NCBI RefSeq assembly: GCF_017873335.1 | Contig: NZ_JAGGKB010000001.1 | Location: 248,001-312,000, forward strand | DNA length: 64,000 nt | From: Thermococcus stetteri | GTDB lineage: Archaea > Methanobacteriota_B > Thermococci > Thermococcales > Thermococcaceae | Reading direction: 5' to 3' | Shown: one piece after another, positions 1 through 64,000 of the stretch | Numbering within the stretch: the stretch's first letter is position 1 | How the letters are laid out: every line of letters starts with the position of its first letter | Translations under genes and position numbers: made by a program | The notes under the pieces: model-generated | The model's input: only the letters and a program-made list of their open reading frames with translations | Told to the model about the DNA's origin: nothing | The model's database searches: none

Positions 1-1358
1 ACCTTCTCGACCTTTGCAACCCTCTCCGCAACAAAGCCGCCCTCGTAGCCCCTCTCCTTCGCGAACTCCTCGAAGGTCGGGAAGTCCTTCAGAACCCTTG
101 GTTCTCTGTAACCCTCGTAGATGCTCCTCTCAACGAAGCGCCTGTTTACAACGTCCTTGACGGCTTCGTAGGCCTTCTTTACGCTCCCGGTTCTCTCGTA
201 GATTTCCCTTGCTTTTTCAATGGCCATTCTGCGCTCTTCTCTAACGCGCTCCTTGAGCTTGAGATAGGCGGCCGCGATGAGACCCTTGGCCTTCTTTTCG
301 AGGTCGTACTCGTAATTTATCCTCTCCACGAAGGCCTTAACGCTCTCCTCGCCCACTATCGAGAGCCTGTAGGTCACGCCCTTCCTTGACTTGACCTCGT
401 AAAGGGTTGTCTTTATGCCGAACTCCTCCAGTAGCTTTGCAACGTCGCCGAGGAACTCGGCAAGGTTTTCGGAGAGGCTTTCATCCTTCGACTGGGTGAG
501 GTTTATTGGGAGCGGTGTGTTGCCCTTGAACTCGACTATGCTTCCGTCCGCCGCGAAGAGTCCGGCCAGGAAGTTCCTCTTGACCCAGAGGGGGGCTTCC
601 ATTATCCACCCGGGAACGTGGTAGGTTATCTCTGTCTTCTTGCCCCTCGGCATGCCGAGTTTCTCTAGGAAGAGTGCGAAGCTCCTCGATGTAACCCTTA
701 GCTCCGCGGAGATGCTCCTACCCTCGTAGTGCCCGCTGGTTGTTTCGATGCTGTAACCCCTCTCGCGGACGTAGAGGTTCGCACTTATTCCGAGCCTCTC
801 AAGGTCCTTCTTGAGCTCCCTAAGGGTTTCTTCCTTCCCGTAGAAGGCCAGTGTAAGTCTGCCGGACATTTCGCCGAGGTGGCCATCGCCGAAGGCAAAG
901 CCCAGTATCCTAGCTATCGTTCCCACCCTGGGGTCATCCCAGCGGAGCGGGATCAGGTTTCTCTCGCGGAGGAAGTTCAGCACCTGGAGGTCCTCGTCCT
1001 TGAACGCATCCTCGTTGAGGACGATGCCCTTTCTTTCCTCGTATTCTACACCCTCGAAGGGGTAAACTATTACCAGCTCGCCTTCCTTTACGTCCCCCAT
1101 GTAGACGTATCCCTGGGGCGTTAGAACCGGGTGGTCCTCGCTGCCCTCTATTACCCTACCGCTCTCCGTCGTTATCCTCACGGCGAGTTCGTTCCCCTCG
1201 ACTTCCCTCTCGGCAACGAAGGCAACCCTTGAGGTGTCGTTGTGACCCTCGTCGAGGTTGTAGACCTTCACACCCTGGAGCTTGAACTTCTCGGGCAGCT
1301 CTTCAACTTTAATCCAGTATCCGTGCTCCGTCAGGACTTTTGAGCCTGGAGCAAGGCA
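1..1358 (-). mobile_element. Intein with LAGLIDADG homing endonuclease in rtcB (partial)
   Basis: The intein starts at the Cys codon 1356-1358, directly after GYDIN of RtcB. Its first block, [10 protein letters not shown], fits an N-terminal splicing block A, and a block-B-like segment GSEDHPVLT follows. Two dodecapeptide endonuclease motifs are visible: [11 protein letters not shown] (about 880-915) and [10 protein letters not shown] (about 543-573). At least 452 residues lie in the window without reaching the C-terminal His-Asn block. Insertion at this RtcB cysteine is known from Pyrococcus, where the extein cysteine is a metal ligand of the active site. Acid residues are kept in both endonuclease motifs, so homing activity may survive. 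Confidence 0.9.
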
Positions 1359-1646
1359 ATTGATGTCGTAGCCGACCCCTCCGGGGCTTATTACGCCCTC
1401 CTTTGCGTCAAAGGCGGCCACTCCACCGATTGGGAAGCCGTAGCCCTGGTGTCCGTCCGGCATTACTATGGAGTACTTGTAGATACCCGGGAGCATGGCG
1501 ACGTTGGCGGCCTGCTCAAGCGTTCTATCCTGTTTCATCTTCTCGATGAGCTGGTCGTCAGCGTAGACTCTTCCTGGAACGCGCATCCTCTTGTCGAACT
1601 TCGGTATCTCCCAGCGTATCTTGTCTATCCTCTTCAGCGGCACCAT
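1..1646 (-). CDS. rtcB: RtcB 3'-phosphate RNA ligase, N-terminal extein plus intein (partial)
   Basis: RtcB joins 2',3'-cyclic phosphate or 3'-phosphate RNA ends to 5'-OH ends in tRNA splicing and RNA repair, using Mn2+ and GTP. The first 96 codons from the ATG at 1646 encode the conserved RtcB N-terminus, including [14 protein letters not shown] and ending in [13 protein letters not shown]. The next codon is Cys, and the sequence then turns abruptly into an intein that runs off the window at position 1, so the catalytic C-terminal extein is not seen. Archease, the RtcB cofactor, lies 2.2 kb away on the same strand, which supports the role. The family identity is firm; only the mature enzyme is out of view. 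Confidence 0.93.
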
Positions 1647-1698
1647 CTCTCTCACCCCTTCTTAGGTCTCCCTAAAGTTATTTTAAGGTTTCGAGGGA

Positions 1699-2422
1699 TT
1701 AGCTAAAGCTCGTGAAGCCTATCTCGTAGAGCTCGCGGAGCATGCGAAGGACTTTCCTGGCAGTGTGTTTGAACTTGTAGTCTTCAATGGCCCCCCATTC
1801 TCCCGACGACTGCTTCAAGTTTCTTTGTAGCTTTATCCTCTCCAAAAAGCATCTTGAAGAGATCTTCAGTTTTAAGCTGATATTCACTGCCTTTCAACCC
1901 TCCATCCTTAGCTAACTTCAAAACTATCAGCAGAGGTTTCTCCAGCTTCTTCCTGTTGCCGTGGAACTTGGGCAGAATTTTCATGAGCAGGGCAAGGTCA
2001 AAGATTTCGTCTTCGCTTTCAAACGTTATGATTTCCTTCTCTTTGCTATCCTTTGCGTTTTTGAAGAACAGTGCAATCTCGTCAACGACTCTGTAGCCAA
2101 AGTGCATGTCGTAGGGTTTGAGGGTCTTATTGAGGCCTTGGAGAATCCGCCAGTACTCCCCGTTTTTAGCGGTTTTGAGTCCTTTAAGTGCCTCTTCAAT
2201 ATCGCTCTTTTCTTGCTCTTTTTGGCCATTTCGTTTCTTGTGGACTGCTAAGAATTTCCCACCTCTCCTTAGGTCATTTAGAACATCTTCCCTTAATTGC
2301 TTAAGCTCCGTCTGGGACAACTTAATTTTGTCTTGAATGACGGTTTTGTAGTACTCCTCAGGGTCAACGTCGTGGAACTCCACGACAAAGGCCCTGTGCG
2401 ATAGGCTTCTCTTTACTCCACC
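1699..2422 (-). pseudogene. McrB-type restriction GTPase, C-terminal remnant with frameshift
   Basis: The open frame 1784-2422 carries the C-terminal part of a McrB-like AAA+ GTPase, with RSLSHRAFVVEFHDVDPEEYY, GYRVVDEIALFFKNA and DLALLMKILPKFHG. The usual last segment, EDYKFKHTARKVLRMLRELYE, sits in the next frame (1699-1800). The two frames meet at a run of six C at 1791-1796; five would restore one protein. The 5' side is cut at a stop at 2423-2425, so the Walker motifs and the DNA-binding domain are missing. No McrC gene is nearby. This is best read as a decayed type IV restriction gene, with the homopolymer shift either real or a sequencing error. Confidence 0.8.
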
Positions 2423-2871
2423 CTAAGCCGCCTTTCTTTAGGAATGTAGTTGAGGAGCCTTCCGTCCTTCGCCTTCGCCGAGCCGAGGTAGTAGGAGCGC
2501 CACTTTAAGATGAACCAGCCGTAGAGGTTCTCATCGACCTCAACGCTCTCTCCAGCCAAGTATCTTCTCGCCCTCTCATCGTCCAGTTCTATGATGTTCT
2601 TAGTCGCCTTTGGCCCGACAAGAAAGCTCCCCTCGATGGTCAGCCTTATCCCGTCGCTCTCTATCCTCCCAAAGTAGAGCCAGCCGTCGTTCCTTCCGAC
2701 ATCGAGCGGACAGGGCTTCCTTGCGTAGACCTTCTGATGATTGCCCCTGATGAGGTATATCAGGTCTGGAGCGTAGCCGTAGTTTTCAATGAGGAGCCTC
2801 TTGACGAGCTCCGCGTCGCTCGTCTTCCCGATTTCTTCTCTTGGGTTTGCCCTTACATCATTCACCGCCAT
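2413..2871 (-). CDS. PUA-like RNA-binding protein (RsmF C-terminal-like)
   Basis: A 152-residue protein with the pattern GWLYFGRIESDGIRLTIEG...FLVGP...ELDDERARRYLAGE, which resembles the PUA-like domain found at the C-terminus of RsmF/NOP2-type RNA methylases. Here it is a separate gene that overlaps the end of the m5C methylase gene by 14 bases, so the two are likely translated together and may act on the same RNA. The ATG at 2871 overlaps its own GGTG motif; a GTG at 2865 has better spacing and is an alternative start. Specific substrate is unknown. Confidence 0.72.
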   Translation of the reverse strand: MAVNDVRANPREEIGKTSDAELVKRLLIENYGYAPDLIYLIRGNHQKVYARKPCPLDVGRNDGWLYFGRIESDGIRLTIEGSFLVGPKATKNIIELDDERARRYLAGESVEVDENLYGWFILKWRSYYLGSAKAKDGRLLNYIPKERRLRVE

Positions 2872-3796
2872 CACCCGGCTTGACTATCTTCGCTATGAAG
2901 AACGCCTCGGTGTCGTTGTCGTTCGGGTGGATTCTAAGGGCCTTTTTCAGCTCCTCCGAGTACTCCTTCCCCTCCCACTCGAGCACAGGCTCGCTGGTAT
3001 TCACCGGCAGGTCTATCCTCTCAAGCCTCGCGTCCGTCTTCCTGAGAAGATAATCAACGACCTCCTCGTTTTCAAGCGGATCTATCGTGCAGGTCGAGTA
3101 CACCATGACCCCGCCCGGCTTTAATGCCCTGTAGCCGGCTAAGATGAGCCTCTTCTGAATGTTCATGTACTTGACCACGGCTTTTTCGCGCCACTCCCTA
3201 AGGAAGCGCCAGCTCTTCCTTATCATTCCAACTGAGGAGCAGGGCGCATCGAGGAGAACCCTGTCAAAGGTGTTCTCGAAACGGGCAAAGCTCGCCCCGT
3301 CCCTCGTCGTTACCCTTGCTATGAGAACTCCCATTCTGTTGAGATTAGCGATGAGAACGTTCGCCCTGTCCCTGTTGGGATCGTTTGCTATTATGCAACC
3401 CTCGTTCTCCATGTATTGGGCAATCTGCCCTGTTTTTGAGCCCGGAGCGGCGGCCATGTCCAAAACCAGCTCCCCCGGCTTCGGGTCAAGCACGACGGGC
3501 GGTATCATCGAGCTGGCCTCCTGGCCGAAGATGAGGCCGAGGCCGTGTTCAGGAACCTTCGCGAGGTTGTCCACGTTTATGAAGAAGCCCTCCCTGACCC
3601 AGGGAATAGGCTCAAGTTCGAATTCCTCTTTGAGCCTCTCAACGATAACTTCGAGCGGTGCCTTTAGGGTATTCACCCTGATGCTCTGTCTGAGCGGCCT
3701 TATCAGGAACTCCCAGAACTCGTCGCTGTCCTCGAGCTTCGAATAGCGCTCGTAAAACTTAGGATTAGCCTCCTTAACGATGTCCCTTGCACTCAT
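2858..3796 (-). CDS. tRNA m5C methyltransferase, NOL1/NOP2/Sun family
   Basis: A 312-residue SAM-dependent RNA cytosine-C5 methylase. The SAM loop LDMAAAPGS is at 112-120, DAPCSS at about 183-188 and the STCT motif, with the catalytic Cys near 236, at 234-237. Length and sequence match the P. abyssi enzyme that methylates several tRNA cytosines and whose specificity is sharpened by archease. Archease is encoded 9 bases upstream in the same operon, as in P. abyssi, and a PUA-like protein follows with an overlap. The ATG at 3796 follows a GGTGTTG motif. Homology is clear; the exact tRNA positions are inferred from the family. Confidence 0.92.
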   Translation of the reverse strand: MSARDIVKEANPKFYERYSKLEDSDEFWEFLIRPLRQSIRVNTLKAPLEVIVERLKEEFELEPIPWVREGFFINVDNLAKVPEHGLGLIFGQEASSMIPPVVLDPKPGELVLDMAAAPGSKTGQIAQYMENEGCIIANDPNRDRANVLIANLNRMGVLIARVTTRDGASFARFENTFDRVLLDAPCSSVGMIRKSWRFLREWREKAVVKYMNIQKRLILAGYRALKPGGVMVYSTCTIDPLENEEVVDYLLRKTDARLERIDLPVNTSEPVLEWEGKEYSEELKKALRIHPNDNDTEAFFIAKIVKPGDGGE

Positions 3797-3805
3797 CTCA
3801 ACACC

Positions 3806-4234
3806 TCACAGGTCTGGAACGAACTGGGCCATCCATCTCCCGTCTGAGAGCTTTTCAATCTTCATATCGTGGTACGTTATCGCCTTGACCTCTTCCTTTG
3901 GCTCGTGTTTTTCAGGGTCTAGCGGCTCACCACAGGCCTTGGCCGAGAGTCTGTAGCCGTTCTCTGTCTGCTCTATCTGAACCTTAACGTCGCCGAAGAC
4001 GAGGCCCTCCATGTCGTGGAGGACTAAAAGCTCCTCAAGGAAGCTGTAGAGGAGCGCCTCAAGGTCTTCCTCCTCGACCTCGACTTCCCTGCACTCCTTA
4101 GGCTCCACCTTCCCAACGTCCACCATGACGTCGAAAAGGCCGAGGGCGACGGCCTCAAAAGCTTCCTCTAGTGTTGTGCCGTAACCGCGAACGCCTATAT
4201 CGGCGGTGTGCTCGTAGTGCTCCCACTTCCGCAC
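3806..4234 (-). CDS. Archease, RtcB and tRNA methylase cofactor
   Basis: A 142-residue archease beginning [14 protein letters not shown], with the diagnostic EHTAD near the N-terminus and ITYHDM and VPDL near the C-terminus. Archease speeds the guanylylation and turnover of RtcB and, in P. abyssi, prevents aggregation of the tRNA m5C methylase encoded next. Both partners lie in this window on the same strand. The GTG at 4234 was chosen because GGAGGTG lies six bases upstream and it gives the family length; the frame also opens at a GTG at 4243. The acidic cofactor Asp residues are present. Confidence 0.94.
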
Positions 4235-4235
4235 C

Positions 4236-4697
4236 TCACTCACCTCCGAGGAGTTTTGAGTTCAGACCCTCGTTTAGGGCCGCATTGTGGAGCCTCTTGT
4301 CTGAAGTGTAAAATTCTGAAGCATTAACGCGCTTTGCGGAGACTATCTGTAGGGCGTCTGCCTGGTAGATGTGGTACTTCTCGATTAGCTTCCACGTGTC
4401 GGCCAGAAGGAGTGAGTGAACGGGAACTATCTCAAGGACTCCCAGCCGGGTAAAGCGCTTCACTTCCGCAAGAAAGGCAGTTTTGATGAACTGGTAATCC
4501 TCGGGATTTAGGGTGCCACGCCTAAGTCTCTTGTCGAAGATTCCAAGGACTTCCCCAATGTTCCAGAAGCTGAAGGCGAGCTTTGTCTCTCCCCTGTAGG
4601 CTGACTTGAAAATTTCCTCTACGGTCTCGCTGTACTCATCGTTTAGATACCTCTTCAGGATGGCACTACTGTCCAAGTAGACTCTTCTCCCTTTCAT
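4236..4697 (-). CDS. PIN-domain ribonuclease toxin (VapC-type)
   Basis: A 153-residue PIN-domain protein starting [13 protein letters not shown], with the first acidic residue (D of LDSSA), a middle acidic segment and ADALQIVSA plus FYTSDKRLH carrying the later acidic residues. PIN toxins of VapBC systems cleave tRNA or rRNA. The gene overlaps the upstream ribbon-helix-helix gene by 32 bases, the usual toxin-antitoxin order, and its stop lies next to the archease start, so toxin and archease may be co-transcribed. The RNA target cannot be read from sequence. Confidence 0.85.
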
Positions 4698-4926
4698 CCC
4701 TCATCTCCCTCACGAGCTTTCCGCTGTCCTCTTTTGGAACGTCCAGAGGCTCGAACCACAGGGGGATTTTCGAGTCATCTATGTCCTTGAGCACCTCGTT
4801 TATGAGGTAGTTCATAAGGGCTTCCTCAAGCAACTTGCTCACCTCGCTGTTCTCCCTCTGGGCGAGCTCCTTAAACTCCCTCCACAGCTCCTCGTCTATG
4901 TACACGCTCGTTTTGATCTTACCCAT
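4666..4926 (-). CDS. Ribbon-helix-helix antitoxin (VapB-type)
   Basis: An 86-residue protein whose N-terminus, KIKTSVYIDEELWREFKELA, fits the ribbon-helix-helix DNA-binding fold. The C-terminal half is acidic and Pro-containing, as expected for the toxin-binding tail. It lies directly before and overlaps the PIN toxin gene. Such antitoxins usually repress their own promoter. An A/T-rich element at 4956-4966 sits about 30-40 bases before the ATG. Confidence 0.82.
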   Translation of the reverse strand: MGKIKTSVYIDEELWREFKELAQRENSEVSKLLEEALMNYLINEVLKDIDDSKIPLWFEPLDVPKEDSGKLVREMRDEREKSLLGQ

Positions 4927-4955
4927 AGTCCCACCTGTCAGTATTTACCTACGTT

Positions 4956-4966
4956 AGTATATAAGC
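4956..4966. promoter_or_regulatory. Shared TATA region between vapB-like gene and panB
   Basis: The short intergenic gap 4927-5015 contains AGTATATAAGC. Read leftwards it is CTTATATACT, about 35 bases before the antitoxin ATG; read rightwards TATATAAG lies about 50 bases before panB. It is the only clear archaeal TATA-like element in the gap, so it may serve both divergent genes. Position only; no start sites are known. Confidence 0.5.
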
Positions 4967-5015
4967 CCATCGAAACCGTTAATTAGCCCGCCGTTTAAAT
5001 GGTGGGGGTGGTGGC

Positions 5016-5879
5016 ATGAGGGAGATAACGCCGAGGAAGATAATCGAGATGAAGGGGAAAGAAAAAATAACGATGGTAACCGCTTACGATTACCCATCAG
5101 CTCTTCTCGCCGACAGGGCTGGCATCGACATAGTTTTTGTCGGGGACTCGTTGGGGATGGTCGTCTACGGTGAACTAAACACCCTCAACGTCAGCATGGA
5201 GCAGATGGTATTCCACACGAGGGCAGTTGCAAAAGCAGTTAAGAGGGCGCTCGTTCTGGCTGACATGCCCTTCGGGAGCTACGAGGTCAGCGTTGAGGAA
5301 GGCGTTAAGAACGCGGTGAGGCTCATTCAGGCTGGAGCCGATGCGGTGAAGATTGAAGGCGGCTACGACCACAGAAAGCTCGTCAGGAAGCTTGTGAGGA
5401 TGGGCATTCCGGTTATGGGGCACACTGGGCTTACTCCACAGCGCTACCTCCGTCTCGGCGGTTACCGGCTGATAGGCGAGACCGAGGAAGAGATCGAGGA
5501 GATCCTGCGCGATGCCAAGGCCCTCGAAAAGGCGGGCGCTTTTGCAGTCGTCCTCGAGTTCACGCTGGCGGATGTTGCAAAGCTCGTCACTGAGGAGATT
5601 TCGATCCCCACAATCGGCATAGGCTCCGGCCCATGGGTCGATGGACAGGTCTTGGTTTGGCACGATCTCCTGGGTATCTACGAGAACGTCCCGCCCTTTG
5701 TAAAGAAGTACGCCGACTTGGCAAGCATAATTCAGCTCGCCCTCGAGAACTACCGCGAGGAAGTCAAAGAGGGAAGATTCCCGGCTAAAGAGCACTACTG
5801 GGAGTTCCTCGACAAGGACGACTTCGAGAGGAAGAAAGCAAGAGCTTTAGAGACACTTGAGGAGTCCGGGGAATATTAG
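5016..5879 (+). CDS. panB: 3-methyl-2-oxobutanoate hydroxymethyltransferase
   Basis: A 287-residue PanB, which transfers a hydroxymethyl group from methylenetetrahydrofolate or an archaeal equivalent to 2-oxoisovalerate to give ketopantoate for coenzyme A synthesis. Visible family motifs are [42 protein letters not shown] and GIGSGP; these carry the Mg2+-binding Asp and Glu residues of the TIM barrel. Length is typical. The gene stands alone with GGTGG upstream of its ATG. Confidence 0.95.
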
Positions 5880-5905
5880 TCCGCTTCAGACAACCGTCAT
5901 GTTTT

Positions 5906-6988
5906 ATGGGGATGGTGGAGTTGGAAATTGGAGACGCACTCAAGAAATACCGAACAAAATTGGAGGAAACCCAGAAAGAGGCCCTAAAAATAAGAAAGAG
6001 CTATCAAAAATGGCTTTCCAAGAAAAAGAAAGAACTGAAAAAGGCCATTGGAAAACTCGAGAAGGCAAAGCCTCCAAAAAACGTTGACGAGACCCTCCTG
6101 AAACTCGTCGAGGCCGACAGGCGGACCTATGTTTCGGCGTTTAAGCGTGCCCTTGAAGGCATACAGGATATTGAAGACCTCGGAAAGCGCCTCCCGGAAC
6201 TTGGGAAAGTTCATATTGACTACGGAAAGCACGTTATAATACTCTTTGAAAAGGAAGTTAGAGCGATAAACTCAATCCTCAAGGAGATGGACGAAGGGTA
6301 CAGGGAATACCTCCAAGAGATCCAGAAGAGATCCCTTCCGGGGCTCAGGATTGAAGAGAAGCTTGGAGAGCTTAAAACCGTGCAGGAAAAACTAAACTCC
6401 ATTAACTCGGAAATGGAATCGCTTTTAGAGGAGATATCATTGAAAAGAAAGGCGGTCGAGAGAGAATACCAAAAGCCCAAAGTCGAGAGAATCGAAAGGG
6501 AAATCAGAGAACTCAAGGCCAGAAAGAGAAAGCTCGAAATGAAGGCTAGGTCAAACGTCTCGAAAATCCAGAAGCCCCTAAAGAGGCTCCGCATGGGAGG
6601 TCTCGCGGATCAGCTTGCCAGAGACAGCGGCGTTGCGATTGAAAAGCCTGGAGAAGTAGTTTCGCTCCTCCAAACCCTGAAGCCGAGGTTTGAGGGAAAG
6701 GCCCTGAACTCGGCTGAATGGCTGATTGAGAACCTTGAAAGTGAAGTCGGCGAAATCAGAGAGCTGGATAGGAAGATTCGGGAGCTCGAAAGTGCCAGGG
6801 AAAGAGAACTTTCCCGCGCCGAGCACATTGAGAGTGAGATAAGCTCCCTGGAGCGCAGGATCAAGGAGCTTGAAAACGAGAAGAAAAAGCTCGAAAGACT
6901 GAGAATCCGGCTCGAAGAGGATATCCAAAAAGATGTCAGGGTTCTCGAGAGCATCCTTGGGGAGGACATTGAGTGGGGCAACCTTTAA
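5906..6988 (+). CDS. Long coiled-coil protein of unknown function
   Basis: A 360-residue, highly charged protein made almost wholly of Lys/Glu/Leu-rich heptads: two coiled-coil stretches (about 10-80 and 130-215), a less charged middle (about 220-275, RMGGLADQLARDSGV) and a last coiled coil (275-350). No Walker motif, membrane segment or enzyme motif is seen, so it is not a complete SMC or Rad50 protein, although the architecture recalls their arms. It follows panB by 26 bases and precedes the endonuclease IV-like gene. The start could be the ATG at 5906 or the GTG at 5912. Function unknown. Confidence 0.65.
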   Translation: MGMVELEIGDALKKYRTKLEETQKEALKIRKSYQKWLSKKKKELKKAIGKLEKAKPPKNVDETLLKLVEADRRTYVSAFKRALEGIQDIEDLGKRLPELGKVHIDYGKHVIILFEKEVRAINSILKEMDEGYREYLQEIQKRSLPGLRIEEKLGELKTVQEKLNSINSEMESLLEEISLKRKAVEREYQKPKVERIEREIRELKARKRKLEMKARSNVSKIQKPLKRLRMGGLADQLARDSGVAIEKPGEVVSLLQTLKPRFEGKALNSAEWLIENLESEVGEIRELDRKIRELESARERELSRAEHIESEISSLERRIKELENEKKKLERLRIRLEEDIQKDVRVLESILGEDIEWGNL

Positions 6989-7006
6989 ATTAGGAAGGCC
7001 TAATTT
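6987..7006. promoter_or_regulatory. 8-bp inverted repeat ahead of the endonuclease IV-like gene
   Basis: AAATTAGG, a 4-base spacer, then CCTAATTT form perfect arms immediately after the stop of the coiled-coil gene and 15 bases before the next ATG at 7022. The left arm includes a TTTAAAT stretch that could be a TATA element. It could be an operator or a short hairpin; no T-run follows, so a terminator is less likely. Confidence 0.5.
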
Positions 7007-7021
7007 ATTCTGGTGGTGAGA

Positions 7022-7867
7022 ATGTTCAAGGTGGACAGACTGCGCTTTGGAACGGCAGGGATACCATTGTCAACGCCAAAACGCTCAACGATAGACGGCA
7101 TCATCCACGTCAGGAACCTTGGATTGGACGCTATGGAGCTCGAGTTTGTCCGGGGGGTGAACCTCTCACCGGAGCTGGCAAAGAAGGTCAAGTACGTGGC
7201 AAAGAAGAACGACGTCCTTCTAACCGCTCACGCGCCCTACTACATAAACCTCAACGCAAAGGAGAAGGAGAAAGTTGAAGCGAGTAAGAGGCGGATTATC
7301 CAGAGCGCCGAGAGGCTTTACCAAGCTGGGGGCTGGAGCGTCGTCTTCCACGCGGGTTATTACCTCAAACAGCCTCCCGAGAGTGTCTACCAAAGAATCC
7401 TTGAGGCACTCAAGGACGTCCAGAGGGAGCTGATGGACAAGGGGATAAAGGTCTGGATAAGGCCCGAACTTACCGGAAAGCCGACCCAGTTTGGCGACCT
7501 GAAGGAGATAGTGAAGCTCAGCGAGGAGCTTGAGATGGTCCTCCCAACGATAGACTTCGCCCACGCCCACGCGAGGAACAAAGGGAAATGCAACAGCGCT
7601 GAAGAGTGGCACGAGATGCTGTCCTTCATGGAGGACAGACTCGGCAGAGAGGCTTTGGACAACATGCACATCCATATCAGCGGGATAAACTACACGGACA
7701 AGGGCGAAAAGAACCACCTCAATCTCCAAGAGAGCGACATGAACTGGGAAGACCTGCTCAGGGTTCTGAAAGAGTTCAAGGTCAAGGGTGTCGTCATAAG
7801 CGAAAGCCCGAACATCGAGGAAGATGCCCTCCTTATGAAGAAGAAGTACAAGGAGATAAAGGTCTAA
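7022..7867 (+). CDS. Endonuclease IV-like TIM-barrel enzyme
   Basis: A protein of about 281 residues of the AP endonuclease 2/xylose isomerase-like fold. Metal-binding motifs of the endonuclease IV family can be followed: LTAHAPYYINL, VVFHAGYY, IRPELTGK, PTIDFAHAHAR, MHIHISGINYT and ISESPN. In bacteria Nfo cleaves abasic sites with three Zn ions; the same role in base excision repair is likely here. The ATG at 7022 follows GGTGGTGAG. Its stop overlaps the end of the convergent peptidase gene by 4 bases. Confidence 0.82.
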   Translation: MFKVDRLRFGTAGIPLSTPKRSTIDGIIHVRNLGLDAMELEFVRGVNLSPELAKKVKYVAKKNDVLLTAHAPYYINLNAKEKEKVEASKRRIIQSAERLYQAGGWSVVFHAGYYLKQPPESVYQRILEALKDVQRELMDKGIKVWIRPELTGKPTQFGDLKEIVKLSEELEMVLPTIDFAHAHARNKGKCNSAEEWHEMLSFMEDRLGREALDNMHIHISGINYTDKGEKNHLNLQESDMNWEDLLRVLKEFKVKGVVISESPNIEEDALLMKKKYKEIKV

Positions 7868-8907
7868 CCGCGCTCTATCCTCCAATATTTCTCCAGGATT
7901 TCAACTACCTTCGCAACAGGGAGTGCGTACCTCACGCGGCCGTTTCCCTCCACGGTTTTCGCTTCCAGGAGGGCGTTTATTATCGCCTCCTCCACTGCCT
8001 CAGCGGCCGCACGGAAGAGTGGAGAGAGGGCGCTGTCCGGCAGGAAGCTCACCAGCTCCGGCTCCTTTCCAATCGGCACGGTCTGTGCCGTGGAGAGGGC
8101 CAAAACAACGTCTCCACTCCCGTGGTAGGCGTAGCCGCCCGTTCTCGCGAGTCCCACAGCGGCCCTCTTGGCGAGCCTCCTCAACTGCCTCGCGGTCAGA
8201 GGTGCGTCCGTGGCAACAACCATCGAGATGCTGCCCTTTCCTAAAGTTCCCCTACCGGGATAGTCTTTTAGAAGCTCACCGACGGGAACTCCTGCTATCG
8301 TTAGGTCTTCTCTCCGCCCGAAGTTGGCAAGAACAAGTGAAGCAACCGTGTAATCCTCTCCTCCAATCTCGACTACCCTTGAGGAAGAGCCTATACCCCC
8401 CTTAAACTCGAAGGCGCTCATTCCCGTTCCCGCTCCGACGGAGCCTTCCTCAAAGTCGAGTGAGGCATCCTTGACCGCCTCGAAGTAGTGCTCCTCCCTA
8501 ACCACCATCTTCCTGATGTCGTTTAGGTAGGAGTCGTTGCACTCCATAACGACGGGCGAGACGCTCTTCAGATCTGGGTTGAGGTCGATCATGTGCCTAA
8601 CCACCGCGCTTGCGACGGTGTAGACGCTGAGAGTGTTGGTCAGGGCTATTGGCGTCTCGATGTAGCCGAGCTCGTCAACCTGAACGAAGCCTATCGGCTT
8701 GGAGAAGCCGTTCATAACGAAGGTGGAAGCGAAGAGCCTCTCCCTGAAGGGGTTCTTTACCGGAGGCAGTACTACGGTAACGCCAGTCCTTACGTTATTG
8801 CCCTCGATGAGAGTTTTGTGACCTACTTTAACTCCGAGGTCGGCTATTGAGTTCCTCTTTCCGGGTTCGTGAAGACCTATCCTTATTCCCAGGTCGGGGG
8901 CTTTCAT
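7864..8907 (-). CDS. DmpA/P1 family self-processing peptidase (S58)
   Basis: A 347-residue member of the P1 (S58) family. These Ntn-type hydrolases cut themselves in the middle to expose a nucleophilic Ser or Thr and act as aminopeptidases or beta-aminopeptidases. The family pattern is visible: NSIADLGVKVGH near the N-terminus, VGAGTGMSAFEFKGGIG with the likely processing point before the following Ser, and ATDAPLTARQLRRLAKRA downstream. The open frame extends to 9042, but the start MKAPDLGIRIG at 8907 fits the family; the extension would run into the divergent gene's promoter. Confidence 0.85.
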   Translation of the reverse strand: MKAPDLGIRIGLHEPGKRNSIADLGVKVGHKTLIEGNNVRTGVTVVLPPVKNPFRERLFASTFVMNGFSKPIGFVQVDELGYIETPIALTNTLSVYTVASAVVRHMIDLNPDLKSVSPVVMECNDSYLNDIRKMVVREEHYFEAVKDASLDFEEGSVGAGTGMSAFEFKGGIGSSSRVVEIGGEDYTVASLVLANFGRREDLTIAGVPVGELLKDYPGRGTLGKGSISMVVATDAPLTARQLRRLAKRAAVGLARTGGYAYHGSGDVVLALSTAQTVPIGKEPELVSFLPDSALSPLFRAAAEAVEEAIINALLEAKTVEGNGRVRYALPVAKVVEILEKYWRIERG

Positions 8908-8962
8908 GAGCGCCACCGGTATAAGTAACCGGCCCGGCTTTAACAACCTTGCCCAATCAACG

Positions 8963-8970
8963 CTTATAAA
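8963..8970 (+). promoter_or_regulatory. TATA box for ABC transporter operon, leaderless
   Basis: CTTATAAA sits about 25 bases before the ATG at 8993, which places transcription start at or next to the start codon. No ribosome-binding motif precedes this ATG, consistent with a leaderless mRNA. Confidence 0.6.
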
Positions 8971-8992
8971 CCAGAAGAACCGAGTTATTGGC

Positions 8993-10615
8993 ATGAGACT
9001 AAAAGCGCTCGCGGCCATCGCACCAGCACTGGCCTTTCTCATTGCCTTTTTCTACGCCCCGATGGTCAGCATCCTCAGTCTTGGAGTCTGGGAAAACGGG
9101 CCAACCCTGGAGTATCTCAGGGCTGTCCTGAGCAACGAGTACCACAGAAACGTTGTCCTCTTCACGATTTCCCAGGCTTTAGCGTCTACGGTTTTAACCG
9201 TACTAATCGGCCTTCCCGGTGCGTACATCTTTGCCAACTACGATTTTCCTGGAAAAAGACTGATAAGGGCCGTTTTGACGGTCCCGTTCGTGATGCCCGG
9301 TATTATGGTGGCGCTCGGCTTCGTCCTCCTCTTCGGGAGGGACGGCCTCATTGCCGGACTGATAGGGCGCGACCCGGGCATAATCTACTCCTGGAAGGCC
9401 ATCCTTCTGGCCCACTCCTTCTACAACTTCCCGATCGTCGTCAGGATGGTCTCCGCGCTCTGGCAGAGGGTCAACCCCCACTACGAGGAGATGGCCGAAG
9501 CTCTCGGGGCGAAGGGGTTCACGCTCTTCCGAAAGGTCACACTGCCGCTCATCTCACCGGCCATCTTCGCTTCAGCTATGCTGACCTTCGTGTTCTGCTT
9601 CCTCAGCTTCTCCGTACCTCTCATCCTCGGCGGCTACCAGTACGTGACGATCGAGGTGGATATATTCTCGACGATAGTTACCCTCCTAGACTTCAGGACA
9701 GGGGCGGCTCTTGCAATAATCCAGCTCTCCCTTTCGGTGGTCTTCATGTACCTCTACCTGAAGGCGCTTGAGGCGTATTCGAAGAGAGAGGAGCAGAGGA
9801 TAATGCGAAAACCTAAGAGGCTCACAATCAGCTCCCTCTTAAGCCTCAAGGGACTCGGAATAGCTCTTTACTCTCTCTTTGTCGTGATATTAATCTTGGC
9901 ACCGCTTGGAGCTGTCGTCTATGACTCCCTGCGCTTCAACGAGACGTGGAGCCTTGAGTGGTACAGACGGGTCTTCTCCACCGAGTACAATCCGATGTTC
10001 GGAACTTCAACCCTTGGAGCGATAAAGAACTCTCTGCTCTTCGGCTTTGCAACGGTGTTCCTCTCAACGCTGGTCGGCCTGCCGATAGCGTACTTCCTCA
10101 ACCGCTGGAAGTTCAGGGGAAAAGTCCTGCTCGATGCCCTCGCAATGCTCCCGCTGGCCAGCTCGCCGATAACCATCGGCTTTGCCTACGTGAAGTTCTT
10201 CAGCACGACACCACTATACTATACCCTTTGGATAATCGTGATAGCGCACACCGTCATAGCGTATCCCTTCGTCCTGCGCTCCGTTTCAACTGCCCTGAGG
10301 AAGATAAAGCCGAATCTGAGGGAAGCGGCGCTCAGCCTCGGTGCTGGAGAGTGGAAAGCCTTCCTGAGAGTTGAACTACCACTGGCCGCGGGGGGATTGG
10401 TGGTTGGGGCGATATTCGCCTTCGCGATGAGCATTGCGGAGCTTGGGGCAACCTACATGCTCGCGACTCCCGAATACACCACGATGACCATAGCGATATA
10501 CAAGTTCCTCGGTGCGAGGCAGTTCGGGAGCGCTTCGGCGCTGTCCGTTCTCCTCATGGCGGTCTCGGCTCTCGGCTTTATAATCATCGAGAGAACAGGT
10601 GAAGAAGTATGGTGA
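8993..10615 (+). CDS. ABC importer permease, two fused domains (FbpB/ThiP type)
   Basis: A 540-residue permease made of two tandem membrane domains with about 12 TM helices. Each carries an EAA loop that docks the ATPase: EMAEALGAKGFTLFRKVTLPL (first half) and REAALSLGAGEWKAFLRVELPL (second half). The fused layout is typical of iron(III), thiamine or phosphonate-type importers. The ATPase gene overlaps by 7 bases. No substrate-binding protein gene is adjacent, so the substrate is not known. The frame opens at 8906, but ATG 8993 is placed correctly behind a TATA box. Confidence 0.88.
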   Translation: MRLKALAAIAPALAFLIAFFYAPMVSILSLGVWENGPTLEYLRAVLSNEYHRNVVLFTISQALASTVLTVLIGLPGAYIFANYDFPGKRLIRAVLTVPFVMPGIMVALGFVLLFGRDGLIAGLIGRDPGIIYSWKAILLAHSFYNFPIVVRMVSALWQRVNPHYEEMAEALGAKGFTLFRKVTLPLISPAIFASAMLTFVFCFLSFSVPLILGGYQYVTIEVDIFSTIVTLLDFRTGAALAIIQLSLSVVFMYLYLKALEAYSKREEQRIMRKPKRLTISSLLSLKGLGIALYSLFVVILILAPLGAVVYDSLRFNETWSLEWYRRVFSTEYNPMFGTSTLGAIKNSLLFGFATVFLSTLVGLPIAYFLNRWKFRGKVLLDALAMLPLASSPITIGFAYVKFFSTTPLYYTLWIIVIAHTVIAYPFVLRSVSTALRKIKPNLREAALSLGAGEWKAFLRVELPLAAGGLVVGAIFAFAMSIAELGATYMLATPEYTTMTIAIYKFLGARQFGSASALSVLLMAVSALGFIIIERTGEEVW

Positions 10616-11613
10616 GGGTAAGGCTTGAGGAGATAAGAAAGTCATTCGAGGGCTTTACACTCGAGATTCCAGAGCTTGAAGTGAAGAGCGGGGAGTTAAT
10701 GACACTCCTTGGGCCGAGCGGCTGTGGGAAGACGACAACCTTGAGAATCATAGCAGGACTTGAAAAACCCGACTCCGGGAGGGTGTTTTTTGACGGGACA
10801 GATGTTACGAACCTTGAACCAGGAAAGAGGAACATTGGGATAGTCTTCCAGGACTACGCTCTGTTCCCGCACATGAAAGTTTTTGAAAACGTCGCCTTCG
10901 GCCTTGAGATGAGGAAGCTTCCCAGGGAAGAGATAAAGAGAAAGGTCGAGTGGGCGCTTGAGCTAGTTGGTCTTGGGGGTTTTGAAAACCGCTACCCAGA
11001 ACAGCTCTCCGGCGGTCAGCAGCAGAGGGTAGCCCTCGCCAGGGCCTTGGTCATAGAGCCCCAAGTTCTCCTCCTCGACGAGCCGCTCAGCAACCTCGAC
11101 GCCAAGATACGCGAGCGCCTGAGGGGGGAGATAAGGAGAATCCAGAAGGAGCTTGGGATAACGACTGTCTATGTTACCCACGATCAGGAAGAGGCCATGG
11201 CTGTGAGCGACAGGATAGCCGTGATGAACTCCGGAAGGATAGAGCAGATAGGAACGCCGCTTGAGCTCTACTACCATCCGAAAACGGAGTTCGTCGCCAA
11301 GTTCTTGGGTTTGAGCAACATACTGGAGCTTGAAGCTGAGAACGGAATCGCCCGCCTTGGTACTCTGGAGTTCAAAACGGGAAGAGACGGAAAAGTTAGG
11401 GTCTTTTTCAGGCCCGAAAACGTCCTCGTGAAGCCCGGGAGGGGGGGCAAAATTGTAGACTACGACCTTCTGCCGGGTAGGATACGCCTGAGGCTGGAGA
11501 TAGATGGCGAGACCATAACGGCGGAGCGCTTCCTCAACGAACTGCCCTTCAGCCTGGAGAACCTCCCAAGTGAGGTGGCCGTCGAAGTCCTCTCGTATTC
11601 TGTCCTCGAATGA
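10609..11613 (+). CDS. ABC importer ATPase
   Basis: A 334-residue ATPase with Walker A GPSGCGKTT (about 35-43), Q-loop VFQDYALFPH, signature LSGGQQQRVALARAL, Walker B VLLLDEPLSNLD, and switch His in YVTHDQEEAM. A C-terminal regulatory OB-like domain follows after about residue 235, as in FbpC, PotA and MalK. It overlaps the permease gene by 7 bases and forms a two-gene operon. Iron, thiamine or polyamine-type substrates are possible. Confidence 0.92.
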   Translation: MVRVRLEEIRKSFEGFTLEIPELEVKSGELMTLLGPSGCGKTTTLRIIAGLEKPDSGRVFFDGTDVTNLEPGKRNIGIVFQDYALFPHMKVFENVAFGLEMRKLPREEIKRKVEWALELVGLGGFENRYPEQLSGGQQQRVALARALVIEPQVLLLDEPLSNLDAKIRERLRGEIRRIQKELGITTVYVTHDQEEAMAVSDRIAVMNSGRIEQIGTPLELYYHPKTEFVAKFLGLSNILELEAENGIARLGTLEFKTGRDGKVRVFFRPENVLVKPGRGGKIVDYDLLPGRIRLRLEIDGETITAERFLNELPFSLENLPSEVAVEVLSYSVLE

Positions 11614-11758
11614 GGAAACCCTGCTCGATACAGGCTCTCTGTTTTGGTTCATTGAGGACAGGCGCCCTACATTCCACTCAGTATCAACATTTTCATGCCA
11701 AAAAAAGATTTAAAAATCGGTTTTATTGGCAGGTAATAGTCAAACGGAGGTGCCGCTC

Positions 11759-13132
11759 ATGGGATGGTTTGAGAAGTACTTCGAGTTCGAAAAGTATGGA
11801 ACCGATATGAGGACAGAGGTCTTGGCTGGAGTCACCACCTTCCTCACGATGGCGTACATACTCTTTGTGAACCCAGCGATACTCAGCGACGCCATTGGAA
11901 AGGAGGCCTTCAACTCCCTCGTCGCCGTTACAGCCCTCGCCGCGGGCTTCACGACTATCCTCATGGGCCTCTACGCCAAGAAGCCCTTCGCTCTCGCCCC
12001 CGGAATGGGTCTCAATGCTTACTTCGCCTACACTGTAGCTCCAAAGTACGGCTGGAAGGTGGCTCTCGCGGCGGTCTTCGTCGAGGGCCTTATCTTCATA
12101 GTCCTCAGCGTCACCAAGGTCAGGAGCGCCATAATCCACGCAATTCCGAGGGGCCAGAAGTACGCGATAGGTGCTGGAATCGGACTTTTCCTGACCCTCA
12201 TAGGCCTGAACGACGTAGGTCTTCTCACTGCTAAAGTCACGGCTCCTGAGGGGAGCGAGTTCGTTATAAACGGCCAGGTCAACCTCATAGGAAAGCTCGC
12301 CTTCACTGGCCTTAACGCTCAGGTTCTGACGACCAAGGCAGGCCTGCTATTCATCTTTGGACTCCTCCTCACTGGAATCCTCCTCGCCCTCCGCATCAAG
12401 GGTGCACTTCTCATCTCGATACTCACCACCAGCTTCCTCGGCTGGATAACCGGAGCCGCTCCCTGGCCGAAGAGCCTCTTCTCAATGCCAGACATAAGCT
12501 ACACCTTCATGAAGATGGACCTCCACGGACTCCTCAATGCCGGAGCCCTGGGTGCCGTCTTCGCCTTCTTCATGGTTGACTTCTTCGACACCCTTGGAAC
12601 CGTAACTGGACTGAGCGCAAAGGCCGGCTTCCTGACCAAGGAAGGAAAGGTACCAGATGCAGAGAAGGTTCTCCTGACCGACGCAATAGGAACTACCTTC
12701 GGTGCTGTCCTTGGAACTTCAACCGTAACCACTTACATCGAGAGCGCCGCGGGAATAGAGGAGGGCGGAAGGACTGGAATGACGGCCCTCGTTACCGGCC
12801 TTCTGTTCCTCGCGATAGGCCTCTTCATAGCGCCGCTTGCCGGGGCAATCCCAGCCTTCGCAACCGCTCCAGCTCTCGTCATAGTCGGCTACTACATGCT
12901 CACAGCCCTCAAGGAAGTTGACTTCAGCGACCCAACTGAGGCGCTCCCAGCCTTCCTCGTCCTCGTCACGATACCCTACACCTACTCAATAGCGGACGGA
13001 ATAGGCGTCGGATTCATCAGCTACACGGTGCTTAAGGCCTTCAGCGGACGCTGGAAAGAAGTCCACCCGCTGATGTACGTCCTGGCCCTGGTCTTCGTCG
13101 CGTACTTCGCGTACCTCGGCGGTGTGTTTTAA
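11759..13132 (+). CDS. NCS2 family purine permease (AzgA/PbuG-like)
   Basis: A 457-residue membrane protein with about 12-14 hydrophobic segments. Signatures of guanine/hypoxanthine/adenine permeases are present: EVLAGVTTFLTMAYILFVNP, ALAPGMGLNAYFAYTV, FFDTLGTVTGLSAKAG and GTSTVTTYIESAAGI. It probably imports nucleobases with protons. ATG 11759 follows GGAGGTG; the open frame begins at a TTG at 11726. A TTTAAAAA element near 11709 is a likely TATA box. It is a single-gene unit. Confidence 0.9.
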   Translation: MGWFEKYFEFEKYGTDMRTEVLAGVTTFLTMAYILFVNPAILSDAIGKEAFNSLVAVTALAAGFTTILMGLYAKKPFALAPGMGLNAYFAYTVAPKYGWKVALAAVFVEGLIFIVLSVTKVRSAIIHAIPRGQKYAIGAGIGLFLTLIGLNDVGLLTAKVTAPEGSEFVINGQVNLIGKLAFTGLNAQVLTTKAGLLFIFGLLLTGILLALRIKGALLISILTTSFLGWITGAAPWPKSLFSMPDISYTFMKMDLHGLLNAGALGAVFAFFMVDFFDTLGTVTGLSAKAGFLTKEGKVPDAEKVLLTDAIGTTFGAVLGTSTVTTYIESAAGIEEGGRTGMTALVTGLLFLAIGLFIAPLAGAIPAFATAPALVIVGYYMLTALKEVDFSDPTEALPAFLVLVTIPYTYSIADGIGVGFISYTVLKAFSGRWKEVHPLMYVLALVFVAYFAYLGGVF

Positions 13133-13200
13133 TCTAATTTTCCCATTTTATTCACCTTCTTTTCTCGAACAAATGTCAGAATAAGAAAAACCAGAAGAGC

Positions 13201-15429
13201 TCAGAGCTGGAACTGCTCAACGTTCCTGCGGAGACTCCTGGCTATCTCACGAAGTTTCCTGGCTTCTTCGGCCAGAGTCTCTATCTCAGCCCGTTGCTCC
13301 TGCATGGCGGAGTTTACCTCCTCGGTACTTGCTGTCGTTTCCTCAGCACTGGCGGCGAGGTTTTCCAGCGCTTTAAGGGCTTTTTCAACCTCAAGCCTGG
13401 TCCTCTCGGCCTGTTCCTTAACTTCAGAGACCCTTGAGCCAACGGTGCTTATCATCTCAGCAATATAACCCAGGTATCCAAGGCTTTCTTGGAGTCCCTG
13501 CGTTGATCTCGATACGGTGTCAACTCCTTTTTGAGTCTCTTCAACTGCCTTCTGGACTTTCTCTTCCATTTCAGTGATTATCTTGTCTATAGTCTCGGCT
13601 GCCTGCTTGCTGTCCTCTGCCAGGCTTCGTATCTCTTGTGCGACGACCGCAAATCCCTTACCAGCCTCACCCGCACGAGCGGCCTCGATAGCCGCGTTGA
13701 GGGCCAGCAGATTGGTCTGTTCTGCGATCCCACTGATGGCCTGCGTTATCTCTCCAATCTTCCGGCTCATCTCACTGACGGCCCTAACGGCCTCGTCTAT
13801 GAAGGCCATAGAACGCTTTATGCTCTCAACATCCCTGAGGGCCAGTTCGCCCTTGTTTCTGCCCTCCTCCGCTATTCTAACGACGTCCTGGACTGCACCT
13901 TCAAATTCATTCATGGTATCCACGGTCTCCTCAGTTATAGAGGAGACTACGCGCATGCCTTCCGTTATCTCATTGATGTTCTCCTGCTCCCTCTGGGCTT
14001 CAATACTCACCTGCCCTATGACCTCACTCACCTGGTCCATCGAATGCCTGACGTTCTCGGCGATTTTCGCGAGGTTATCGGCCTGTTTGTCCAGCTGGAG
14101 TCCGATTTCTCTGATGTTGCCGATGAGAGCTCTCATCCTTGCGGATGTCTCCTTAAGCGCGAGAATTATGTTCTGGAGGTCGCCGCGTGCGTTTTCATTG
14201 AGGGTGTAGTTCAGCCTGCCCTCCGCCATGTCCTGGAGGCGGGCTATGACGTCGTTCAGCGTGCTTATAACATCCATAGATATTGCCTCAAAGGCCGTGA
14301 GGAGCTTCCCTATCTCATCATCCCTGTATGGATAGTCAATGGATGAGACGTGGCGCTTTGCTTCCTCAAGCCTGCCCTCCGCAATCAGCTCCGCGGCGGC
14401 AGTGAGCTTCTCTATAGGCTTGAGGGAGTCACGCAGATACTTGATGCTAAAGATGGCCAAGAGTATTCCAACTGCCAACGACATGAGGAGGCCCAGGAGA
14501 AGACTTTTCGAAGCCTCCCCTCTGGCCTTTTCCAAGGCGTTTAGCAGGGAGGCCATCATTTCCTCCTTCGGTACGACGGAGACTATTATCCACCCAGACA
14601 CATTGCTCTTAGAAAACGCAACTAACATGTCTCTCCCATCCAATGTGGCCTCAAAGACGCCTTTATTGCCCCCTCTTAATGCCTTGGAAAGAGCAGAGTA
14701 CGAGGGATCCTCAAAAATGTTGAGCTTTCCAACAAGACTTTTATTTGGATGCATTATGACGGTGCCATTTGAACTAACGACAAATGAATAACCGCTCTTA
14801 CCGAGTTTAGCGTTTAATATTCCACTCTCTATGGAGGAAACATCAATATCAACCCCGAAAACTCCCTTCACTTCTCCTCCGTACTTAACTGGAACAATGT
14901 AGCTGACGACTGTTCTGTTTGTTATCGTGTCCTTGTAGGGAACCATCCAGAAGGGCCCTTCATTTACAGCCCTCCGGTACCAGCTGGTTTTTGTTGCGTT
15001 GAATCCCTCGGGAAGCTTCGCTGGAGGAATTATTTCCAACCTCCCCCTGTAATCTGCATAGTAGACGTTTAATATTCTGTCATCAGAATTTTTAAGATCC
15101 TTGAGAACCTTTTCAACGTAGTTCCAGAACGTTGGACTCTCAGTGTACCCCGGGATGTACAGATCAACTGAATATTCCTTCGCTATGGACTTGGCGTAGG
15201 AATTCGAGAGCATGCTAAGGGCGTAGAAGGTCCCATCAATCTCCATTGAGTACCTCTCGCTCTCCAACAGCGCTGTATGTTCTGCTTGGTCAAGTAGCGC
15301 TGGTCGCATAGTTCCCTCAATACTACTGCCCATTTGATTGATCCCTCTAACCTGAAGAACCGCCATCAGGAGCATTATTACTGCTAGAGTACCAATAATG
15401 GAGAGGTAAATCTTTTGGTGAAATCTCAA
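13201..15429 (-). CDS. Methyl-accepting chemotaxis protein with Cache sensor
   Basis: A 742-residue chemoreceptor: N-terminal TM (about 8-28), an extracellular Cache-type domain (about 40-280, with [19 protein letters not shown] and [17 protein letters not shown]), second TM (about 312-332), HAMP region (about 333-390), and a long coiled-coil signalling domain. The signalling hairpin tip is [19 protein letters not shown] followed by [15 protein letters not shown]. It would report small-molecule binding to CheA/CheW, encoded elsewhere. The ligand cannot be named. It stands alone with 170 bases of upstream non-coding DNA. Confidence 0.95.
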
Positions 15430-15601
15430 TTACAATCCCTACTATGAAGGGAATCGCCATCAATCTGCACTATCCTTTGAATGATTTTTAAGAGATTTGT
15501 GTATGTACTTATGTAGGTTACAACCAGGAACCAGTGACAGTGTGTCGAGAACCCTAACTAACTTTTTAAGGCAACCTTCAAACTTAGGCCGGTGAGAGAA
15601 G

Positions 15602-17827
15602 ATGGTTGTGAAAGACTGTCCAGAGTGCCACGGAACGGGTAAAGTAAAAGTTGGCGAGAAGGAGTGCCCGGTGTGTGGGGGCTGGGGCTACGTTCCGGCT
15701 GACTTCAAGATCGGAGACAAGCTGAAGGGTTACAGGAATCTGGATCATCTGGGAGTCGAGGATGAGGTTGATGAGATACCATGCCCAGAATGCCATGGGA
15801 AGGGAACAATCCCGGTTTATGATACCTGCCCTGTTTGTGGCGGAACCGGGAAGGTTCTCGCCTGTGACATCTGCGGGAAGATAAAAGGCCCATGGGAGCC
15901 GGGCATGGAAACAACCTGGGTCTGTCCGGACTGCCTTAGGAAGTACAAGGTCGTCTACATCCTCGACAAGACCTGCGATTATGAGGACGTTGAAGTGGGA
16001 AGCCTGTACAAGGGTACAATTGACAGGGTGGAGCGCTTCGGCGTCTTCGTCAAGCTCAATCCGCACGTTACGGGCCTCATCAAGAGGAAAGACCTCCTCG
16101 GCGGGAGAGAGTACAAGCCCGGCGACGAGATAGTCGTTCAGGTTCTGGACGTTAGACCCGACAAGAGGGAAGTCGACCTAATCGAATCGGCTCTCAAGCA
16201 CTACAAGACCGTCGTTATCAGAAAGGAGCTCCCAGTTACGCCAATAGCCGAGCTGAGCAAGGACATGGCAGGAAAGACGGTCAGAATACAGGGAAGGATT
16301 ACCCAGGTTCAGGTTACCGGTGGACCGACGGTGTTCACGATAACCGACGGAACAGGAATAACCTGGGTAGCGGCCTTCGAGGCTCCAGGAGTTAGAGCCT
16401 ATCCAAACATCAACGTGGGAGACATAGTCGAGGTCATAGGCAAAGTGGCGTTCCACTCGGGCGAGATACAGATCGAAGCAAGCGACATGGCAAGGCTCTG
16501 GGGACCGGACGCGGCGAGGGTGAAGCAACAGATAGAGGCAGAACTTGACAGGAGGGCACAGCCGGAAGACGTTGGCTTCCTAGTGGAGAGTGAAATCCTC
16601 GAAAAGCTCAAGCCGAAGATAATGAAGGCAGCCTTCATGATAAGGCGCGCTATCCTCGAGGGCAGGCCGATACTCCTGAGGCACCACGCCGATGCCGACG
16701 GCTACACATCCGGCCTCGCGCTGGAATACGCAATAGTGCCTCTCATCGAGAAGATCTCACCGGATCCGCAGGCTAGATGGAAGCTCTTCAAGAGAAGGCC
16801 GAGCAGGGCGCCCTTCTACGAGCTTGAGGATGTCCTCAAGGACATAATCTTCATGGTCGAAGACCACGAGAAGTTTGGCGATCCCTTACCGCTCCTCGTC
16901 ATAGTGGACAACGGCGGAACGAGCGAGGACATTCCAGCTTACAAGCGCATTCGCGCCTACGGAGTTCCAATAGTTGTCATAGACCACCACGATCCAAGAG
17001 AGTGGGTGAGTGAGGACAAGGCCGAGGTTGACGACTACGTCGATGTGCACGTCAACCCACACCACGTGAAGAGAGGCTACTACGAGCTAACGGCCGGAAT
17101 GCTCGCCACCGAGGTTGCGCGCTTCATCAACCCAGAAGTTGAGGACAAGATAAAGCACCTGCCAGCCATAGCCGGAACCGGCGACAGGAGCAAGGCACCG
17201 GAGTTCTACCAGTATCTCGAGATAGCGAAGAAAGCCAAGGGCCTCGACGAGGAAGACCTGAAGAAGATAGCTGAGGTAATTGACCACGAGGCCTACTTCT
17301 GGAAGTTCATGGACGGACACGGCATTATCGACGAAATACTCCTTCTGACCGGAAACCTCCAGAGGCACCGCGAGCTTATCAATGCCATCTACCCTGAAGT
17401 CAAAGAGAAGCAGGAGAAGGCTCTGAAAGCCTCTCTGCCTCACGTGAAGAGCGTCGTCCTGCCGAACGGCATAAGGTTCAACACGATAGACGTTGAATTA
17501 TTCGCGCCGAAGTTCAGCTATCCCTCACCGGGTAAGCTCTCCGGCTTGATCCACGACCACTTCAAGGAGAAGTACGGCGAGGACTCGCCGATACTCACTT
17601 TAGCATACGGCCCAGACTTCACGGTGGTAAGGGCCAGCGATGGAATGGCAGCCTACGGCTTTGACCTCAACGCTATAATTCCGAAGCTCCAGGAGAAGCT
17701 ACCATCAGCCGGAATCGAGGGCGGTGGGCACAGCTACGCCGGCTCGATAAAGTTCTTCGAGGGCATGAGGAAGGAGGTTCTTGAGGAGTTCGCAAAGGAA
17801 GTCGTGAAGCTGAAGAAGATTTCCTGA
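15602..17827 (+). CDS. RecJ-like DHH phosphoesterase with DnaJ zinc fingers, S1 and OB domains
   Basis: A 741-residue archaea-specific protein (COG1107 type). Order of parts: paired CxxCxGxG motifs at about 5-85 (CPECHGTGK, CPVCGGWG, CPECHGKG, CPVCGGTG), another zinc site CPDC, an S1 RNA-binding domain (about 125-195, KGTIDRVERFGVFVKL), an OB fold (about 215-300), then the DHH domain with RHHADADGYTSG, VIVDNGGTSED and VIDHHDP, and a DHHA1 domain ending GGGHSYAGS. This suggests a manganese-dependent 5' exonuclease acting on DNA or RNA. It differs from the shorter GINS-associated nuclease. Substrate not proven. Confidence 0.9.
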   Translation: MVVKDCPECHGTGKVKVGEKECPVCGGWGYVPADFKIGDKLKGYRNLDHLGVEDEVDEIPCPECHGKGTIPVYDTCPVCGGTGKVLACDICGKIKGPWEPGMETTWVCPDCLRKYKVVYILDKTCDYEDVEVGSLYKGTIDRVERFGVFVKLNPHVTGLIKRKDLLGGREYKPGDEIVVQVLDVRPDKREVDLIESALKHYKTVVIRKELPVTPIAELSKDMAGKTVRIQGRITQVQVTGGPTVFTITDGTGITWVAAFEAPGVRAYPNINVGDIVEVIGKVAFHSGEIQIEASDMARLWGPDAARVKQQIEAELDRRAQPEDVGFLVESEILEKLKPKIMKAAFMIRRAILEGRPILLRHHADADGYTSGLALEYAIVPLIEKISPDPQARWKLFKRRPSRAPFYELEDVLKDIIFMVEDHEKFGDPLPLLVIVDNGGTSEDIPAYKRIRAYGVPIVVIDHHDPREWVSEDKAEVDDYVDVHVNPHHVKRGYYELTAGMLATEVARFINPEVEDKIKHLPAIAGTGDRSKAPEFYQYLEIAKKAKGLDEEDLKKIAEVIDHEAYFWKFMDGHGIIDEILLLTGNLQRHRELINAIYPEVKEKQEKALKASLPHVKSVVLPNGIRFNTIDVELFAPKFSYPSPGKLSGLIHDHFKEKYGEDSPILTLAYGPDFTVVRASDGMAAYGFDLNAIIPKLQEKLPSAGIEGGGHSYAGSIKFFEGMRKEVLEEFAKEVVKLKKIS

Positions 17828-17901
17828 TATTCTTTTCTTTCTCGGCTTTGTTCCTGCAAACGTTTTTAACCTTCGGGACAACCCACAGAGAGGTGGTCAC
17901 T

Positions 17902-18180
17902 ATGAGAGGAGACCTAATAAGGATTCTGAGCTCTGTTGAAGAGAAGGCAAACGAACTGAAGCTGGAGGGCTTTGAGCCCGACGTCGTTCTCGTCGGGAAG
18001 GAAGCTTATGAGTTTATAAAAGAACAGGTAAATGAGGAGTTTGGCGGAGAGGAGGAAGTTCTTGAGCTATCTGGCCTCAAGGTAAGAATCCTTGAGGAGC
18101 TCGGCGGAGATGCGGTTGTCATTGACACCGAGGCCCTTGGATACGCCCCGGCGGCGAGGCGCTTCAGGGTTGTTCCATAA
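17902..18180 (+). CDS. Family 4 encapsulin-like A-domain protein
   Basis: A 92-residue acidic protein starting MRGDLIRILSSVEEKANELK, with PDVVLVGKEAYEF, LSGLKVRILEELGGDAVVIDT and a short basic C-terminus. From memory it matches the small Thermococcales protein family represented by P. furiosus PF0899, whose crystal structure resembles the A-domain of the HK97 phage capsid and which has been classed as a family 4 encapsulin. GTGGT is placed just before the ATG. It follows the DHH gene by 74 bases and overlaps the convergent CitG-like gene by 17. Whether it forms a shell, and with what cargo, is unknown. Confidence 0.65.
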   Translation: MRGDLIRILSSVEEKANELKLEGFEPDVVLVGKEAYEFIKEQVNEEFGGEEEVLELSGLKVRILEELGGDAVVIDTEALGYAPAARRFRVVP

Positions 18181-19090
18181 CTCCCCACGCCTTTCCATCC
18201 ACCACTTTGATTTTCAGGCCCGCAAGGGCCAAAACGCTGAGCGAAGCCGCCATTATATCCGCCAGGCTTCCAGGGTTTCTTAGGTCACCCTTCTCCCTGA
18301 GGAAGGCGTCGAACTCTTCAAGAGTCAGCCCCCCATCGAGCACTGCCTTAGCCTTCTCCATCACGAGCTTTGCCTCTCCCTTCCCGGCCTTCCTGACTAT
18401 GAGCGTGTCCTCACTGCTTGAGAGAAGCTCCAAAAAGGCCCTAACAACAGCGTCTTCCAATGGAAGTTCCTTTATCAACTGGAAGAGCCTCTCGGCCAGG
18501 GTGTAGGTTAGCTCGTAGCCTGTGAGCCACTCACAGAACACCAGCTCCCTTCCACAGCTCATCTCAGCCAGCATCCAGAGGTTAACTCCGTCCCTGAAAA
18601 GCTCGTTGAAGGCCTCATCTGAATAGACATCGTACTGAACTCCCTTGACCATCCCCTTGGGGTTCGCCATCCTGATCGCCTGATAAAGGTCCATCGTGTC
18701 CCTTACCGTCGAGGCCCTGATTAGTTCCTTCGCCTTCTCCCCTGCTTCCATAACGTTCTTTGAGAGAGAAGCGCCCATCGCGAGCGGTATCCCTAGAACC
18801 AAAACCCCGAAGTTGGGGTTGGCGTCCTGAGTTTCCTTCGAGACCTTCACGGCCCGCTTTATCAGCGTCCCAATGCCGGTCTCGGAGGGAACCAGCTCTC
18901 CTCCCCTGATCAGCTCCGCCGTTCTCACGGCCTCGTAATAGACGCTGACGAGTGCGGTATCCGCAAAGAGGAAGTTGTAGATCGTGAGGTCTCTGAAGTC
19001 GTGGTAGCGGTTCACGTTGCCCGGCTTGGGCAGGGTCGCCTCAAGAAGGGGCCCCAGCAGAAAGGCCCTGACTATTCTCCACCTCTCCAT
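18164..19090 (-). CDS. Triphosphoribosyl-dephospho-CoA synthase-like protein (CitG/MdcB family)
   Basis: A 308-residue protein with the CitG/MdcB family signatures LEATLPKPGNVNRYHD near residue 17, NFGVLVLGIPLAMG in the middle and NPGSLADIMAA near the end. Bacterial members make the prosthetic group of citrate or malonate lyase from ATP and dephospho-CoA. No citrate or malonate lyase genes are nearby, so the archaeal role is uncertain. It is the last gene of a leftward group and overlaps the encapsulin-like gene tail to tail. Confidence 0.78.
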   Translation of the reverse strand: MERWRIVRAFLLGPLLEATLPKPGNVNRYHDFRDLTIYNFLFADTALVSVYYEAVRTAELIRGGELVPSETGIGTLIKRAVKVSKETQDANPNFGVLVLGIPLAMGASLSKNVMEAGEKAKELIRASTVRDTMDLYQAIRMANPKGMVKGVQYDVYSDEAFNELFRDGVNLWMLAEMSCGRELVFCEWLTGYELTYTLAERLFQLIKELPLEDAVVRAFLELLSSSEDTLIVRKAGKGEAKLVMEKAKAVLDGGLTLEEFDAFLREKGDLRNPGSLADIMAASLSVLALAGLKIKVVDGKAWGVMEQP

Positions 19091-19318
19091 TTACACCACC
19101 AGATAGAGGATTAGATAAATCACGTAGAGGGCCAGCACTGTCCTCCTGACCCACCTCTTCGTTATCATGTAGAGGCCAATGGCCATAAGGGTTACGCCCC
19201 AGAAGGAGTTCTTTATATAGGGAGCGTACGCCTTCAGCGGCTCGAGTAAGGCCGGCTGAAACTCCTTTAATAGGATAAGAAGCCCGAGGAAAATGAAGAT
19301 GTATCCGAGCGTCCTCAT
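19091..19318 (-). CDS. Small membrane protein, two to three TM segments
   Basis: A 75-residue protein with hydrophobic stretches at about 4-18, 38-52 and 58-75 and little else. It has no recognised domain. The ATG at 19318 was chosen; a GTG at 19327 overlapping the stop of the PspC gene is an alternative. It ends one base before the CitG-like gene starts, so PspC, this gene and CitG-like are probably one transcript. Confidence 0.6.
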   Translation of the reverse strand: MRTLGYIFIFLGLLILLKEFQPALLEPLKAYAPYIKNSFWGVTLMAIGLYMITKRWVRRTVLALYVIYLILYLVV

Positions 19319-19319
19319 T

Positions 19320-19751
19320 TCAATCACTCTCCTTAAGGAGTATCACTCCAATTACCAGCAGAAAGACCGCGAGCACCGTCCTGAATTCCACTATCGGGAG
19401 CAGTCTGAAGGCCGAATCAAGGAGGAGGACTGCTCCAAACAGTATCAGAGCGAGGGCGACGATCCTTGATGTCCTGTCCTCGCGGATCACAGCGTCCAGG
19501 CTCTCCCCCGCTTCGTTTATTACATCTTCGAGCTTCTTGCCGAGGTCGGTCTTCTCTTCCCCAGGACCCTCCTCAGGCATCACAAGCGCCGCGAGCAGGT
19601 AGGCCAGAGTCATAACACCTGGATTGACCGCGAAGAGGAGGACGAAGATGAGCCTGACCACAGTCGGGTCCACCTCTAGGTACTCGGCTATTCCCCCAAG
19701 AACTCCGAGGAATAGCCTGTTCTTCTTTGATCTCACGAGCCTCTTTTCCAT
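19320..19751 (-). CDS. PspC-domain membrane protein
   Basis: A 143-residue protein with an N-terminal PspC domain: RLVRSKKNRLFLGVLGGIAEYLEVDPTVVRL followed by a TM segment and LVMPEEG. A charged linker (about 70-95) leads to two further TM segments. In bacteria PspC senses membrane stress; here the family is common in archaea without the rest of the Psp system. The upstream VG(D/N)V-repeat gene ends 30 bases away, suggesting a membrane-associated unit. Confidence 0.82.
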   Translation of the reverse strand: MEKRLVRSKKNRLFLGVLGGIAEYLEVDPTVVRLIFVLLFAVNPGVMTLAYLLAALVMPEEGPGEEKTDLGKKLEDVINEAGESLDAVIREDRTSRIVALALILFGAVLLLDSAFRLLPIVEFRTVLAVFLLVIGVILLKESD

Positions 19752-19781
19752 ACTCTCACCGATAATAAAAAGGAAGAGGGC

Positions 19782-20363
19782 TTAATAATCATTGCGAATC
19801 CTGACGTTGCCCACAACGTGGTGTATCCTCACGAGAACGGGCTTTCCCTTTCCAGTGTGGGCGTTCTCAACACTTCCGATGACGTCCTCGGTGCTGGGCT
19901 GGACTGAGAAGTTGGCCGGGAGTGAGATGTCCACGTTCCCGACGACGTCCTTGATGATAACATCACCCTCCGCGTGTATGGAAACGTTGCCAATGACATC
20001 CTCAATTCGGTACTCTGCCGGTGCCCTCACGGAAACGTCGCCGACCACGTCCTCAAAGACCGGCCTCGTGGCGTTAACATCCACGCTGACGTCCCCAACG
20101 GTCTCTCGAACCCAGAGATCGGCGAGCCCTCTTCCAACTTCAATAACAACGCCGCTCACGTTAGTCTTAACGATTTGAACATCGCCCACTAGCTCCCTCA
20201 CGATGACCGCTCCCGCATCGAAGGTTCCTAACTCCCTCAGCGGACTGGCTTCCTTTTTGTGAATCTAGGCTCCACGAATCACAACCATCTCAACCGCGCC
20301 CACGAGGATAACCCCTAGGGCAACTACCACTATTAGAGTGAGAACTCCACCACGTTTGAGCAT
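19782..20363 (-). pseudogene. Membrane-anchored VG(D/N)V-repeat protein with in-frame amber codon
   Basis: The gene begins at ATG 20363 with MLKRGG and one hydrophobic helix (about 7-25). Codon 33 is TAG (20265-20267), after which the same frame continues for 160 codons. The body has about seven repeats of 16-20 residues centred on (V/I)G(D/N)V, for example ETVGDVSV, DVVGDVSV, DVIGNVSI and DVVGNVDI, which should form a beta-solenoid resembling DUF4097-like or bactofilin-like folds. A GTG at 20201 could start a shorter soluble form. The stop may be a mutation or a sequence error. Function unknown. Confidence 0.7.
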
Positions 20364-20472
20364 GCTTTCACCCATTCAGTATAGTCAGTCCATCGTATAA
20401 AGCTTACGCTTTTGAAAAGTTAGGAGGACGCAAACTGCCATCCGCGGTGGAGTAAATCAGAAAGAAAAAGGT

Positions 20473-20973
20473 TCACTTTAAAAGCTTGACGAACTCCCTC
20501 ATCCAGGCGTATAAGTCTCCAGGATGCCTTGAACTTACCCAGTTCCCGTCAACGACGACCTCTGCGTCGATCCATTCTGCTCCAGCGTTCTTCACGTCGT
20601 CCCTGATAGTTATGGTGCTCGTGCCCTTCCTGCCCTTGAGGACGCCGGCCGAGATGAGTATCTGAGGCCCGTGGCAGATGCTTGCAACGGGCTTTCCGTC
20701 CTCGAACATCTTCTTCGTTATCATCAGGACCTTTTCGTTAAGCCTGACCCTCTCCGGAGCCTTACCGCCGGGGAGGACGAGGGCGTCAAACTCGTCCGGG
20801 TCAACCTCATCAAAGGACAGCTGAACCTCAACGCTGTAGCCGTGCTTTCCGGTTATCTTTCCCCTCTTGAAGCTGGCCACATAGACCTCGTGCCCTTCCT
20901 CCTTGAGCCTGTGGAGGGGGTATATCAGCTCGAGATCCTCAAACTCGTCCGCACTCAGTATTAGCACCTTCAT
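20473..20973 (-). CDS. pfpI: PfpI/DJ-1 family intracellular protease or deglycase
   Basis: A 166-residue protein, exactly the length of Pyrococcus PfpI (PH1704). The nucleophile elbow is ASICHGPQ, with Cys near 100 and His beside it, and the N-terminal Glu of ADEFEDLEL completes the site. Family members form hexameric rings and show peptidase or glyoxalase/deglycase activity. The ATG at 20973 fits the family; the open frame extends to 21060. A TTATAAATG element near 21015 reads as a TATA box on this strand. Confidence 0.93.
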   Translation of the reverse strand: MKVLILSADEFEDLELIYPLHRLKEEGHEVYVASFKRGKITGKHGYSVEVQLSFDEVDPDEFDALVLPGGKAPERVRLNEKVLMITKKMFEDGKPVASICHGPQILISAGVLKGRKGTSTITIRDDVKNAGAEWIDAEVVVDGNWVSSRHPGDLYAWMREFVKLLK

Positions 20974-21072
20974 CCCAATCACCTCCACAACATTCAGATA
21001 AGGGTAGAAACCGACATTTATAACCCTTGCTGGGCAGAAATGGTGAACCAATAGGGACATTAAAAAGAAAGC

Positions 21073-21528
21073 TCAGAGCGGCAGTTCGGTGGTCTCCTTG
21101 TGAACCTTGAGGACGACCATCGTGTGGGTGGCGTCAACCCCCTCAATGCTACCCATCTTGTCCAGGAACTCGTTGAGTTCTGAGCTACTCCTAGTCCGTA
21201 TCTTCACGATCATGTCGTAGTCGCCAGTGGTTTCATAGACCTCGCATATCTCAGGATACTTCTTAAGCTGGTCCGCAACGTGGCCGTACATCCCAGCCTT
21301 GGCCTTTATGAGTATGAAAGCGAGTATGCTGAAGCCGAGGGCATTCGGATCCAGGATAACTGTGAACTTCTTAATTATCCCCTTCTCTTTGAGCTTTTTT
21401 ATTCGCTCGTATATCGTGGACTCGGCAAGTCCCACTTCCTTTGATATCTCCCTGAGGGGGGTCCGGCTGTTCTTCTGAAGGATCATGAGAATTTTTTTAT
21501 CGACCTCGTCAAGACCTCCTCTACCCAT
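21073..21528 (-). CDS. Lrp/AsnC family transcription regulator
   Basis: A 151-residue feast/famine regulator: N-terminal winged helix (LDEVDKKILMILQKNSRTPLR, AESTIYERIKKLKEKGIIKKF) and a RAM effector domain after about residue 70 (TTGDYDMIVKIRTRSSSELNEFL). Members bind amino acids and control metabolism. The ATG at 21528 lies after GGTGGTG; ATG 21534 overlaps that motif. It is divergent from the Drg-type GTPase, with separate TATA boxes in the 110-base gap. Confidence 0.92.
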   Translation of the reverse strand: MGRGGLDEVDKKILMILQKNSRTPLREISKEVGLAESTIYERIKKLKEKGIIKKFTVILDPNALGFSILAFILIKAKAGMYGHVADQLKKYPEICEVYETTGDYDMIVKIRTRSSSELNEFLDKMGSIEGVDATHTMVVLKVHKETTELPL

Positions 21529-21562
21529 AAACATCACCACCAGGGAAAAATTTTCGGAAGAG

Positions 21563-21605
21563 CTTATAAATTTGCCGATTATAGGATACCATACGTTTAT
21601 AAAAA
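21563..21605. promoter_or_regulatory. Divergent TATA boxes for lrp-like and drg-like genes
   Basis: Leftward TATA element TTTATAAG lies at 21563-21570, about 35 bases before the Lrp start. Rightward element GTTTATAAAAA lies at 21595-21605, about 35-40 bases before the GTPase ATG. The two core promoters are only about 30 bases apart, so binding at one could affect the other. Confidence 0.6.
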
Positions 21606-21638
21606 CCCGTTCGTCTTTGCGGAAGGGGGTGACAGGGA

Positions 21639-22805
21639 ATGCCAACGAACGTAACAGCGGAGTACCTCGCCGCGGAAGAGGAGTACAGAAACGCTAAGAC
21701 TATCCCCGAGAAGATCCGCGCCCTCGAAAAGATGTACGCCACGGTCCCAAAGCACAAGGGTACAGAAAAGCTCAGACTCCAAATCAAAAGGAAGCTCGCG
21801 GAGCTCAGGAAAGAGCTTGAAAAACAGAGGCAGATGCGCAAGGGCGGTGGCGGTCCCTCAATAGCAGTAAGGAAGGAAGGTGCGGCACAGATAGTCCTGG
21901 CCGGCCTCCCAAACGTTGGTAAAAGCTCCCTGATGAGGGCGCTGACAAACGTAGATGCCGACGTTGCCGACTACGCCTTCACGACAGTGGAGCCGATTCC
22001 GGGAATGATGCACCACAAGGACGTTCAGATACAGCTGGTCGAAGTCCCCGGGTTAGTTGAGGGTGCGGCCCTAGGCAAGGGGATGGGCCCCCAGCTGTTG
22101 AGCGTGATCAGAAACGCCGATGCCATAGCAATCGTTGTGGACCTTTCCCAAGACCCGGTTAAACAGATGGAGATCCTCCTGAGAGAGTTCGAGAGGGCCG
22201 GCATCAAGGTGAACAAGAGAAAGCCGCGGGTTGAGATAAAGAGAACGGCCAGCGGGGGTATCGTCATAAACGGACAGGAGAACATAAAGGGCGACATCCA
22301 GGAAGTCATGAAGATGCTGAGGGAGGAAAGGATACACTCGGCGGAGATAACCGTTAAAGAGCCTGTAACCCTCGAAGAGTTTGCCGACGCGCTTGATGAA
22401 AGCCTGGTCTGGAGGAGGGCGATCATCATAGCGAACAAGGGCGACGCTCCAGGGAGCAAAGAGAACTATGAAAAGCTCCTCAAGGCCTACGGCGACCGCT
22501 TTAAAATAATCCCTGTCTCGGCGAGGAGAAAGATCAACCTCGACAAGCTCAAGGACGAGCTTTATGAGCTTGCGGGGATTATCAGAGTTTTCACCAAGAG
22601 TCCCGGAGAGGAGCCAGCTTATCCTCCGGTTGCCCTTAAAAAGGGCTCAACGGTTATGGATCTAGCTGAAAGAATTCACAAGGACTTCGCCAAGAACTTC
22701 CGCTATGCACGGGTCTGGGGCAAGAGCGTCAAGTTCCCAGGGCAGAGGGTTGGAGCCGACCACGTGCTTGAGGACGGGGATATAGTTGAGATACATGCGA
22801 GGTAG
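21639..22805 (+). CDS. Drg-type OBG-family GTPase with TGS domain
   Basis: A 388-residue GTPase. After a basic coiled-coil N-terminus (to about 80) come G1 GLPNVGKSS, the G2 region FTTVEP, G3 VEVPGLVEG and G4 ANKGDAPG; a TGS domain fills the last 75 residues and ends VLEDGDIVEIHAR. Eukaryotic and archaeal Drg proteins bind ribosomes and act in translation control. ATG 21639 follows GGGGGTGACAGGG. Confidence 0.93.
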   Translation: MPTNVTAEYLAAEEEYRNAKTIPEKIRALEKMYATVPKHKGTEKLRLQIKRKLAELRKELEKQRQMRKGGGGPSIAVRKEGAAQIVLAGLPNVGKSSLMRALTNVDADVADYAFTTVEPIPGMMHHKDVQIQLVEVPGLVEGAALGKGMGPQLLSVIRNADAIAIVVDLSQDPVKQMEILLREFERAGIKVNKRKPRVEIKRTASGGIVINGQENIKGDIQEVMKMLREERIHSAEITVKEPVTLEEFADALDESLVWRRAIIIANKGDAPGSKENYEKLLKAYGDRFKIIPVSARRKINLDKLKDELYELAGIIRVFTKSPGEEPAYPPVALKKGSTVMDLAERIHKDFAKNFRYARVWGKSVKFPGQRVGADHVLEDGDIVEIHAR

Positions 22806-22814
22806 TGTTGTCCA

Positions 22815-23045
22815 TTATTTTAGAATGGAGATTAAGCCTGCTTTCCCCAAACTCCTTTTAGAACCAAGAACCTGATCAAACTTAGCGAGGAAGCTTTTAG
22901 AAAAAGCTTCACCAAAAGCTTGAATGTCTTCTTGAAGTTGGCTTGATGCGATTAGATTCTCTTGATAAAAGAGCAGGGCAATACGGGTTTTCTTCTTTTT
23001 TAACGCCCTTCGGGCACTATACGATGAGAAAATCCTTTGAACTGG
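22815..23045 (-). pseudogene. Possible protein remnant without start codon
   Basis: The 325-base gap between the GTPase gene and the tRNA cluster holds a leftward open frame of 77 codons (stop to stop, TGA at 23046, TAA at 22815) with protein-like composition, including RIALLFYQENLIASSQ and AFGEAFSKSFLAKFDQVLG. There is no good start codon and no family was recognised. It may be the tail of a lost gene next to tRNA genes, a common integration site. The rest of the gap shows nothing else I can support. Confidence 0.3.
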
Positions 23046-23130
23046 TCAATTGAAAGTAAACCCTCATAAAATGAGCCTACTTAAAAACACGTACTTTTTC
23101 CGCCAGCGCTTTCGTAAGAAAGAGTTGCTG

Positions 23131-23208
23131 TGGTGCGGTGGCCGGGATTTGAACCCGGGTCACCGGCTTGGAAGGCCGGTGTCCTAGACCAGGCTAGACT
23201 ACCACCGC
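23131..23208 (-). tRNA. tRNA-Gly (anticodon UCC)
   Basis: Full cloverleaf on the minus strand. The 7-bp acceptor stem GCGGTGG/CCACCGC, anticodon loop CTTCCAA (UCC), T-loop GGTTCAAATCC and encoded CCA at 23131-23133 are visible. No intron. It is followed 13 bases away by tRNA-Phe on the same strand. Confidence 0.95.
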
Positions 23209-23221
23209 ACTTGAGAGAAAG

Positions 23222-23298
23222 TGGTGGGGCGAGGGGGATTTGAACCCCCGACACCCGGATCTTCAGTCCGGCGCTCTCCCAGGCTGAGCTACCGCCCC
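23222..23298 (-). tRNA. tRNA-Phe (anticodon GAA)
   Basis: Full cloverleaf on the minus strand with anticodon loop CTGAAGA (GAA), a G/C-rich acceptor stem, T-arm GGGGGTTCAAATCCCCC and encoded CCA at 23222-23224. No intron. It is the upstream member of the Phe-Gly pair. Confidence 0.95.
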
Positions 23299-23349
23299 AC
23301 GCTCCAGAAATAGAGAGACAAAGGGGATTTATAAATCTTGCGGTGGTGC

Positions 23350-24069
23350 TCAGATCTTAGGCTCCACAGCATAGACCGTCTTATCCTCACCTATGCCCTC
23401 GATTAACCCTCTGTGCCTCCTCACACAGCTCTCGCACTCGCCACAGTGGATTGGCTTCCCGTCCTCTGTGAAGCCCTTTGGCATGTAGCAGGAGTTGGAG
23501 TACTCGTACTTCGCTCCGAGCTCCTTCAAGAGCTTCGCTATCCCCTTTTTGTCGAGGTTTATGAGCGGTGCAACGACTCTAACCTCTGCCATCGTCCCGT
23601 ACTTGAGCATCTCGTTCATCTTCTCAACGAACTCCGGAGTGTTGTCCGGAAACGTGGCCCCTTCCTCGGCGTTGAAGCCGACCACTATGTCTCCACCACC
23701 GAGAGCATCCAGCAGGGAAGCGGCGACAGCTATCAGGACAACGTTTCTTGCAGGAACCCAGACGCTCTTAGCCGTCTCCTGGGCCACCTCAATGTTCTCA
23801 AGCTCTTCCCCGGTAACCTTCGGCGTCTCCCCGCCGACGAGCGTCGTTCCGCGTAGCTTTGAGAACTCCTCCAGGAAGTCGAGCTTCACTATCTTGAGCG
23901 GTACATTGAGTTCTTTTGAGAAGAACTCGGCGACTCTGTTCGTAACCTTCTCCTCGTTGCTACCATAGTTGATAGTGAGCATTATGACCTCATCGTAGTT
24001 CTTCTTCGCCCAGTAGAGACAGGCAGTACTGTCAAGCCCACCGCTGAAGAGAACCACTGCGCGCTTCAT
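23350..24069 (-). CDS. queC: 7-cyano-7-deazaguanine synthase
   Basis: A 239-residue QueC, which converts 7-carboxy-7-deazaguanine to preQ0 with ATP and ammonia, a precursor of archaeosine in archaeal tRNA. The PP-loop [10 protein letters not shown] lies near the N-terminus, and the zinc-binding cysteines near the end: C of NSCYMP, then CGECESC. ATG 24069 ([11 protein letters not shown]) is preferred to the longer frame. It follows pyrD by 13 bases. Confidence 0.95.
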
Positions 24070-24082
24070 TTTTCTCACCTCC

Positions 24083-24985
24083 CTACTCCAGAGCCAAGCC
24101 AATTAACTCCCCCACGCTTGAAAACCCTTCCTCTTCAAGGTAGCGCTCAATACCCTCGCTTATTTCTCTGAACACCTTCCAGCCCCGAAGGGAAACTGCT
24201 GTTCCAATCTGAAGGGCTGACGCTCCAGCCAGGAGGAATTCCACAGCGTCCTGCCAGGTTGTTATTCCCCCAATGCCTATCACAGGAATGTCGAGGGTTC
24301 TAGCGAGATCATAGACAGCCCTCAGGGCAACGGGCTTGACACCCGGTCCGGAGTAGCCACCGACCTTGTTGCTAAGTATGGGCTTCTTAGCGTAGATGTC
24401 TATAGCGATGGCCTTCAGGGTGTTTATCGCCGAGACGGCATCGGCCCCTGCTTTCTCGGCGGCTAGGCCGAGCTTGGTTATGTCGTCGATGTTGGGTGTG
24501 AGCTTCGCTATGACTGGTTTATCAGTGGCGTCTTTAACGGCTTTTACCACAGCATAGACGTTCTCCGGCTTCTGGCCTATCTCCATGCCGTAGCCCTTGG
24601 CGTGAGGGCAGGACAGGTTAAGCTCGAAAGCATCGGCAACGTCGCTTAGCTTCTCCGCCAGAAAGGCGAACTCCTCCGGTGTTCCGCCGAAAATGGACAC
24701 GATGAGGGGGAAGTCAAAGCTGTATCCCTCAACCATCTCAAGAAAGCCCTTCCATCCCGGGTTCGGGAGGCCCATAGCGTTTATTAACCCATATGGGAGT
24801 TCGACGATTGTGGGGTTGTCGTAGCCCTTTCTCGGATCGACTCCAATTGATTTTGTAACTACGCCGCCGGCTCCCTCTTCGTGGGCCCTTATCCACTGCT
24901 CTGGAACTTTATCGTTTATCCCCGACGCGAGGATGAGAGGGTTTTCAAACTTCAGACCAAGGAGGTTTATCGAGAGCTTTGCCAC
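24083..24985 (-). CDS. pyrD: Dihydroorotate dehydrogenase (class 1B-like catalytic subunit)
   Basis: A 300-residue FMN TIM barrel that oxidises dihydroorotate to orotate in pyrimidine synthesis. Motifs: [22 protein letters not shown], the active-site Cys in ELNLSCPH, and the FMN site [27 protein letters not shown]. The class 1B type normally pairs with PyrK, which is not adjacent. GTG 24985 was chosen because GGTGGTGAC precedes it; the frame can also start at 25000. PyrF and PyrH are elsewhere in the window. Confidence 0.9.
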
Positions 24986-25083
24986 TGTCACCACCGTCAC
25001 TGCTTAATGAGCACCCAATATAAAACCCTTGGTCTTCAGAGGGCAAAGCTTATAAAAGCTTCATGGGTTAAAGATTCGGGCAC

Positions 25084-25161
25084 GGGCCGGTAGCTCAGCC
25101 TGGTTAGAGCGCGGGGCTTTTAACCCCGTGGCCGCGGGTTCGAATCCCGCCCGGCCCGCCA
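25084..25161 (+). tRNA. tRNA-Lys (anticodon UUU)
   Basis: Full cloverleaf: acceptor GGGCCGG/CCGGCCC, D-arm TAGCTCAGCCTGG, anticodon loop CTTTTAA (UUU), T-loop GGTTCGAATCC and encoded CCA at 25159-25161. No intron. A TATA element CTTATAAAAG at 25049-25058 lies about 30 bases upstream. Confidence 0.95.
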
Positions 25162-25263
25162 GCACAGCATCTCAACAAACTCGGTTCTGCAGGTTCATCA
25201 TGAGCAACTCGTTGCTTTCGTAACTAGATTATAGAAAGGCCCTTGAATTAAGCGATCCCAGCT

Positions 25264-25584
25264 TCATCCCGCTCTTTCAAGTTCATCCCTTACCTCTTCA
25301 TCGAGGAGAACCGCCAGGATTAGGCCTGCAAGAAGAGACAGCGTAATAGATGATGCCGACGGCATCCCAATCGTCCAGACAATTCCAAAGACAAAGTCAA
25401 GCAGTGCTATGTAAACGGAGAGCCTTATTAGGTTTCTTACTCCTCTGGAGATTCCCACTGCAAGAGCACCGTGGATCAAGCCAATGAGGAGCAACATCCA
25501 GTCCGGGCCCCTTAAGAGGGCTAATCCGCTGAAAAAAAGGGCGATTAAAAGAAAAGCAAGGAAGAGGGTTGTTCTGGCCTTCAT
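25264..25584 (-). CDS. Small multi-pass membrane protein
   Basis: A 106-residue protein with four hydrophobic segments (about 6-22, 27-45, 52-72, 78-95) and a charged C-terminus. It overlaps the end of the MFS gene by 4 bases, so it is translationally coupled and may assist that transporter. No known domain is recognised. Confidence 0.65.
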   Translation of the reverse strand: MKARTTLFLAFLLIALFFSGLALLRGPDWMLLLIGLIHGALAVGISRGVRNLIRLSVYIALLDFVFGIVWTIGMPSASSITLSLLAGLILAVLLDEEVRDELERAG

Positions 25585-26789
25585 TCTCCAAGCTCCTCCA
25601 CAGGGAGTTTCATTCTGGATGCCGTAAGGAGGAGCAGTATTCCGATTATGGGCATTGCCATGTATATTCCCATCCCAACTGCAACGCTGCTCACGAGGAC
25701 GAACATCACGTTCGGTGCAACCGCGTTGGCGCTGTTTGAGATAAGACCGAGGGCAAAGCTCGCCTCAGGATATATCTCCTTGGGATATGCTGCAGGTGCC
25801 GTTGTCCAGAATGCAGGCCCAGTTCCTTGGACGATTCCGGCTATTGCGAACCCAAGAAGGGCGAAGGTGTAGTCGCTGGCGCTTATTCCCTTCCAGACAA
25901 AGACGAGACCGAGTAGGGTTACTGCGTAGGATATAACCATGACGCTGACTATCGCCTTGAACAGGCCCCTGTTGGATGTATTCCTGAGGGATAGACGGTA
26001 GCCGAGGTATCCCATTATGATTGACCAGAGGCCCATCGAGACTTCAAGGGCCATGACGAGGTTCGCCGTCTGTGAGTCCGTGAACTCGGCGTGGTGGAGG
26101 GTGAACGAGCCCAGGGTGAATATTATCCAGAGCGCCGGGAAGAACGTGAACCCGAAAACCCATGTGAAGGGCATCTTCCAGACGTTTGCTCCCTTTGAGG
26201 AGTGCTTCTCTTTGGGTATCTCGAAGTCTTCAACAAAGAGCCACCAGAGGGCGAGCATGACATACATAACGACTGCTGAGATCAGGAACGCGATTTTAAC
26301 CGCTTCCCAGCCTTCGTAGGTGTGAGAGGCCCACTTGGCCAGGTTTATTCCATAGATCCCACCCCAGAAGATTCCGGAGAGGATTATACCCTTTGCAAAG
26401 GGCCTCTCTGCGAGGAAAAGTCTGCCGATCTGGTTGCTGAAGACCGCTATAAGAGCCACGATGAATCCCTGGAAGAACCTGAGAGCAACAACGCCCCACC
26501 AGTTCCCAACGAAGGGGATGAGGAACTGCGGTATCGCCGCGAAGCTGACTATCATAGCCACGCTCCGCTTGAATGAGCCTTTGAATAGACTCGTTCCGCC
26601 TAGTAGGAAGGCCACGAAGAGGCCAACGACGTAGGCGGTCTGCTGGTAGCCCATAGCGGCTTCAGTTATCCCGTAGTGGGACACGACAACACTCTTGAAC
26701 TTCTCAAGCATGTGCATTGTCCCAAAACCCGTCGCAACAACTAGGGTGTTCATGAGGACAGTCGTCCACCTTTTATCTGCCAATTCCAT
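25581..26789 (-). CDS. MFS transporter
   Basis: A 402-residue protein with about 12 TM helices in two halves and a central charged loop (about 205-225, VEDFEIPKEKHSSKG). The RXGR-like loop between TM2 and TM3 is weak (GSFKRSVAM). The substrate cannot be inferred. It lies in a leftward operon: aminotransferase, UPF0016 protein, this transporter, and a small membrane protein, with gaps of 10 and 6 bases and a 4-base overlap. Confidence 0.82.
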   Translation of the reverse strand: MELADKRWTTVLMNTLVVATGFGTMHMLEKFKSVVVSHYGITEAAMGYQQTAYVVGLFVAFLLGGTSLFKGSFKRSVAMIVSFAAIPQFLIPFVGNWWGVVALRFFQGFIVALIAVFSNQIGRLFLAERPFAKGIILSGIFWGGIYGINLAKWASHTYEGWEAVKIAFLISAVVMYVMLALWWLFVEDFEIPKEKHSSKGANVWKMPFTWVFGFTFFPALWIIFTLGSFTLHHAEFTDSQTANLVMALEVSMGLWSIIMGYLGYRLSLRNTSNRGLFKAIVSVMVISYAVTLLGLVFVWKGISASDYTFALLGFAIAGIVQGTGPAFWTTAPAAYPKEIYPEASFALGLISNSANAVAPNVMFVLVSSVAVGMGIYMAMPIIGILLLLTASRMKLPVEELGE

Positions 26790-26795
26790 CCCTCC

Positions 26796-27059
26796 TCACA
26801 TTTTTCCGAGCAGCATTAGGACACCAAAGGCTATGAAGAGAACGCCAGCGCCTTTGTGAATAACTTCAATAGGAAGAACATCTCCAATTTTATCTCCAAT
26901 GAGGGCACCTACCAGATTGACGGCGGCCAGGCCCAGAATGGCCCCCACAAACGCTACCTTCCACTCGTATTTAGCCGCGAAGGCCATGGTTGCTAGCTGG
27001 GTCTTGTCTCCCAGCTCCGCCAGGAAAATGGCAAAGAATATGGCGAGGATGCCGTCCAT
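26796..27059 (-). CDS. UPF0016/GDT1-TMEM165 family cation transporter half
   Basis: An 87-residue protein with one copy of the ELGDKTQLATMAFA signature of the UPF0016 family and three TM segments. Members transport Mn2+ or Ca2+; single-domain forms are thought to act as dimers of two halves. It lies between the aminotransferase and MFS genes in one operon. Confidence 0.85.
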   Translation of the reverse strand: MDGILAIFFAIFLAELGDKTQLATMAFAAKYEWKVAFVGAILGLAAVNLVGALIGDKIGDVLPIEVIHKGAGVLFIAFGVLMLLGKM

Positions 27060-27069
27060 CGAGCCTCCC

Positions 27070-28248
27070 TCAAAGCTTTGAAAGTGCCTCGTTCATTCTC
27101 TCCATGGCCTCCATGAGCTTCTCCTTCTCGGTGGCGTAGCTTATCCTGATCCAGCCCTCACCCTGCCTTCCGAAGGCGGTTCCAGGGATAACGACAACCC
27201 CAGCGTTCTCAAGGAGCCAGTCGGCGAAGTCCTCGCTGCTCATGTCAAGCTCTGGGTCAATCTTGGCCCAGATATAGAACGCTCCCTTCGGTCTGAAGGG
27301 GGTTATGTGGGGCATATCGTTGAGGTACTTGAGAACGAGCTTTCTTCTCTCGTCGTATACCCGCCTCATTTTTTCGACGGCTTCCCAGCTCCTCTTGTCA
27401 CGCAGAGCAGTTATGCCGGCTATCTGGATGAAGGATGTAACGTTGCCGATAACATAAGCGTGGAGCTTTATCATATCGCGGATGACCTGCTCTGGTGCTA
27501 TGGCAAAGCCGAGGCGCCAGCCGGTCATGGCGAAGGTTTTGGAGAAGCTGTTGGCGAGTATTGTGTTGTCTGGAGCGTACTTTATCATCGGGTGGTGTCT
27601 GGCCCCCTCGTAGAGGAAGTGTTCGTAAGGCTCATCGCTGAGGATGTAGATGTTGTAGTCCTGGGCTATATCGGCTATGGCCTTTGCGATGTCCTTTTTC
27701 ATTATCGCTCCAGTCGGGTTGTTGGGATAGTTCATAACTATCATTCTTGTTCTCTTCGTTATCGCCTCAAGAAGTTCATCAGGGTCTATACGGAACTTGT
27801 TCTCCTCCCTGAGCGGGATGCGGATTATTCCAGCCTCGGCTATTTTGGCGTCCTCTACATAACACACAAAAGCTGGATCGGGGATTATCACGTCGTCGCC
27901 CTGTTCGAGTATGCTCTCGAAGGCCAGATAAGTCGCCTCGTACGCGCCTGCGGTGACTATTATGTTGTCCATGTCAACATCAACGTTGTAGAACTCCTTG
28001 TAGTACTCGGCGATGGCCTCCCTAAATTCCGGAATGCCAGCGTTGGGAGTGTAGTGAGTGTAACCCTCATCAATTGCCCTCTTGGCGGCTTCCTTTATGA
28101 CCTCGGGAGTGTCAAAGTCAGGCTCTCCAATACCGAGTGAGATGACGTTTTCCATCTTTGAGGCCTTTTCGAAGAGCTCCCTTATCTTTGACCTTTGAAG
28201 GATGTTTATCCTACCGGCCATGAAGTACTTTCTCCTCTTATACCTCAT
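27070..28248 (-). CDS. PLP-dependent class I aminotransferase
   Basis: A 392-residue aminotransferase with GIGEPDFDTP, YTPNAGIPEFREAIAEYY, NYPNNPTGA, DEPYEHFLYEG, the PLP lysine in SFSKTFAMTGWRLGF, and the substrate-carboxylate Arg in GWIRISYA. It belongs to the AspC/AraT branch; aspartate, alanine or aromatic substrates are all possible. ATG 28248 is supported by GGAGGG eight bases upstream and a TATATAA element at about 28288-28295. It heads the operon of membrane proteins. Confidence 0.9.
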   Translation of the reverse strand: MRYKRRKYFMAGRINILQRSKIRELFEKASKMENVISLGIGEPDFDTPEVIKEAAKRAIDEGYTHYTPNAGIPEFREAIAEYYKEFYNVDVDMDNIIVTAGAYEATYLAFESILEQGDDVIIPDPAFVCYVEDAKIAEAGIIRIPLREENKFRIDPDELLEAITKRTRMIVMNYPNNPTGAIMKKDIAKAIADIAQDYNIYILSDEPYEHFLYEGARHHPMIKYAPDNTILANSFSKTFAMTGWRLGFAIAPEQVIRDMIKLHAYVIGNVTSFIQIAGITALRDKRSWEAVEKMRRVYDERRKLVLKYLNDMPHITPFRPKGAFYIWAKIDPELDMSSEDFADWLLENAGVVVIPGTAFGRQGEGWIRISYATEKEKLMEAMERMNEALSKL

Positions 28249-28334
28249 TGGTGTTCCCTCCGGGCAGATCGGGGATGATTGAGCCAGTTATATAAACCTA
28301 TCCAAGAGAATCGTCAAAAATGTTGCGAAAACCC

Positions 28335-28742
28335 CTATAAAACTTCGACTAAGGCACTTTTTTCGAAGAATCTTTTCAGCTCATTGTCCGAGCAGTCCCT
28401 GAGCTCAAGCTCCTTAAGGCCGATGCTCTTCAGTATTTCTTCTGCCTTAGATCTCTCCCCAAATACTACAAGGTAGTTGGGTCCGTTTTTAGCCCCCACC
28501 ATCTTTATGGCCTCCTTTATCTGGTGGGTTCCAGCTAGACGGAGGAGTAGCTCCCCTCCAAGGGTTTTTGCATGGGCTGTGCCTCTCTTTATTGCTCTCT
28601 CCGCAAGCACTGCCGCCAAGGCTACTGCCCGCCAGCAGTCGACACTCACAAGTTGCACACTCGAACATAAGTAACCGATCACGTCATCAACATTGTGTAC
28701 ATCAATCCTCGCTATATGTATACCATTGGTTACAGAGATCAC
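28335..28742 (-). CDS. KEOPS complex subunit Cgi121
   Basis: A 135-residue protein matching archaeal Cgi121, which binds tRNA and activates Bud32 within KEOPS for t6A synthesis at tRNA position 37. Key segments are VQLVSVDCWRAVALAAVLAERAI, GELLLRLAGTHQIKEAI and NYLVVFG. GTG 28742 has GGTGA at suitable spacing; TTG 28748 is an alternative. The other KEOPS genes are not in the window. Confidence 0.85.
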   Translation of the reverse strand: MISVTNGIHIARIDVHNVDDVIGYLCSSVQLVSVDCWRAVALAAVLAERAIKRGTAHAKTLGGELLLRLAGTHQIKEAIKMVGAKNGPNYLVVFGERSKAEEILKSIGLKELELRDCSDNELKRFFEKSALVEVL

Positions 28743-28842
28743 CCTCAATCACCTGTCTCACCGTTTAGAAGCAGGCCTTAAAAGAGTTTTTCAAAAAAAT
28801 TTTGAAAATCATAATATTATAATATTAAAACAGAGCCACAAA

Positions 28843-28886
28843 GTATTTAACTACTTAAATCACCAACTAAGTTAGCTGTTTGGTGA
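28843..28886. promoter_or_regulatory. Promoter and inverted repeat upstream of the cdrS-ftsZ operon
   Basis: A TATTTAACTACTTAAA region (about 28844-28859) supplies a TATA-like core. Overlapping and following it are perfect 7-base arms TCACCAA (28860-28866) and TTGGTGA (28880-28886) with a 13-base spacer, ending 17 bases before the ATG. The arms lie about where transcription should start. This is a candidate operator, possibly for the ribbon-helix-helix protein encoded just downstream. Confidence 0.5.
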
Positions 28887-28902
28887 ACTGGGTGGTGCAA
28901 GG

Positions 28903-29094
28903 ATGAGCAGAATGAGAATAATCAGCGTTCAACTTCCTCAGGGGCTGATCAACGCCATGGATCAGCTCGTCAAAAAGGGCGTTTACCCCAACAGGAGTGA
29001 GGTCATCCGGGAGGCCATTCGCGAACTCCTGAAAAAAGAACTGTACCGCCTGGATACTGAAGAACGCTCAACACCTGATTACGTTATCAAATAA
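28903..29094 (+). CDS. CdrS-like ribbon-helix-helix regulator
   Basis: A 63-residue ribbon-helix-helix protein: IISVQLPQGLINAMDQLV forms the strand and first helix, NRSEVIREAIRELLKKEL the second. Small regulators of this type directly before ftsZ are widely kept in Euryarchaeota; in haloarchaea the homolog CdrS controls cell-division genes including ftsZ. The gene is 60 bases before the ftsZ start and likely in the same transcript. Orthology to CdrS is inferred from size, fold and position. Confidence 0.75.
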   Translation: MSRMRIISVQLPQGLINAMDQLVKKGVYPNRSEVIREAIRELLKKELYRLDTEERSTPDYVIK

Positions 29095-29154
29095 GCGCCT
29101 AAAATTAGTGGTAAAATAATGTTTCAATCTTCGGTAGGAGAGGGGGTTAGAAAA

Positions 29155-30393
29155 ATGGTGTTCAAGTTGCTTGAGCAGGCAGGAATAAAAATAGACTTGG
29201 ACGATGAACAAAAACATGTTCAAACAACGCCCCAGTTTGATGACGAAGACAACGAAATACGGATAGTTATAGTCGGTGTGGGCGGTTCTGGAAACAACAC
29301 CATAACCAGGCTTTACGACCTCGGTGTTCAGGGTGCCGAGCTTATTGCCATGAACACCGACGCCCAAGCCCTCAGGCACGCCAAGGCCCACAAGAAGCTT
29401 CTTTTGGGAAGGGATCTAACTCAAGGAAAGGGCTCCGGCGGCGATCCTGAGGTCGGCTACCGCGCCGCTGAAGCAAGCGCCCACGAGATAGCCGAGACCA
29501 TTGGGGATGCCGACTTGGTCTTCATAACTGCCGGAATGGGCAACGGAACGGGTACTGGTGCCGCTCCTGTCGTTGCAAGGGTCATAAAGGAGCGCGCCCG
29601 CCACAACGGCCGCTTTAGGGAACCGCTCGTCGTCAGCGTTGTAACCTACCCGTTCAAGAACGAGGGTAAGATCAGGGAGGAGAAGGCCAAGGCTGGAATA
29701 AAAGCCCTTCTGTACTATTCCGACACCGTCATAATAATCGAGAACGACAAGCTCCTCCAGCTCGTTCCAGAGCTCCCGATCAATGCCGCCTTCCGCTTCG
29801 CCGACGAAATCATAGCCAGAATGGTCAAGGGCATAACAGAGACGATAAAGCTCCCGTCAATGGTGAACATAGACTTTGCCGACGTTTACAGCATAATGCA
29901 CAACGGGGGTGCCGCCCTCATAGGTATAGGCGAAAGCGACTCGAGCAACAGGGCCGTTGACGCCGTCAAGAACGCCCTCCAGAACAAGCTCCTCGATGTG
30001 GAGTATGGAAGCGGAGAAAAGGCCCTCGTCCACTTCACCGTTGGTCCCGACGTCAGCCTAGGGGAGATCAACGACGCCATGAATATTGTTTATGAGAAGC
30101 TCGGCGAAAAGAGCGAGATCAAGTGGGGTGCGAGGATAGACGAGGACATGGGCAAGATGGTCCGCGCGATGGTCATAATGACGGGCGTTAAGAGTCCACA
30201 CATCCTCGGCGGCGAAACCGCCCTCCAGCTTCCAGTGAAGGAGTCCCTGCTCCCAGCCGAACCGAAGGCTAGCTTCAACTCCTTCGAAGACAAGATATAC
30301 AAGGCTATCTCCCGCAGAGAGGACGAAAGGCCCGGAAACAGTATGAAGGCATACATAAGCAGGATCCTAGCCGATTTCGACGACCTCAGCTGA
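29155..30393 (+). CDS. ftsZ: Cell division GTPase FtsZ
   Basis: A 413-residue tubulin homolog that polymerises at midcell. GTP-binding motifs are [10 protein letters not shown] (T1), [18 protein letters not shown] (T4, the tubulin signature), and the synergy loop NIDFADV (T7). ATG 29155 ([15 protein letters not shown]) follows AGGAGAGGGGG; the frame opens 12 codons earlier. Thermococcales carry more than one FtsZ; which paralog this is was not settled. A ParA-like ATPase follows 25 bases on. Confidence 0.95.
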
Positions 30394-30418
30394 CTTTTAT
30401 CCTTTTAGGGTGAAACCA

Positions 30419-31189
30419 ATGGCAGTCGTAATCAGCGTTGCCAATCAGAAGGGGGGAGTGGGCAAGACAACGCTCACGATGAACCTCGGCTTCGCCCTCT
30501 CCGAAATGGGCAAGCGGGTTCTCCTAGTTGACGTCGACCCCCAGTTCAACCTAACATTCGGCCTAATCGGGATGAAGGTTCTTGAGCACTCCAACAGGAA
30601 CGTTGGAACACTGATGACAAGAGAAAGCGAGATCGAGGAAACGATCGTCCAGGTAAAAGATAACCTCGACCTGATACCCAGCCATCTGAACCTTTCAGCC
30701 AAGGAGATCGAGATAATAAACGCGTACAACAGAGAAAGGAGGCTCGAAAAGGCCTTGATCCCGGTGCTCCCGGATTACGACTACGTCCTTATTGACAACC
30801 CGCCAAGCATGGGCATATTCCTTGTGAATTCTCTAACCGCGTCGGACTACGTGCTGATACCGCTCGAGCTTAGCTACTTCGGGGTAATCGGCATGCAGCT
30901 TATGTTCAACCTGATGAGGATGATCAGGGAGGAGACCAACGAGAACCTCAAGCTCCTCGGTCTCGTCCCAAACAAGTTCACTAGGCAGACAAAGGTTCCG
31001 AAGATGCGCCTCAAGGAACTGAAGGAAGCCTATCCAGACGCTCCAATACTGACCACGATACCGAAGGCCATAGCCCTTGAAAAGGCCCAGAGCGAGGGTA
31101 AGAGCATATTCGAGTTTGAGCCGGATAGTAGAGCCTCTAAGGCCTTCCAAAAGCTTGCCAAAGAGGTGGTTGAAATTGTCGAAGGATAA
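30419..31189 (+). CDS. ParA/Soj-type ATPase
   Basis: A 256-residue deviant Walker ATPase: KGGVGKTTLTMNLG near residue 10, LLVDVDPQFNL, and YVLIDNPPSMG (Walker B). ParA-type proteins position DNA or protein complexes using ATP-driven DNA binding. The downstream gene overlaps by 14 bases and encodes a small ribbon-helix-helix-like protein that could be its partner. The position right after ftsZ suggests a link of chromosome or septum placement to division, but this is inference. Confidence 0.9.
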   Translation: MAVVISVANQKGGVGKTTLTMNLGFALSEMGKRVLLVDVDPQFNLTFGLIGMKVLEHSNRNVGTLMTRESEIEETIVQVKDNLDLIPSHLNLSAKEIEIINAYNRERRLEKALIPVLPDYDYVLIDNPPSMGIFLVNSLTASDYVLIPLELSYFGVIGMQLMFNLMRMIREETNENLKLLGLVPNKFTRQTKVPKMRLKELKEAYPDAPILTTIPKAIALEKAQSEGKSIFEFEPDSRASKAFQKLAKEVVEIVEG

Positions 31190-31502
31190 ACTCCCGAGGC
31201 TTTTTGACGGTTCAATAAACGAATTAACCCGCCCTTCTAAGCCTAAAAAGGAGAAAGCCACCGATTTGAAGAAGGATAAAATGCAAAAGACCCTCTACGT
31301 CACCAAGGACATGAACAGGAAGCTCATCGAGCTTTACGGTGAGGAGGGGAGGAGGCAGAGCATAATAGTCGAAGATGCAGTCAACCTGTACTACTACCTC
31401 AAACGAGCTTTGGGCCAGAAAAAGTTCGAGGAGCTTATGAGCGCAGTCAAAAGGGAAGACCCCGAGTTCCTTCGCGATTATATGAGCAGGTTCAAGCTTT
31501 AA
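31176..31502 (+). CDS. Small ribbon-helix-helix-like partner of the ParA protein
   Basis: A 108-residue basic protein. The TTG at 31176 is chosen because GAGGTGG lies just upstream, inside the end of the parA-like gene. The N-terminal 40 residues are Lys/Pro-rich and probably disordered; KTLYVTKDMNRKLIELY and RRQSIIVEDAVNLYYYLKRAL then fit a ribbon-helix-helix domain. Small DNA-binding proteins of this kind act as centromere-binding partners for ParA. No exact family recognised. Confidence 0.65.
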   Translation: MSKDKLPRLFDGSINELTRPSKPKKEKATDLKKDKMQKTLYVTKDMNRKLIELYGEEGRRQSIIVEDAVNLYYYLKRALGQKKFEELMSAVKREDPEFLRDYMSRFKL

Positions 31503-31577
31503 CCAGATAATCCAATTAGAGAACTCCAATAAAAATCATGAAATCACTCGATCGTTGAAATCAGGTGGTTTATCCTT

Positions 31578-32027
31578 TCACTCGCAGAACGTCTCCACGA
31601 TCCTCTGGATTATTTTGCTCGTCTTCGCCCTATCACTTTTGTAGAGGTAGGGTATCCTTATAACCTCGGCGTTTATTCCATGCTTCCTCAGCTCTTCCTT
31701 CAGCTTTTCACAGTTGAAGAACTGATCGGGGCCGATTGCTATCACGTCAGGGTTTATTCTCTTCACGAGTTCCATGTCTATCGTTCCAGGCGTTCCGATG
31801 TAGACCTCATCCACGTACCTTATGGCCCTCAGGAGTTCCGCCCTGTCCTCCGCGGGGTTTATCGGTTCCCTCCTCTTCTGCATCCTCACGGTCTCGTCGT
31901 GTGCCACTATAACGATCAGCTCGTCGCCAAGCTCTTTGGCCTGCTTCAAAAAGTGGATGTGGCCGACGTGGAGGATGTCAAAAACTCCCCCAACCAGGAC
32001 TCTGATTCTCTTCCCCTTCTTTTCCAT
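31578..32027 (-). CDS. ribL: Archaeal FAD synthase
   Basis: A 149-residue nucleotidyltransferase that joins FMN and ATP to make FAD. The HxGH signature is in [15 protein letters not shown], with the distal KTSKII motif near residue 137 replacing the bacterial ISSTxIR type. Length and sequence fit RibL. It ends an operon with PUA, PyrF and DUF4443 genes, one base after the PUA gene stop. Confidence 0.9.
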
Positions 32028-32028
32028 C

Positions 32029-32547
32029 TCAGCCCACCGTGACCTGCCAGATTTTATCCTTTGCGTGATGGATGTTCTTCACGGCCTTGCCCTTCGGCTT
32101 CTCCTTCATCTTCTTGCCGTCCATGAGGGCTATCCCTATGGCGAGGGGCCTTCCGTAGTTCTCCTCGACGACGAAGACGAAGTCGCCCTCTTTGATGTTC
32201 TCGTCGGCATCAACTATACCAGCCGCCATGACGTCGGCTCCGTTCAGTATGTACGGGACTGCGCCCTCATCCACAACGACCCTCCTAGGCCACTTCCTCA
32301 GGTCCTCCTCGTTGGAGAGCTCGTAGAGCGCTATCACCAAGGGAAAGACCAGCTCCTTCCTCCTTATGAAGAAGGGCTTCCCATTCACGAGGAGAATTTC
32401 GGTGGTCTTGTCGAACTCGGCCACTTCAACCCTGTCCTTCTTGTCCAGCATCTTCTTGGCTATCTCCTCGCCGAAGATCTCGCTCATCTCACGGATTATC
32501 TCCTTTATCTCCTTCTTGCTGAGGGGATGCTTGACCTTTAGCTCCAT
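32029..32547 (-). CDS. PUA-domain RNA-binding protein (MCT-1-like)
   Basis: A 172-residue protein with an N-terminal pre-PUA domain ([21 protein letters not shown]) and a C-terminal PUA domain (about 85-160, [34 protein letters not shown]). The layout resembles archaeal DUF1947/PUA proteins related to eukaryotic MCT-1, which bind the ribosome or tRNA. It overlaps the pyrF stop by one base. Confidence 0.82.
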
Positions 32548-33188
32548 CAGACCACCTCCAGAATTTCCTCATAGAGCCTCCTCGCGGCCTCGCGCGGGTT
32601 ATCACTACCGTAGATCGAGCGTCCGACTATCACGTAGTCAGCACCGGCCTTAATTGCGTCCTTCGCAGTCCCACCCTGTGCACCAACACCTGGAGTTAGG
32701 ATCCTTATCCCCCTCTCGAGCCTTGAACGGATGTACGAGACCCGCTCCGGTCTGGTCGCGGGGGCTATTACTCCAAAGGGCTTCAGCTCGTTCGCAAGTT
32801 CGATCAGCTTGTCGGTGACGGGCTGGATGAACTCACTGGCTCCAGGGTGGCTCATCTCGACAACGATGATGGTTTTCCCGAGCTCCATGACTGCCTCAAC
32901 GCTGTCCCTGCCGACGAAACCGTGGGCGATTATGTAGTCCGCTCCGGCCTCGAAGACCTTACTCGCTATCAACCTATTGGTGTTCGGTATATCAGCGAGC
33001 TTGAGGTCGGCTATTATTGGGAGCCCCGTGACCTGCTTGAGCTCGGTGATTATTCCAAGCCCGGAGCCGATTATGAGCGGCCAGTTCACCTTGACTGCCC
33101 AGAGGTAGTCAGCGGTGCATTCCGCTATCTCAAGTGCCCTCTCCCTATCATAAACGTCGAGCGCCAGAATGAGCCTGCTCTCCCTCAT
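32547..33188 (-). CDS. pyrF: Orotidine 5'-phosphate decarboxylase
   Basis: A 213-residue OMP decarboxylase making UMP. The D-K-D triad appears as LALDVYDRERA, VKVNWP and DLKLADIPNTN; the phosphate loop ITPGVGAQGG and VGRSIYGSDNP are near the end. It is preceded by DUF4443 with a 4-base gap and followed by the PUA gene. Confidence 0.95.
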   Translation of the reverse strand: MRESRLILALDVYDRERALEIAECTADYLWAVKVNWPLIIGSGLGIITELKQVTGLPIIADLKLADIPNTNRLIASKVFEAGADYIIAHGFVGRDSVEAVMELGKTIIVVEMSHPGASEFIQPVTDKLIELANELKPFGVIAPATRPERVSYIRSRLERGIRILTPGVGAQGGTAKDAIKAGADYVIVGRSIYGSDNPREAARRLYEEILEVV

Positions 33189-33192
33189 CTCC

Positions 33193-33795
33193 TCACCTCA
33201 CGATGGACTTGAGTTCCTCCGGGATTTTATCTCCCTTCAGGGTTACTGCAACGTGGTAGGCACTCTTCATGGCATCGGACGGGTTCTCGGCCCAGGTCAC
33301 GACTATCAGGTCTCCATCGGAGAAGTTCAGGACTTCCTTGATGTTCTCTGCCAGTTCCTCCATTGTATCCCGCAGTGGTCTCCCGTCCTCCGGAAAGACT
33401 GGCTCGCCGTTTTTAACTACCAGTATCATTGCCCCCTTTGCAAAGAACCTTATGGCCTCGTCCCTGAGCTCGATACTCTTGAACTGAGGAGGATTTTTGA
33501 CCACAATGGCATAAGCGGGCATTCCGTCGACCTTTCCAACGAAGTGCGTCTCAGAGAAGAGATTTCTAAGCTCCTCAAGGAGCTTTTTTCCGGTTTTACT
33601 TAGGAAGTGCCCCCTCTGGGCAGAGTCTATAACCCCAATCCAGTCAAGCTTCTTAAGAAGCGTCCTAACACTACCCTCACCGAGGTCGAGTGTTTCGGCG
33701 ATGGCCTTTCTGCCTATGGGTTCTTTCAGAAGAAACAATACGGCTATGACATCCTCAAGCGTAAACTCGGGATAGGCTCCCCTCTTCCAGCTCAT
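33193..33795 (-). CDS. DUF4443 protein with winged-helix N-terminus
   Basis: A 200-residue protein: a winged-helix region at about 10-70 (TLEDVIAVLFLL, GRKAIAETLDLGEGSVRTLLKKLDWIGVI) joined to a DUF4443 domain. It may be a transcription regulator that senses a small molecule. ATG 33795 follows GGAGGGG. A TTTATATG element at about 33816-33826 is the likely TATA box for the DUF4443-pyrF-PUA-ribL operon, so it may control pyrimidine or flavin genes. Confidence 0.78.
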   Translation of the reverse strand: MSWKRGAYPEFTLEDVIAVLFLLKEPIGRKAIAETLDLGEGSVRTLLKKLDWIGVIDSAQRGHFLSKTGKKLLEELRNLFSETHFVGKVDGMPAYAIVVKNPPQFKSIELRDEAIRFFAKGAMILVVKNGEPVFPEDGRPLRDTMEELAENIKEVLNFSDGDLIVVTWAENPSDAMKSAYHVAVTLKGDKIPEELKSIVR

Positions 33796-33879
33796 TGGTT
33801 CCCCTCCAGAGAAAAAACAATGCCACATATAAAAAGGTTTATCGTGTTCCTTATTACCCCCTGGATTCAGTGGAAGCAT

Positions 33880-34887
33880 CTACAAGAATTCCCACCATTC
33901 TTCGAGGACTTCTCTTACTCTGTCTACTATGCTCAGAGTTTCAAAGGAAGGATATACCGATACCTCAAAGCGATCACCACTGAGGTGGCCAACCAAAAAA
34001 GCTGGCAACCCCTTTTCAAGACCAACGTTGTATCCACCCTCAAAAACAACCACAAGGGGGTATTCCGAGAGAGTTGTTCCTGCATAGGCGTAAAAGATCT
34101 CGCTCAGGCGGAGCGTCGTAAGGCCGTCCCCATGGAAGCCATCAAAACCAGCCGAGACAATTATGACTTCCGGCTTGAACTGGTCAACAACGGGCAAAAC
34201 GATCTCGTTCCAAGCGTAGATGTAATCCCCATCTCTCGAATAATGGGCCATCGGAATGTTGATCTTAGTTCCCTCTGCACTTTTGCCTCCAACTTCATAC
34301 TCATAGCCGCTACCAGGGTATATGTCCCTCTCGTGGAGGTCTATGTGAACGATGTTTGGGTCGTTCCACAGTATCTCCTGCGTTCCGTTTCCGTGGTGGG
34401 CGTCGAAGTCAATAACCAAGGCCTTTCCAGTGAGTTCTTCGAGGAGCTTTGCAGCATAAGCCGCGTTGTTGAAGATGCAGAAGCCGAGAGTCGGCGCGTT
34501 GAAGGCCCTTCCCCTTCTGCCGGCATGATGGCCCGGTGGCCTTACAAGGGTAAGATAAAGCCCTTTATCCTCAAGTGCAAGCTCAACAGCTTTCTTAACA
34601 GAACCAAAGGCGTGGAGCGCGGCGTTAACCGTGCCGGGGGAGACGTAGGTATCGGGGTCGAGGTAGTTGAAAGACCTGCCCAGCTCTTTCACCAGCTCCA
34701 CGTACTCTCTATCGTGCACCCTGAGGAGCTCCTCTTCCTGAACTGGGTCGGGTTCGATAACGTTTTTCCACAGACCGGCCTTTTTAAGCCCCTCGACGGC
34801 TTTTTTCAGCCTACCCGGGTTCTCCGGGTGGTAGTCATCAGGTCTGTGTTCGAGGAAAATTGGGGTATAAAGAATCCCGAACTTCAA
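33880..34887 (-). CDS. Histone deacetylase family protein
   Basis: A 335-residue class II-like deacetylase. Active-site motifs: RPPGHHAGR, zinc ligands DFDAHHGNGT and SAGFDGFHGD, and the catalytic Tyr in VFEGGYN. Archaeal and bacterial members act on acetylated proteins, polyamines or other small acetyl compounds. The start overlaps the stop of the upstream 199-residue gene by 4 bases. Confidence 0.92.
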   Translation of the reverse strand: MKFGILYTPIFLEHRPDDYHPENPGRLKKAVEGLKKAGLWKNVIEPDPVQEEELLRVHDREYVELVKELGRSFNYLDPDTYVSPGTVNAALHAFGSVKKAVELALEDKGLYLTLVRPPGHHAGRRGRAFNAPTLGFCIFNNAAYAAKLLEELTGKALVIDFDAHHGNGTQEILWNDPNIVHIDLHERDIYPGSGYEYEVGGKSAEGTKINIPMAHYSRDGDYIYAWNEIVLPVVDQFKPEVIIVSAGFDGFHGDGLTTLRLSEIFYAYAGTTLSEYPLVVVFEGGYNVGLEKGLPAFLVGHLSGDRFEVSVYPSFETLSIVDRVREVLEEWWEFL

Positions 34888-35483
34888 ATGTACCCCCTCT
34901 CATCCTCTTTAACGGCTTTTTTAAGCTCTGAAAGGAGTGCTTCGGCATCTTCTTTGCTCAGGCCGACTTTCTTCGTGAGGAACTCAACTATCTCCTTCTC
35001 GCTGGCACCGTTCTGCATCCTCTCAAATACCATGAAGGCCAGCCTCTCGAATATCATCTCCTGAAATTCCTGGGTGAGGCCGAGAGAATCCATGAGGACG
35101 TTCATACCCACGAGGAGGGCTGTTAAAGCGTCGTTGAACTCCTCCTTCCCAAGGCTCTTCTCGTCTAGGTCAACTCTAAGGGTTATTTCATCGTTTATAC
35201 CGCTGAGCGTGAACTTTAGGAAGTTCATGCGCTCGTTCAGAACGAGGAGGGTATGATACACCTTGACCTTTTCCTCTAGTCTCATGGCTATGGTCTCTAT
35301 GCCGCTTGGGACGGCCAGTCTAACGAACCCGTCCATGAATAGGACGTTGAGGGCAAAGGGAATCTTTGGATGTTCGGCCACGTAGTGGTTCTCCACCACC
35401 TGCCTGACGTTCCAGGGAAGGTCAACTATATCCTCTGCATCGTCTTTACCTGCCCTAAGCCATTCAAGAACTTGAGTGTTCAT
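34884..35483 (-). CDS. Conserved protein of unknown function
   Basis: A 199-residue acidic protein without recognised domain. The middle (about 40-150) looks like mixed alpha/beta, with FALNVLFMDGFVRLAVPSG; the last 45 residues (EKEIVEFLTKKVGLSKEDAEALLSELKKA) are helical. It is translationally coupled to the histone-deacetylase-like gene, suggesting a shared role. Confidence 0.7.
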   Translation of the reverse strand: MNTQVLEWLRAGKDDAEDIVDLPWNVRQVVENHYVAEHPKIPFALNVLFMDGFVRLAVPSGIETIAMRLEEKVKVYHTLLVLNERMNFLKFTLSGINDEITLRVDLDEKSLGKEEFNDALTALLVGMNVLMDSLGLTQEFQEMIFERLAFMVFERMQNGASEKEIVEFLTKKVGLSKEDAEALLSELKKAVKEDERGYI

Positions 35484-35562
35484 CAGATATCACCTTGGAA
35501 ACATAAGGCACATGTCCTTAAAAAAATATTGAGGTTTGGAACAAAAAGGTAGTGAAGCAGGA

Positions 35563-36135
35563 TCACCATTCCTCTTCTTCCTCGATGAGGCCGTACTTCT
35601 CCAGCTCGCGGAGGAGCTTCTTAACGGCCTCCCAGGCGTCCTGCTCGCTCTTGGCACCGGAACATACGATTTTTCCAGAGGAGAATAAGAGTATTACAGC
35701 CCTCGGCTCCTTGACGCGGTATATAACGCCAGGGAACTGCTCAGGCTCATATTCACAGTTCGGAAGGATCAGAGCAACGGCATCGAGGTTGAACTCCATA
35801 CCGATGTCACCGCTGAAGACCATGTTCTGGATGTCTATCTGGGGTTCCCTAGTGAATTTAGCTCCTATTTTCTTCAGCATCTCGATTAGTTTATACACGG
35901 CCCTCTTGATGTCGTCAACGCTCTTTGCGCCCGTTACAACGAGCTTTCCTGAGCTGAATATCAGAAGAGCCACTTTCGGGTCGTCAAAGCGGCAGATTAT
36001 ACCCGGGAACTCCTCAGGATTGTACTTTGAGCTCGGACAGATCTCTATGACCTTCTCAAGGTTGAGGTCTGTAAAGAGATCGACAGAAGCAACTATATTC
36101 TCAATCCTGAGCTTTACATTGCTCATGTCCACCAA
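35563..36135 (-). CDS. tbp: TATA-box binding protein
   Basis: A 190-residue archaeal TBP made of two imperfect repeats, each with FPGI or FPGV and LLIFSSGK or LLFSSGK and ending VVTGAKS or VCSGAKS, plus the acidic C-terminal tail EEEEEW. It recruits TFB and RNA polymerase at promoters. GTG 36135 gives the [17 protein letters not shown] start known from Pyrococcus and follows GGAGGTG. Confidence 0.97.
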
Positions 36136-36168
36136 GGTTTACACCTCCGAATGGTGGGTTTAAAAACC

Positions 36169-36178
36169 CTTTATAAAT
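36169..36178 (-). promoter_or_regulatory. TATA box of tbp
   Basis: ATTTATAAAG on the minus strand, about 35-40 bases before the GTG start of tbp, followed by AAACC. It is the only strong TATA-like element in the gap between tbp and the DUF505 gene. Confidence 0.55.
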
Positions 36179-36236
36179 GAGGGCCGTTGCTTTTTAAAGG
36201 TTTAGGTCAGAAGGAAATAAACAGAAGAAAAAGGCC

Positions 36237-37901
36237 TCAGAGGTAGGCCTCAACGAGAACCTTTCCGGCCTCTGTTAGGCTCTTGGTTCCAAGGAAGCCA
36301 AGCTCCCTGAGCATTGTCAGTGCCTTCTTTATCTCCTCGTCGCTGAGGCTGAGGTGCTTCCTGATGACGTCAACCTCCTCCATCTTGTAGCCCTTGATCT
36401 CGCCCTTCTCCTTCCATATCCTGTTGAAGGTCTCGATGTTGTCGTAGATAACTCTGAGCACGTTGTAGAGGGTCGGCGTGACGCTGAACTTGACCTTGAC
36501 TATCTCCTGGAGCTTGGCGTTCTCGAGGGCTGTCTTTACCTTATCTCCAAGCTCGGTGAGCTTGACCATGCCGTTCTGGAGCTCCACAACGAAGCCCTTA
36601 GCTTCCGTCTCTCCGATTGCCCTGGTGATTTCCTTCTCGTCTCCGCCAACGTAGTCCTGAACAAGTGCCACCAGCTCGTCCCTGTGGATGTACTTCTTCC
36701 TCGGGGTCTTTGCGAGTATGGCAGCATCATAGCGGGTTAGGAAGGGCTTCCTCCTTATGCTCCTGCTGAGCCTGAGGTAGAATCTGCCCTTGTCGGTAAC
36801 ACCGGCCTTTACAACGTTCTCCTCCTGGGCCTTGAGCACCCACTCGGCTATCGGAACGTCACCGCTCTCGGCGTAGGTCACTGCCTTCATTGCATCCGGG
36901 CTGACCGTTCCAAAGTTGATCGCCTCTTTGCCCCACTCGGTTAGCCAATAGGTGTCCTTCTCCTTTACGAGCCGCCTCTCGATTAGCCCCTTGCTCTCAA
37001 GGAGGTGCAGAACTGCACCGAGGTCATCGACCTCAACACGCTTTTCTATCTCCTTCTCGGTCGGGAGGATATCGGGGTTGGTCTCGTGCTTCTTCTCGAT
37101 CTCCTGAATCGCCTTGAGGACTGAGAGCTCGTCTTCGAGCAGGTATATCGGGAGGACTTTCTCCTCGACCCTTCCCATTGCCTCGTAGGTCTCCATTATG
37201 GCCTTTCCGAACTCGGTAGTACCCTTCTCGTCGGCGAGGCCCATGCTCTCGAGTTCAGCGTTTCTCTTGCCGGCCTTAAGCATCTCGAAGTCCTCTTTTC
37301 TAAGCACAATGACCTTGACAAACACGGGAATCATGTTGAGCGCCCTGAGTGCGAGCTTGGCCGCTGGAGTCGTGGCGAAGGCCCTGCCCTTCTCGGTCGG
37401 CGGTGAGATCAGGAGAAGCCTCATTGCCTGGAGTGCGTTGACTATGTTGTCTCCATAAAGCTTTGAGTTCTTGTAAGTTACCAGCTCGTCAAGGGTTCCA
37501 ATTTTAGGCATTCCCCTAAGGAAGGAAGCAATTTCGGGCGTGAGGTAGACCACGGGGTGGGTCTCGCGGTAGATCTCTAGGAGAGCCTCTCCAAAAGCAG
37601 TAAGGCCGTTCTCATCGGCAAGCTTTCTCTCCCTGAGCTTTTCCATCCAGCTCTCGGGGATTTTGCCCGTTTCCTCGAGGAGCTCCATCATCTTGATTAT
37701 CTCGGTGTCAGCAATCACGTCCGGAAGCTCTTCAAGGTTGAGTTCATCAGTTATCTCAAGAAGCTTCCTGCCGGCATCGGTCAGCTTTATCCTGCCGCCC
37801 TCAAGCTCGGCAAAGCCGAGTATGTAGAGCTCTATCGCTCTTATCTGGAATTCCTCCGGGAGCTTTGCCTCTATCTCCGCCTGACTCTCGGTGTTCTTCA
37901 T
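36237..37901 (-). CDS. DUF505 protein, N-terminus possibly frameshifted
   Basis: A 554-residue protein of the archaeal DUF505 type, built of repeated winged-helix-like units (for example GGRIKLTDAGRKLLEI, NGLTAFGEALLEI, GMVKLTELGDKVKTAL, KSLTEAGKVLVEAYL). Function unknown. The open frame starts at ATG 37901, but 40 bases upstream a second frame reads MFLKKRHIEILR from ATG 37941, which looks like the true beginning of this family. Removing one base near 37905 gives MFLKKRHIEILRE joined to MKNTESQ. Confidence 0.75.
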   Translation of the reverse strand: MKNTESQAEIEAKLPEEFQIRAIELYILGFAELEGGRIKLTDAGRKLLEITDELNLEELPDVIADTEIIKMMELLEETGKIPESWMEKLRERKLADENGLTAFGEALLEIYRETHPVVYLTPEIASFLRGMPKIGTLDELVTYKNSKLYGDNIVNALQAMRLLLISPPTEKGRAFATTPAAKLALRALNMIPVFVKVIVLRKEDFEMLKAGKRNAELESMGLADEKGTTEFGKAIMETYEAMGRVEEKVLPIYLLEDELSVLKAIQEIEKKHETNPDILPTEKEIEKRVEVDDLGAVLHLLESKGLIERRLVKEKDTYWLTEWGKEAINFGTVSPDAMKAVTYAESGDVPIAEWVLKAQEENVVKAGVTDKGRFYLRLSRSIRRKPFLTRYDAAILAKTPRKKYIHRDELVALVQDYVGGDEKEITRAIGETEAKGFVVELQNGMVKLTELGDKVKTALENAKLQEIVKVKFSVTPTLYNVLRVIYDNIETFNRIWKEKGEIKGYKMEEVDVIRKHLSLSDEEIKKALTMLRELGFLGTKSLTEAGKVLVEAYL

Positions 37902-38016
37902 TATCTCTAAGTATCTCGATGTGCCTCTTCTTCAGGAACATTCGACATCCCCCCAGAATTCTTCTGCACACTTTTACTAATAATAAGAAAAATTAGCAAA
38001 AAAATAAATGAAATGC

Positions 38017-38793
38017 TCACTTGCCCTCCTGTTTCACGGGGTAGGGCATGAACTCGACGGTGCCCCTCTGTTTTACCGGCTGTTTGTAGAGCTCCATGAG
38101 GGCGTAAACCTCCTCAGGAACGTCGGTCTCAACGTGGAGGCCGAGTTCCTTGGCGTGGTCGACGGTTATCGGATAGTCGTGCGTCCATCTCCCCTCGGTT
38201 AGTATCTGGGCGAGCTCCCTGGCCTTCTCCTCACCATACCTGTCCTTGAGAAGGCTGAACACGAAGTCCTGAACCTGTTTTATCGCCTTCTCTGCAACGT
38301 CAGCTAAGATGAGCGTCTGGTCATCGACCTTCTCCGGCCCCTTCTTCTCGACTGCCTTGAGTATGCTTGGAGCCGGATACTGGCCGAGCTGGGGATCAAC
38401 GGGGCCGAGAACCGCGTTCGGGTCCATTATTATCTTGTCAGCTGCCAGTGCTATGAGAGTCCCGCCGCTCATTGCATAGTGCGGGACTATGACCCTCGTC
38501 TCGGCCGGGTGCTCCTTGAGCGCCCTCGCTATCTGGGTTGCCGCTAGAACCAGTCCACCAGGCGTGTGTATGATCAGGTCTATCGGCTTGTCCTTCGGCG
38601 CCGCTCTGATGGCCCTGAGGATTTCCTCGCTGTCCTCAATGCTGATGAACCTGTAAACCGGTATGCCGAAGAGTCCGATGCTTTCCTGTCTGTGGATCAT
38701 TGCTATTACCGTGGAGTTCCTCTTCCGTGCAAGCTGGGCCATGAGCCTTGCCCTGGCCACCTGAAGGGCCCTGAACTGGAGCTGGGGCCACAT
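38017..38793 (-). CDS. ClpP-class membrane serine protease (SDH proteinase family)
   Basis: A 258-residue protein of the SDH/ClpP-like fold: IIHTPGGLVLAATQIARAL, then the nucleophile Ser in YAMSGGTLIALAAD, and MDPNAVLGPVDPQLGQ. Family members have an N-terminal membrane helix. Here the in-frame DNA upstream of ATG 38793 encodes SLLWWLFFLYLL, a TM segment without a usable start codon. A GTG at 38840 in a neighbouring frame, at the distance expected from the TATA box, may be the real start if one base is missing near 38835. Confidence 0.82.
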   Translation of the reverse strand: MWPQLQFRALQVARARLMAQLARKRNSTVIAMIHRQESIGLFGIPVYRFISIEDSEEILRAIRAAPKDKPIDLIIHTPGGLVLAATQIARALKEHPAETRVIVPHYAMSGGTLIALAADKIIMDPNAVLGPVDPQLGQYPAPSILKAVEKKGPEKVDDQTLILADVAEKAIKQVQDFVFSLLKDRYGEEKARELAQILTEGRWTHDYPITVDHAKELGLHVETDVPEEVYALMELYKQPVKQRGTVEFMPYPVKQEGK

Positions 38794-38857
38794 CAGCAGG
38801 TATAAGAAGAAGAGCCACCACAGCAGAGACCCTAATCCACTTATTTTCGCACCAATT

Positions 38858-38867
38858 CTTTATAAAG
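38858..38867. promoter_or_regulatory. Self-complementary TATA box shared by two divergent genes
   Basis: CTTTATAAAG reads the same on both strands and lies about 35 bases before the DUF356 ATG at 38898 and about 25 bases before GTG 38840 of the protease. A single TBP site could serve both directions, and the protease mRNA would then be leaderless. Confidence 0.55.
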
Positions 38868-38897
38868 ATATCCACGCAACTTAACCCCGGTGAGATT

Positions 38898-39314
38898 ATG
38901 AGAAACACGATAGTACTCGTGAGGGCCGATAACTTCCAGAAGGCAAGCGTAGCCTTGGCCGACCTCGTCCGCTACGGCGGAATGAAGATCAGAGGAGAAC
39001 CAAGGATAATACCGCCGGCCCTCTCGGAATGGGTCTTTGAGAAGGTGAGCGGCGAGAAGCCGAAGAGGAAGTTTAAGGCCCACGTCGTTGCCCAGATAGA
39101 CCTTCCGCCGAGGAAGGCCATAGGCAGGCTGATGGACATACACCCGCCGGCCCACGTCCTCGTAGTCCCTCCCGACAGCGAGGCCTGGACGGAGCTGATG
39201 AGACTCTGGGGAACTTTCGAGAAGCTGAAGGGATTCCACCCTCCAAAGAGGACGAAGGCCGAGGAGATCGAGAGGAAGAGGAAAAAGCGGGAAGACGAAG
39301 ATTTAGATTTATAG
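38898..39314 (+). CDS. DUF356 protein
   Basis: A 138-residue archaeal protein of DUF356 type, starting with MRNTIVLVRADNFQKASVALADLVRYGG, with HPPAHVLVVPP in the middle and a very basic then acidic tail (KRKKREDEDLDL). The function is not known; the basic tail suggests nucleic acid contact. It overlaps the end of the convergent PIN gene by 6 bases. Confidence 0.78.
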   Translation: MRNTIVLVRADNFQKASVALADLVRYGGMKIRGEPRIIPPALSEWVFEKVSGEKPKRKFKAHVVAQIDLPPRKAIGRLMDIHPPAHVLVVPPDSEAWTELMRLWGTFEKLKGFHPPKRTKAEEIERKRKKREDEDLDL

Positions 39315-39740
39315 GAGTCCTAACCCCTCTTCCCTGGCCGCTTTTATTAAATCTTCGTCCAAAGTAGCGAGCCGCTCGATGTTGTTAACTTTGCACGCCG
39401 CCAAGATTATAGCGTCATTTGGAAGCAGATTGTATTTCCTCATGAAATTGTACGCCTGAAGTAGGGTTTCCTCATCCGTTGGGAGGATGTGAAACTGGGT
39501 TATGAAGTCGAGCGGTTCATCCTCCTTTATAAACTCCGATATCTTTCCAGAGCTTTTGACTGTAAGCGGTGATGCTCCAGATTTCAGGCGGATGTAATGA
39601 AACAGAAACTCGCTCACTACTATGTCGTTTATTATGGCAACCGCACCAACATCAGCGAGGTAATTCAGAATCTTGACAGCCTCTGGGTTTCCTTTTAGTC
39701 CTTCAATGAGAACAGAGGAATCAACAAAGACCTCGATCAT
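39309..39740 (-). CDS. PIN-domain ribonuclease (VapC-type)
   Basis: A 143-residue PIN protein. Acidic residues are found in EVFVDSSVLIEGLKG, VSEFLFH, LLPNDAIILAAC and LATLDEDLI. The ATG at 39740 overlaps the stop of the antitoxin-like gene as ATGA, a typical coupled toxin-antitoxin pair. Cleavage target unknown. Confidence 0.85.
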   Translation of the reverse strand: MIEVFVDSSVLIEGLKGNPEAVKILNYLADVGAVAIINDIVVSEFLFHYIRLKSGASPLTVKSSGKISEFIKEDEPLDFITQFHILPTDEETLLQAYNFMRKYNLLPNDAIILAACKVNNIERLATLDEDLIKAAREEGLGLL

Positions 39741-39907
39741 TGGAGGTACCACTCCTCCTCGTCTATCGAACCAGAGAACTTGCCGAGATACTTTTTAAGG
39801 ATGTCCTTTTTTAGGCCCTTTTTCTCTTCTTTCCTCAACAATAGGGATATCTTCCTCTGGATGATTTTCTCAAGGCCCTTCGGAACCACAATGACTATCT
39901 CACCCAT
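39737..39907 (-). CDS. VapB-like antitoxin
   Basis: A 56-residue protein starting MGEIVIVVPKGLEKIIQRKI, with a short beta strand and helix fitting an antitoxin of the VapB or similar type, and an acidic, aromatic tail (SGSIDEEEWYLQ) that probably binds the PIN toxin. It directly precedes and overlaps the PIN gene. Confidence 0.72.
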   Translation of the reverse strand: MGEIVIVVPKGLEKIIQRKISLLLRKEEKKGLKKDILKKYLGKFSGSIDEEEWYLQ

Positions 39908-39950
39908 GATCCTCACCAATAAAGTTTCTGAAGAAGAAAAATTTAAACTT

Positions 39951-40490
39951 TCACTTCTTCCTCTTCTTGATCCTGATGTTTGCTATGTCCCCGAGCGTTG
40001 GTTCGTAGTTCCTCGGTATCGTCTTCTTCTCCTCCAGGGGCTCGTCCTCGCCGGTCTCTATGAGCTTTATCTTGAAGTATTTCTCAAGCTTCCTGGCCTC
40101 TTTTATCGTCGGCTCGCGGTAGCCGTGGGCTATGGCACGGAGATCGTTAACCGAGAGGCCGACCTCGTGGGAAAGCTCCTCGTAGCTCTTACCAGAGCGC
40201 TGGATCGCCTTGTAAACCCTCTCGGCAAAGTCCTCAACGATCTCTTCAGTGACGAGCGGCTTCGGCTGATACGGCCTCGGCTGGGGCTTTGGACGGGGTG
40301 TTGGTCTAGCGGTTCTCTTCGGTTGCCTTCCCGTTGGCATTATGCTGAAGGTTCCGGGCTTCTTTTTGGAGTATTTCTCATAACAGCGGTCGCAGACGAG
40401 AAGTTCAGCCCCATCTATCCTTATCCTGTGGCCCGGTCCCTTGATGGGGGCACCACATATTTCGCAGTACTTCGGTTTGGCCTTTCCCAT
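39951..40490 (-). CDS. Archaeal multiprotein bridging factor aMBF1
   Basis: A 179-residue protein with a zinc ribbon at the N-terminus (YCEICGAPI, VCDRCYEKY), a Pro/Arg-rich linker (about 55-80) and a Cro-type helix-turn-helix (about 95-150, KSYEELSHEVGLSVNDLRAIAHGYREPTIKEARKLEKYF). aMBF1 binds the small ribosomal subunit and is implicated in translation. ATG 40490 is at the family start. Confidence 0.9.
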   Translation of the reverse strand: MGKAKPKYCEICGAPIKGPGHRIRIDGAELLVCDRCYEKYSKKKPGTFSIMPTGRQPKRTARPTPRPKPQPRPYQPKPLVTEEIVEDFAERVYKAIQRSGKSYEELSHEVGLSVNDLRAIAHGYREPTIKEARKLEKYFKIKLIETGEDEPLEEKKTIPRNYEPTLGDIANIRIKKRKK

Positions 40491-40561
40491 CTCAACCACC
40501 TTCTCTCTGACATAGAGAGTACTGAACAGGCTTTTTAAACCCGACGATTCTACTACTATCG

Positions 40562-41071
40562 ATGGCAGAGAAGAACGAAGAAGTGAAAATAGAGAAACTT
40601 AAGAAGTTCGACCAGGAGACGCTCGAGAGGCTTGTGGAGATATACATGAGCGCCTACGAGGGCATGAGAGAATACGGCGGTGAAGGGGAGAGCTACGCGA
40701 AGCGCTACCTCAGGTGGTGCTGGGACAAGGCCAAGGACGGCTTTTTTGTGGCAAAGGTCGGGGACAGGATAGTCGGCTTCATAGTCTGCGACAGGGACTG
40801 GTACAGCAAATACGAGGGGAGAACCGTCGGGGCAGTCCACGAGTTCGCCGTTGATAAGGCCTATCAGGGACACGGCATCGGTCACAAGCTTATGGACAAG
40901 TGCCTCGAATACCTGAAGGACACCGACAGAATAGAGCTGTGGGTCGGAGAGAAGAACTACGGGGCGATAAAGTTCTATGAGAGGTACGGCTTCAAAAAGG
41001 TCGGCCAGCACGGGATATGGGTTCGAATGGTGAAGGACACCAAAAAGGAAATAAACGCTGGAGAGGAATAG
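40562..41071 (+). CDS. GNAT N-acetyltransferase
   Basis: A 169-residue GNAT protein. Motif A, AVDKAYQGHGIGHKLMDKCLEYL, holds the acetyl-CoA loop Q/R-x-x-G-x-G/A; motif B is LWVGEKNYGAIKFYERYGFKKVG. It resembles RimI/Ard1-type N-terminal acetyltransferases, but the target is unknown. A TTTTTAAAC element lies about 30 bases upstream and no ribosome binding site is present, so the transcript may be leaderless. Confidence 0.85.
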   Translation: MAEKNEEVKIEKLKKFDQETLERLVEIYMSAYEGMREYGGEGESYAKRYLRWCWDKAKDGFFVAKVGDRIVGFIVCDRDWYSKYEGRTVGAVHEFAVDKAYQGHGIGHKLMDKCLEYLKDTDRIELWVGEKNYGAIKFYERYGFKKVGQHGIWVRMVKDTKKEINAGEE

Positions 41072-41090
41072 TTTTAATTCGGTGGTGGCG

Positions 41091-41381
41091 ATGCCGTGCA
41101 TACACCTTCCGAGACCTGAGAAGGTGAAAGACATGAAGGAAGAGAGTTTTATCCGTGAAGGAAAGGGAAAGCTTAAGGTGACTATCGAGGGCGAGGAAAC
41201 CCTTGAAACGACGATGAGCGGGTCATTGAAGAGCGTGGAAGAAGTGGCCAAAATGCTTGGTGTGGAAGCCAAAGACGGAAAGATAGAGACAGTTGTTGAC
41301 GGAGTTAAGGTGAAGATGGAAAAAGGAAAGCTTGAGCTTGAGTTTGAGAGCGGGGAGAAGATGAAGATAGAGAAGGCCTGA
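41091..41381 (+). CDS. Small conserved protein of unknown function
   Basis: A 96-residue highly charged protein with alternating beta-like segments (KGKLKVTIEGEE, KIETVVDGVKVKMEKGKLELEFESGEKMKI) and a helix (SVEEVAKMLGVEA). ATG 41091 follows GGTGGCG. It is 19 bases after the acetyltransferase gene and probably in its operon. Family not recognised. Confidence 0.65.
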   Translation: MPCIHLPRPEKVKDMKEESFIREGKGKLKVTIEGEETLETTMSGSLKSVEEVAKMLGVEAKDGKIETVVDGVKVKMEKGKLELEFESGEKMKIEKA

Positions 41382-41404
41382 TGTTTCCTTTTTAGCCCGC
41401 TTTC

Positions 41405-42643
41405 TCATTCTGGAAGTCTTAGAGCCAGGACAAACGCTATTGAGAGTGGCACTACCGTGCTGAAGAAGTTGAGCTGGAAGCTTATCCCTGAGAGGTATCC
41501 GCCTATAAGCGGCCCAACCACCCAGCCGAGGCTCATCATACCGTTTAGGAGCCCCATGCCCTGGGCGCGCTCGGATACGGCGACCTTCTGGGCAACGTAG
41601 GCCGAGGTGGAGTTTATCGTCAGTATCCACTTAATCCCAGACAGGAACGCAACTCCGAAAGCCAGCCAGACGTTCCTGACGAGAGCATAGAGAACGAAGG
41701 CAAGTGCATAGCCGGCTATCGCCGTCAGGTAGAACTTCTTCGCCCCGTATTTGTCTATCAACCTCCCCAGGAAGTAGCCAGTCAGTGCCGCCGCGAGGCT
41801 CTCTATTCCGAAGAGAACGCCAACGCTCCACTCCCCGAAGACCTCTTTGAAGTAGATCGAGGAGACGCTGTAGAACTGCCCGCTGGCGACCATCACGAGG
41901 AATACGGTTAGGTAAAACAGCCCCATGTGGCCCCTCATAAGCTTCCTGAAGGCTGAACTCCTAACCGTTGCCCTCCAGCTCTCCCTTCCCTCCTGGACGA
42001 GTATCATGCCGATGAGGCTCCTCCTCCCGGCGGGTCTCTCCCTGATGAGGAGAACTATCCCAGCCGAAAGGAACAGGAGAAGGCCGGAGATGACGAAGAG
42101 GTTCCTTATACCGAGGTATTTGACCACAACAGAGCCTACGAAGTTGCCCACCATGTAGCCGGCGTTCTCTATGGAGTTGAAGAGGCCGAAGATTGAGCCG
42201 GCTCGAGTGGAGAGCTCGGAGATTAGCGCGGAGTGAGCCGGCATCATGGCCGAGCCGAAGACACCCTGGAGCGTCCTGAGGATGAGAACCTGAAGCGGTG
42301 CCGAGACCATGGCCATCATCAAGTAGAAAAGCCCAATCGATGCCGTGCCGAAGGCTATGAAGCCCTTTCTGTTCCTCGTTGCGTCGGAGAGCCAGCCAAA
42401 GGGGTACTGGAAGACCGTTGAGGTGAGGTTGAAGGCCACGCTCAGGAGACCGACCATGAACATCGTCGCACCTAGGTATTGCATGTAGACGCTAAGGTAT
42501 GGAAAAGCCATTCCAAAGGCCACGTTGGCGATGAACATGGCGACGGCTAATATGAAGACGTTCCTTCTCTTAATCCTGAGTTTTTTGAACTTGAGGGTTC
42601 TTTCGCGCTTTCCCTGGAGTACTGCTTTTTCCCTCTTCGGCAT
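41405..42643 (-). CDS. MFS transporter
   Basis: A 412-residue transporter with about 12 TM helices. The signature GWLSDATRNRKGFI between TM2 and TM3 matches the G-x-x-x-D-x-x-x-R/K-R/K loop, with a counterpart GRLIDKYGAKKFYL in the second half. A basic N-terminal tail of 30 residues precedes TM1. It resembles drug or sugar efflux carriers; substrate unknown. Confidence 0.87.
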   Translation of the reverse strand: MPKREKAVLQGKRERTLKFKKLRIKRRNVFILAVAMFIANVAFGMAFPYLSVYMQYLGATMFMVGLLSVAFNLTSTVFQYPFGWLSDATRNRKGFIAFGTASIGLFYLMMAMVSAPLQVLILRTLQGVFGSAMMPAHSALISELSTRAGSIFGLFNSIENAGYMVGNFVGSVVVKYLGIRNLFVISGLLLFLSAGIVLLIRERPAGRRSLIGMILVQEGRESWRATVRSSAFRKLMRGHMGLFYLTVFLVMVASGQFYSVSSIYFKEVFGEWSVGVLFGIESLAAALTGYFLGRLIDKYGAKKFYLTAIAGYALAFVLYALVRNVWLAFGVAFLSGIKWILTINSTSAYVAQKVAVSERAQGMGLLNGMMSLGWVVGPLIGGYLSGISFQLNFFSTVVPLSIAFVLALRLPE

Positions 42644-42668
42644 CACTCTTGAGAGAAAAAGAGGGGCC

Positions 42669-43865
42669 TTATAAAATTTCCGTCGAAATGGTAAGAAAAG
42701 AACCGAAATCAGCCCATCTGGAGTGCCTTGCCCCTAAGCTCCCCCTCTCGAAGCGGTAGGGATCGTAGAAGTCGAGCGGCTTGTTCGTCTTCCCGTCCAC
42801 GATGAGCTCCGCCAGGGCCTCTCCAACCACTGGAGCGAGCATGAAGCCGTGCCCTGAAAAGCCAGCCGCGATGTAGAACTCGTCTATCTCGTTTATCCTC
42901 CCGATGGCCGCGTTGTGGTCGGGAGTCTCGGCGTAGTAACCGGCCCAAATCCTTATGACGTTCACATACTTCAGAGCCGGGATTATCTGGGCGAAGCGGT
43001 AGCTGACTCCACGGAGGAACTCGTAGGTCGGCGTTATGTCGTAAGTCGGCCCGTACTTGAGGCCATAGCCACCTATGAGGCCGCCCTGGTTGGCCTCCTG
43101 CGTCATGTAAACACCACCGTGCTTGAAGGAGATGACCATCGGCTCTATCTGGCCGGGCTTTATGGGTTCAGTCTTCACGCTCTGGTGTTTATACGGTTCT
43201 ATTGGGATATTGATAGGCACTCCTGCCATCTCGTTTATTATCGGCGCCCATGCGTTGGCCGCGTTAATAACCCTGCCCGTCTTTATCTCTCCTCTGTTTG
43301 TTACGACGGCCTTTATCTTCCCGTCCTCGACCTTGATGTCCTTTGCCTCCGTGTACTCGTATATCTCAACGCCCAGCCTCCTGGCGGCCCGGGCGTAGGC
43401 GAAAACTGCCTTAAACGGGTTCGCCTTTCCGTCCGTGTGGTTCCATGCCGCCCCTATAACCCCGTCGGTGTTGAGGGGAGGGACGATCTCCTTCGCCTCC
43501 TCGGGTGTTATTATCCTCGATGGCACGCCGTGCTTGTTCTGGAGCCTCACGTTCTTCTTAAATGCCTCGAGCTCCTCTTCGCTGTAAATGAGGAAGAGAT
43601 AGCCGCTCTGGGTGAACTTGACATCGTGTCCGAGCTCCTCCTTCAGCCCCTTCCAGAGCTCAACCGAGCGCTTCATGACCTGGATGTTCGCTTCATCGTT
43701 GAACTGCTGCCGTATCCCCGTTCCGCACCGGAAGGTCGAGCCATTGCCGAGGTAGCCTTTTTCGAGAACCACGATGTCACTCTCGCCGAGCTTGGCTAGG
43801 TTGTAGGCTATGGAAAGCCCAATTATGCCGCCGCCGATGATGACCGTCTTCGCTTCACTCTTCAT
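42669..43865 (-). CDS. L-proline dehydrogenase beta subunit (FAD), C-terminus frameshifted
   Basis: A DAO-type flavoprotein with the FAD site VIIGGGIIGLSIAYNLA and the C-terminal GFSGHGFMLAPVVGEALAEL. It is the catalytic beta subunit of a dye-linked L-proline dehydrogenase; the gene order alpha, 4Fe-4S, 2Fe-2S, beta is that of the Thermococcales four-subunit enzyme. The frame leaves the family after DPYRFERG: five C at 42741-42745 should be six, which would give GELRGKALQMG and a stop at 42709, as in the paralog at 48422-49582. ATG 43865 follows GGTGATG. Confidence 0.88.
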   Translation of the reverse strand: MKSEAKTVIIGGGIIGLSIAYNLAKLGESDIVVLEKGYLGNGSTFRCGTGIRQQFNDEANIQVMKRSVELWKGLKEELGHDVKFTQSGYLFLIYSEEELEAFKKNVRLQNKHGVPSRIITPEEAKEIVPPLNTDGVIGAAWNHTDGKANPFKAVFAYARAARRLGVEIYEYTEAKDIKVEDGKIKAVVTNRGEIKTGRVINAANAWAPIINEMAGVPINIPIEPYKHQSVKTEPIKPGQIEPMVISFKHGGVYMTQEANQGGLIGGYGLKYGPTYDITPTYEFLRGVSYRFAQIIPALKYVNVIRIWAGYYAETPDHNAAIGRINEIDEFYIAAGFSGHGFMLAPVVGEALAELIVDGKTNKPLDFYDPYRFERGSLGARHSRWADFGSFLTISTEIL

Positions 43866-44151
43866 AGTCATCACCCATCTCGCCCGCTAAGACCCACATC
43901 ATAACCGGCCTGACGGGAACGCGCGTTGCAGGGAGAGGTATTTCCTCCGGCTTCTTTCCGGTCTTCCTCGCGAGAATTCCCATCACGAGCGGAAGGCACG
44001 TCCTCCCCTGGCACGGCCCCATACCTATCCTCAGGAGCCTCTTGATCTCCTCTATGTCGGTTATTCCCCCGTCTATGAGGTCTTCGATCTCCTTGAGCGT
44101 GACGTCGTTGCACCAGCAGATGATTATCTTCTCCCCCGGGTCTTCAGTCAT
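43855..44151 (-). CDS. Proline dehydrogenase BFD-type [2Fe-2S] subunit
   Basis: A 98-residue protein with the BFD-like cluster pattern C-x-C (IICWCNDVT) and C-x4-C (GPCQGRTC). It should carry electrons from the flavoproteins. Its start overlaps the stop of the ferredoxin gene and its end overlaps the beta-subunit start, so all four subunits are coupled. In the second dehydrogenase this domain is fused to the alpha subunit. Confidence 0.88.
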   Translation of the reverse strand: MTEDPGEKIIICWCNDVTLKEIEDLIDGGITDIEEIKRLLRIGMGPCQGRTCLPLVMGILARKTGKKPEEIPLPATRVPVRPVMMWVLAGEMGDDYEE

Positions 44152-44662
44152 TCTCCTCACCTCCCGGCACGCGGATGGCCCTCACTTCCCAGGCGAGCTC
44201 GATGGGAACCTCCACGGTGACCCCCGCCGTGTCTCCCATGCTCTTCTCGCGCGGTATCACGAGCGTGACCTTTCCCTTTCCGACGGGCTCTCCGACGCGG
44301 TTGAGGAGTACCACCTCATCGCCGCGCTCTGGAACCGGGAGAAGCTCGTAGAGCATCGTTACCTTCGCTTTGTCTCCAACGTAGTGAACCATGAAGAACG
44401 CCAAACCCGGGCATATCTGGACGCAGAGGGAGCAGCCGACGCACTTATCGTAGTCAACGATTGGAATGTCGTTCGGAGTCGGCATGCTTATCGCCCCAGT
44501 AGGGCAGACCTCCCTGCACGGGGCGCAGGGTATCTCCTGCGGGCACTCGGGAACGGCGACCGGCTTCGCCCTCAGCCGCTCCTCGCTCGGCTTTGGGATT
44601 ATCTGGAACAGCTCCTCGGACGTTATGTAGCCCCGCTTCAGGTATTCCGGAATCTCAGACAT
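44144..44662 (-). CDS. Proline dehydrogenase 4Fe-4S ferredoxin subunit
   Basis: A 172-residue protein with a ferredoxin module of about 25-80: CPQEIPCAPCREVCPTGAI and CVGCSLCVQICP, giving cysteines for two clusters, although the first set is non-standard. The remaining C-terminal half is a beta-rich region without cysteines. It overlaps both neighbours in the dehydrogenase operon. Confidence 0.87.
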   Translation of the reverse strand: MSEIPEYLKRGYITSEELFQIIPKPSEERLRAKPVAVPECPQEIPCAPCREVCPTGAISMPTPNDIPIVDYDKCVGCSLCVQICPGLAFFMVHYVGDKAKVTMLYELLPVPERGDEVVLLNRVGEPVGKGKVTLVIPREKSMGDTAGVTVEVPIELAWEVRAIRVPGGEEND

Positions 44663-46106
44663 TAGAACCATCCCCTGCGGGCAGAAGAGCTTTCCTTATC
44701 CCCTCAACGATGTGTTTTCCGAAGGGCCCCGCGCGGAACTCATCGAGGTCGCGCTGGGCCTTCTCAATTTCCTTCAGCCACTCGGGAGAAGCGACCCCAA
44801 CCTTGAGCGCTGCGGCAATCCCCGCTATCTTCCCCTCGAGCATCGCAGTGGTTGCCTCCTCTATCCCCGCAGAATCGCCAGCGACGAAGATTCCCTGGAT
44901 GGTCGTCTCCATCCTCTCGTCCCTTACCGCTACATGACCTCCGAGCTCCCTCACGTACTTTATCTGGCACCCTGCCTGGTGAAGGAGCTCTATGCTCGGT
45001 CTCAATCCAACGGCGAGCGCTACCGTGTCCACCTCAAAGACCTTCTCAGTTCCGGGAATCGGCCTCCAGTTATCGTCGAGCTGGGCAACTACGGCCCTCT
45101 CGACCCTCTCCTTGCCTTCCGCGCGCAGTATCGTGTGTCTCGTGAGGATTGGAACGCCGAGCCTTCTAACCTTGGTAGCGTGAACGAAGTGGCCGCCGAC
45201 CTTAGGCATGGCCTCTACTATCGCCTTCACCTCGACGCCGGCCTGGATGAGCTGGTAGGCAAGGATAAGCCCAACGTTTCCAGCTCCGACTATGAGAACG
45301 CTATTTCCAGGCTTGACCCCGTAGGTGTTCATGAGGGTCTGGATTGCCCCAGCACCGTAGATTCCTAGCAGATCGTTGTTCTCGAAGGGGATCATCTTCT
45401 CCATCGCGCCGGTCGCGACGACGAGGGCCTTTCCCGCGAACTCCAAGAGCTCTTTGTTCTTCCTGACGCCGACAACGAGCTTCTCTTCGCCCTCCAGAAA
45501 GATCCCAACGGCAGAGGTCTCCGTGAAGACCCGTATCCTCTCCCTCTTTCTCACTTCCTCAGTGAGAATCTTGGCTATCTCCACTCCCCTAACGCCGGCG
45601 AACTGCTCCCTCTTCCCGAAGAACTTGTGGGTCTGCTTGACGAGCTGGCCGCCCAGCTTTGGCTGTTCGTCGATTAGGATGACGCTCGCACCTGCATCCG
45701 CCGCGTGGATTGCCGCCATAAGTCCCGCCGGCCCCCCGCCGATTACGACGACGTCGGCTTCATACCTCGGTGCGTCCCTCCACTCCGGCGGCTTTGCAGT
45801 TTTTGGTAGTTCCTCCTTGCCCCTCTGCATCTCAATCATCATGCCGTCCTCGACGAGGGTTATGCACGAGCGGACGTTCGGGATGCCGTTTACCTTAACA
45901 AGGCACGAGGAGCACTTGCCTATGGCACAGAAGAGACCCCTGGGCCTGTGTTTCTCCGCGCTGTGGCTGAGAACCCTTATTCCAGCGGCGTGAAGTGCCA
46001 TCGCTATCGTTTCCCCCTCGTAGGCCTCAATAGGCTGGCCTTCAAAGTAGATGGTGACCTTTCTGCCCCGCTCAAACCGCAGAACAGGATGTTCAGTGAG
46101 GCGCAT
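44655..46106 (-). CDS. L-proline dehydrogenase alpha subunit
   Basis: A 483-residue flavoprotein. The N-terminal 90 residues form a plant-type [2Fe-2S] domain (CAIGKCSSCLVKVNG and SC further on). A first dinucleotide site, ADVVVIGGGPAGLMAA, and a second, SVLIVGAGNVGLI, follow, with the late FAD motif GIFVAGDSAG. Related alpha subunits oxidise NADH or carry ATP and FAD next to the proline-oxidising beta subunit. It is the first gene of the four-subunit operon. Confidence 0.9.
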   Translation of the reverse strand: MRLTEHPVLRFERGRKVTIYFEGQPIEAYEGETIAMALHAAGIRVLSHSAEKHRPRGLFCAIGKCSSCLVKVNGIPNVRSCITLVEDGMMIEMQRGKEELPKTAKPPEWRDAPRYEADVVVIGGGPAGLMAAIHAADAGASVILIDEQPKLGGQLVKQTHKFFGKREQFAGVRGVEIAKILTEEVRKRERIRVFTETSAVGIFLEGEEKLVVGVRKNKELLEFAGKALVVATGAMEKMIPFENNDLLGIYGAGAIQTLMNTYGVKPGNSVLIVGAGNVGLILAYQLIQAGVEVKAIVEAMPKVGGHFVHATKVRRLGVPILTRHTILRAEGKERVERAVVAQLDDNWRPIPGTEKVFEVDTVALAVGLRPSIELLHQAGCQIKYVRELGGHVAVRDERMETTIQGIFVAGDSAGIEEATTAMLEGKIAGIAAALKVGVASPEWLKEIEKAQRDLDEFRAGPFGKHIVEGIRKALLPAGDGSNV

Positions 46107-46197
46107 GAGCTTTCACCAATGTCTGTTGAGAAAAGCCGTTTATGAGGATTTTTTCATAAAAAGGTTTTCCACCTTTGGTTGGGAAAAGGAAAGGGCC

Positions 46198-46536
46198 TCA
46201 GCCGCCGAGCTCCGCCATTATTGCAACCCAGAGGACGTAGATCAGGAAAGCGAGAACCGAGTACTCGATGAGCGCCCCAATCTTTTCGTTCCTCACCCTC
46301 CTCCTGACGAAGAGGACCGTCCCGCCGTAGGAGTGCAGGAGAAAGAGGGAAATGAGGGAGAGCCTGAAGAAGCGGCCGAGGTGGATATAGATCGCCCTCG
46401 TGAAGTCGAGGAACAGAGATGCCCTCTGGGCGTTCACGCTCGTTAGGGCGTAGCCGCTGACAATCATAAGGCCAACGAAAAGGAGGAGCGGGAAAGAAGT
46501 CCACTCAACTATCTGGAGCGCCGTCTTCGGCTTCAC
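46198..46536 (-). CDS. Membrane protein paired with the molybdopterin oxidoreductase
   Basis: A 112-residue protein with three TM segments. Two His, in IYIHLGRFF and LFLLHSYGG, could bind heme as in YedZ/cytochrome b-type membrane partners. It is 4 bases after the Mo-oxidoreductase gene, an arrangement like MsrP with MsrQ, but the sequence is too short for a full MsrQ. Role as electron link between membrane and Mo-enzyme is inferred. Confidence 0.6.
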   Translation of the reverse strand: MKPKTALQIVEWTSFPLLLFVGLMIVSGYALTSVNAQRASLFLDFTRAIYIHLGRFFRLSLISLFLLHSYGGTVLFVRRRVRNEKIGALIEYSVLAFLIYVLWVAIMAELGG

Positions 46537-46540
46537 GCTC

Positions 46541-47110
46541 TCACCTCCAGGGGTTTTCCTCGTTCACGACGTAGGCGTCATCGGGATAGCCAACACTCTC
46601 CCACGTGCCTTTGAAGTCGTAGTCAACAACCTCGATCTTCCTCAGGTGCTTTATCCACTTATACCCCCACCTGCCCGGGACGACGAGCCTCGGGTCTATC
46701 TCCTTCCCGTTGTACTCGTAGGCGACTATTATGCTCTCATCCTCCATAACATCCCTCAGATAGAGGTCCGTTGTGTATCCATCGCTAGCGTAGAGGGCAA
46801 CCTTGAGGGCTCCATCCTTTACCCCAGCCTTCTGGAGGAGGTAGCTCAGAGGGACGCCTGTCCAGGTTCCGTTCTTTCTCGGCTTGTTCGGGGCATCAAC
46901 GCAGTAGAGGACCGCATTGAGGGTCTTCGATGGCATGGCCTTGAGCTCCCCAAGGGTTATGTTGTAAGGCCTCTCAACGAGCCCGGTTACCTCTATCACA
47001 GGGCCGGCACTCACTTCTTCGGTCTTCTCGCTCTCTCCTTCGCTCTGACCGAAATAGTACGCTCCTGCCAGGAGAAGGAGAACTAAGACTGCAAAGAGAG
47101 ACTTTTTCAT
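46541..47110 (-). CDS. Molybdopterin-dependent oxidoreductase, sulfite oxidase fold
   Basis: A 189-residue protein with an N-terminal signal anchor (FAVLVLLLLAGAYYFG) and an oxidoreductase molybdopterin-binding domain. The Mo-ligand cysteine is in VLYCVDAPN; TWTGVPLSYLLQKAGV, YTTDLYLRDVM and GYKWIKHLRKIEV are standard for the fold. It should sit outside the membrane. Substrate unknown. A TATATATT element near 47126-47133 is its likely TATA box. Confidence 0.83.
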   Translation of the reverse strand: MKKSLFAVLVLLLLAGAYYFGQSEGESEKTEEVSAGPVIEVTGLVERPYNITLGELKAMPSKTLNAVLYCVDAPNKPRKNGTWTGVPLSYLLQKAGVKDGALKVALYASDGYTTDLYLRDVMEDESIIVAYEYNGKEIDPRLVVPGRWGYKWIKHLRKIEVVDYDFKGTWESVGYPDDAYVVNEENPWR

Positions 47111-47243
47111 ATCATCACATCCCCAATATATAGGTCAACGAAGGGGCATCCTGAATCCCAAAATGTGTGGCTTTCCGATACAACTAAATATTCCAACGTC
47201 CTTAAATCAATTATGGAAATCTTTCCCTCCTTGGGGTGATCTC

Positions 47244-48002
47244 ATGAGAAGCACTGCTATTTTGAGTCTTCTGCTGGTGGGCATTGTTATGGTAAGCGGA
47301 TGTATAGGTGGGACTTCTGAGACCAAGACGAGCTCTCAGTCGTCTTCCCCCACCTCGGCGCTCTCCACGTCCACAACGACACAGCCTCCGACGGAAACCA
47401 CGGGCCAGCAAACGTCCACGTCAACGGTTCAGACAACCCAGCCAAGCGAAACAGCAACCCAATCGACCACTACTACAACAGCCCCACCGAGTGAGACGCA
47501 GGTTCCGGGTGAGTGGAAGGCCGACGGGATAATAAGCGAGAACGAATACTCCCACGAGCTCTCCCTCGCTGGCGGGAAGCTGGTGATCTACTGAAAGAAC
47601 GACGATACATACCTCTACATGGCCATAAAGGGAGAGACGACGGGATGGGTGGCGATAGGCTTCGAGCCGAGCCAGGCGATGAAGGACGCTGACATGATCA
47701 TCGGCTGGGTGAAGGACGGGAAAGCTACAGTCGTCGATGCCTACTCAAAGGGTCTCTACGGACCGCATCCGCCCGATGAAGACCTCGGAGGGAGCAACGA
47801 CATCCTTGAGTATGCGGGAAGAGAGGAGAACGGCTACACCGTGATAGAGTTCAAGAGGAAGCTTGACACCGGAGACAAGTACGATAAGGCCCTCACTCCG
47901 AGACAGAAGGTCAAGTTCATCTTCGCAATGTCCAACAGAGATGACTTCACTGCCATGCACAACGTGGCCAAAGGAAGCGGTGAACTCCAGCTCGACGGGT
48001 GA
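47244..48002 (+). pseudogene. DOMON-domain lipoprotein with in-frame opal codon
   Basis: ATG 47244 opens a lipoprotein signal with lipobox VSGCIGG, then a Thr/Ser/Gln-rich linker of about 70 residues and the start of a DOMON domain. Codon 117 is TGA (47592-47594), after LAGGKLVIY, exactly where related domains have Trp. The same frame continues KNDDTYLYMAIKG...GWVAIGFEP...DADMIIGWV to the stop at 48002, completing the domain. DOMON domains bind heme or sugars and often pass electrons to b-type cytochromes; the next gene fits that. Confidence 0.75.
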
Positions 48003-48007
48003 TCCCG

Positions 48008-48361
48008 ATGCAGGCGTTCCAGGTTCACGCGCTGATAAACTCCATCGCCCTTCTCATCTTTCTCCTGGGCGTCTACTATGCCAAAAGACACACCCTGAAG
48101 CTCCACCACCTCTCAGTCTACTCGGCGCTTGGGCTCCTCACGAGCGGCGTCGCCTACATGGTCTACCTCGTTGGTGGAATCCCATCAAGCCACGGAAAGT
48201 TCGGCATCTTCGTTTACGCATGCCTCCTCTTCGCGGGCCTGAGCGGGAGGCTCTTCCTCGGTGGAAAGCTCAAGAGAGGACAGCACAGGATTATAGCCAT
48301 CTCGGCGGTGCTCCTGCTGGTGCTCCAGGTTCTGATGGGGCTTTACAGCTTTGTGCTTTAG
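48008..48361 (+). CDS. Four-TM membrane protein, possible b-type cytochrome
   Basis: A 117-residue protein with four TM segments and His residues at the ends of helices (VHALINS, LKLHHLSVYSALGLL, SSHGKFGIFVY, GQHRIIAIS), a spacing that suits binding of heme as in cytochrome b561-like proteins. It starts 5 bases after the DOMON gene. With that gene it would form an electron conduit at the cell surface. The heme role is inference. Confidence 0.62.
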   Translation: MQAFQVHALINSIALLIFLLGVYYAKRHTLKLHHLSVYSALGLLTSGVAYMVYLVGGIPSSHGKFGIFVYACLLFAGLSGRLFLGGKLKRGQHRIIAISAVLLLVLQVLMGLYSFVL

Positions 48362-48421
48362 CAAAACCGTTTTCTCTTTTGGTTCCACCAGCAATGAAAA
48401 AGAAACAGAAAAGATCAAACC

Positions 48422-49582
48422 TCACCCCATCTGAAGGGCCTTACCCCTCAGCTCTCCCCTCTCGAAGCGGTAGGGATCGTACCAGTCCACAGGCAGGTCG
48501 GTCTTGCCCCTCGTGATGAGGTCGGCCACCATCTCGGCAACGGCCGGCGCCATCATGAAGCCGTGGCCGGAGAAGCCGGCCGCTATGTAGTAATCGCTGA
48601 GCTCCTCGATTTTGCCTATCGCCGGGTTGCTGTCGGGTGTCTTGGCGTAGTAGCCCGCCCACGTCCTCAGTATGAGGAGCTCCCTCAAAGCCGGGATTAT
48701 CCTGGTGAAGTAGTAGCTCACCTCGCGCATGAACTCGTAGGTCGGGCTTAGGTCGTAGGTCGGACCCTCCTCGTAGCCGACTCCGCCTATGATCCCGCCG
48801 TGGCTGGTCTGGGTGAGGTAGGCGTGGCCGTACCTGAACGAAATGACCATCGGCTTAACGGAGCCCTTCTTTATCGGCTGGGTTATCACAGCCTGGTGCT
48901 TGTAGGGCTCTATCGGTATCTTCGTCCTTATCCCCGCCATCGCGTTGATGAGCTTGGCCCAGGCGTTGGTTGCGTTGATGACTATGCCGGTCTTTATGGT
49001 CCCCCCGCTCGTCTTGAGCCCCTTTATCTCACCGTTCTCAATTATGAAATCCTTGACCTCTGTGTACTCGACGAGCTTCGCCCCGAACTCTTCAGCGTGG
49101 AGGGCGAACTTGGCCGTGGAGTGGAAGGGACTGGCCTTGCCGTCGGTTGGGTTCCAGGAGGCGGCTATCACCTCGCTTATGTCGAGGAGCGGGACAATCT
49201 CCTTTGCTTCTTCAGGGGTTATGAGCCTTGTAGGAACTCCAAACTTGTTCTGTATCACGATGTTCCTCTTGAAGGTCTCAACTTCATCGTCGTCGTAGAG
49301 GAGAAAGAGGTAGCCTGTCTGCTGGAACGGGAAGCCGTACTCTTCGCTATAACGCTTCCAGAGCTCAACCGAGCGCTTCATGACCTGGACGTTCGCTTCA
49401 TCGTTGAACTGCTGCCTTATTCCAGTTCCACAGCGGAAGGTTGAGCCCGAACCTATGAAGCGCTTCTCGATAACGGTGACGTCCTCGCCGCGTTTGGCCA
49501 ATTCGTGGGCTATTGTTACACCCACTATTCCGCCGCCGATTATCGTTATCTCACTCCTTTCGGGAAGCTCCCTCGTCGGCAT
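48422..49582 (-). CDS. L-proline dehydrogenase-like beta subunit, second copy
   Basis: A 386-residue FAD enzyme, a close paralog of the gene at 42669-43865, with ITIIGGGIVGVTIAHELA, TFRCGTGIRQQFNDEANVQVMKRSVELW and the intact C-terminus YRFERGELRGKALQMG. It should oxidise proline or a related amino acid. The ATG at 49582 lies right at the stop of the second alpha-subunit gene. Confidence 0.88.
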   Translation of the reverse strand: MPTRELPERSEITIIGGGIVGVTIAHELAKRGEDVTVIEKRFIGSGSTFRCGTGIRQQFNDEANVQVMKRSVELWKRYSEEYGFPFQQTGYLFLLYDDDEVETFKRNIVIQNKFGVPTRLITPEEAKEIVPLLDISEVIAASWNPTDGKASPFHSTAKFALHAEEFGAKLVEYTEVKDFIIENGEIKGLKTSGGTIKTGIVINATNAWAKLINAMAGIRTKIPIEPYKHQAVITQPIKKGSVKPMVISFRYGHAYLTQTSHGGIIGGVGYEEGPTYDLSPTYEFMREVSYYFTRIIPALRELLILRTWAGYYAKTPDSNPAIGKIEELSDYYIAAGFSGHGFMMAPAVAEMVADLITRGKTDLPVDWYDPYRFERGELRGKALQMG

Positions 49583-49583
49583 T

Positions 49584-51062
49584 TCAATCCCTCCCCGCGA
49601 CAACCTTCATCTTAACGTTCTTTATAGGCGGCCTAGCGACCGGTATGTCGAGCCTGTCCATGCCCATTCCGCTCCGCTGGGAGACAAGAAGGGCGCCGTT
49701 GAAGAGGCAGAACCTTCCCTGACAGAAGCCCATGGCGAGATGAGTGAGCCTCTTGATTATCTGGAGGTCGGTTATGCCGCTCTTTACCACCTCGTCGACC
49801 TTCCCGAGCGTGACCCCGCAGCCGCATATCTGGACGTCCTCGCCGTTGAACTCGTCGAGCGGGAGCTTCGGAACCGGCCTCGCTATCGGCTCGTACTCCT
49901 TCAGCCTCTCCTCGTAGATGCACGGCTCGGTCTCGTAGTTGAATTCCCGCAGGATGTAGGCCCCAACGAGCTTTCCTTCGAGGTAGTTGGCGTAGTGCGG
50001 CTTTATGCTGACCGCGCTTCCCGTGACGTAGATTCCGTCCCTTATCCTGTGCTCGTCGTCCAAAACTGGCATGTAGTAGCCGCGCTTGAAGCGGAGCTTT
50101 CCTCCGGCCTGGGTTATCGGGTTTATGTCTGGAATCCTTCCATCGGCCATTATCAGCGCGTCAACCTCGTAGACGTTGCCGTTCTCGTCGATGACGCGCT
50201 CAATCCTGTCTCTGCCCTCAACCCTCTTGACGTTCGGAACCACAACGTACTCGATGTCCCAGCGCTGGAGCTCGGGAATGATCTCCTCCGTGAAGGCTCC
50301 AGTGACTGCGACCTTCCTTCCGGGAGCGACGCCCCAGACGTTGATAACCTCGAGCGCATCGCTTCTCCTGAAAACGCCCGGCCAGTCGTTGTTCTCGAAG
50401 AGCATTATGCTGTCGACAGCTCCCGTTGCCAGAACAACCCTCTTCGCCATGAACTCGATGAGCTGGTCATTTCTAACAGCCGGAACGAGGAAGTACTCCC
50501 CCTTGTCAAAGACCCCGAGGGCAGTGGTCTTGAGAAATACCCTCACGTTCTCAGGGAAGTCCGTGAGCCTCTCTATCGCTTCCCTCGGGTTACCAAAGCC
50601 CTCCTGCTCAACGCCCTTGAGCCACATGTCGCCGCCGAGCCAGTTCCTCTCCTCAATGAGGGCAACGGTGAGCTTTCCTCCGATTTCCTCAACGACGCCC
50701 AGACCGGCCGGACCGGCGCCGATAACTGCAACGTCGACAACGTAGCGGAGAACTGGCTTGCCTTCGTCTATCCTTACCTCCTCCTGGAACTCGTCGTAGC
50801 ATTGCCTCTCAATCCTCATGCCGTCCTTGAGCTTTAGCTTTCTCCCGTTGATGTTCTTAACACCGTTCACGGTAACCGGGAGCGGACCGAAGGTGAAGGC
50901 TCCGCGGTGTCTACCTTCAGTGCTCGTCGTGAGCCAGTAAACGCCGTTGGCAAGCATTGCCACTGGAAACTTTTCGCCCTCGTAGGCCTCGTAGGGCTTT
51001 CCGTCAAGATAAATCGTGATTTTCTTAGAAGGGTCCTTCTCGGTCAGGTCGAGCGGTCTCAT
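49584..51062 (-). CDS. L-proline dehydrogenase-like alpha subunit, fused BFD domain
   Basis: A 492-residue protein. The N-terminal domain keeps the fold of the first alpha subunit (ITIYLDGKPYEAYEGE, LPVTVNGVKN) but has lost the [2Fe-2S] cysteines. A FAD site follows (VAVIGAGPAGLGVVEEI), and the C-terminal 110 residues carry a BFD-type [2Fe-2S] domain (ICGCGVTLGK, GFCQGRFC) that is a separate gene in the other operon. With beta it makes a two-gene dehydrogenase. TTTATAAG at 51109-51116 is its promoter. Confidence 0.87.
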   Translation of the reverse strand: MRPLDLTEKDPSKKITIYLDGKPYEAYEGEKFPVAMLANGVYWLTTSTEGRHRGAFTFGPLPVTVNGVKNINGRKLKLKDGMRIERQCYDEFQEEVRIDEGKPVLRYVVDVAVIGAGPAGLGVVEEIGGKLTVALIEERNWLGGDMWLKGVEQEGFGNPREAIERLTDFPENVRVFLKTTALGVFDKGEYFLVPAVRNDQLIEFMAKRVVLATGAVDSIMLFENNDWPGVFRRSDALEVINVWGVAPGRKVAVTGAFTEEIIPELQRWDIEYVVVPNVKRVEGRDRIERVIDENGNVYEVDALIMADGRIPDINPITQAGGKLRFKRGYYMPVLDDEHRIRDGIYVTGSAVSIKPHYANYLEGKLVGAYILREFNYETEPCIYEERLKEYEPIARPVPKLPLDEFNGEDVQICGCGVTLGKVDEVVKSGITDLQIIKRLTHLAMGFCQGRFCLFNGALLVSQRSGMGMDRLDIPVARPPIKNVKMKVVAGRD

Positions 51063-51108
51063 GCTTCCACCCCGCTTTTGTACATGCGGATAAAGATGAA
51101 CACCGATG

Positions 51109-51116
51109 CTTATAAA
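51109..51116 (-). promoter_or_regulatory. TATA box of the second dehydrogenase operon
   Basis: TTTATAAG on the minus strand, about 50 bases before ATG 51062, in the 92-base gap after the symporter gene. It implies that the alpha-beta pair has its own promoter besides any read-through from the symporter. Confidence 0.55.
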
Positions 51117-51154
51117 CCCTAAGGTTACGAACCAAAGGTTAAAAAGAAGAGAAA

Positions 51155-52770
51155 TCAGGCGAGGCCCTTCTCAATCAGGAAGTCGGCGACGTTTTCGACC
51201 TGGCTCTTGGCCCTGGTCTCAGTGACGGTTTTCTTTCCAGTCTCGATGGGTACTTTCTTGAAGAGCTCTTCGTGGAGCCTGACGACATCCTCAGGCGGCT
51301 TTGTGAAGAGGCTGACGATTATGATGACGAACAGCGTTATGAAGAAGTTGATGAAGAACACTGGAACGTCCTGGAACCAGCCGCCTATCGTCCCCCATAT
51401 GCCCGGAGCGTCCTTGGTGAAGGCCCAACCGTATATTTTGGCCTCGAAGATGACCTCGCTGACCAGACCGTAGGCCATTCCAACGATTCCTCCCTCCTTG
51501 GTGACGCGCTTCCACCAGAGGCTTAACGTTAGTATCGGCCCAAAGCCAACCGCGAGCCCTCCCCAGGCGGTTGCCACCATCTGGTAGATGACCTTCGGGC
51601 CGCTTATGGCAAACCAGAGGCCGACAAGCGCAACGCCGGCAACGACCAGTCTAGAGATGTTGACCATCTGCTTCTTGCCGAGTTCCTTTCCAAGAACCTT
51701 GTGGTAGAAGTCCCTCGCTATTGCCGAGGAAGCGACGAGGAGCTGTGAATCGGCGGTACTCATAACGGCTGAGATTATGCCCGCTATGACGAAGCCCGCT
51801 ATCCAGCCCGGCATTAGTTCAACTGCCATTGCGGGTATAACCTTCTCCGGGTCGCTGACTTGGAGTATTCCTGCCTGATACATTGCGAAGCCGAGGAATC
51901 CGGCGAAGAAGGCTCCCCATAGGACTATGGTTGTCCAGATGCCGCTGATGAAGATACCCGGCCTCCTGAGCTTCCTCGGATCTTCAACGCTCATGTAACG
52001 GGTGACTATGTGCGGCTGGCCGAGGTAGCCGACTATCCACGAGGCGTAGCCTATGGCGAAGATTATCGCGGCCCAGCCGGTTGCGCCGCCGAAGGGGTGG
52101 AGTTTGGCGGGGTCAACCTGGCTGATTATCTCCGTTGCCTTGCCAAGGCCTCCTATCTTGGCTAGGGCCAGGAACGGAACGATAATGAGGGTCAGCAGCA
52201 TGAAGAGGGCCTGAACAACGTCCGTCCAGACAACGGCGAAGAATCCACCGGTGATAACGTAGGCCGTCAGGATGATAACTGTTATGAGGATTCCGGTGTT
52301 GACGCTTACTCCAAAGCCCTCCGCGAAGGTCTTTCCTCCGGCGGTGAACTGAGCGGCTACATAGGCGGTCATGAAGATTATAATGATCAAGGCGCTGAGG
52401 AGTCTGATGAGCTTGGTGTCGTCCTTGAGCCTGGCCTCGAGGTAATCTGGGACGGTTATTGCCCTAAATTTGCCTGCGTAGATTCTGAGCCTCGGGCCAA
52501 TGAGAACGTAGTCAGCGAGCGTACCGAAGAGACAGCCTATTCCAGCCCAGAAGGCCCCGAGACCGGCTTTAAAGGCACTTCCTGGATAACCGAGCATCAG
52601 CCAGCCGGAGAAGTCACTGGCCTTGTCTGAGAGAGTGGCCGCCAAAACGTGGACTTTCCTACCGCCAACGAAGTACTGGTCTTCTGTCTTGGTGTATCTG
52701 TTGGCCCACCAGCCGATCTAGGCCAGGAGGGCCAGGTAGAACAGAAAACCTATTAGTATCTGCCGTTCAT
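51155..52770 (-). pseudogene. Na+/solute symporter, PutP-like, with early stop and frameshift
   Basis: The long frame from 52645 encodes a sodium:solute symporter with about 12-13 TM segments and motifs ATLSDKASDFSGWLMLGYPG and GIISAVMSTADSQLLVASS, close to proline permease PutP. The missing N-terminus is upstream in the same frame (ILIGFLFYLALLA, then TAG at 52718-52720, then IGWWANRYTKTEDQYFVGGRK). The natural start, ATG 52770 overlapping the previous gene's stop, is one base out of frame near 52763. The gene is broken twice, or has sequence errors. Its place next to proline dehydrogenase genes supports proline uptake. Confidence 0.78.
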
Positions 52771-52946
52771 GCCTTACCCTCCTTCTTTAGCTCTTCAATG
52801 AGATCCTCGTCGTATGCTAGGATGTCCGCGTCGACGTAGTACTCCTTGCCAGTTATCTTATCCCAGTAGCCGTACAGGACCATCACCAAAAAACCCAAAA
52901 TCGTTGGAACCAGCAACAATGCCCAACCTTCAGCACCCAGCCCCAT
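52767..52946 (-). CDS. Small one-TM accessory protein of the symporter
   Basis: A 59-residue protein with one TM helix (WALLLVPTILGFLVMVLYGYW) and an acidic tail. ATG 52946 follows GAGGTG by six bases. Its stop overlaps the symporter start as ATGA, so it is coupled to the symporter and may be its small subunit. It is the first gene after the palindrome at 52967-52989. Confidence 0.7.
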   Translation of the reverse strand: MGLGAEGWALLLVPTILGFLVMVLYGYWDKITGKEYYVDADILAYDEDLIEELKKEGKA

Positions 52947-52966
52947 ATTCATCACCTCTGAATGTA

Positions 52967-52989
52967 AGTGCTGGTTAATAACCAGCACT
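52967..52989. promoter_or_regulatory. Perfect 23-bp palindrome, candidate operator
   Basis: Arms AGTGCTGGTTA and TAACCAGCACT with a single central A are perfectly symmetric. The site is at the predicted transcription start of the leftward symporter operon, about 25 bases past the TATA box at 53009-53016, and 21 bases before the first ATG. Position and symmetry fit a repressor-binding site. Confidence 0.72.
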
Positions 52990-53008
52990 GTACATATATG
53001 GCCAAAAA

Positions 53009-53016
53009 GTTATAAA
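53009..53016 (-). promoter_or_regulatory. TATA box of the symporter operon
   Basis: TTTATAAC with an AGG just upstream on the minus strand, placed so that transcription would begin within the 23-bp palindrome. Confidence 0.6.
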
Positions 53017-53075
53017 CCTATCGTTTAGAACATCTTGTGTAGAAAATCATAAGGCTTATAAAAGGGTGTTAGAAT

Positions 53076-53549
53076 ATGGAGAGGCTCAAAGTCAAGGTTA
53101 TGAAACCGATCTTTAGACCAGAGGTCTCCGAAAGTTTTGTCCTATACCCATACAGGATATACCACCTCAGGCTCTTCTACAAGAGACTGGGTATGAAGGA
53201 TAGGGTCTTTGATTACTACGCGTACATAGACCTCTACCGCCTCGGTGCCGAGAGGGGAGATAACTTCATAGACCTCGAGGAGTGGGAAGTGGACGAGAGA
53301 AACGTTATGGAACCCCTAGTCACGGAAGACGAGGCTAGGATGAAAGCCTTTGAGAGCGCAATAACGTGGGGGAACTCGAGGGTAGTCTCGTGGTGGCTGC
53401 CGAGAATCGAGGTAGTTCGGGAGGAACTCGCCTACAAGGTCTTCTGGGTGTACGAGGAAAACGGAAAAAAGCTAATAATGGACAGCCTCGATGGGAAAAG
53501 CTACGAACTCAGGGGACAGGGAAAGTGTAAGGGATTTCCGTGCAGATAA
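53076..53549 (+). CDS. Protein of unknown function
   Basis: A 157-residue protein rich in aromatic and charged residues, with YPYRIYHLRLFYKRL, YYAYIDLYRLG and VVSWWLPRIEVVREELAYKVFWVY; it appears to be a mixed alpha/beta soluble protein. A TTATAAAAG element lies about 20 bases before the ATG. No family recognised. Confidence 0.65.
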   Translation: MERLKVKVMKPIFRPEVSESFVLYPYRIYHLRLFYKRLGMKDRVFDYYAYIDLYRLGAERGDNFIDLEEWEVDERNVMEPLVTEDEARMKAFESAITWGNSRVVSWWLPRIEVVREELAYKVFWVYEENGKKLIMDSLDGKSYELRGQGKCKGFPCR

Positions 53550-53571
53550 TTAGCAAAAGAGGGCAGGGCCC

Positions 53572-53847
53572 TCAGATCCTAGAAACGGTCTCGACCTCGG
53601 CGCTCTCGACGTTCTCGACCTGCCTGAAGATGTCTGCAACTTCGTCGAAGGAGTAGCCCTCCTCGTCCCTTCCGAGGACGTAGAACTCGAGGGCAACGAG
53701 GCCGAAGGCTATCGGCTCCCTCTCGACCTTTGCAAGGCCGTACTTCTCCGGGATGACGGCCTTGAGCTTCTCCTCGAGCTCGTCGAGGTTGACATCCGGG
53801 TCGGTCGGCATGACCTTTATGACACCAACGAGGTTGTAGTCGGACAT
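53572..53847 (-). CDS. Translation elongation factor aEF-1beta
   Basis: A 91-residue guanine nucleotide exchange factor for aEF-1alpha. The family beginning VGVIKVMPTDPDVNLDELEEKLK, the middle FGLVALEFYVLGRDEEG and the end VENVESAEVETVSRI are all present. It follows the zinc-ribbon gene by 18 bases. Confidence 0.95.
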   Translation of the reverse strand: MSDYNLVGVIKVMPTDPDVNLDELEEKLKAVIPEKYGLAKVEREPIAFGLVALEFYVLGRDEEGYSFDEVADIFRQVENVESAEVETVSRI

Positions 53848-53865
53848 TTCCTTTCACCTCCTAAT

Positions 53866-54045
53866 TCACGGCCCCTCCCATCCGCACTTGGGGCACTTGT
53901 AGGGCACGCTGAGCACCCTGCAGCTTTCACAGCGCCATATGATGGCCTCGCCGCAGTTCGGGCAAACGAAGTGAGTGGCGTGCTCCCTTGGGGTTATCTC
54001 CTTTCCGCATGAGGTGCATACGGGTACCTCGAACTTCATCTCCAC
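53866..54045 (-). CDS. Zinc-ribbon protein, often paired with aEF-1beta
   Basis: A 59-residue protein with four CxxC knuckles (CTSCG, CPNCG, CESC, CPKCG), giving two zinc sites. Small proteins of this kind lie before the aEF-1beta gene in many archaea and probably bind RNA or the ribosome. GTG 54045 is preferred because GGAGGTG lies six bases upstream. Confidence 0.85.
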
Positions 54046-54073
54046 TGCGAACACCTCCAAGAAAGGTGGGTTT

Positions 54074-54814
54074 TTAAACCTCTGGTGAGCGTTGCCCAGT
54101 CGATTTATAAGCTTTTCCCATATCCCCTGTTAGCATGCTGAGGACTTCGGGCAGCTCACCGATCGAGGGTATCTCAAAGCCCCTCTCGGATATTCTCCCA
54201 ACACCCTCAGCCTCGGGATTTATCCAGACCCCCCACATGCCAACCCTTAAAGCACCCTCGAAGTCCTCTGCATAGGTGTCGCCGACGTGAAGGGCTTCCT
54301 CCGGCTCAACACCGAAGACCTCTAGAGGTTTCTTGAACATCTCTGGGAGCGGCTTGAAGGCGCCAACCTCGTCCGCGAAGAACGTCCTGTCTATGTACTT
54401 CATAAGGCCGAACCTCTCAAGGAGCAACCTCGTGTAAGAGCCCGGCCAGAACATGACGTTGCCGGTAACCGTAACCTTCAGACGGTGCCTCTTAGCGTCC
54501 CTAAGGGCATCCTCCGCCCCCGGAAGGACTAGATCACCGACATTTAGGGTGGCTCTCGCCGCGGCCCTCCTTATAACCTCGATGTCCACGCCGAGGACTT
54601 CCGCGAGCATCTCCTGGCTCTCTTCAAGCGCCCGCTTAGGGTCGCCTTCACTCTTCGCCCTCATAGCCTTTATTCTCGCCCTCGTCAGCATTATAGCTTC
54701 GACAACGTCAACGATGCACGTTCCCATGAGGTTTGAGAGCTCGGCTGAGAAAGCGTCGAGCATCCCGTCCATATCGAGAAGTGTGTTCCAAACATCAAAT
54801 GAGACCAGCTTCAT
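54074..54814 (-). CDS. HAD-superfamily hydrolase
   Basis: A 246-residue HAD phosphatase. Motif I is FDVWNTLLD, with the first Asp as nucleophile, motif II VTGN, motif III Lys in GAFKPLPE and motif [16 protein letters not shown]. The helical cap is inserted after motif I. Substrate unknown. ATG 54814 fits the family start. Confidence 0.85.
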
Positions 54815-54853
54815 GAACACCACCAGTTGGAAATTGAAAGAGAAGTTAAAAAT

Positions 54854-55867
54854 TCAGCGCTCTGAGAACGCCAGAAATCGAAGGCTATCCATCAGCCCTG
54901 CCCTCCTCAGCACGTCCTTGATGTTCCTATGGCGGGAGCGCATCACGAAGAGCTCGTAGAACCCCTCGAGATTGCCCCAGTGCCCGTAGGCGGAGAGGGC
55001 CAGATACATAACCTCCTTTGGATTGAGCTTTCTGCCGAGGCTCTCTTCGAAAGCCCTAAGGGCAGGCCGGAGCTTCTCAAAGAGGCCCTCCGCGCTTATG
55101 AGGTGGAGCATCAGGTCTTCAACCGTCGGCTTCTTCCAGTCAACAAGCTCGTCCTCGAACGGAAGGCCTATTATGAGCGGTATGATGAACGTGTTTCCCA
55201 CCAGGTAAAACGCTCCGGCTTTCCTCGGGCTAAAGGATGCCAGCTTCCCAGTTATTGACGCCATGACCACTTCCCTGTCCTCGTCTACGTCAATCGCCAC
55301 TCCGATTCTCTCAACGCCGAATCCAAAGACGTCCATAGCCCTGAGGAAGTTGCCCAGGTTCCTTATGACGCCAGAGTTCCCCTCACTAGGGATTACAGCG
55401 ACGTACTTTCCGTCTCTATGAAGGAGGTCAAAGTTGTCGCGCTCAAAGACCCGCTCGATGAACTTTAGGTTCCTTGGCGCAGTTCTGGATTCTCTGAAGT
55501 CGAAGAGCTTCTTTATGACAGCCTTGAAGAACTTGGAGTCCGTCTTCCCTTCAACGAAGAGAACCGAGACCGGAGCATCTTCCCCAGAGAAGCCACCCCG
55601 GACGTCGAAGTCTAGGTATTTCCTGAGTTCGTAGACCTCCTTGAGCGTCAGGCTTTTCATGGTATCGGAGTAAACGAGGACGTTCTCTTCGCCCTTCCTG
55701 AAGCGCTCGGTGATTAAGTCGATAAGCTCAAGGCTCGCAGTCACAATAGTTTCGCTGCCCGAAAGGGACTCAACGAACTTCAATAAGCCCCCCCTGTTCT
55801 TGCCATACTCAGGGAATAAAACCGCATCTCCAAACTGCTCCCATTTGTTTCCAGTAACAACTTTCAT
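54854..55867 (-). CDS. TOPRIM-like protein of DUF3226 type
   Basis: A 337-residue protein. VLFVEGKTDSKFFKAVI (about 103-119) and IDVDEDRE (about 197-204) look like the Glu and Asp-x-Asp parts of a TOPRIM metal site as in OLD-type nucleases, fitting DUF3226. The first 90 residues may be a separate domain. No ATPase partner is adjacent; the preceding gene (DUF2391) abuts its start. A nuclease role is possible but not shown. Confidence 0.6.
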   Translation of the reverse strand: MKVVTGNKWEQFGDAVLFPEYGKNRGGLLKFVESLSGSETIVTASLELIDLITERFRKGEENVLVYSDTMKSLTLKEVYELRKYLDFDVRGGFSGEDAPVSVLFVEGKTDSKFFKAVIKKLFDFRESRTAPRNLKFIERVFERDNFDLLHRDGKYVAVIPSEGNSGVIRNLGNFLRAMDVFGFGVERIGVAIDVDEDREVVMASITGKLASFSPRKAGAFYLVGNTFIIPLIIGLPFEDELVDWKKPTVEDLMLHLISAEGLFEKLRPALRAFEESLGRKLNPKEVMYLALSAYGHWGNLEGFYELFVMRSRHRNIKDVLRRAGLMDSLRFLAFSER

Positions 55868-56398
55868 TCACTTCACCATATCAACAGCTATTGCACCTAT
55901 GACGGCAAACGCACTCACTATAACCGTCGCGTTCAGATACTGGACGGGAGTGAAGTGGGCGACGCCGTTTATATCGTAGAGATAGATGAGAAAGGCCGAG
56001 GTTGTGTAAGAGATAACGGACACGCTTATGAGCCTCTTCGGCAGATGGAACAGCTCCTCCCGCTTCATGTTCCCGAGCCGCGATTTCACGAGGAACAGGT
56101 ACGCTATGCTGAGGGTGAGGAGGAATATCAGCATGGCCCTTTCAATGGAAATGGCCTTGGCAACTTCCCAGAGCTCGCCGGTGAACAGGAAGGGAAGCGC
56201 GAAAGTAACGGCTCCGACGATTTCCTGGGTAATGTCGTCCCACCCGAGGGCATCTGGCTCGTTTTTCTTTTTCTCGGCCTCTTTAATGGCCTCGAGTTGC
56301 CTGCTGATACCGTCTATCTTTTGGGACAGTTCCTCCAGTTCAATCACCTCTCGCTCAGGTTCGGGGTTCATCATCCCGTCAGCATTGGATTCACTCAT
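55868..56398 (-). CDS. DUF2391-like membrane protein
   Basis: A 176-residue protein with an N-terminal acidic coiled coil (about 12-45) and four TM segments between about 60 and 175, similar to the DUF2391/TIGR02587 family. Its stop abuts the start of the TOPRIM-like gene. Start at ATG 56398 or the ATG at 56401. Function unknown. Confidence 0.68.
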   Translation of the reverse strand: MSESNADGMMNPEPEREVIELEELSQKIDGISRQLEAIKEAEKKKNEPDALGWDDITQEIVGAVTFALPFLFTGELWEVAKAISIERAMLIFLLTLSIAYLFLVKSRLGNMKREELFHLPKRLISVSVISYTTSAFLIYLYDINGVAHFTPVQYLNATVIVSAFAVIGAIAVDMVK

Positions 56399-56468
56399 CA
56401 TCGCGCACGATGGTTGGCACAATGTGGTTAAAAGAATAGTGGAGGGGAAAGTCAAACAAGTGAGAGCA

Positions 56469-56915
56469 CTAGGATTCTTTCTTCTCTGTTTCGGTTTCCT
56501 CAAGCTTCTCCTTCAGGAACTGCTTTAGGACGTAGGGGCACTGCTCCTGGATGAACTCGGCAAACTCGCGCATTCTTTTAATGGTAAACTCACTCACGTA
56601 GTGCTCGAACTGGCACGCGTCCTGCTCGGCAATCTCAGGGGGTATTCCGAGTATGTCCGTGAAGAACTTCGTCAGGAAGACGTGCTTGGAATAAGTTTTT
56701 TCGGCGATTTCCTTTCCCTTTTCGGTCAGGAGTATTCTATCGTACTTTTCATATTCAACGAGGCCCTTTTCGGCAAGTTTTTTGAGGGCATCGACGACGC
56801 TCGGAGGCCTGACGTTCAGGGCCTTCGCTATGTCCTTGACGCGGATGACACCCTTGTTCTTATGGAGGAGGTACATAGTCTCGAGGTACTCTTCATCTCT
56901 CTTCGTTACTTCCAC
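56469..56915 (-). CDS. DtxR/MntR-family metal-dependent regulator
   Basis: A 148-residue regulator with a winged helix (DEEYLETMYLLHKNKGVIRVKDIAKALNVRPPSVVDALKKL) and a metal-binding dimerisation domain with FEHYVSEFTIKRM. C and His/Glu positions typical for Mn2+ or Fe2+ sites (DACQFEH, CPY) are present; the C-terminal SH3-like domain is absent. It is divergent from dphB. GTG 56915 has GGTGG upstream. Confidence 0.88.
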   Translation of the reverse strand: MEVTKRDEEYLETMYLLHKNKGVIRVKDIAKALNVRPPSVVDALKKLAEKGLVEYEKYDRILLTEKGKEIAEKTYSKHVFLTKFFTDILGIPPEIAEQDACQFEHYVSEFTIKRMREFAEFIQEQCPYVLKQFLKEKLEETETEKKES

Positions 56916-56964
56916 GTCAACCACCTGGTTTTAGGTTTGCCAAAAACCTTTAAGTAGTTTTCCC

Positions 56965-56980
56965 AAAACTTAAAAGTTTT
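56965..56980. promoter_or_regulatory. Inverted repeat between the DtxR-like gene and dphB
   Basis: AAAACTT, two A, then AAGTTTT form 7-base arms in the 92-base divergent gap. A second symmetric pair, AGGTTT and AAACCT with a 5-base spacer, lies at about 56933-56949. Either could be an autoregulatory site for the metal regulator. Confidence 0.45.
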
Positions 56981-57007
56981 AGGAGCACCTTTGAGATGGT
57001 GGTGAAA

Positions 57008-57802
57008 GTGGCGTTGTACTTCATTGGGCTTGGACTTTACGATGAAAAAGACATCACGCTCAAGGGGTTGGAAACAGCAAGAAGGTGCGACAAGGTCTTT
57101 GCAGAGTTCTACACCTCTCTTCTTGCCGGGACAACCCTTGAGAAAATTGAAGAACTCATTGGCAAGCCAATAATTCGGCTCACCAGAGAAGATGTTGAGC
57201 TGAACTTCGAGAGGATAGTCCTTCTGGAGGCCAAGGAGAATGACGTTGCGTTTTTGACCGCTGGAGATCCGATGGTAGCGACAACACACTCAGACCTCAG
57301 GATAAGGGCAAAGAAGGCCGGCGTTAAGAGCTACGTCATCCACGCACCGAGCATATACTCCGCGGTGGCAATCACTGGTCTTCAGATTTACAAGTTTGGA
57401 AAGAGCGCTACCGTTGCCTATCCCGGGAAGAACTGGTTCCCGACGAGCCACTACGACGTGATAAAGGAGAACAAAGAGAGGGGCCTCCACACGCTCCTGT
57501 TCCTCGACATCAAGGCAGACCAGAACCGCTACATGACTGCAAACGAGGCGATGGAGATACTTCTCAAAGTCGAGGAGATGAAGGGCGGTGGAGTTTTCAC
57601 TCCGGATACCCTTGTCGTCGTCCTAGCGAGGGCAGGCTCGCTTGAGCCGACTCTGAGGGCAGGCTACGTCCGGGAGCTTATAAACGAGGATTTCGGAAGA
57701 CAACCGCATGTTCTCATCGTCCCGGGCAGGCTCCATATAGTAGAAGCAGAATACCTGGTGGAGTTCGCCGGAGCACCTGAAGAGATATTGAAAGAGGTTT
57801 GA
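57008..57802 (+). CDS. dphB: Diphthine synthase
   Basis: A 264-residue SAM methyltransferase that modifies the elongation factor 2 histidine on the way to diphthamide. Conserved blocks: LYFIGLGLYDEKDIT, FAEFYTSLLAGTTL, AFLTAGDPMVATTHSDLRIRAKKAG, SYVIHAPSIYSAV, and IVPGRLHIVEAEYLV. Length matches the Pyrococcus enzyme. GTG 57008 gives the MALYFIG start with GGTGG upstream; ATG 56996 is possible. Confidence 0.93.
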   Translation: MALYFIGLGLYDEKDITLKGLETARRCDKVFAEFYTSLLAGTTLEKIEELIGKPIIRLTREDVELNFERIVLLEAKENDVAFLTAGDPMVATTHSDLRIRAKKAGVKSYVIHAPSIYSAVAITGLQIYKFGKSATVAYPGKNWFPTSHYDVIKENKERGLHTLLFLDIKADQNRYMTANEAMEILLKVEEMKGGGVFTPDTLVVVLARAGSLEPTLRAGYVRELINEDFGRQPHVLIVPGRLHIVEAEYLVEFAGAPEEILKEV

Positions 57803-57947
57803 GGTTTAATGGGAAGATAGTCTCCCAATAATTTCTCTTTATGTTGATTATCAATATGATCATGCCCAACCCAGCCTCGCTTCCATATTGTTTTTCCGTT
57901 TTCAAAATCGAAGGTGGAATGCTGGAAGTTCTGAGAAACAGTCTAGT

Positions 57948-58265
57948 GGCGGCGGGCACGCCCGGGGGTGGGAACCCTCCGCCGCGCCCTTCCACCGGGG
58001 CTCGCTCACCCCCGCTACCCCGGGAGCGCCGCACGTCCCGCCTACCGCTGCTCCCTTCCGGGCCTGGCGGGGTTCGGCGGGCAAAGGGCGTTAGCCCGGC
58101 CCTCCAGCCGGACCTCGCCCACCGCCGGCCCCCCGGGACGAGGGATCACCGTTGTACCCCGGCTTCCGGGCGCGGTTTTGGGAACCGCCCCCCGGGCTTC
58201 GGCCCCCGCATATCGACGGTTTCGGGTTACAGGGGACGCCGAACCCCCCGGCCTAGCCCGCCGCC
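57948..58265 (-). ncRNA. Signal recognition particle 7S RNA
   Basis: A very G/C-rich segment of about 318 nt on the minus strand. Ends pair: 5' GGCGGCGGGC (58256-58265) with 3' GCCCGCCGCC (57948-57957). The universal SRP apical loop is visible as AGGCCCGGAAGGGAGCAGC at about 58048-58066. The promoter at 58287-58296 fits the 5' end. The RNA binds SRP19 and SRP54 for protein targeting. Exact ends within a few bases. Confidence 0.93.
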
Positions 58266-58286
58266 GAGAGTAATTATCTGAGCTGG

Positions 58287-58296
58287 ATATATAAAG
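58287..58296 (-). promoter_or_regulatory. TATA box of the SRP RNA gene
   Basis: TTTATATATC on the minus strand preceded by AAACC, about 25 bases upstream of the SRP RNA 5' end. Confidence 0.7.
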
Positions 58297-58305
58297 GTTT
58301 GGTAG

Positions 58306-59064
<759 letters not shown>

Positions 59065-59173
59065 GATCATCTATTGGGTTCTTCTTTTTGGTCCTTGGTT
59101 TCCCTATTCTCACTCTCAAATCTTAAAGGCCAACTTTTTATACTTCTACTCACTTTCATCTTTGGTGACACCC

Positions 59174-60493
59174 ATGAAAATCGTCGTCATCGGTTCTGGG
59201 ACAGCTGGAAGCAACTTCGCCCTCTTCATGCGCAAGCTCGACAGGAAGGCAGAGATAACCGTCATCGGAAAGGAACCAACGATGCAGTATTCACCCTGCG
59301 CCCTGCCGCACGTCATAAGCGGTACAATAGAGAAGCCCGAGGACGTTATAGTCTTTCCCACCGAGTTCTATGCGAGGCAGAAGATCGAGATGATGCTCGG
59401 CACTGAGGCAAAGGCCATAGACCGCGAGAGAAAGGTTGTCATAACCGATAAGGGCGAAGTCCCATACGACAAGCTCGTCCTTGCAACTGGTTCAAAGGCC
59501 TTCGTTCCGCCGATAAAGGGTGTCGAGAACGAAGGAGTTTTTACCCTGAAGAGCATCGACGACGTTAGGAGAATAAAGGCCTACATAGCCGAAAGGAAGC
59601 CGAAGAAAGTAGTCGTCATCGGTGCTGGTTTAATCGGCCTTGAGGGCGCTGAAGCCTTCGCCAAGCTTGGCATGGAAGTTCTCGTCGTCGAGCTGATGGA
59701 CAGGCTTATGCCCACGATGCTCGACAAGGACACCGCAAAGCTCGTCCAGGCTGAGATGGAGAAGCACGGCATTTCCTTCCGCTTTGGCGTCGGCGTGAGT
59801 GAGATCATTGGAAGTCCAGTCGAGGCTGTTAAGATAGGCGATGAGGAAGTCCCAGCTGATATGGTTCTCGTGGCTACCGGGGTCAGAGCCAACACAGAGC
59901 TTGCCAGGCAGGCGGGCCTCGAAGTGAACAGGGGAATAGTCGTTAACGAGCACCTCCAGACGAGCGACCCGGACATCTACGCGATAGGCGATTGTGCAGA
60001 GGTCATCGATGCGGTAACTGGAAAGAGAACCCTCAGCCAGCTCGGAACCTCCGCCGTTAGGATGGCGAAGGTAGCCGCTGAGCACATAGCTGGAAAGGAC
60101 GTCTCCTTTAGGCCGGTATTTAACACTGCCATCACAGAGCTCTTCGACCTCGAAATCGGCACCTTTGGCATAACGGAGGAGAGGGCCAAGAGGGAAGGCA
60201 TTGAGGTCGTTGTCGGCAAGTTCAGGGGCTTGACAAAGCCCGAGTACTATCCAGGAGGCAAGCCGATAACGGTCAAGCTGATCTTTAGGAAGTCCGACAG
60301 AAGGCTCGTCGGCGCTCAGGTAGTCGGCGGCGAGAGGGTCTGGGCTAGGATAATGACGCTCTCAGCCCTGGCCCAGAAGGGGGCAACCGTTGAGGACGTA
60401 GCGTACCTTGAGACGGCCTATGCCCCACCAATAAGCCCGACCATAGACCCGATAACGGTCGCGGCGGAGATGGCCCAGAGGAAGTTCCGCTGA
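59174..60493 (+). CDS. NADH oxidase / CoA-disulfide reductase-like flavoprotein
   Basis: A 439-residue FAD/NAD(P) enzyme. FAD site VVIGSGTAGSNFALFMR, redox Cys in QYSPCALPHVISG, NAD(P) site VVIGAGLIGLEGAEAFA, late FAD motif DIYAIGDCAEV. The single active Cys near 43 marks the NADH oxidase, CoA-disulfide reductase and NAD(P)H:sulfur oxidoreductase group. Which reaction dominates is not clear. ATG 59174 fits; the open frame runs back into pyrH. Confidence 0.88.
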   Translation: MKIVVIGSGTAGSNFALFMRKLDRKAEITVIGKEPTMQYSPCALPHVISGTIEKPEDVIVFPTEFYARQKIEMMLGTEAKAIDRERKVVITDKGEVPYDKLVLATGSKAFVPPIKGVENEGVFTLKSIDDVRRIKAYIAERKPKKVVVIGAGLIGLEGAEAFAKLGMEVLVVELMDRLMPTMLDKDTAKLVQAEMEKHGISFRFGVGVSEIIGSPVEAVKIGDEEVPADMVLVATGVRANTELARQAGLEVNRGIVVNEHLQTSDPDIYAIGDCAEVIDAVTGKRTLSQLGTSAVRMAKVAAEHIAGKDVSFRPVFNTAITELFDLEIGTFGITEERAKREGIEVVVGKFRGLTKPEYYPGGKPITVKLIFRKSDRRLVGAQVVGGERVWARIMTLSALAQKGATVEDVAYLETAYAPPISPTIDPITVAAEMAQRKFR

Positions 60494-60641
60494 GTTCCAA
60501 ATCCCCTTCTTTTCACTCTTTTTCCAATCCTCGAGTATGTGCATTACCCTCCTGCGCACCAACATCCACGAAATCTTAAATACAATCTACGAATGAAAAG
60601 TAATATGAAGCAACTAACTAGACCAGCGAGAGGTGAGCCCA

Positions 60642-62393
60642 ATGAACGGAAAATTGAAAGAACTTGCTGACAGCAAAGAACTCCTGGTTGGAATAAGCAC
60701 GGGCATCCTCCTGGCTTCTTCCCTGAGGGTTTTTGTTGCCGGGGCCTACGCAAGCCTTGAAAAGACGTTCTTTTACGGGGTCATGTTCCCGTCCGTGCTC
60801 GGGGTGGTGCTCCTCATACTTGCGTCTGCAATCGTTGGAAAGTTCAGCAAAAAAGTTGGAGCGGGGGTTATAGTTGCCTACGCACTGGCCTCTCTCGCTA
60901 CAGATGCCACGGAATACACCCACCTGATAGCGGCCTTTGCCATCCCAGTTGCCCTCGCGCTCGTCAACGAGCTCGATGTAAAGTACCTGGCAATAGGCCT
61001 CGTGGCGGATTTGGGGCTGAGGGTTCTGGCCGTCGGTGGTGAGCCGGTCGACTTCCCGCACACGAGGATTCTCCTCTCAGCCTTAATTCTCCCAGGAGGC
61101 CTCCTCCTCTGGAAAGAAGAGGGAAATCTGTCCAAACCCGGCTTCGGCCTATACGCCTTGGCTTCACTCCTTGAACTGGGACTCATCTATCCGAACGCTG
61201 TCCTGAGGTACTCCGGGATCAACGTCTACTACCTCCCAACCTTCGTTGGCTATTCCTTCGTGATCGCCCTTGCACTCCTAGGTGGGCCCTACCTGGGCAA
61301 GAGACCCAAAGTTGCCACAGCCCTTTTGATTCTGGGCGCGGCCATGCTCTTTGTACGGCCCCTCGGCCTAATAGGAGCCCCCCTCGTCCTCGTCTCTGTA
61401 GTTGGACTCGTTGAGAACGCTAAGAGCATCGGTAGGGGGGAGCTGGGGGCCCTCTACCTGTTCGTCCTGGCAGCTCTTGCCATAGGGGCATACGTAGGAA
61501 GGGACATTGGATTAGCTTTCATGGAGGACAGGTTAGAGGCCCTAATCTTTGCCTCGGCTGTAGTTTATGCGGCCATAACTTACGGCAAGAACTCAGTTCC
61601 AGGTCTTCCAAACGGGAAAGAAATAGCCGGCACGCTCGCGGGTCTCGCCATTGCTTCAATTCTCGTCCTGGCGGTCTTCAACCTAGGACCGAGCTATGCT
61701 GGGAGCAAGAGCGACGTCCTCATATGGACTTACAACCTCCACCAGGGCTTCGGGCCATACGAGGGGACGTTCAACGGATACGAACTTGTGAAGCTGTTGG
61801 AGGGGCAGAAACCTGACATCCTCGCATCCCAAGAGGTTGTTGGTGGAATGATAGGCGATGGCTACCAGGATGTTCCGCTCATGCTCTCTGCATATCTTGG
61901 CTACGCCTACGAGTACAAGCCAGCGGCGGAGGGAACCTACGGCGTTGCGGTGTTTTCCCGCTGGCACATGAAAACCGAGGGGGAGCTCAACCTCAAGAGC
62001 GTCGGCCAGGCGAGACCGGCTCAGAAGGTGAGGATTGAAGAGCTTGGAATAGTGCTGGTGAACGTCCACATGGGGCTGAGCGAGGAGGAGCGTGCGATGC
62101 AGGCGGAAGAACTCCTGAGCTTCGCCGAAAGCGAACCGGTAGCGCAGATAATCTTGGGCGATACAAATGCGGAGCCGGAGGAGAGGGCCATAGGGATACT
62201 AACCAGGGACTACCGGGACGCCTTTGAGAAGAGGCCGCCGTACACCTTCAACTGGGGAGGAATAGACGTCGAGAACATTGACTACATTCTCCTGAAGAAG
62301 GACTGGCCTGCGAAGGTGAAGAACTACGGCTGCCTCTGCGACGTTGAGGTCTCGGACCACAGGCCAGTGTGGGCGCTGATAGAACTTCCGTGA
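60642..62393 (+). CDS. Membrane-anchored endonuclease/exonuclease/phosphatase protein
   Basis: A 583-residue protein. The first about 350 residues hold roughly ten to twelve TM helices; the last 225 form an EEP-fold domain with [57 protein letters not shown] and [13 protein letters not shown], giving the catalytic Glu, Asp, Asn and His. The domain is predicted outside the membrane. It resembles sphingomyelinase or lipid phosphodiesterase-type enzymes; substrate not known. TTAAATAC near 60573 is a TATA-like element. Confidence 0.85.
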
Positions 62394-62424
62394 GGTTTTT
62401 AGCTCTTCTTCACAATTTTTTCAC

Positions 62425-62967
62425 ATGAAGCCTGAGAGGAAGCGGGTAAGCAAACTAATGGCGTACATTCTGCGACATTCTCCTGAAGAGTTCGGTCTCC
62501 GGCCGGACGTTGAGGGGTTCGTTTCTCTCGGCGAGCTTGTCAATGCACTGAAAACCGTTTATCCCAAGGTCACTGAAGAATTAGTTCGTGAAATCGTCGA
62601 GAACGATCCGAAGGGCCGCTACGAAATCCGTGGAGACAGAATAAGGGCCCGCTACGGCCACAGCTTTCCCGTCAGCCTGGATCACGAGGAGGACACGGAA
62701 AGCCGCTTTCTGTACCACGGTACCCCTCGAAGGAATCTGCCCTCGATTTTGAGGGAAGGATTGAAGCCCATGATGAGGCAGTACGTTCACCTAAGCACTG
62801 ACAAGACTGAAGCCCTGGAAACTGGAAGGCGGCACGGGAGGGACGTAGTCCTACTGGTGATAGACGCAGAATGCCTGAGGAAGAGGGGCCTTAAGATATA
62901 CAGGGCCGGAAGGAACGTGAGAATAGTTGAGAGGGTACCGCCGGAGTGCATAACCCTAGCGGTTTAG
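62425..62967 (+). CDS. kptA: RNA 2'-phosphotransferase
   Basis: A 180-residue Tpt1/KptA enzyme that removes an internal RNA 2'-phosphate with NAD+. Family motifs are [52 protein letters not shown] and RQYVHLSTD, holding the Arg-His-Arg-Arg catalytic set. In archaea its natural substrate is uncertain because RtcB leaves no 2'-phosphate. Upstream is TTTTTCAC but no ribosome motif. Confidence 0.94.
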
Positions 62968-63020
62968 GTCAGCCCATGCGAGTTTCCTCACCGTTCGGAC
63001 GAAACTTCCCTCATCATCCC
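62967..63020 (-). ncRNA. Box C/D guide RNA candidate
   Basis: On the minus strand: box C ATGATGA (63011-63017), 12-nt guide GGGAAGTTTCGT, D' CCGA, 3-nt spacer, C' GTGAGGA, 12-nt guide AACTCGCATGGG, box D CTGA (62969-62972). The 12-3-12 spacing is typical for archaeal double-guide sRNAs that direct 2'-O-methylation with L7Ae, Nop5 and fibrillarin. It starts at the end of kptA, antisense. By the N+5 rule the targets would contain CCCAU*GCGAGUU and ACGAA*ACUUCCC (asterisk follows the methylated base). Confidence 0.7.
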
Positions 63021-63049
63021 GAGGAGAATAGAAGAGGGAGGTTAAAAAG

Positions 63050-63401
63050 CTAAGCCCTATCCACCGACAGGACAACGACGATGTCGCGGTAGAAGGACTT
63101 TATCGCCTTGAGGTGCTTCTCCTCGACTCTACCTGCCACGGCAACGTAGTTGTAGTACTTCTCCAACTTGTCGAGCAACCACTGGAGCTCCTCCTTGGCC
63201 CGTGGACTGAAGCCATTGCCCAAAAGCTTGCCCCTCAGAAACGGCATGACTTCCGATGGACGGCCGAGCGCGGCCCAGAAGAGACCTTCCTTTAGGATTT
63301 CAAACAGGAGTTCTTCGGAACCGGCCCTAACGGACGGTTTCTCCCTCCCCCCTTCCAAGCTTTCCGGGGACCTTCCTTACGATTTCGCCTGCACCAACCA
63401 T
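63050..63401 (-). pseudogene. Unknown protein split by a homopolymer frameshift
   Basis: From ATG 63401, preceded by GGTGATG, a frame reads MVGAGEIVRKVPGKLGRG and then hits a stop. The next frame continues REKPSVRAGSEELLFEILKEGLFWAALG to TGA near 63050 (SVDRA). The frames join at six C at 63347-63352; five would give one protein of about 116 residues. The C-terminal half is helical (FSPRAKEELQWLLDKLEKYYNYVAVAG). No family recognised. Confidence 0.6.
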
Positions 63402-63538
63402 GGACATCACCGCGCCAAAATAGACCTTGGAGTATTTGGCTTTTTCGGAAGAGGAACTGGAGATGTGGCAAAATTTGAGTAAAAAAGGGAAGAACTTTTG
63501 GATATATGCCAGCCTGAGGCTTAATCCCTGACGTTATG

Positions 63539-63616
63539 TCATGCAATGAGCAGGATGCCAATGACCGCCAAGATGGGGGCAGCGTAGGAGAGTGCTATCA
63601 TGAGCTTCCTCTTCAT
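63539..63616 (-). CDS. 25-residue single-TM peptide
   Basis: ATG 63616, with GGTGATCCC directly upstream, opens a 25-codon gene: a basic start (MKRKLM) followed by one hydrophobic helix (IALSYAAPILAVIGILLIA). A TTTTAAAC TATA-like element at about 63648-63656 and a palindrome sit upstream. Composition and signals look like a true small membrane protein. No homolog known to me. Confidence 0.55.
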   Translation of the reverse strand: MKRKLMIALSYAAPILAVIGILLIA

Positions 63617-63629
63617 GGGATCACCGTGC

Positions 63630-63647
63630 ACGGATGTATGCATCCGT
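63630..63647. promoter_or_regulatory. Inverted repeat upstream of the 25-residue peptide gene
   Basis: ACGGATG, four bases TATG, then CATCCGT: perfect 7-base arms between the TATA-like element (63648-63656) and the peptide ATG, about where transcription should start. It lies in the divergent gap with nadB, so it might control either gene. Confidence 0.5.
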
Positions 63648-63756
63648 TTAAAAGCTTTACGTTTGTAAAATCAATGGTCGTTGACCCAACGGTTTGATTC
63701 CCGTCCTTTCCAAGACGTTTTTAAGCTGGCACCCAAACTCGATTCAGGTGAGAGCA

Positions 63757-64000
63757 ATGGCCTCGATTGGAACCATCGGCGGCGGCATCGCGGGGCTTAC
63801 TGCCGCGCTTTCCCTAGCGGAGCGCGGTTACGAGACAACACTCATCCACACGGGGATAAAGATAACCAACTCATACTTGGCCCAAGCGGGTATTGCCCTC
63901 CCCGTCCTCGAAGGCGATTCCATTACTGCTCACGTGGTGGATACAATAAGGGCTGGCAAATACATCAACGATAAAGAGACGGTCTGGAACGTGATATCCA
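63757..64000 (+). CDS. nadB: L-aspartate oxidase (partial, N-terminus)
   Basis: The first 81 codons run off the window. MASIGTIGGGIAGLTAALSLAERGYETTLI is a FAD-binding Rossmann motif, and SYLAQAGIALPVLEGDSITAHVVDTI fits the substrate-side flavin loop of L-aspartate oxidase, the first step of NAD synthesis. ATG 63757 follows GGTGAGAG. A succinate dehydrogenase-like flavoprotein is the only close alternative. Confidence 0.85.
   Translation, partial: MASIGTIGGGIAGLTAALSLAERGYETTLIHTGIKITNSYLAQAGIALPVLEGDSITAHVVDTIRAGKYINDKETVWNVIS

Follow-up and report, generated by a model that had tools for sequence, protein, structure and literature searches.

The window analysed here, the whole stretch of 64,000 nucleotides of Thermococcus stetteri DNA, contains a short forward-strand gene (17902..18180) for which the original prediction was a stand-alone, PF0899-type family 4 encapsulin-like shell protein, with one of its neighbours as possible cargo. 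The locus raises two questions: whether the product belongs to that family, and which enzyme, if any, it serves.

Identity and predicted fold of the 4A protein

The open reading frame begins with an ATG at 17902, its stop codon ends at 18180 and the product has 92 residues. A Shine-Dalgarno sequence, GAGGTG, can be read at 17890..17895 (+) in front of it; the motif of Thermococcus onnurineus is GGDGRD (PMC5316973). The product scores 155.8 bits with the NCBIfam model NF041190 (encap_f4a, cut-off 90), which places it in family 4A, versus only 41.9 bits with the sister model for 4B and 23.5 bits with that for 4C. Pfam ENCP4 (PF08967) gives 121.9 bits at a cut-off of 31.4. In a sequence search of the PDB, PF0899 of Pyrococcus furiosus (2PK8) is matched with 95.5 bits and E=1.5e-26 and is the only solved relative reached. 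The two proteins agree in length, fold and NCBIfam class. The identification as family 4A is far beyond chance, and both the PF0899-type assignment and the HMM search proposed for its verification, against family 4 encapsulins and 2PK8, are borne out by clear matches. The gene is under strong purifying selection, with dN/dS of about 0.05-0.09 against the two nearest orthologues (dN 0.029 and 0.024, dS 0.32 and 0.51). KtrA, matched weakly by sequence (E=0.0011) and absent among the listed fold matches, was taken as a chance hit.

An AlphaFold2 model was calculated from an alignment of 23 sequences (mean pLDDT 82.5); it is uncertain for roughly the last nine residues. A fold search with this model ranks 2PK8 first (E=3.7e-8, TM 0.84), and with 92 aa the protein suits the A-domain-only type of about 100 aa. 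Behind 2PK8, HK97-fold capsids and encapsulins account for about 35 of 49 further PDB matches, each of them weak (E 0.5-3, TM about 0.3-0.55). The predicted fold agrees with 2PK8 and resembles the A-domain of HK97 capsids, as had been proposed. In a comparison by hhalign with archaeal family 1 encapsulins the probability was 3.5%, with the alignment outside the A-domain and both profiles shallow. Since this profile comparison is not significant, the link between family 4A and the encapsulins is carried by the fold alone.

ENCP4 genes were found in all 82 Thermococcaceae genomes that are at least 80% complete (92 of 94 if incomplete genomes are counted) and in none of 17 genomes from the class's other families. 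Andreas and Giessen, who described these proteins, report that a species normally has a single gene of each type, 4A and 4B; they tied 4A genes to hydrogenase or OsmC operons and recognised orphans as well (PMC8346489). The T. stetteri genome has two ENCP4 genes, the 4A gene of the window and a 4B gene adjoining deoC at G000:C1:521805. The latter belongs to the DeoC/GAPDH-linked type and shares the paralogous ENCP4 domain, but it overlaps the upstream deoC and lacks the promoter-like box that the 4A gene possesses. The 17902-18180 product is a fresh orphan member of an already published family.

A family 1 encapsulin is not encoded in the T. stetteri genome and is ruled out as a shell partner of 4A. 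Such proteins were found in 10 of 94 Thermococcaceae genomes (L143-L152); in those that were read, the shell protein is fused to an N-terminal helical stretch, which we take to be ferritin-like.

A promoter-like sequence and a variable upstream flank

A putative TATA box, TTTTTAA, lies at 17863..17869 (+), and beside it, just 5', an A-rich, BRE-like stretch (gcaaac, 17856-17861, +) can be read. When at least six of seven matches at 22-48 bases before the start codon were demanded, 53 of the 65 distinct regions upstream of 4A genes had a TATA-like box, compared with 14% in shuffles and 8/65 in a control stretch. It occurs whatever gene stands upstream. Among the 4B genes, of which those linked to deoC start inside its end, such a box is present in 4 of 20 distinct upstream regions. 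In T. onnurineus, transcripts start about 27 nt downstream of the centre of the TATA box and have a median 5' UTR of 12 nt (PMC5316973); by analogy, a transcript start of the 4A gene near 17888-17895 would fit. Because a TATA-like box precedes most 4A starts, the gene probably forms a single-gene unit in most loci. The description as stand-alone was right, and it is sharpened by this conserved promoter-like sequence of its own. An Rfam scan found nothing; the same holds for scans for bacterial promoters and terminators, which do not cover archaeal promoters.

The gene upstream (15602..17827, +) encodes a RecJ-like DHH nuclease of the HAN type, in which Pfam finds S1, OB-fold and DHH domains and a weak match to a DnaJ-type zinc finger. 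Its score with NF053577 (HAN_nuclease) is 654.1 bits, under the cut-off of 840. As described originally, it is on the same strand as 4A, and its stop codon at 17827 leaves a gap of 74 bp. We judge this nuclease to stand outside the 4A system.

Across 67 4A loci, the neighbourhood comparison proposed for the Thermococcales reveals varying upstream genes next to a citG flank that is constant outside Pyrococcus. The nearest same-strand upstream gene encodes MarC in 23 loci, OsmC in 14, a protein of cluster c13 in 11, the alpha subunit of SHI hydrogenase in seven and HAN in three, with others in the remainder. The three HAN loci are that of the window and those of two near relatives (L034 and L035). 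In Pyrococcus, most 4A genes follow SHI alpha, in contrast to the window's gene, which follows HAN. The OsmC-type loci of other Thermococcus species (PMC8346489) encode an orthologous protein and have the same downstream citG block as the window; OsmC or MarC is near 4A there, whereas in T. stetteri both are on other contigs: osmC is found on contig C3 together with its usual left-hand neighbours (aminotransferase, GATase, radical SAM) and marC on contig C2. The SHI operon (C1:538767-542896) is on the same contig as 4A at a distance of about 276 kb, and no ENCP4 gene follows it. The window's 4A gene does not occupy the usual operon position downstream of hydrogenase or OsmC genes. Since OsmC, MarC and SHI are all encoded elsewhere in the genome, we place a rearrangement breakpoint directly upstream of 4A.

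Two observations concern other loci. Cluster c13 (L046 and others) comprises lipoprotein-like proteins about 290 aa long that match no Pfam family, often encoded after MarC. In L033, whose 4A protein agrees with 2PK8 over the compared residues, SHI alpha is separated from the 4A gene by several opposite-strand open reading frames.

Possible roles of the 4A protein

Conservation in the protein is highest in helix 1 (residues 2-21), with a mean entropy of 0.41 bit versus 1.03 for helix 2 among 63 distinct proteins. In the same set the polar residues Glu13, Glu14, Lys15 and Glu18 around helix 1 are invariant and point to several faces. This pattern suggests that helix 1 is a binding surface, although part of its conservation could reflect core packing. 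In P. furiosus, GAPDH is reported to be stably complexed with its family 4 partner (cited in PMC8346489); according to the same paper, the dimer in the 2PK8 crystals is possibly an artefact of the tag.

Because of the conservation of helix 1 and the reported complex with GAPDH, we tentatively favour, at somewhat less than even chances, a small orphan A-domain protein that would act in trans, as a homo-oligomer, in an accessory role to an enzyme encoded elsewhere. It would form a homo-oligomer, either a dimer or a ring-like facet, in which the nearly invariant helix 1 may contact other copies of the protein or a soluble complex of redox or metabolic enzymes. The oligomer may stabilise or cluster its partner, encoded elsewhere in the genome; a closed shell would be possible but not needed. 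SHI hydrogenase and OsmC are candidate partners, since their genes are adjacent to 4A in other Thermococcaceae; the HAN nuclease and the CitG-like enzyme are poor candidates. The conserved proximity of 4A genes to those for OsmC and MarC in many Thermococcus, and to the SHI genes in most Pyrococcus, could reflect a real functional link that was merely separated in the present lineage.

A self-assembling true, if small, shell whose enclosed enzyme (OsmC or SHI hydrogenase) is encoded elsewhere in the genome appears unlikely. Facets or shells were hypothesised by those who defined the family (PMC8346489), and most of the weak PDB matches behind 2PK8 are to HK97-fold capsids and encapsulins. However, the remaining domains from which HK97 shells are built are missing from 4A (PMC8346489), the crystals gave only a dimer, and no cargo gene keeps a fixed position across the 67 loci.

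It is rather doubtful, too, that family 4 has a common origin with A-domain-like proteins that stand alone in tailed viruses and are not known shell proteins, which would make the cellular form a domesticated adaptor instead of a truncated encapsulin. Among predicted viral structures, the best matches to the 4A fold are free-standing tailed-virus proteins of 70-130 aa, including a 128-aa protein of Bacillus phage SP-15 (E=7.9e-4, TM 0.70) and a 76-aa protein of HFTV1. These outscore every viral protein named as capsid, for which E is no better than 0.12. The gene for HFTV1 gp06 (76 aa, L153:2843-3073) is located between those for terminase and portal. Among 483 frames of HFTV1, gp06 is the top match to the 4A profile (E=0.0084, with none of about 1,950 shuffles as good); a GFEPD turn is common to both. 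The main text of the paper on the HFTV1 virion structure does not mention gp06 (PMC12494034), which speaks for the shared origin. Against it, the single-sequence model of gp06 is poor (pLDDT 69), 2PK8 is missing among the matches listed for the reciprocal fold search, the equation of A0A410N6Q3 with gp06 is made from length and sequence pattern, and the small proteins of SP-15 and BSP38 were searched for but not placed in their genomes. Searches of PHROGs and of phages by tblastn with the 4A protein gave nothing useful, and a scan of IMG/VR with the 4A alignment gave no matches. The small, uncharacterised gp06 of this archaeal tailed virus is like the family 4 A-domain proteins in its sequence pattern and, inferentially, in its predicted fold. 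The likeness to small viral proteins is a new lead that provides a testable alternative origin for family 4; if it is true, the idea of shell and cargo would be wrong for this family.

Adjacent genes as possible partners of 4A

The 3' end of the 4A gene is overlapped by 17 bp, as originally noted, by a convergent, antisense gene for a CitG-like protein of the triphosphoribosyl-dephospho-CoA synthase family (18164..19090, -; PF01874, 183.3 bits). This linkage is the most constant of all: the CitG-like gene is next downstream of 4A in 58 of 59 loci outside Pyrococcus, and in the 59th it follows an inserted stretch; overlaps amount to 8, 11 or 17 bp. A functional partnership with 4A is nevertheless very improbable, and CitG is unlikely as cargo, since its gene is on the opposite strand and not co-transcribed and is not adjacent to 4A in any of the eight Pyrococcus loci. 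Moreover, 58 of 213 other convergent gene pairs likewise share 4-20 bp at their 3' ends. Because such overlaps are frequent and genes further downstream are also common to the loci, so that the whole block is co-conserved, we read the linkage as synteny.

In L091, a 393-aa open reading frame on the opposite strand directly follows the 4A stop codon and parts it from citG; it is probably a mobile element. Further downstream in the window (19782-20400, -), a gene of cluster c8, which encodes about 224-290 aa in many relatives, is cut short to a 139-aa open reading frame: a stop codon in frame follows an N-terminal membrane-like segment, and the gene has probably decayed.

That the HAN nuclease is the partner in the T. 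stetteri lineage is scarcely credible, and it is rejected as cargo: it precedes 4A closely and on the same strand in the near relatives too, but in no more than those 3/67 loci, the TATA box parts the two genes, and a breakpoint lies between them, because the loci have the right flank, from 4A through citG onwards, in common but differ in the left flank. With HAN so rarely upstream and citG convergent, the proposal that a neighbour may be the cargo is not supported.

Published guesses at the cargo of family 4 lean largely on gene adjacency. Across the 67 loci, 4A keeps a promoter-like sequence of its own and survives parting from each of the proposed enzymes. Since it stands alone in this way, its neighbours do not reveal the enzyme that it serves, if any. 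Consequently, its partners are to be sought by interaction rather than by position.
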